Source: a virus. Taken from it: a stretch of 24,361 bases of DNA. This document shows positions 1 through 24,361 of this stretch, one piece after another; position 1 is the stretch's first letter, and every line of letters starts with the position of its first letter. Under the pieces are notes generated by a model. That model did not search any database and had not been told where the DNA came from. It saw only the letters and a list, made by a program, of their open reading frames with translations. The position numbers and the translations under genes were made by a program. Where the stretch lies: the IMG/VR virus record IMGVR_UViG_3300028388_004872, positions 1-24,361 of that record; one strand, given 5' to 3'.

Positions 1-5
1 AATAA

Positions 6-1160
6 ATGGCTATAAAAACGTTTAAAGAAATAATTGATAACAAAGGATATAGGATTTCTTCAAAAGATAGAGAAATTTTTGAAGAGGGAAAACTACAATC
101 ATTTTTTGGATTTTCTGATAACGATTATATTGAGTTTATTGCTTATGATGTTAATGATAATCAATTACCACTTAAAATTGATGAGTTTGGAAATAATGAA
201 TTAGTAAAATACATAAAAGTAAACACTGAAACAATTAAAAATTATTTTTTAATAAAAGATGATGTTGTTATTGAAAGAGGTAAATTTCCTTCTCAATATT
301 TTATTGATGTAAAACGAATTCTAAATGAGTCAGGATATGAAAATGGTATATTTAAAACACAAGTAACTCTTATTAATAGAAGATTAGGGCATTTTAATAA
401 TGATTTAAAATCGAAGCTTTGGATAAAAGAAATTTCACCATCCAGAACAGAAATTAGTGTTTTACCTCAACAAAATGAAATATCAAGAACAACTGACTTA
501 ACTGAAAGATTTCAAATTTTTAAAAATAATGGAGAATTTAGAGAAGATAATTTAGTTTATATTCAACCTTATTTAAGTACAATTACTCCAACTAGAGTTG
601 AAGATTTAATTAAACAAAAATATGGACAGAAATGGTATAGTAAATTAGAAGAAGAATTTAATATTCAAATTCAAACGTTTTCTACTCAAGTTTATGAAAA
701 GTTTGTACAGGCTATAAATTATCATTTCGATAATCGAATATCTACCATTACCGATATTAATTATGGAAAACGAAAAAATAATGAACCAACAATACAACTT
801 TCAGTAGAAACTATAAAAGAAGTTTTTAGAACTAAACTGACCGAAATAATAGATTATCTACTACCAAAAAGAACATTTAGCGATGCAGGTGTAGATATAT
901 CTTTTGATGAAAGTATAGACAAGGTTGGGGAAGTGTTACAACGAAGAGAAAGTGATACAAAAATAAAAACACAATTACCACTTGATAGAGTTGTTTTTGA
1001 AAAAACAAAAACTATTGCAGAATTAGAATTTGAATCTTTGGTTGATGATTTGATAATTGAAGAAGAAGTAGAGTTTCAATCTCCTGATAATAATGAAAAA
1101 GTAGATAGTGGTAATAATGGTGGTGGTCAATCAACAGAAGATATTGAAATAAGGGAATAA
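6..1160 (+). CDS. Predicted phage tail/baseplate structural protein (unknown function)
   Basis: This 384-residue protein is not assigned to a named family. It is soluble, has no signal peptide or membrane segment, and ends in a very acidic, Gly/Asn-rich tail (about residues 335-384) that looks disordered. The middle carries a KLWIKEISPSRTEI segment (about 138-151), a motif I associate with structural proteins of large marine tailed phages; that is recollection, not a search. An in-frame TAA at 3-5 sits directly before the ATG, so the start cannot lie further upstream. Only 1 nt separates its stop from the next gene, and the two genes after it are also abutting, so it is probably made with the following large tail protein. 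A baseplate or tail role is inferred from that context. Confidence 0.55.
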   Translation: MAIKTFKEIIDNKGYRISSKDREIFEEGKLQSFFGFSDNDYIEFIAYDVNDNQLPLKIDEFGNNELVKYIKVNTETIKNYFLIKDDVVIERGKFPSQYFIDVKRILNESGYENGIFKTQVTLINRRLGHFNNDLKSKLWIKEISPSRTEISVLPQQNEISRTTDLTERFQIFKNNGEFREDNLVYIQPYLSTITPTRVEDLIKQKYGQKWYSKLEEEFNIQIQTFSTQVYEKFVQAINYHFDNRISTITDINYGKRKNNEPTIQLSVETIKEVFRTKLTEIIDYLLPKRTFSDAGVDISFDESIDKVGEVLQRRESDTKIKTQLPLDRVVFEKTKTIAELEFESLVDDLIIEEEVEFQSPDNNEKVDSGNNGGGQSTEDIEIRE

Positions 1161-1161
1161 T

Positions 1162-2286
1162 ATGGCTGATACTTTTAGATATGGTGAACTTGGTGATTTA
1201 GAATTAGATAATATCAATCTACCTACTGACATTATTGATGATGAAGAAGGTAGAGATGGGTATGTTCCAAATACATCAGAACAAGAAAGAGAAGGTGATG
1301 TTCTTTCTATTGATTTATTTAATTTTGAAATAATATCTAATATTGATAATTCAGAAATATTTGTTGATAATGAGCTATATAGTACGAAAACACCAACCAT
1401 TATACCAATCAAAAAAAGTGATTTATTTTTAAAGGATATTCAAAAATCTATTGAAGTACGAAAGGAAGGATATGTAAGTAGAGAAAGATATGATATTTAT
1501 TTAGTTTCTACAAATAGTGTTCCTTTAAATGAACAAACACTTCTTAAAGATGGAGATGATTATTTAGGATTATCTAATTTAGATATTAGAGTAAATTATT
1601 ATATAAATGACCAGTTACAAAATTTTAATACCGATAATGGAAATTTAGTAACACTTAATTTTAATCTAACAAAGGTAAGTAGTAAAGAATCTAATAAACG
1701 ATTTTTTACAATAAATTTAACCGGTAAAAATGAATCAGTAATACTCGAAAGAGTAAGAGATATGAAAACTTTTCCATTAAATAATAATCAAGTATTCGAA
1801 GATAATTTGGGTGAAAAGTTTATTGTACGAAGTATAGATTCTCAAATATATAGATTGGCTCGATTAGATTTACTTACTTTTGATAATGATGGTAATATTG
1901 AAACACCAGAAATAATTGAAGCTAACGATGGACAAAGTATAAAGAGTGAAATAATTTTAAATCAAGACCTTACGTTAAATTTATACACTCAAAAATTGGT
2001 TTATGTAAAACAAAAAAATCCAAGAATAAAATCATATTCCACTAAACCTATAATTCATAATATAAATGGTAAGTCAGATGTACCATTAGCTATACGAAAA
2101 AATTCTGATGTAACCGATATATCAGTAATTGTTGGAGATGAAGTTTTTGAATTTAATAATTTAAAACCAGGGCCAGTTGCCGGAATTAAAATTCCAAAAT
2201 GGGTTTTTGACCGAGTTGGTAATTATAATATGAAAGTTATACCTTACTCATTAAAAGAATTAAAAGAAAGAGAGGTCAATTCGTAA
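1162..2286 (+). CDS. Predicted tail/baseplate protein with PEGA-like segment
   Basis: This 374-residue protein is predicted to be beta-rich and has no signal peptide or membrane helix. Residues about 60-112 look like a PEGA-type domain: a hydrophobic strand with a V-D-N turn, a K-T-P-T step, then IEVRKEGY, which resembles the family pattern of an extension to TP followed by a strand ending in KxGY. The rest is made of strand-turn repeats with many Asn/Asp and is not recognised. A GGGA-type purine run lies 6-8 nt before the ATG, one of the better ribosome sites here. The gene starts 1 nt after the previous stop, and its own stop directly abuts the next ATG, so all three are likely translated from one message. 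A structural role is inferred from position; the PEGA assignment is tentative. Confidence 0.5.
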   Translation: MADTFRYGELGDLELDNINLPTDIIDDEEGRDGYVPNTSEQEREGDVLSIDLFNFEIISNIDNSEIFVDNELYSTKTPTIIPIKKSDLFLKDIQKSIEVRKEGYVSRERYDIYLVSTNSVPLNEQTLLKDGDDYLGLSNLDIRVNYYINDQLQNFNTDNGNLVTLNFNLTKVSSKESNKRFFTINLTGKNESVILERVRDMKTFPLNNNQVFEDNLGEKFIVRSIDSQIYRLARLDLLTFDNDGNIETPEIIEANDGQSIKSEIILNQDLTLNLYTQKLVYVKQKNPRIKSYSTKPIIHNINGKSDVPLAIRKNSDVTDISVIVGDEVFEFNNLKPGPVAGIKIPKWVFDRVGNYNMKVIPYSLKELKEREVNS

Positions 2287-5200
2287 ATGGCAGAAAATAA
2301 TTTAAATATAACAAGATTATTTGAAACTCTTTCTAAAAATATTGCAGAAGGTGAACAAAATGGTATAACTATTAAACAACCTGTTAATAATGAATTAAAC
2401 AAACCCGAAGGAGATTCAAGTACGTATAAACCCCAAAGTGAAAATATAAATGGTGGAATATCCGAAGCGGGTGGTGGAGACGGTCTTTCCATAACAAGAG
2501 AAGAATTTTTAGTACCTGAATTTACACTTGAACCAGAATATAAAATTGTAGATGATTCGATAAACTTACTTGAAAGTATAGTTGAAATAAATGTAAACGT
2601 GGTAGATGATATTTATGTTGATATTCCAGATATACGAAATATTGAATATCCATCAGAAGTACGAGGTGAAGATTTTATTGGATATGATGTTGATTTTCAA
2701 GTTTCATATCAATCTATAAATACTTCTTATGTAAAAGTTAGAATTAATGGTAGAGGTGAAAAAGAAATTCGATCTAACTCACCAAACACCACATTAACTT
2801 TTAACGTAAAAGAAATTGCAATAAATTATTTTGATTTAGAAGGAAATGAAAACGAAGATAAGTTAAGAATACCAATTGAATTTACACCAGTAAATGAAAG
2901 TGGAAGAACTCCTGTTGAAGGTAAAACAGAAGAAATAATTGTTTTATTTGATAAGGGTGATTTAGAAATACCAAGAACGGTTGCAATTAATAGAATAATC
3001 GAAGGATTCGATATTCAACTTGAAGAAAACGATGATATATTTGAATCTTCTAGATATTTAACTCATTTACTTCATATTGGTAATGGTAATAATAAAATTA
3101 TATCTAACTGGCAGGGTGTAAAAGATACCAATGATTCTTATTTAGTGTTAAAACTTTATGAGCCATTATCTCCCGAAATAGAACCAAATGATAAAGTATG
3201 GATTTCAAAAATTCAATCAGTTCCAATAATAGAAACGGTAACAATATCTTCGGAAGATGATGAATATTGTCCACCACTCAAAGGAGCAAATTTTTCTTTA
3301 GAAGTTGATAATGGTATAGGGTTTCAAGTTTATGATGAACTATTATCAAGTGGTTCATCTACTTCATATGATTTAGTAAATGAATATACACAAAAATTAG
3401 GAATAGATACTGATAAACTTGAAATACAATTTACAAGTGGTTCTGTTTATGCATTCGAAAACTTTGTTCATTTTGGTTCAGCAGAAGAGCGTATAAAAAA
3501 CTTTTGGTATAAAATACAATTATTAGAAACTTATGAAGCAACACTTGAAAACTTAACTGGAATTGAGTTGGAAGTGGCTGCAATAACAACCGAAAATGAT
3601 TTTATACTATTAACCGAAACGGGTGACCAATTAGAAGTTGACAGCTTAACTCTTTCACCCACCACTGCGTTAGAAATTACACGAGTTACTAATAATGTAA
3701 ATGAATTAGTACGAGGATTTGATTCGTTTGAAAGCTTTTTGTATAGTGGAACGGGTAGTTTATCTTATCCTAAAACAGGTGCAATATTAAAAGATACATC
3801 TGATGCAGATGCCATAGATTGGTATGATACTGCAATATCCCTTTCATCTAATTATGATAAGTATAACGTACATTATCTTAATAATAATTTGCCAATTCAT
3901 ATTGTAGAAAATTATGAAAATGAAGATTTTCTACTTTTTATGGATATGATAGGTCAACACTTTGATATTATTTGGGCGTACATTAAGTCAGTAACAAAAA
4001 CCAAAAAGTTAGAAAATAAATTAGATAAGGGTATAACTAATGATTTGGTAAACACTATGTTGGAATCACTTGGTTGGGATTTAAATTTTGCATATGATTC
4101 TCAATTTTTATGGGAATATGCATTTGGTGAGTATAAAGATGGAAGTCCAAAATATGATAGAAGTTTAAAAAGTGCAAACCAAGAAGTTTGGAGAAGATTA
4201 TTAAATAACTTACCTTATATTCTAAAACATAAAGGTACGAAACGAAGTTTAAAAGCAGTTCTTGCTTCATATGGAATACCAAGTTCTATTTTAAGTATAA
4301 TGGAATTTGGAGGGCCACAAGATGTAGCAACAGGTAATACTACAAACTATACTTTTGATGATATAACTGCCGCTTTACGATTTGATTCTTCACAATACTT
4401 ACAAGTAGAGTGGGGTGGTACTGGTTTACAATATTATCCAAATTCTGTTGAATTAAATTTAGAGTTTAATGAACCTGGTAATTATAATATTTTACAAAAT
4501 GTAGATGGTAGTAATAATAAATGGGAAGTAAATGCCGTTCAAACAACTGGTTCATTCGGTAAACTTGTTTTATCCATTTCAGGTAGTAGTGATATTAAAA
4601 CAACTGAAACCTCTCAGGTAAAACTTTTTGATAATGAATACAAACAAATTGTTTTAAATAGAACAGAAGGTGCACTTTCATCTTCATTTGATTTATTTAT
4701 ACAACAGGCTACCGCTGATAGAATAAAATATAGAGTAAGTTCTAGCTTAGAAATTGAAAATGGAAACTCTTATGAAGATGGTGGGGAGTTATTAGTAGGG
4801 TCAAATTTATCAGGTTCGATTGATGAATTTCGTTTATGGAAATATCCATTAAGTCAAGGTGCAATCGATAATCACACTTTAATACCTGATGCTATTGATG
4901 GTAATTCATATACAGCTTCGTCTGATGATTTATGGTTTAGATTAGACTTTGAACGACCAAAAAATAGACATAGTTCAAACGGTGATGACCAAATACTAAA
5001 TGTTGCTATTAGTCAAGAATATGGAGTTGATTATGCAACTGCATTCAATTTTGATGATATTTCAACATATCCATACAATTATAAAACATATGAAAGACAA
5101 GTTACTGCAAAAGTTCCATCATTTGGAATTGGATTATCAAATAAAATACGATTTGAAGAACAAACACTAATATCTAATTTAAGTCATAAAACAAGAGCTA

Positions 5201-6378
5201 CTAAAAAGTCATTAGACCAATCTCCAATAGACTCTCCAAAGCTAGGTATATTTTTATCTCCATCTAAAGAACTAAATTTAAGTATATTGCGATCTTTTGG
5301 AGATTTTAATGTAGACAATTATATTGGAAATCCAGCTGACATATATAGATATGAATATAAAGAATTAAAAACGTTAAGGGATTATTATTTTGAACGAATC
5401 ACACGAGATTTTACAGAATATATAAAACTTGTAAAGTATATAGATAAATCTTTATATAAGGATTTAGAAAATTTAGTACCAGCAAGAGCCAAAGTTTCCA
5501 AAGGTTTATTAATTGAACCACATATTTTAGAAAGAAGTAAAGTAAAATGGAATAGACCTGAATCCAACAAACGGAACTATGAAACTCAAATAACTATTTT
5601 AGAAGATGATTTTATAGAATTAGATTTTCATAGTTATGTTGGGGAATATTCTGTTAATAATGAGATACAAAACTTTTCGGAATATGTTTCATATGAAGGT
5701 AATATAAATCAAAAAGATGAAACTCAATTAATTTCTACATATAACACATATACATCTTCTATAAATTATGAAGAATTTACACAATTAAATGGAGAAACTC
5801 CTTTTTATGATGGATTTATTTCTGCTCCAATTGGAACAACTATTGAATCAAAGGTAGGATTGACTGATTTTAGTTTAATTGGATTTGATTTAGAAAATGG
5901 GTTTGGTTTATTTGGTTCGGCATCTCATGCTATTGTAACAACACTTGATGCTAAAGGAAATTTAACACAAAGTAGAAAACAAGTATATTTAATAAAAGAG
6001 GCGTATACCGAATCTATTTATACTCAAACAGATGGATATCCGTTAAATACCAATCAAGTTTTTCCAAAATTTGGATTTGTAGATACTGGTAAAACTCGAT
6101 TAAAAATAACACAATTACCATTTGGTGAATCCGCACCAACGGTTGGAGGTGATATTTTAGATGTAACTCCATTAAATGGTTATTTTTCTACACATTATAG
6201 AAATAATAATAATTTATCGAATGGTTTAAAAAAATCGTTTTATGAAGGAAGTAAACAAACTACGGCTACCACTCCTGATGGATTAAGTCCTGTTGAAACA
6301 TTTACTACTAATCCAAATATATTAAGAGTAGCTGACACAGGAAGGGGAAGTGGAGAACCAATATTAATAGTTGATTAA
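2287..6378 (+). CDS. Giant tail/baseplate protein with tail-protein-I-like and LamG-like regions
   Basis: This 1363-residue protein starts with an Asn/Glu-rich, probably disordered leader (1-75), followed by beta-rich repeats. Around 390-420 there is a VHFGSAEERIKNFWYKIQLLE helix. Residues about 545-665 are helical and include FDIIWAYIKS and a WRRLLNNLPYILKHKGTK segment followed by a YGIP turn, reminiscent of the P2 gpI-like tail proteins that help build the baseplate. Directly after, about 690-890, is a concanavalin/LamG-like sandwich (ALRFDSSQYLQV at its start, GSIDEFRLWKYPLS near its end), a fold that often binds sugars. The C-terminal 450 residues are unrecognised and end in Asn-rich turns. 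It follows the previous stop with no gap. Baseplate or tail-spike function is inferred; the LamG-like call is the best supported. Confidence 0.6.
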   Translation: MAENNLNITRLFETLSKNIAEGEQNGITIKQPVNNELNKPEGDSSTYKPQSENINGGISEAGGGDGLSITREEFLVPEFTLEPEYKIVDDSINLLESIVEINVNVVDDIYVDIPDIRNIEYPSEVRGEDFIGYDVDFQVSYQSINTSYVKVRINGRGEKEIRSNSPNTTLTFNVKEIAINYFDLEGNENEDKLRIPIEFTPVNESGRTPVEGKTEEIIVLFDKGDLEIPRTVAINRIIEGFDIQLEENDDIFESSRYLTHLLHIGNGNNKIISNWQGVKDTNDSYLVLKLYEPLSPEIEPNDKVWISKIQSVPIIETVTISSEDDEYCPPLKGANFSLEVDNGIGFQVYDELLSSGSSTSYDLVNEYTQKLGIDTDKLEIQFTSGSVYAFENFVHFGSAEERIKNFWYKIQLLETYEATLENLTGIELEVAAITTENDFILLTETGDQLEVDSLTLSPTTALEITRVTNNVNELVRGFDSFESFLYSGTGSLSYPKTGAILKDTSDADAIDWYDTAISLSSNYDKYNVHYLNNNLPIHIVENYENEDFLLFMDMIGQHFDIIWAYIKSVTKTKKLENKLDKGITNDLVNTMLESLGWDLNFAYDSQFLWEYAFGEYKDGSPKYDRSLKSANQEVWRRLLNNLPYILKHKGTKRSLKAVLASYGIPSSILSIMEFGGPQDVATGNTTNYTFDDITAALRFDSSQYLQVEWGGTGLQYYPNSVELNLEFNEPGNYNILQNVDGSNNKWEVNAVQTTGSFGKLVLSISGSSDIKTTETSQVKLFDNEYKQIVLNRTEGALSSSFDLFIQQATADRIKYRVSSSLEIENGNSYEDGGELLVGSNLSGSIDEFRLWKYPLSQGAIDNHTLIPDAIDGNSYTASSDDLWFRLDFERPKNRHSSNGDDQILNVAISQEYGVDYATAFNFDDISTYPYNYKTYERQVTAKVPSFGIGLSNKIRFEEQTLISNLSHKTRATKKSLDQSPIDSPKLGIFLSPSKELNLSILRSFGDFNVDNYIGNPADIYRYEYKELKTLRDYYFERITRDFTEYIKLVKYIDKSLYKDLENLVPARAKVSKGLLIEPHILERSKVKWNRPESNKRNYETQITILEDDFIELDFHSYVGEYSVNNEIQNFSEYVSYEGNINQKDETQLISTYNTYTSSINYEEFTQLNGETPFYDGFISAPIGTTIESKVGLTDFSLIGFDLENGFGLFGSASHAIVTTLDAKGNLTQSRKQVYLIKEAYTESIYTQTDGYPLNTNQVFPKFGFVDTGKTRLKITQLPFGESAPTVGGDILDVTPLNGYFSTHYRNNNNLSNGLKKSFYEGSKQTTATTPDGLSPVETFTTNPNILRVADTGRGSGEPILIVD

Positions 6379-6400
6379 ATTATAAAAAAAAACTAAAAAA

Positions 6401-6419
6401 ATAAATATTTATATTTATA
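6401..6419 (+). promoter_or_regulatory. Candidate phage promoter: overlapping TATTTATA motifs
   Basis: The 61-nt gap between the giant tail protein and the next gene is almost pure A/T. It holds a perfect palindrome (ATAAATATTTAT, 6401-6412) and two overlapping copies of TATTTATA (6406-6413 and 6412-6419), the second 28 nt before the ATG. The same motif recurs before other genes that follow a gap (8346, 9218, 14743, and 14719 on the minus strand). TATTTATA is the reverse complement of the T4 late-promoter core TATAAATA and also resembles the Bacteroidetes -7 box. Which of these it is cannot be told by eye. Confidence 0.4.
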
Positions 6420-6439
6420 ATTGACAAAAGGAAAAAAAT

Positions 6440-7069
6440 ATGGCATATTTAGACAATACATCGATTACCGTTGATGCAATTCTTACCAAAAAGGGTAGAC
6501 AGAAATTGGCATCCGGTCAATCACTTAACATAACAAAGTTTGCATTGGGAGATGATGAAGTTGATTATTCACTTTATGAACCAGCTCACCCATTGGGATC
6601 TGCTTACTATGATTCAGCTATTACTGCAATACCTGTTTTAGAAGCTACACCTGATGAGTCACAGGCTTTGAGATATAAATTAGTTACTTTACCAAAAAAT
6701 ACTACACAAATACCTATCGTTGACTTGGGTATATCGTCAATTAATACTACACAAGATGCAGGTGGAGTTGCAATTTCACCAACTACATCACCATCGGGTA
6801 ATACTAATCTTGGATATACTGTTGTTTTAGCTGACCAAAGAGCAGGTACTCTTTCGGTAACACAAGGAGCAACTCAAAGAGGAGCAACTTCAAGTGCAGT
6901 AGGAGAACAAATTTCTGCAACAGCTCAGGTAGTAACAGGACTTACTTTCTCATTCACTCCAAACTCAAGTTTAACTCAAAATGTTTCAACTACGGTAACG
7001 GTGTATGGTAACGAAACGGGTGGTTCTCAAACTATTCCTGTTGTAATAACTTATAGAAATAATACATAG
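6440..7069 (+). CDS. Structural protein with tail-collar-like N-terminus and Ig-like C-terminus
   Basis: This 209-residue protein begins with a segment in which TKKGRQKLASGQSLNITKFALGDD (about residues 16-39) follows the pattern of the N-terminal domain of tail-collar/fibre proteins (T-x-x-G-x-x-x-x-A, then I-T-x-x-A-x-G-D). The last 80 residues are Ser/Thr-rich short strands ending in TTVTVYGNE and a VVITY strand, like a small Ig-like domain. It may cap or decorate the tail, or join fibre to baseplate. It has the clearest ribosome site in the window (AAAAGGA ending 8 nt before the ATG), which fits a protein made in many copies. The family name is inferred from the motif only. Confidence 0.5.
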   Translation: MAYLDNTSITVDAILTKKGRQKLASGQSLNITKFALGDDEVDYSLYEPAHPLGSAYYDSAITAIPVLEATPDESQALRYKLVTLPKNTTQIPIVDLGISSINTTQDAGGVAISPTTSPSGNTNLGYTVVLADQRAGTLSVTQGATQRGATSSAVGEQISATAQVVTGLTFSFTPNSSLTQNVSTTVTVYGNETGGSQTIPVVITYRNNT

Positions 7070-7077
7070 GAAAACTC

Positions 7078-8289
7078 ATGGCAATAATTCAAGATCCAGA
7101 AATAACAACCGCAATAGCTAATTATGTAGCCGATAATCAAAATATTGATTCGGTAGAAATAGCAAGAATTATAAATCAAGGGTTAGACCCATCTCAAAGA
7201 TTACAAGCTGGTGCAGATTCAACAACAGGACTATATAAAAGATTTTCTGATTTCGATAGAGTTGATTCAAAAGTAGAAGTAGTAACAACTGGTTTATGGT
7301 CGGGTGATTTAGGTTCTTTAACCGGATTTTATAGTTCATCAACTCAAATCGCAAGTACGGGTGATTATTACTATAATGTTTATAATTATGATCCTGCATT
7401 AACATCTTCCGCAGAAGTTCAATTTGCAGTTGCATATGGTCATGTTAATGGTAGTGGTTCAGTATCATTACAAAATGATGACACATCAACTTTGGCTACC
7501 AAAGCAACCTATAAACAATATGTATCTTCACTTTTAAATGATGCTGATGATAAATTTCAATTTGAAAATGGAAGTGGAGTTGCAACTGACTCAAACTCAA
7601 TATATGCCGTAAATCTTTCTCGTTCAAGATTTAGAGAAAAAATGGATCCGGGTAATTGGACTGTTTTATTATCTGGTTCAAATGGTTTATTTTCTTTTGT
7701 TGATAATAGTGGTAAGAAGTTTGGAGATACTCTAGGAAATGCGGGTAGAGTGTTTAAAATTGTTAGTGGTTCTTTAAATTTAGGAACAGAACAAGATGTA
7801 ACTATTAATACTACAACTGCTTCTAATGATGAAGGATATGGACTTTTTTATCCTGATAGAGGTATCTTAATATTTAATCCATCGGCATTACAAGATACTG
7901 TTGGTGCACCTCAAGATTGGGATGGTAATTCAGTTGGAACTTTGGTTGGAAATGAATCAGTTGATGCTGATTATCAAAACCATTTAAGACTGTATCACTC
8001 AATGAGACAAGGTGGAGATTTCCAAGCAAGAAGAACAGAAAAAGTTGAAACTCAACATTTCTTTGTAAGAGCAACAAACAGAGAATTTAACTATTCAAAC
8101 AATCCAACATATACTAATAATGATGGAACATTTGTAGAAACTTCATTTGAAAGTGATCCAAAAACATATATTACTACAGTTGGACTTTATAATGATGGAA
8201 ATGAATTGATTGCAGTTGCAAAAACTTCTCAACCAATTCCAAAGTCATTCGACAAGGAAGTTCTTATCAAAGTAAAATTATCTTTTTAA
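7078..8289 (+). CDS. Phage structural protein A of a paralogous pair
   Basis: This 403-residue structural-type protein has an N-terminal helical segment (about 1-40) and then a long, Ser/Gly/Asn-rich beta region without Cys, signal peptide or membrane helix. A YPDRGILIF motif lies near residue 257, and the last 80 residues include REFNYSNNP and TTVGLYNDGNELIAVAK. Both features recur in the gene at 8367-9203, so the two share a C-terminal domain. An AGGAAA ribosome site overlaps the upstream stop, and the gap to the previous gene is only 8 nt, so the pair is probably co-translated. The gene ends at a strong intrinsic terminator. Tail tube, sheath-associated or baseplate roles are all possible; sequence alone does not decide. 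Confidence 0.5.
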   Translation: MAIIQDPEITTAIANYVADNQNIDSVEIARIINQGLDPSQRLQAGADSTTGLYKRFSDFDRVDSKVEVVTTGLWSGDLGSLTGFYSSSTQIASTGDYYYNVYNYDPALTSSAEVQFAVAYGHVNGSGSVSLQNDDTSTLATKATYKQYVSSLLNDADDKFQFENGSGVATDSNSIYAVNLSRSRFREKMDPGNWTVLLSGSNGLFSFVDNSGKKFGDTLGNAGRVFKIVSGSLNLGTEQDVTINTTTASNDEGYGLFYPDRGILIFNPSALQDTVGAPQDWDGNSVGTLVGNESVDADYQNHLRLYHSMRQGGDFQARRTEKVETQHFFVRATNREFNYSNNPTYTNNDGTFVETSFESDPKTYITTVGLYNDGNELIAVAKTSQPIPKSFDKEVLIKVKLSF

Positions 8290-8311
8290 TAAAGTCTTAT
8301 TAAAGTTTTTT

Positions 8312-8336
8312 AAACCCCCTTAAATGGGGGTTTTTT
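8312..8336 (+). terminator. Rho-independent terminator
   Basis: An 8-bp perfect stem (AAACCCCC at 8312-8319 with GGGGGTTT at 8326-8333) encloses a 6-nt loop and is followed by T6-G-T5, the classic intrinsic form. It lies 22 nt after the stop of the 403-residue structural gene. The run of five C/G pairs stands out sharply against the A/T background. The T-tract is only on the + strand side, so it ends the + strand operon. Confidence 0.9.
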
Positions 8337-8343
8337 GTTTTTG

Positions 8344-8360
8344 TATATTTATAATAAATA
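8344..8360 (+). promoter_or_regulatory. Candidate phage promoter after the terminator
   Basis: TATATTTATAATAAATA lies between the terminator and the ATG at 8367. It holds TATTTATA (8346-8353), the same motif found before other gap-preceded genes. A gene directly after a strong terminator needs its own promoter, which supports the call. The motif also contains AATAAATAC, one mismatch from the T4 late core, but that copy is too close to the ATG to leave a leader. No -35 box is visible. Confidence 0.45.
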
Positions 8361-8366
8361 CAAAAG

Positions 8367-9203
8367 ATGTTTAAAACAATTCCACCATCAAATATTACCG
8401 TAACTCCATTTAAAGTTCATAAAGAATATACTTTAACTGAAAATGATATTACACCATATTTTGGTAAAGAAATAACAGGATCTTTATTTGACCCCTTAAC
8501 TGATGAAGTTTCAAATGGCGTTTATAAAAGAATTTTATTTGATAGTATAAAAGCTCAATTTTATACAAATTCATCTACTGCATCATTGTTAACCGAAGTA
8601 GGATTAAGACAATCTTATGCATCTACAGATGAACGAAATTTAGGAGAAGAAATTGCGGTAATATCCATACCACAAGATATGTATGGTGAAGGATTGAAGG
8701 TAGGATCGGTATCTGTTACAGATAATATAACCACTTATACAGATGACTCTTATTCTAATTTACGAGATAATAGTGATAATGTAGTTGGAAATATATTCTA
8801 TGATAGAGGTTTGGTTATACTAACGGATTCTGTAACATCTGGTTCTACATTATCAAATTTTGAAATAAGTTATAAAGCAACTACAACTATTTATGAAAGT
8901 GAATTTCTTTTAAATGTAGAAGAAGGTGAATTTAATATATCAACTAATCCATCTGCAGTAGAAAATAGTTTTATAAAATTAAATACAATACAATCATCAT
9001 TTGACCCAACTGTTTTCGGTGGATTTGCTGACTATGATGTTTCATCATCAGTAGACCCAACTGGTTCATATTTAGCTCCTTACGTAACAACTATAGGACT
9101 TTATGATGATAATGGGGAGATGATGGCAGTAGCTAAACTCCCAACACCCATAAAGTCTTTACCTGATTATCCAATTAACTTTTTAGTAAAAATTGACACT
9201 TAA
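8367..9203 (+). CDS. Phage structural protein B of a paralogous pair
   Basis: This 278-residue beta-rich protein has no signal peptide or membrane helix. The N-terminal 130 residues are unrecognised. FYDRGLVILTDS (about 143-154) and the C-terminal region (about 172-278, with EFNISTNPS and TTIGLYDDNGEMMAVAK) match the corresponding parts of the 403-residue protein just upstream in the same order. The two are therefore paralogues that share the C-terminal half and differ in the N-terminal half. The gene follows a terminator and has its own promoter-like motif, so it may be set at a different level from its partner. There is little Shine-Dalgarno signal (only AAAAG directly before the ATG). Confidence 0.5.
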   Translation: MFKTIPPSNITVTPFKVHKEYTLTENDITPYFGKEITGSLFDPLTDEVSNGVYKRILFDSIKAQFYTNSSTASLLTEVGLRQSYASTDERNLGEEIAVISIPQDMYGEGLKVGSVSVTDNITTYTDDSYSNLRDNSDNVVGNIFYDRGLVILTDSVTSGSTLSNFEISYKATTTIYESEFLLNVEEGEFNISTNPSAVENSFIKLNTIQSSFDPTVFGGFADYDVSSSVDPTGSYLAPYVTTIGLYDDNGEMMAVAKLPTPIKSLPDYPINFLVKIDT

Positions 9204-9225
9204 ATAAAAATTTATTATATTTATT
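9192..9225 (+). promoter_or_regulatory. Candidate promoter for the small downstream gene
   Basis: TTGACA (9192-9197, inside the last codons of the upstream gene) is followed after 18 nt by TATATT (9216-9221), which extends to TATATTTATTATT. This gives both a sigma70-like pair and the recurring TATTTAT motif, 25 nt before the ATG at 9243. No terminator hairpin is visible between the two genes, so read-through may also occur. Confidence 0.4.
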
Positions 9226-9242
9226 ATTAAAATAGAAATACT

Positions 9243-9455
9243 ATGCCAACAATTAAAGAATTATTAGAAACATCACCACCGGAAACTTCTAAAGCAAATG
9301 AGAAGGGTGTAGATACTACTCCAATCGGTGATGATAATCCAAGAGGTGAATTTTCTCCAACAGTTGATTTATCAAAAGATGAATCAAGACTTTCTGTAGC
9401 GAGAGGTGGTAAACTAAATACTCAAAAATACTCCGATACCGTATCTAGAGATTAA
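9243..9455 (+). CDS. Small hydrophilic protein of unknown function
   Basis: This 70-residue protein is not recognised. It is highly charged, Ser/Thr/Pro-rich and without hydrophobic stretches, so it is probably disordered apart from a short N-terminal helix (KELLET). The C-terminal part (LSKDESRLSVARGGKLNTQK) is more regular and could be an interaction segment. It lies between the structural block and the nuclease/primase block, 4 nt before the next gene, and has its own promoter-like motif. It could be a minor virion protein or an assembly factor. Coding status rests on a clean ATG, low hydrophobicity typical of such phage proteins, and tight spacing. Confidence 0.55.
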   Translation: MPTIKELLETSPPETSKANEKGVDTTPIGDDNPRGEFSPTVDLSKDESRLSVARGGKLNTQKYSDTVSRD

Positions 9456-9459
9456 GTTT

Positions 9460-9933
9460 ATGAATTGGATATATGATGGCAATCAAGTTTCATCTGTTGA
9501 TGATATGCCTGAAGGAGTTTATGGATTTATTTATGAAGTTACTCATTTACCCAGTGGAAGAAAATATCTTGGTAGAAAACAAGTAACCTTTACACGAAAG
9601 AAAAAAATTGGTAAAAGAGAATCTAAACAAATAAAAGAACAAAAAAAATTAAATGGAGAACGTGCGGTATCTCCAAAATATAAATATGTAACCAAAGAGT
9701 CTGATTGGAAAGACTATTATGGATCATCAGATGAAGTTAAAGAACTACTTAAAGAAGGTTCAACAGACGATTTTAAAAGAGAAATTTTAGAGTATGCTTT
9801 TCATAAAAAACAATTATCTTACAAAGAAACATCATTACTTTTTACAAGAAAAGTGTTAGAAACAGATGAATATATAAATTCTAATATACAAGGTAAGTGG
9901 TTTAGAAAAGATACCAAAGACATTATTCAATAA
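9460..9933 (+). CDS. GIY-YIG family endonuclease
   Basis: This 157-residue protein carries the GIY-YIG nuclease layout: FIY at 23-25, ten residues, then YLG at 36-38. After a lysine-rich stretch (45-80) come DWKDYYGSS (82-90), the candidate catalytic arginine R107 in F-K-R-E-I-L, the metal-binding glutamate candidate E123 in YKETSLL, and Asn at 140/142. GIY-YIG enzymes cut DNA; phage members include homing endonucleases and T4 endonuclease II. The order and spacing of the conserved residues are seen directly, while the substrate is not known. It is a free-standing gene next to the primase, where mobile nucleases and genome-processing nucleases both occur in T4-like phages. The Lys-rich insertion between the YIG motif and the DWxxYYG motif could bind DNA. 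Confidence 0.75.
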   Translation: MNWIYDGNQVSSVDDMPEGVYGFIYEVTHLPSGRKYLGRKQVTFTRKKKIGKRESKQIKEQKKLNGERAVSPKYKYVTKESDWKDYYGSSDEVKELLKEGSTDDFKREILEYAFHKKQLSYKETSLLFTRKVLETDEYINSNIQGKWFRKDTKDIIQ

Positions 9934-9947
9934 TTAAATATAATAAA

Positions 9948-10148
9948 ATGACACTACAACAAGTTGCAATAAAATATAGAATATCTGAAAACTCATTAGG
10001 TTCAAAAGAAGAAGGACTTATTGTTGCCGCAAAATCAATTGATGATATTATTTCAGAAATGAGAAGAAGAAATGAAAATGGAGATTCTATACAAAAGTTA
10101 TTAAGATTAAAAGATTTTTTGATTGATGTAAAAAATACATCATTTTAA
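9948..10148 (+). CDS. Small helical protein of unknown function
   Basis: This 66-residue protein is unrecognised. It is predicted to be mostly helical, with a hydrophobic/charged pattern in SIDDIISEMRRRNENGD and IQKLLRLKDFLIDVK. It has no Cys, signal peptide or membrane segment. It lies 14 nt after the nuclease gene and 37 nt before the primase, so it probably belongs to the nucleic-acid metabolism operon. The leader is A/T-only without a Shine-Dalgarno sequence, as for several neighbours. It could be a small partner of a replication protein, but nothing in the sequence shows that. Confidence 0.5.
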   Translation: MTLQQVAIKYRISENSLGSKEEGLIVAAKSIDDIISEMRRRNENGDSIQKLLRLKDFLIDVKNTSF

Positions 10149-10177
10149 TTGACATTTAATATTTTTTTTCGTATATT
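10149..10177 (+). promoter_or_regulatory. Sigma70-like promoter upstream of primase
   Basis: A full TTGACA (10149-10154) is followed by a 17-nt spacer with an 8-T run and then TATATT (10172-10177). This is the best conventional -35/-10 pair in the window. The ATG of the primase is 8 nt after the -10, so a transcript starting 6-8 nt downstream would have almost no leader. It could allow host polymerase to transcribe primase and the recombination gene independently of the structural genes. Confidence 0.5.
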
Positions 10178-10185
10178 GTTTCTGT

Positions 10186-11133
10186 ATGCTAACAAATAGA
10201 AATAAGAATACAGTAATAAAAATACTTGATAGAAGTCTTGGAGTTGGAAATTCTCTTAAAGGAGATGAGCGTTCTCACTACTGTCCTTTTTGTCACCATC
10301 ATAAAAAGAAACTTCAAGTAAACCTAGAAAATCAAAAATGGCATTGTTGGGTATGTGATTCCAAAGGAAGAACTATATCTTTTTTACTTTCAAAGTTAAA
10401 TGTTGATTATTCTGAAATACAAAAAATAAATTCTATCTATGGTGATGATGGTAGTTATTCAAAAACAAAATCAGAAGATGAATCAAAAATACAACTTCGA
10501 TTACCAAAAGAATTTATTTCTCTCAAAGATAAACCTATAGAAATAAATCCATATTATAATCAAGCAATTTATTATCTTAAACAAAGAGATATTGGAATAG
10601 ATTTAATCCAAAAATATAATATTGGATACTGCGAAGGTGGGTTATATGATGGTAGAATAATTATTCCTTCATATGATGAAGAATTAAATTTAAATTATTT
10701 TGTAGCTCGTACATTTTATGATGATGATACGGTTATGAAATATAAAAACCCACCAGTAAGTAGAAACGTAATAGTTTTTGAAAATCAAATAAATTGGAAT
10801 GAACCAATAATTTTAGTGGAAGGTGTTTTTGATTCCTTTTCAGTAAGAAGAAATGTAATACCTTTACTTGGTAAATTTATACCAAAAATATTGTTAGATA
10901 AAATAAAAGAAAAAAAAGTAAAAGAGATTATAATTTTACTCGATAATGATGCAGTAAATGAAAGCTCAAAGTATGCTGATTATTTCTTAAAAAATAATAT
11001 AGAAGTAAAAAATATAATACCATCATCAAAAGATGCTTCTGATTTAGGATTTGATTATGTTAATAATTTAATTAAATCTACAAAAAATACAAAATGGGAA
11101 GATAATATTTTCTCTAAACTTAATACCATATGA
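10186..11133 (+). CDS. DNA primase (CHC2 zinc finger + Toprim)
   Basis: This 315-residue protein makes RNA primers for lagging-strand synthesis, acting with a replicative helicase that is not in this window. The N-terminal zinc-binding domain has four cysteines in CPFC (33-36) and CWVC (54-57), the CHC2-type arrangement with His31/His53 nearby. The Toprim part has the glutamate motif VEGVFD (211-216) and the metal-binding LLDND (251-255), with D253 and D255 as expected. At 315 residues it is about the size of T4 gp61 and much shorter than bacterial DnaG, lacking a helicase-interaction domain of DnaG length. Its TGA overlaps the ATG of the next gene (ATGA), implying translational coupling with the recombination protein. 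The only ATG before the zinc finger is the one chosen. Confidence 0.85.
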   Translation: MLTNRNKNTVIKILDRSLGVGNSLKGDERSHYCPFCHHHKKKLQVNLENQKWHCWVCDSKGRTISFLLSKLNVDYSEIQKINSIYGDDGSYSKTKSEDESKIQLRLPKEFISLKDKPIEINPYYNQAIYYLKQRDIGIDLIQKYNIGYCEGGLYDGRIIIPSYDEELNLNYFVARTFYDDDTVMKYKNPPVSRNVIVFENQINWNEPIILVEGVFDSFSVRRNVIPLLGKFIPKILLDKIKEKKVKEIIILLDNDAVNESSKYADYFLKNNIEVKNIIPSSKDASDLGFDYVNNLIKSTKNTKWEDNIFSKLNTI

Positions 11134-14123
11134 TAAAAAAAATATATCATGTCGCGGATTTGCACATTCGCAACCTTAAAAGACACAAAGAATATAAAGA
11201 AGTATTCGATAAATTTTTACAAGAAGTAAAAGATAATGATTTAGGTGATGAAGCAGTTATTTATTTAGCAGGTGATATAGCTCATGCTAAAACTGAAATG
11301 TCACCTGAATTGATTAAAATGATTAGTTGGTTTTTAAGTGAATGCTCAAAATTACACCATACTTTTCTTATTACAGGAAACCACGATTGTAATTTAAATA
11401 ATAATTACAGATTAGATGCACTTTCTCCTATTGTAGAAAATTTAAACAATAACCGAATACATTATTTAAAAGACACTCAAGTTTACGATTTTAAAAACTT
11501 AACTTTTGTAGTTTATTCAATTTTAGATGATAAGAAAAATTGGCCTTCTGCTGATGAGGTTAAAGGGGAAAATAAAATATGTTTATTTCACGGACCTGTT
11601 AATAAAGCTCAAACTGATATTGGATATACTGTATCTTCAAATTCATTTACTGCTGATATGTTTGATGGGTTTGATATGGCGTTACTTGGTGATATTCATA
11701 AAAGACAAAATTTAGGTGAAGGATATGAATGGGCAGTTTACGCTGGTAGTTTTGTGCAGCAAAATCATGGAGAGCTTTTAGAAAATCATGGTTATTTATT
11801 ATGGGATGTAGAAAGTAGAACATATACCGAGCATAATATCCATAATGATTATGGGTTTTTAACTATTGATATAAAAGACGGCCAAGTTCCAGAATGGGTT
11901 TATGATGAAGTAAATACCAAAAATATTGTTGGTAATGTTCGAGATGAAACTTTTCAAAATAAACTTATCAAAGAATATTTAGAAACTCAATTTTTATTAG
12001 AAGATGATGATTTAGAAGAAATTGGTAAAATTAATAAAGAAATAAATTCTAGAATAGATGACTCTAAGGGAGCACAAAATATAGTTTGGTATCCAAAGTC
12101 ATTTGAATTTTCTAATATGTTTTCTTATGGTGAAAGTAATAAACTAAGGTTTAACAAAGCAAATGGAATTATAGGTATATTTGCACCCAATGCTTCCGGT
12201 AAATCATCTTTATTTGATGCACTTTCTTTTTGTATATATGATAAAACATCACGTACTTATCTTGCTAAAAATATATTAAATAATAGAAAGTCAAACTTTT
12301 ATTGTAAATTCAATTTTGAAATAAATGGAATTGATTTTTTTGTTGAAAGAAAAGGTAAACTCATTAACAAAGGAAAAAATGTAAAAGTAGATGTAAACTT
12401 TTGGAAAGAAGAAAATGGAATAACAACATCTTTAAATGGCGAACAGCGTAGAGATACAAATCATATTATTCAACAGTATTTGGGAACATATGAAGATTTT
12501 GTTTTAACTTCACTTTCTTTACAAGGTAATAATGCACTTTTTATAGATAAATCTCAAAGTGAACGAAAAGATATACTTGCTCAATTTATAGGTGTAGATA
12601 TATTTGATAAACTTTACAATGAAGCATCGGAAGAAAATAGAGAAAATAGAACTTTAATTAAAAAGTTTAAAAGAGATGACTTTACTTCCAAACTTGCTGA
12701 TATAGAATTGCAATATAATAAAAAACAAAATGAATATAAATTATTAAATACAGAATTAAAATCTGCAAAATCACTAACAGAAGATATAAATAAAGAAATA
12801 CTTTTATTAAATAATCAGTTAGTAAATATTTCCACAAGTGTAACAGATGTAGATATTGCAAAATCTGAATTAGAAAAATATAAAACTGAATTATCTTCAT
12901 ATAAAGATTTAATCAATAAAACTCAAAATAGTATTGAAGAATTAGAAAAAAATCAAATAGAGTTAGAAGATATATTAGATGAATATGATTATGATGAGTT
13001 AAAAGAAAAAGTTGAAAGGTCTAATAAATTACAAAATGATTTACAAAATATTCAAATTGAAATTGAAAAAAGAACATATAAACTATCGTCTTTTAATGAA
13101 AGAAAATCGCATTTAGATACACACAAGTATAATGAAAATTGTGAGATTTGTATGGAAAACTCACATACTATTTTAGAACAAAAAGAAAAGATAGTTAATG
13201 ATATTAAAGAAATAAATCAATCAATAACTGAGTTAAATAATAAAGAATCTAAATTAAAACATAGTATTGATGAACTTATTGAATATAAAAACCAATATTC
13301 ATTATACATTGAAACTAAAGAAAAAGAAGTTAAAATAGATAGAGATTTAAATAATTTATTAACTAAAATTTCTAATTATGAAAATAAAATTTTAGATTTT
13401 ACTAACAAAATTGAAAATTTAGATAAAGAAATATCCCAATATTACAAAAATGAAAATATTATTAAAAATAATAATAAAATAAAAAGTAGTATTAAATTAA
13501 AAGAAGGCGAATTAAACTCAAATAAAAAAGATGTAACCAATAAAGAAAATAAGTTATTATCTATAAATGGAGAAGTTTCTTCACTTAAAAATCAAATAGA
13601 AAATATAAGTGATAGAATTGATGAAGTAAAACAACTTGAGGAACAGAATAGATTATATGAATATTATTTAAATGCATTAAATAGAGATGGTGTTTCTTAT
13701 GATTTAATTTCTAAATCACTTCCTATGATAGAAGGTGAGGTAAATAATATACTGACTCAAATTGTAGAGTTTGGAATGCAATTGGAAATGGATGGTAAAA
13801 ACATTAATGCTTATATTGTCTATGATGACCAACGATGGTCTTTAGAAATGTGTAGTGGTATGGAACGATTCATATCAGGTCTTGCAATTCGAATTGCTTT
13901 AATTAATGTATGTAATTTACCAAGACCAAATTTTTTGGTTATTGATGAAGGGTTTGGTACATTAGATAGTGAAAACTTAACATCATTGTATATGTTATTT
14001 TCTTATCTAAAAACTCAATTCGATTTTGTTATGATTATATCTCATATTGATTCAATGAGAGATGTAGTGGATAACCTAATTGAAATAAAAAAAGAAGAAG
14101 GATTTTCTTCAGTTAAACTTTAG
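11130..14123 (+). CDS. Fused Mre11/gp47-type nuclease and Rad50/gp46-type ATPase
   Basis: This 997-residue protein joins both halves of the SbcCD/gp46-47 recombination complex, which trims DNA ends for recombination-dependent replication. Nuclease half: DLH (10-12), GDIAH (48-52), GNHD (83-86), H154 in FHGP, and GDIHK (187-191), all metallophosphoesterase motifs. ATPase half, from about 320: Walker A APNASGKS (352-359), a long coiled coil with zinc-hook CEIC (671-674) at its tip, signature CSGMERF (908-914), Walker B LVIDEG (936-941) with a GTLD D-loop, and SH (971-972) of the H-loop. T4 and E. coli encode these as two proteins; here the frame is continuous. The first Walker A position is Ala instead of the usual Gly. 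It is coupled to the primase by ATGA, and its stop overlaps a convergent gene. Confidence 0.9.
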   Translation: MIKKIYHVADLHIRNLKRHKEYKEVFDKFLQEVKDNDLGDEAVIYLAGDIAHAKTEMSPELIKMISWFLSECSKLHHTFLITGNHDCNLNNNYRLDALSPIVENLNNNRIHYLKDTQVYDFKNLTFVVYSILDDKKNWPSADEVKGENKICLFHGPVNKAQTDIGYTVSSNSFTADMFDGFDMALLGDIHKRQNLGEGYEWAVYAGSFVQQNHGELLENHGYLLWDVESRTYTEHNIHNDYGFLTIDIKDGQVPEWVYDEVNTKNIVGNVRDETFQNKLIKEYLETQFLLEDDDLEEIGKINKEINSRIDDSKGAQNIVWYPKSFEFSNMFSYGESNKLRFNKANGIIGIFAPNASGKSSLFDALSFCIYDKTSRTYLAKNILNNRKSNFYCKFNFEINGIDFFVERKGKLINKGKNVKVDVNFWKEENGITTSLNGEQRRDTNHIIQQYLGTYEDFVLTSLSLQGNNALFIDKSQSERKDILAQFIGVDIFDKLYNEASEENRENRTLIKKFKRDDFTSKLADIELQYNKKQNEYKLLNTELKSAKSLTEDINKEILLLNNQLVNISTSVTDVDIAKSELEKYKTELSSYKDLINKTQNSIEELEKNQIELEDILDEYDYDELKEKVERSNKLQNDLQNIQIEIEKRTYKLSSFNERKSHLDTHKYNENCEICMENSHTILEQKEKIVNDIKEINQSITELNNKESKLKHSIDELIEYKNQYSLYIETKEKEVKIDRDLNNLLTKISNYENKILDFTNKIENLDKEISQYYKNENIIKNNNKIKSSIKLKEGELNSNKKDVTNKENKLLSINGEVSSLKNQIENISDRIDEVKQLEEQNRLYEYYLNALNRDGVSYDLISKSLPMIEGEVNNILTQIVEFGMQLEMDGKNINAYIVYDDQRWSLEMCSGMERFISGLAIRIALINVCNLPRPNFLVIDEGFGTLDSENLTSLYMLFSYLKTQFDFVMIISHIDSMRDVVDNLIEIKKEEGFSSVKL

Positions 14124-14286
14124 TAGAGTTTGATTTCAGTATATTAGTGGTAGGTTTGGTTGATATTCTATCTTTTATTAGAGATTCAACCAGACCTTTT
14201 ATTTTATATCCCCTATCATTGCAAAATTGTTTTAGATGTCTATGTACATCTTCATCTATTTGAATCATTTTATATTTCTTGTTCAT
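14113..14286 (-). CDS. Small ribbon-helix-helix (Arc/CopG-like) protein
   Basis: This 57-residue protein begins MNKKYKMIQIDEDVHRHLKQ. Its layout is a short beta strand (YKMIQID, 5-11), a helix (EDVHRHLKQFCNDRG, 12-26), a turn and a second helix (KIKGLVESLIKDRI, 28-41) with a polar tail, which fits the ribbon-helix-helix DNA-binding fold. Such proteins dimerise and bind short tandem operator sites through the strand, often repressing their own operon. The ATG overlaps the last 17 nt of the DUF2452 gene, implying translational coupling. Its stop overlaps the convergent recombination gene by 11 nt. A second in-frame ATG at codon 7 is possible but would lose most of the binding strand. Short length makes it easy to miss. 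Confidence 0.72.
   Translation of the reverse strand: MNKKYKMIQIDEDVHRHLKQFCNDRGYKIKGLVESLIKDRISTKPTTNILKSNSTKV
14152..14209 (+). terminator. Candidate intrinsic terminator inside the convergent gene
   Basis: A 12-bp stem (14152-14163 with 14186-14197, one G-U wobble) encloses a 22-nt loop that contains a second TCTA/TAGA pairing. It is followed on the + strand by TTTTATTTTATAT. It begins 28 nt after the stop of the recombination gene and would end that operon. It lies entirely inside the coding region of the minus-strand small gene. No T-tract follows on the minus strand, so it should act in one direction. Confidence 0.55.
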
Positions 14287-14683
14287 ATTTTTCCCATTTA
14301 AGCTCGCTATTTAAAATAAAAGTACCAATGTATTTTTGATTCCATTGATCGGGTTCAATCATAGATAAAAAATATTTATCTTGTTCTTTTTTGTATAAAA
14401 AATAAATATTACCCACAATAGGTTCAAATTGAAAACTACAATTATAAATAATTTCATTCCATTTATAATCTTCTACTAGTTTTTTATATTCTTCTTTTAA
14501 TTCTTCAAATTTTGTAGAAATTTGATGATTTACTTTTCCTATTCCTTTTTGTTTCCACGAAGATATATCATTTAACTTAATAGATGGAGCACCAACGTTA
14601 GAACCATATGGTAGTAACTTAGCATAAAATCCTCTTTCTTCTGAATAAACCACTTGATCAGGATATTTTTTCTGTTTTTTCAA
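14270..14683 (-). CDS. DUF2452-family protein
   Basis: This 137-residue protein is on the opposite strand to its neighbours. It has the run GNIYFLYKKE followed by SMIEPDQWN and YIGTFILNSELKWEKYE (about 91-134), the hallmark of DUF2452, the family that also includes human C1orf50. The N-terminal half (PYGSNVGAP, 26-34, then ISSWKQKGIGKVNHQ) matches bacterial members as I remember them. No function is established for the family. No ATG is available; the chosen TTG is the only standard start upstream of the conserved part, and it is preceded by a TATTTATA motif and a tandem repeat. It forms a two-gene unit with the RHH gene and may be a host-derived cargo gene (moron). Confidence 0.75.
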   Translation of the reverse strand: MKKQKKYPDQVVYSEERGFYAKLLPYGSNVGAPSIKLNDISSWKQKGIGKVNHQISTKFEELKEEYKKLVEDYKWNEIIYNCSFQFEPIVGNIYFLYKKEQDKYFLSMIEPDQWNQKYIGTFILNSELKWEKYEQEI

Positions 14684-14690
14684 AAATATA

Positions 14691-14710
14691 TAGTTTTCTT
14701 TAGTTTTCTT
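14691..14710 (-). repeat. Tandem 10-bp direct repeat, candidate operator
   Basis: TAGTTTTCTT occurs twice with no gap (14691-14700 and 14701-14710), reading AAGAAAACTA twice on the minus strand. It lies just downstream of the minus-strand TATTTATA and 8 nt before the TTG start of the DUF2452 gene. Ribbon-helix-helix proteins usually bind short tandem subsites about one helical turn apart, and this operon encodes one, so an autoregulatory operator is plausible. Confidence 0.4.
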
Positions 14711-14711
14711 A

Positions 14712-14719
14712 TATAAATA
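14712..14719 (-). promoter_or_regulatory. TATTTATA motif before the minus-strand cassette
   Basis: On the minus strand TATTTATA lies 29-36 nt before the DUF2452 start, the same motif and similar spacing as before several + strand genes. On the + strand the same bases read TATAAATA, the T4 late-promoter core, 52 nt before the fibre gene, so it could serve either direction. Confidence 0.4.
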
Positions 14720-14740
14720 GTAAATAATAATTTATTATAT

Positions 14741-14750
14741 CATATTTATT
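14741..14750 (+). promoter_or_regulatory. Candidate promoter of the giant fibre gene
   Basis: CATATTTATT lies 22-31 nt before the fibre ATG and is preceded by TTTATTATAT, closely resembling the sequence before the gene at 9243. It is one base from the TATTTATA motif. No -35 box is seen. The 88-nt gap is shared with the divergent minus-strand cassette. Confidence 0.35.
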
Positions 14751-14771
14751 TAGGACAATCTAATAGAATAT

Positions 14772-17700
14772 ATGCCAAGAATAAAAAAATTCTCACCAGT
14801 TCAAAATTTATCCCAAATTCAAACATTCGTTTTAGATGACGGTATAAATTCAAAATATTTTAAGATTACGGAATTTAAAGAAACCTTTACCGGTGGTAAA
14901 AACGGATTTCTTATAGAAGGAACTAAATATCTTAAAGAGGGTGTTGAAATAAAAATTGATATTACTGATGTAAATGGAAATCCAGTTTATTTTGAACCCG
15001 GTGATGGTATACCAGAATATTATGAAGGAACTTCTAAATTAGTTTCTGTTTATGTTTACCAAGATACTCCAATTGGAGAAGCTAATATAACGATACTTGG
15101 TGAATTAAAAAGATATGAAGATGAAACTGGATTAGTAAGAGATATACCTGATGAGTGGAAAGGTATATATAATGTAAAGTGGCAAAGAACGTTTGCTATA
15201 AACAAAAATATCCAAAATGAAGACCGAGTTAGATTTGTCCGAAGACCGCAAGTAAATATTGATGAAATAGTAAAACCAGTTTTTAGTGTAAGTCCAAGAA
15301 CAAAAACTCATTCTGGTTCATTAGATGGTGCAGCTTTATCTCCATCAAATGGTACAAATATAGATGATTATACTTTACCAACTACTTATAGATTATTTAG
15401 AAACACCGGCCCTTCTTTTTCGGGTTCAATGGTTGGAAATCAAATTCAATTTGATAACTTACAATATACTCCAACTATTTTAGATGTAGTAAATGACGAA
15501 GAGTTGGTAGTAGATACTCCCTATACTGAAAACTCAATTGTTCGCCCACTTACAAATGGATTATATACTAGTTCATTTATTTATTTAGAAGATGGTGATG
15601 AGTTAGCTACCGCACTTACTGCATCGTTTGCAAAGATTAAGATTACCGATATGAAAACCTTTGTTGGAGATGCAGCAAGGGTAAAGGTTTTTAGGAGGTC
15701 ACAATCCCAATTAACAGACTTTGAATTCGTACAAGAAATTCAATTAGAGTCAAACGAGTTATTAAGAGATTTAGATTCTAAAAATGAAGTTGAAACAAAC
15801 TTTGGATTACTCACCGAACAAATTTTTCAAAATTATTGGATTACATCATCTAATAATTTAACAACGGAAATAAATCAAAATATTTTATATAATTCGGTAA
15901 AGTTAGATAGTGTTGGTCTTAATTCTTTTTTTACAAGTCAGTCATTTGATGTAAATCAAGATGTAGAATATACACTTACTTTTAATGTAAAAAAATTAGG
16001 TTCAATAAATTCTGATGAATATGTTAAAGCTTTTTTAGGTAGTACTCCAGGACCGATAGTAGAGGATACTAGTGGAGCAATTCCATGTGCACAAGCATCT
16101 TCTTATACTGGTGGAGAGTCTTACCCAACTGAGCAAACTGTAAATTTAGGTGAAAATACGGGACTTACAGAATTACAATTTAATGCTATAAATGTACCAG
16201 ATAGATTTATTGTTGAGTGGGATGGTAATGTCGTAATTGATAGTGGATATGTAGGTGGTTCTGAATATGATTTTGGTGGTGGTTCTCGTGCTACATTTAC
16301 ATCTGGTTTAACTGGTGAATTAGACCCAATAACCGGTAATACTTATCCTGATTTTGTTACATATACAGATGACGGATACCCAAGAGTAACCACTCAAGCT
16401 AATCCGTTATTACCCGATGGATCCGGATCAGGAAATTTTAATAAAACATCATCATCTCCTCAATTAGCAGATGTTAAGGTATATGCCCCATTGGGTGGAA
16501 CTGCTTGGGATTTAACTTTATTCTGCCCACAAAATCCACCTATATTAGATGTAGAAAGAATATCTAATCCAGATACAATACAAGAAATTACAACTTTACA
16601 ATCATCTAATAATGTATTACAAAAATTTGAAGTTGAAGAAAATTTTATAGCAAATAGTATTGATGATGTTAGATTATATTTTGAAATATCGGGTTCTGAT
16701 TGGTATATTTCCAATATTTCATTAAAAGCTTCGCAAGAAACTTCTTTTTCACCAGATGAAATTACATTTATACAACAAGTTCCAAAAACGTTAGAAACGG
16801 AAACGTTTGATTATAGATTTGAATTTTATGATATTAACAATAATTTTATTCCAGTAAATGTAGAGCAAACAAAAACTTTTACTGGTGGAAATTTAAATTT
16901 ATTTCAAAAAAGTATTGAGCTAATTCCTGATAATTTATATTTCAGTTTTGACTCTGCATCTAATCCTGCTAATGCAATTCCACCAACGGTAATTAATATA
17001 GATGTTGAAACAACGTTAGTAACCGGTTCAATTAACTATACATCTCAATCATTTGATTTAGATGGTAATTTAATACCTTCCCAATCATATAATGGAGCAA
17101 CGGATGTTTATCCTGGTTTATTAGATACAACAGATAATAGAGCTCCGTTTTTAACGGTTGCAAACTTTACAGGTTCAAAAGAAGAAAATATAGTTCAATT
17201 TGTACGAATTACTGGTGAAGTAGAAGGGGTAAGTGATACTATAATTATTACAAGAGTTGAAGATGGAAAGGGTGGAGTCAATTTTGAGATTAGACCATTT
17301 CGTGGTACTTCTATAAAAAATAAAGAAGATAAAAGTTTAGAAGTACAAGCCATAAGAATTGATGGTATAAATGAAATTCAGTTAAGAGATGGATTGGAAA
17401 GAAACTTTTCAAACGCCAAATTACGACTTTTATCATCTTCTATTGATGGAGGTAATACGGTTGAAACTTATGTTTCTCTTTCACAGGCAATTACTGATCC
17501 TAATTTTATAACCGGTGTTTCTGCAGGTACAACAGGTAGTGGTGAAATAGATTATAATGCCGAGTTTAATAGAGATGCGATTGATAATGAATTAGTATTA
17601 TATCTTATGGATGGCCCAACTACGGAGTCAATCCTTACTTCTCTTATTCTTAATGATTTAAAAGATGGTTTAAATAATGGTAGTATAACCACAACAAATA

Positions 17701-20063
17701 ATACATTTACCATAAAACCAAGAGAAGAAAGAGTTTTTACTCCTAGTCAATCAACCGTAACTGGTTCATTTTTTGAAAGAGGAAAAACCGAAAGTCCTTT
17801 ATCAGGTACGTTAGTAATTACTCCTTCAATGTCTCTACAACCAAAAACAGAACTTCCACAATTTTGGATGTTTTATGAAACGGGTGCATTTGAAGATAGA
17901 ATAACTGTAAATGTAACTGATGGAGTTGGTAATAGTATAGAAAGTGGAATTCCTAATGTTACTCCAAATGTAAATTATACACCAGAACAGACAAAGTTAT
18001 TAAATGTAGAATTTATTTATACCGAAGATGTAACAAATGTTCAAATATCAAATAGTGAAACTTTTACAATAGTTCCCGAAGGATTGCCAGGTCAAGACTC
18101 AATTGAAATTAACATAGAACCAAATCCTGTAAATGTTGGTGCTAATTCAAAAGGTGAAGTTAGTAATTATGAACTTTTAGATACAACAATTACCGTTACA
18201 CAAGGTGACTTACCACTTATAAATACAGCAAGTGGTGATCCTGGTACATTTACAACATCATCTATTGTAGTAAATGGACTTGAATTTGAAGGCGTACAAG
18301 GAAATTCATTAACTTCTATGAGTTTATCAGGATTTAATTCTATGTCTGCTCTTTCGGCAAGTATTGAATATAATTTTGATATTTTCCCGTATTTTACTGC
18401 TTCTATTATTTCTAGAAGTAAAGTTCAAAAGTTTAATAAATCGGTTGATGGTGCAGGTGCAATTGAAGTATTGATTGAACCAATAAATGCTTCTATTAAT
18501 GCTGATGAAAGTGGATTTGTAAATGCCGATAGATATGGAATTTTAGATACAACACTAAAAGTAAAACAGGCAGAAGAGTTTTTGGTATTTGATATTCAAA
18601 ACTTGGGTACACCTGGTACATATACTGCATCCATAGTACCAAATGGAATTTTAATTGGGGATATATCATCATCTTCACAAGACTCAAACACAATTGGTGA
18701 TGATACGTTACATATTCAAAATTTTAATAGTTTTGTTATAAATGAAAATTCAGCTTCTGTTAATTATGATTTAGTAGTATATCCTTATTCTTTAAAAGAT
18801 GGAGTTGCAGGTGTACCAACTCCAATTACAAGAAAACAAGTATTTTCAAAAGTAAATGATGGTTCGGCTGCAAGACGAGTAAAACTCACATCAAATACTA
18901 CTACCATAGTTTACAATGCAGACGGTGATATTGAAACCCCTGCTGGTTCGGTTATATTAACGGCTGCATCTTCTAATACAACTGGTTCGGTATATTACAG
19001 ATTTAAAGATGAAAATGGTAATACATTACAAGGGCCTCTTACATCAAACACATATACGGTAAATGATCCACCTGCGAGTGGAGAACAAGCTACATTTACT
19101 GTTGAACTTTTAGATGGTGGTACAACTGCACAAGTTTTTGATACAGACTCGGTAACAATAGCTGCTATTCAATCAGGTCAATCATCTTATAATGTAATTC
19201 TTTCTAATGCAAGTTCAACGGTAGAAGTTGAAGTAGATGGAACGGTAAATTTAGACCAAACTAAAACTGAAATAAGAGCATATAAAGCAGGTAATGAACT
19301 TGATATAGTTGACCAGTTCGGTACAACTAACTCCGGCCCACCTGACTTTTTACCGGTAGTAATAAATGAAGCATCGGCTTCTATTGTAGATTATTCATCT
19401 CATATTACCTTATTAGATAATAAACTAGGCGAGGATTCCTCAAATCTTTATGTAACTTCATCAGGTTTAGCTTCTTGGACTAATCCACAGGTTAATAGAA
19501 CTGCGTTTATTACCTATAAAGTGGATTTTGAAGATGGAAGAAGTGAACAACAAATAACACAAACACTAACCGCAGTATTTGAAGGTGCAACCGGTCCTGG
19601 TTTGGTTATGAGGGGAGAGTGGACTGGTTCTATACCTTATATATTTGATTTAGACCAAAAAAGAAGAGATGCAGTATTCAAAGATATAAATGGTAGTGTT
19701 CATTATTGGGCAACAACCGAGTTAACACCAACTGCTTCTGTTTATACCGATGGAGATGAGGTTTATACACTGGAACCTGTTTATACCGAGGGTGTAACTG
19801 AAGAAGGTGATATTGACTATGATACAACTTGGCAATATTTGGGAGAACAGGATTTCTTTGTAGCAGCTAAGTTAGCAATATTTGAAGAGTCATTTGTTAA
19901 AAATACTATAAATATTGGTACACCACCACCTGGTGAAGAAAATGCAAAAATAGCCATAGTTGGTGGTACTGATGAACCTTATATTTCAGTAGGACAAACT
20001 GGTATACAAGGATTTAATCAACCCCTTTGGGTGACATTCGTGGAAATTGGACTGCTGGTGTAA
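14772..20063 (+). CDS. Giant tail-fibre/adhesin protein, N-terminal part
   Basis: This 1763-residue open frame begins with a conserved-looking beta domain (1-170: FLIEGTKYL, IDITDVNGNP, DEWKGIYNVKWQRTF) that probably anchors the fibre. Residues 430-586 form an insert bounded by Cys439 and Cys585, with PDRFIVEWDG and VYAPLGGTAWDLTLFCP; the flanks read like one sugar-binding jelly roll. Further on, Ig-like modules repeat, including two copies 120 residues apart starting at 1111 and 1231 (IEINIEPNP and IEVLIEPIN). MRGEWTGSIPY near 1615 starts a W/Y-rich module. The last dozen residues, after about 1752, are out of register with the family pattern: the protein seems to continue in another frame from 20027. 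Host-receptor binding at the cell surface is inferred. Confidence 0.7.
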   Translation: MPRIKKFSPVQNLSQIQTFVLDDGINSKYFKITEFKETFTGGKNGFLIEGTKYLKEGVEIKIDITDVNGNPVYFEPGDGIPEYYEGTSKLVSVYVYQDTPIGEANITILGELKRYEDETGLVRDIPDEWKGIYNVKWQRTFAINKNIQNEDRVRFVRRPQVNIDEIVKPVFSVSPRTKTHSGSLDGAALSPSNGTNIDDYTLPTTYRLFRNTGPSFSGSMVGNQIQFDNLQYTPTILDVVNDEELVVDTPYTENSIVRPLTNGLYTSSFIYLEDGDELATALTASFAKIKITDMKTFVGDAARVKVFRRSQSQLTDFEFVQEIQLESNELLRDLDSKNEVETNFGLLTEQIFQNYWITSSNNLTTEINQNILYNSVKLDSVGLNSFFTSQSFDVNQDVEYTLTFNVKKLGSINSDEYVKAFLGSTPGPIVEDTSGAIPCAQASSYTGGESYPTEQTVNLGENTGLTELQFNAINVPDRFIVEWDGNVVIDSGYVGGSEYDFGGGSRATFTSGLTGELDPITGNTYPDFVTYTDDGYPRVTTQANPLLPDGSGSGNFNKTSSSPQLADVKVYAPLGGTAWDLTLFCPQNPPILDVERISNPDTIQEITTLQSSNNVLQKFEVEENFIANSIDDVRLYFEISGSDWYISNISLKASQETSFSPDEITFIQQVPKTLETETFDYRFEFYDINNNFIPVNVEQTKTFTGGNLNLFQKSIELIPDNLYFSFDSASNPANAIPPTVINIDVETTLVTGSINYTSQSFDLDGNLIPSQSYNGATDVYPGLLDTTDNRAPFLTVANFTGSKEENIVQFVRITGEVEGVSDTIIITRVEDGKGGVNFEIRPFRGTSIKNKEDKSLEVQAIRIDGINEIQLRDGLERNFSNAKLRLLSSSIDGGNTVETYVSLSQAITDPNFITGVSAGTTGSGEIDYNAEFNRDAIDNELVLYLMDGPTTESILTSLILNDLKDGLNNGSITTTNNTFTIKPREERVFTPSQSTVTGSFFERGKTESPLSGTLVITPSMSLQPKTELPQFWMFYETGAFEDRITVNVTDGVGNSIESGIPNVTPNVNYTPEQTKLLNVEFIYTEDVTNVQISNSETFTIVPEGLPGQDSIEINIEPNPVNVGANSKGEVSNYELLDTTITVTQGDLPLINTASGDPGTFTTSSIVVNGLEFEGVQGNSLTSMSLSGFNSMSALSASIEYNFDIFPYFTASIISRSKVQKFNKSVDGAGAIEVLIEPINASINADESGFVNADRYGILDTTLKVKQAEEFLVFDIQNLGTPGTYTASIVPNGILIGDISSSSQDSNTIGDDTLHIQNFNSFVINENSASVNYDLVVYPYSLKDGVAGVPTPITRKQVFSKVNDGSAARRVKLTSNTTTIVYNADGDIETPAGSVILTAASSNTTGSVYYRFKDENGNTLQGPLTSNTYTVNDPPASGEQATFTVELLDGGTTAQVFDTDSVTIAAIQSGQSSYNVILSNASSTVEVEVDGTVNLDQTKTEIRAYKAGNELDIVDQFGTTNSGPPDFLPVVINEASASIVDYSSHITLLDNKLGEDSSNLYVTSSGLASWTNPQVNRTAFITYKVDFEDGRSEQQITQTLTAVFEGATGPGLVMRGEWTGSIPYIFDLDQKRRDAVFKDINGSVHYWATTELTPTASVYTDGDEVYTLEPVYTEGVTEEGDIDYDTTWQYLGEQDFFVAAKLAIFEESFVKNTINIGTPPPGEENAKIAIVGGTDEPYISVGQTGIQGFNQPLWVTFVEIGLLV
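20021..20035 (+). other. Fibre frame break 1
   Basis: The protein reads GQTGIQGFNQP in frame 3 and then GDIRGNWTAG in frame 2, changing register within about 10 nt. No classic slippery heptamer is in frame here. Since no second copy of this region exists in the window, the size of any missing piece cannot be measured. Confidence 0.6.
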
Positions 20064-22513
20064 CTTATCTACCAAATGATATAGTTGCTTATGAAGGTAA
20101 TACATACACTTTGATATCTACTACTCCAATTACTGCAACAAATGATAGTGATATTGATACAGGGTTTCCTGATGAAGCAACTAATAGTTGGACTATTGCG
20201 ATTGCATCGGGTACAAGTGGTACTGCTGGGGGTACTGGTAAATCATTAAGTATAAGTGCAAATTCTCAAGTTTATATTTTTGATAATTTTGGTGATACTA
20301 CACCCGATAATGATATAATAAACTTTTCGGTAAAACAACAAAATTTAACAGGTGAAGTTTTAGGTTCTGATATTACAATTACTAAATCAGATGGAAATAC
20401 CATTACTACTCCAACTTTAACAGGTACTATAACAGATGGTACAGGTCAAAAGTCATTTGATTTATCTTTTTCAGGCGATATTGGTGATAAATCATTTTTA
20501 CCAATTACTGCTTCTGTAACCAAAGATGGAATAACAGATTTACTAAATATACAAAAAATAGAAGGTGGTGCAGATGCAGATCCTCAATATTTTATTACTC
20601 CATTAAATGGTACTCAACTTAAAAATAGCACAGGTACGTTAGAACTAAAAATACAATCTTCCGATCCTGTAAATGGATTACAAGATATTACAACCGGTGA
20701 TATTAAAATATATAGTGGTTCAAATCTTATAACAACGTATGCTAATGTTAGTGGTACTGATTACAACCCAATTATTTCAGCTGATGCCATATTTGGAACG
20801 ATGGACTTAATACTTTCGGGTAGTGATGGTATACTTGACTCAATTACACTATTAGACGTAACAGATGGTTTAGGTGGAGGTTCGTTTTTAGCATCAAACT
20901 TAAAATTAACACGAACTACATCAACTAATCAGTTTCCAATAACTAATGAATATACGCCATCATTTTTATCTGCAACTGCTTCATTTTTTGATGTTCAAAG
21001 TACAGAATATCAACAGGCATTTTCAATCTCTGCATCATTTGAAAGTGAAACAGATTTTATGTCTTATGAAACAAGTTCAACAATAACTTCTCCAAATATT
21101 GAAATTGTTGATGTAAATAACGGTGATGGAATTTCTTATTCGGGTCCTGGTGCGTCAAATAAACTTGCAACAAAAGATATAAATATAGTAGTTAAATTTA
21201 CCGATCCTGTTTCAGGTCAGTCTAGTACAATAAATGAAACTTTTTATGTTATATCAGATGGATTAGATGGTTTAGATGCAATAAATGTAGTAAATTCAAA
21301 TCCATCAGAAACTTTACCATCAAGTAATGCAGGTGTTGTTTCTGATTATAATAATAGTGGTACTATAATAGAAGTTTTTGAAGGCACTGCTTCCTTAAAT
21401 TATGATGGAGTTGGTACATCTCCTGGCACTTGGAAAATAAATACATCACAAATACCTGACTCAACTATTACAATAGGGTCAATTACATCACCACAAAATG
21501 CGGCTATTATTGATGACCATGATGCAATGGATAATGGAACTAATAGAGTTTCTATAAAATACTCCATAACAGGTTCAAGACGAAATGGTTCAGAATTTTT
21601 TACCGAAGCATCACAAGTAATAACAAAAGCAAAAGCCGGTAGTGATGTAAACTTAGTAAATTTAATTGCAGATAATATTGCTATTAGTTATGACCAAGAT
21701 GGATTAAATCCATCTCCAACAAAGATAGACTTAATAGCATCATCATCAAACTTTAACAATGCATTCTTCAAGTTTACTGGTGGAGGTGGTGCATTTACTG
21801 ATGAAAGTACATTTACCGATGGATTTACTCAAAATACAGACACGGCTTCGTTTATTGTTCCATCATCTTATTCTCAAACTCCATATACATTTAGAGTGGG
21901 AGTTGCGGATGGAGACCAAAGTGAATTAGCTAATGATATACTTACTATATTTTCATTAAAACCTGGCGCAGATTCAGATCCTCAATATTTTATTACTCCA
22001 TTAAATGGTACTCAACTTAAAAATAGTAGTGGTACTTTAGAATTACAAGTTCAATCGTCAGATCCAATTAATGGTTTACAAAATGTAACCGATCCAAGTT
22101 TTGCAATTTACACAGGTTCTGTTTTAGTTACAAATATATCAGGTGTTACTGGAACTGATTTAAATCCTACCATAGATGCATCAGCCATTTTTGGTACTAT
22201 GAATTTATTTTTATCAGGTAGTGATGGAGTTTTAGATTCACTTACTTTACTTGATGTAACAGATGGTTTAGGTGGTGGAACATTTAAATCTCCAAATTTA
22301 AAAACTACAAGAGATATAAGTGATAATTCGTTTAATCCATTATTTTTATCAGCAACCGCATCATTTTTTACTCCATCAGGTGTTGAATATACCTCAAGTG
22401 TAAAAATTACTCCATCATTTGATACAGTTGATAAAATGGCAGTTTCATCAGCTGATGGTGATACTACCAATATAACAATTACCGCAGGTGATGGGATGGT
22501 GCAGATGGTATAG
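20027..22513 (+). CDS. Tail-fibre continuation, fragment 2 (frame-shifted)
   Basis: This 828-codon open frame is not likely to be a separate gene. Its apparent TTG start lies inside the previous frame, with no ribosome site. It begins with GNWTAGVTYLPNDIVAYEGNTY, a W-x-x-Y-x-x-D-x-V-x-Y-x-G-x-x-Y pattern like small chitin/cellulose-binding modules (CBM5/12-like), then enters tandem modules. One module starts at DPQYFITPLNGTQLKN (from 20579) and runs through SATASFF, a VISDGLDGLDAI linker, FEGTASLNYDGVGT and a SYDQDGLNPSP module. The next copy starts at 21977. The frame ends in GDGMVQMV, where the corresponding place in the following repeat continues as GDGDGGTITLGGSS. The protein probably carries on in another frame at 22495. 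Confidence 0.6.
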   Translation: MGDIRGNWTAGVTYLPNDIVAYEGNTYTLISTTPITATNDSDIDTGFPDEATNSWTIAIASGTSGTAGGTGKSLSISANSQVYIFDNFGDTTPDNDIINFSVKQQNLTGEVLGSDITITKSDGNTITTPTLTGTITDGTGQKSFDLSFSGDIGDKSFLPITASVTKDGITDLLNIQKIEGGADADPQYFITPLNGTQLKNSTGTLELKIQSSDPVNGLQDITTGDIKIYSGSNLITTYANVSGTDYNPIISADAIFGTMDLILSGSDGILDSITLLDVTDGLGGGSFLASNLKLTRTTSTNQFPITNEYTPSFLSATASFFDVQSTEYQQAFSISASFESETDFMSYETSSTITSPNIEIVDVNNGDGISYSGPGASNKLATKDINIVVKFTDPVSGQSSTINETFYVISDGLDGLDAINVVNSNPSETLPSSNAGVVSDYNNSGTIIEVFEGTASLNYDGVGTSPGTWKINTSQIPDSTITIGSITSPQNAAIIDDHDAMDNGTNRVSIKYSITGSRRNGSEFFTEASQVITKAKAGSDVNLVNLIADNIAISYDQDGLNPSPTKIDLIASSSNFNNAFFKFTGGGGAFTDESTFTDGFTQNTDTASFIVPSSYSQTPYTFRVGVADGDQSELANDILTIFSLKPGADSDPQYFITPLNGTQLKNSSGTLELQVQSSDPINGLQNVTDPSFAIYTGSVLVTNISGVTGTDLNPTIDASAIFGTMNLFLSGSDGVLDSLTLLDVTDGLGGGTFKSPNLKTTRDISDNSFNPLFLSATASFFTPSGVEYTSSVKITPSFDTVDKMAVSSADGDTTNITITAGDGMVQMV
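22487..22503 (+). other. Fibre frame break 2: 127-nt deletion junction
   Basis: Left of 22494 the sequence matches unit 3 up to 23753; from 22495 on it matches unit 3 from 23881. Unit 3 has 127 extra nt between those points. The join is GATGG followed by GATGG. The loss is not a multiple of three and moves the frame. Confidence 0.8.
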
Positions 22514-24012
22514 ATGCTTTGACTGTGGCACTTACCAATCCTGCACATAATATTCCAGCAGACTCATCTGGTACAGTTTCTTCATTTGATGGAAGTGGAA
22601 CTACTATTAAATTATTTGAAGGAACTTCATCACTTGATTATGATGGTGTAGGTACTGCAAATGGTAAATGGACTGTTTCTGCTACGGGTGATGGTATTAC
22701 TCCTGGCTCTATAACCGAAGATGGTAAATTTGCCATAGTTGGTAATCATAGTTCAATGACTGAAGATTCTGCATCAATTGAATATACTATAACAGGTAAA
22801 AGATTAAACGGTAGTGATATTACAGATACCACTGCTATTCAAAGTTTAGTAAAATCTAAAGCAGGTGTTGATGGTGTAGGTTCATTTGTTACAAGATTAA
22901 CGGCAGATAATTTTGTTATTACCTACGACCAAGATGGATTGAATCCTTCTCCATCATCTATTAAACTTATTGCAAGTTCGTCTAATTTTACCGATGGATT
23001 TTTTAAGTTTACAGGTGAAGGTGGATTTTCTGATGATGCTTCATTTTTAGATGGGGAAACTGCAAATACTGATGAAAGAACGTTTACCGTTCCATCAACA
23101 TATTCTCAAACTCCATATAAATTTAGAGTAGGAGTTGCAGATGGAAACCAAGTTGAGAGAGCAAGTGATAATCTTTCCATAGCATCGGTAAAACCTGGTT
23201 CTGATACAACACCACAATATTTTATTACATCTATTGCAGGTGGTACTCAAATTAAAAATTCTGGTGGTGGTATAGAACTTCAAGTTCAAAAATCTTCAGT
23301 AGATGGATTAGATGATATAACAAGTGGTACAGATGCAAGAATTTATATTGATACTACATTACTTACCGTTCAAACAGGTATAACCGATGGTGGGAATGGA
23401 GTTGAATATAACCCAATAATAAGTGCATCGGCAATCGATGGTACGCTTGTTTTATCACTTAGATCTGGTAGTACAGGTCAACATGGAGTATTAGACACAA
23501 TTACATTAGTTGATGTAACGGATGGACTTGGTGGTGGTACGTTTCTTTCTCCAAACTTAAAAACTACTAGAGATCCATCTGATAATTCGTTTAATCCATT
23601 ATTTTTATCAGCCACTGCATCTTTCTTTGATATAGATGGAAGTGAGTACACATCTTCAGTACAAATTACTCCATCATTTGATACAGTTGATAAAATGGCA
23701 GTTTCTAATGCGGTAGGTGATACTACCAATATAACAATTACCGCAGGTGATGGTGATGGTGGAACAATTACACTTGGTGGTTCATCTGTAGCAACCAAAG
23801 ATACTGTATTAACCGCAGTATTCACTAGTCCTGTAACTGGAAAAACAACAACAACTACTGAAACATTTTACATTATTTCAGATGGTGCAGATGGTATAGA
23901 TGCTATTACTGTTACTACAAATAATCCATCTCATACCGTACCTGCAGCAGCAGATGGTACAGTTTCATCATTTGGCCCGGAGATAGCTCATTTTCTATTG
24001 GTAACGTTATAG
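22495..24012 (+). CDS. Tail-fibre continuation, fragment 3 (frame-shifted)
   Basis: This open frame picks up at DGADGIDALTVALTNPAH directly after the break. The first available start codon is a TTG at 22519, which is inside the conserved linker, so it is a continuation and not a new gene. It contains the FEGTSSLDYDGVGT, YDQDGLNPSPS and PQYFITSIAGGTQIKN modules in the same order as fragment 2. It then gives the only intact version of the stretch lost at the second break (TITLGGSSVATKD to TETFYIISDGADG, about 1256-1300 nt into the fragment). It ends eleven codons after TVSSF, where the protein pattern is lost again. Same fibre, same inferred receptor-binding role. Confidence 0.6.
   Translation, partial: DGADGIDALTVALTNPAHNIPADSSGTVSSFDGSGTTIKLFEGTSSLDYDGVGTANGKWTVSATGDGITPGSITEDGKFAIVGNHSSMTEDSASIEYTITGKRLNGSDITDTTAIQSLVKSKAGVDGVGSFVTRLTADNFVITYDQDGLNPSPSSIKLIASSSNFTDGFFKFTGEGGFSDDASFLDGETANTDERTFTVPSTYSQTPYKFRVGVADGNQVERASDNLSIASVKPGSDTTPQYFITSIAGGTQIKNSGGGIELQVQKSSVDGLDDITSGTDARIYIDTTLLTVQTGITDGGNGVEYNPIISASAIDGTLVLSLRSGSTGQHGVLDTITLVDVTDGLGGGTFLSPNLKTTRDPSDNSFNPLFLSATASFFDIDGSEYTSSVQITPSFDTVDKMAVSNAVGDTTNITITAGDGDGGTITLGGSSVATKDTVLTAVFTSPVTGKTTTTTETFYIISDGADGIDAITVTTNNPSHTVPAAADGTVSSFGPEIAHFLLVTL
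23971..23982 (+). other. Fibre frame break 3
   Basis: After TVSSF the expected FEGTSSLDYDGVGT-type strand is absent, and the pattern resumes as GDSSFSIGN in another frame. Compared with the earlier copies about 20 codons, plus or minus one base, seem to be lost. Confidence 0.6.
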
Positions 24013-24361
24013 TAAATCCTACTGGTGATTTTACCATAGATGGAACACCAACCGAAGGAGCAGACTTTATTGAATATGGTGATGGTACTGCAATGAATAG
24101 TGCTACTGACGTAGTAACTATTACATATGGTATAACTGGGTCTAGAGCGAGTAGTGATGAATTTAGAATTGATACAACCCAAACCATAACTAAAGGAAAG
24201 GCAGGTTCTGATGGTAGTTCTGGTGCAGATGGTTCAAGTGGTTCGGACGGAGATACTGGTTCACCGGGAGCAGGTGTTGTTTATAGAGGTGAATGGGATC
24301 CAACAAAAGACATCGTTTCAACAAGTGAAAGAAAAGATGTAGTAGTTTATGACGATGGTGG
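23979..24361 (+). CDS. Tail-fibre continuation, fragment 4 (partial, runs off the window)
   Basis: From the third break the protein pattern resumes in another frame as GDSSFSIGNVIVNPTGDF and continues with YGITGSRASSDEF, the counterpart of YTITGKRLNGSDI in fragment 3. A collagen-like run of eight Gly-X-Y triplets follows (24204-24275, GSDGSSGADGSSGSDG and on), a common hinge or trimerising element in phage fibres. Then comes a new VYRGEWDPTKD module, a relative of MRGEWTGSIPY in the N-terminal part. There is no start codon with a ribosome site; the frame is open to the window edge. Confidence 0.6.

Follow-up and report, generated by a model that had tools for sequence, protein, structure and literature searches.

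A 127-nt absence in a repeated unit of a giant phage fibre-like gene: very probable assembly error in an environmental scaffold

According to a review, many repeats stay unresolved in metagenome assembly, and assemblers over-collapse them (PMC8021871). Tandem domain repeats within a phage protein are described in the BACON arrays of crAssphage (PMC6949934). Here we analyse a window of 24,361 nt (positions 1-24361 in a virus record 26,914 nt long, a scaffold from environmental DNA) that carries a giant phage fibre-like structural gene in pieces (Table 1). The last part of this gene within the window holds about three copies of a ~450-codon unit (20033-23976), and the second unit lacks 127 nt found in the third.

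The fibre gene, its neighbours and its relatives

The fibre gene lies downstream of a primase gene and an SbcD/SbcC-like gene. It matches the PHROG 5073 tail fibre family weakly (E 1.4e-4 over 68 residues) and a tail protein of Bacillus phage BM15 distantly, while CBM_5_12 scored under the cut-off in the window and just over it in an uncultured relative, L087. A megablast search of named phages with 9.6 kb gave no match, single-protein scans of viral contigs with fragments 2 and 3 gave no close relatives, and the repeat domain had no relative in bacterial and archaeal genomes.

Table 1 Features of the fibre-like gene in window coordinates
Feature	Position	Strand	Basis
Giant phage fibre-like structural gene, in pieces	14772..24361, continuing beyond the window to the record end	+	ORFs, 58 single-frame relatives, weak PHROG 5073 match
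Fragment 1	14772..20024	+	tblastn to L008, 58% identity; homology to relatives stops at ~20024
Break 1, frame change, ~60 residues missing relative to relatives	20024..20033	+	L008, L016 and L087 have the segment; size estimated by protein comparison
Fragment 2 (unit 1, then unit 2 up to the join)	20033..22494	+	
Left flank, 38 nt running up to the join and matching 23716-23753 of unit 3 exactly	22457..22494	+	
Break 2, join without 127 nt found in unit 3	22494..22495	+	Comparison with unit 3
Right flank, 24 nt running on from the join and matching 23881-23904 of unit 3 exactly	22495..22518	+	
Fragment 3 (unit 2 right of the join, then most of unit 3)	22495..23976	+	
Segment of unit 3 equivalent to the 127 nt absent from unit 2; holds the final two long strands of a predicted beta domain	23754..23880	+	
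Break 3, frame change in unit 3, ~23 residues missing relative to units 1 and 2 and L008	23976..23994	+	Position and size estimated by protein comparison

A scan with the SbcD/SbcC-like protein identified 80 loci, 58 of which carry the fibre N-terminus (a few being near-duplicates). Every forward-strand match to the window's fragments lies in one frame in all 58 of these loci, and the C-terminal part is reached in 34 of them. In L087 a single uninterrupted ORF of 3,325 codons holds all three segments absent from this record. Scans with the unit itself found L087, L127 and L128, with one unit each; the ~450-codon unit was not found in L008 and L016. Set against the approximately three copies here, these counts point to an expansion of unit copy number in the phage fibre, real biology that lies near the join. 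None of the fetched relative loci contains a run of more than one N, which indicates that this record was assembled differently.

A 997-residue protein (11130-14123) is a fusion of an SbcD-like with an SbcC-like part; ~60% identical versions of it occur in many uncultured phages, with a full-length 38% identical version in Microcystis phage Mel-JY01. A small ORF (9460-9933) matches PHROG 447, which bears the label NAD synthetase, and has a weaker match to a family of homing endonucleases; it is possibly a mobile endonuclease adjoining the tail genes. The fibre proteins of the relatives contain an intein/Hint-like domain near the C-terminus (L087, 12680-13150; L016, 22236-22697), which matches PF14890 Intein_splicing with an E value of 6.9e-7 in L087 (under the cut-off) and 4.2e-10 in L016 (over the cut-off); the record studied here stops before the corresponding part of the fibre. 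The first residue of this domain is S, and its terminal HN precedes A or I instead of C, S or T, a pattern with which self-cleavage rather than splicing is possible.

The join in unit 2 and the domain that it interrupts

At the join the offset between units 2 and 3 shifts from 1259 to 1386, so that exactly 127 nt are absent, a size defined modulo whole units, as the loss of 127 nt plus at least one unit would look identical. The skip breaks the reading frame of the fibre gene; since 127 is 1 mod 3, restoring it unites fragments 2 and 3 in one frame. The spacing of the units is 1232 or 1235 nt, depending on the anchor, and becomes 1359 or 1362 nt (453 or 454 codons) when 127 nt are added. The counterpart of the missing piece in unit 3 encodes DGGTITLGGSSVATKDTVLTAVFTSPVTGKTTTTTETFYIIS. 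A search of viral contigs for an exact 29-nt stretch of the left flank gave no match. These results bear out the first-pass annotation in its description of the absence relative to the next unit, in the coding content assigned to the missing piece and in the restored frame. Its 24-nt right flank is likewise correct, whereas the left flank, given as 35 nt, measures 38 nt, and the restored unit is indeed of whole codons, with the proposed 453 holding for one anchor and 454 for the other.

In a predicted model of the unit-3 domain (mean pLDDT 68, moderate) the missing piece corresponds to residues 71-113, which contain the final two long strands of the beta core. The 42-43 residues are present wherever the domain is complete, in five of five copies (units 1 and 3, L087, L127 and L128), with TKD and ETFY motifs invariant throughout. 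A unit that lacked these two strands would probably not fold like the others. A PDB fold search with the 145-residue model (mean pLDDT 68) returned nothing at E 0.001 or better, and the fold is therefore named only as all beta; a second domain model, for which five sequences were used, scored lower (mean pLDDT 60).

GATGG words on the two sides of the join had been read as expected for repeat-mediated loss or for assembly collapse, a weak argument. There are 43 such words in the final 4.4 kb of the window, and the join retains both of its own. The ends of the 127-nt cut share 0 nt of homology. The marks of a deletion between short direct repeats are thus lacking, and we rejected GATGG as the cause of the loss because it is too common and was not reduced to one copy. 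A cut of 126 nt, by comparison, is bounded by a perfect 7-nt direct repeat (GATGGTG) and leaves the frame unchanged, so that unit 2 could carry a natural in-frame deletion of 42 residues between GATGGTG words, with one further base lost through a sequencing or assembly error. That account needs a second event placed exactly at the join, and it deprives the predicted domain of its final two long strands and of residues that every complete copy has, invariant motifs included; we consider it very unlikely.

Origin of the join

The whole 26,914-nt record has only six exact repeats of 20 nt or more (52, 43, 38, 33, 24 and 20 nt), and those of 38 and 24 nt adjoin the join, with the 43-nt repeat 10 nt further left. 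Units 2 and 3 are ~67% identical away from the join and 93-100% identical in the two 30-nt bins at it. Given this background identity and the fact that two of the six repeats touch the join, the match goes far beyond chance. The join thus lies in DNA that is identical or nearly so between copies, and sequence comparison places the missing piece within the stretch of greatest likeness between the two units; protein conservation may account for part of the local identity. Collapse at a repeat would be expected to place the join in the stretch that is most alike, where a random deletion would fall by mere coincidence. The longest exact repeat (52 nt; 20577-20628 and 21975-22026, units 1 and 2) lies away from any break, from which it follows that exact repeats of that length did not by themselves always disrupt assembly.

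Two further breaks in the same gene bear on the question. Break 3 is followed, just beyond the window, by a 49-N scaffold gap (24362-24410), so that three frame-breaking losses and this gap fall within 4.4 kb of the fibre gene; no break was seen in the ten genes before 14772. Neither break 1 nor break 3 is flanked by a long stretch repeated exactly within the record, so that the three breaks need not share one cause.

The combination of three such losses and an N gap in one gene, the single frame in 58 of 58 relatives (intact as assembled elsewhere, L087 in whole) and the position of the join in the strongest identity between units favours collapse. Reasoning from the assembled sequence, we hold with high confidence that the join is an assembly error in the scaffold and not a deletion in the phage, which most likely carries a full unit 2; we infer that its fibre gene is intact. 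Of the two origins put forward by the first-pass annotation, comparative evidence thus supports assembly collapse; it gives no support to a deletion mediated by GATGG, since both words are retained and the cut lacks end homology. A block of ~189 nt (38 + 127 + 24) is probably identical in units 2 and 3. Short reads from such a block could not be assigned to one copy, and the assembler would have put its middle only into unit 3 and joined the unit-2 ends directly; should the missing piece be identical to unit 3, the shared block exceeds many short reads. We rejected the possibility that the assembly had jumped out of unit 2 into unit 3, as past 22518 the sequence returns to a unit-2-specific form (64% identity to unit 3).

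A true, recent 127-nt deletion, in the phage or as a minor allele of its population, would truncate the fibre after unit 2. The printed sequence reads that way, tandem units with locally identical stretches can swap or lose DNA, and both flanks are still well conserved, as after a recent event. Such a deletion nevertheless requires three independent frame-breaking losses, beside a scaffold gap, in a gene that is single-frame in all 58 relatives, and a cut that has no end homology and yet sits in the block of highest inter-unit identity, and we think it very unlikely. Very unlikely, too, is that the phage population has a shortened, frame-broken fibre allele, arisen through exchange between tandem units, that would change the length of the fibre or turn it off. 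Were the deletion true, it would suggest that a phage fibre switches length via its repeats. With an assembly error as the preferred explanation, annotation of this fibre gene as several separate proteins, or as a pseudogene, should be avoided, and its number of units and its length are to be taken as lower bounds.

Comparison with known systems

The closest parallel to the join is the collapsed or mis-joined repeat of short-read metagenome scaffolds (PMC8021871), with which it shares a loss within near-identical repeats and nearby breaks with an N gap; there is no difference in kind. The tandem units resemble the BACON arrays of crAssphage (PMC6949934) in that a protein domain unit is expanded in tandem within a phage protein, but the unit here is ~450 residues long, comprises several domains and has no Pfam BACON match. 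The nearest relatives of the gene are the large tail-fibre proteins of the uncultured relatives L087, L008 and L016, which occupy the same position after the SbcD/SbcC-like gene and are 57-59% identical across most of fragment 1 (L087 and L008). The fibres of these three are unbroken, and L087, like L127 and L128, has one unit where this record has about three.
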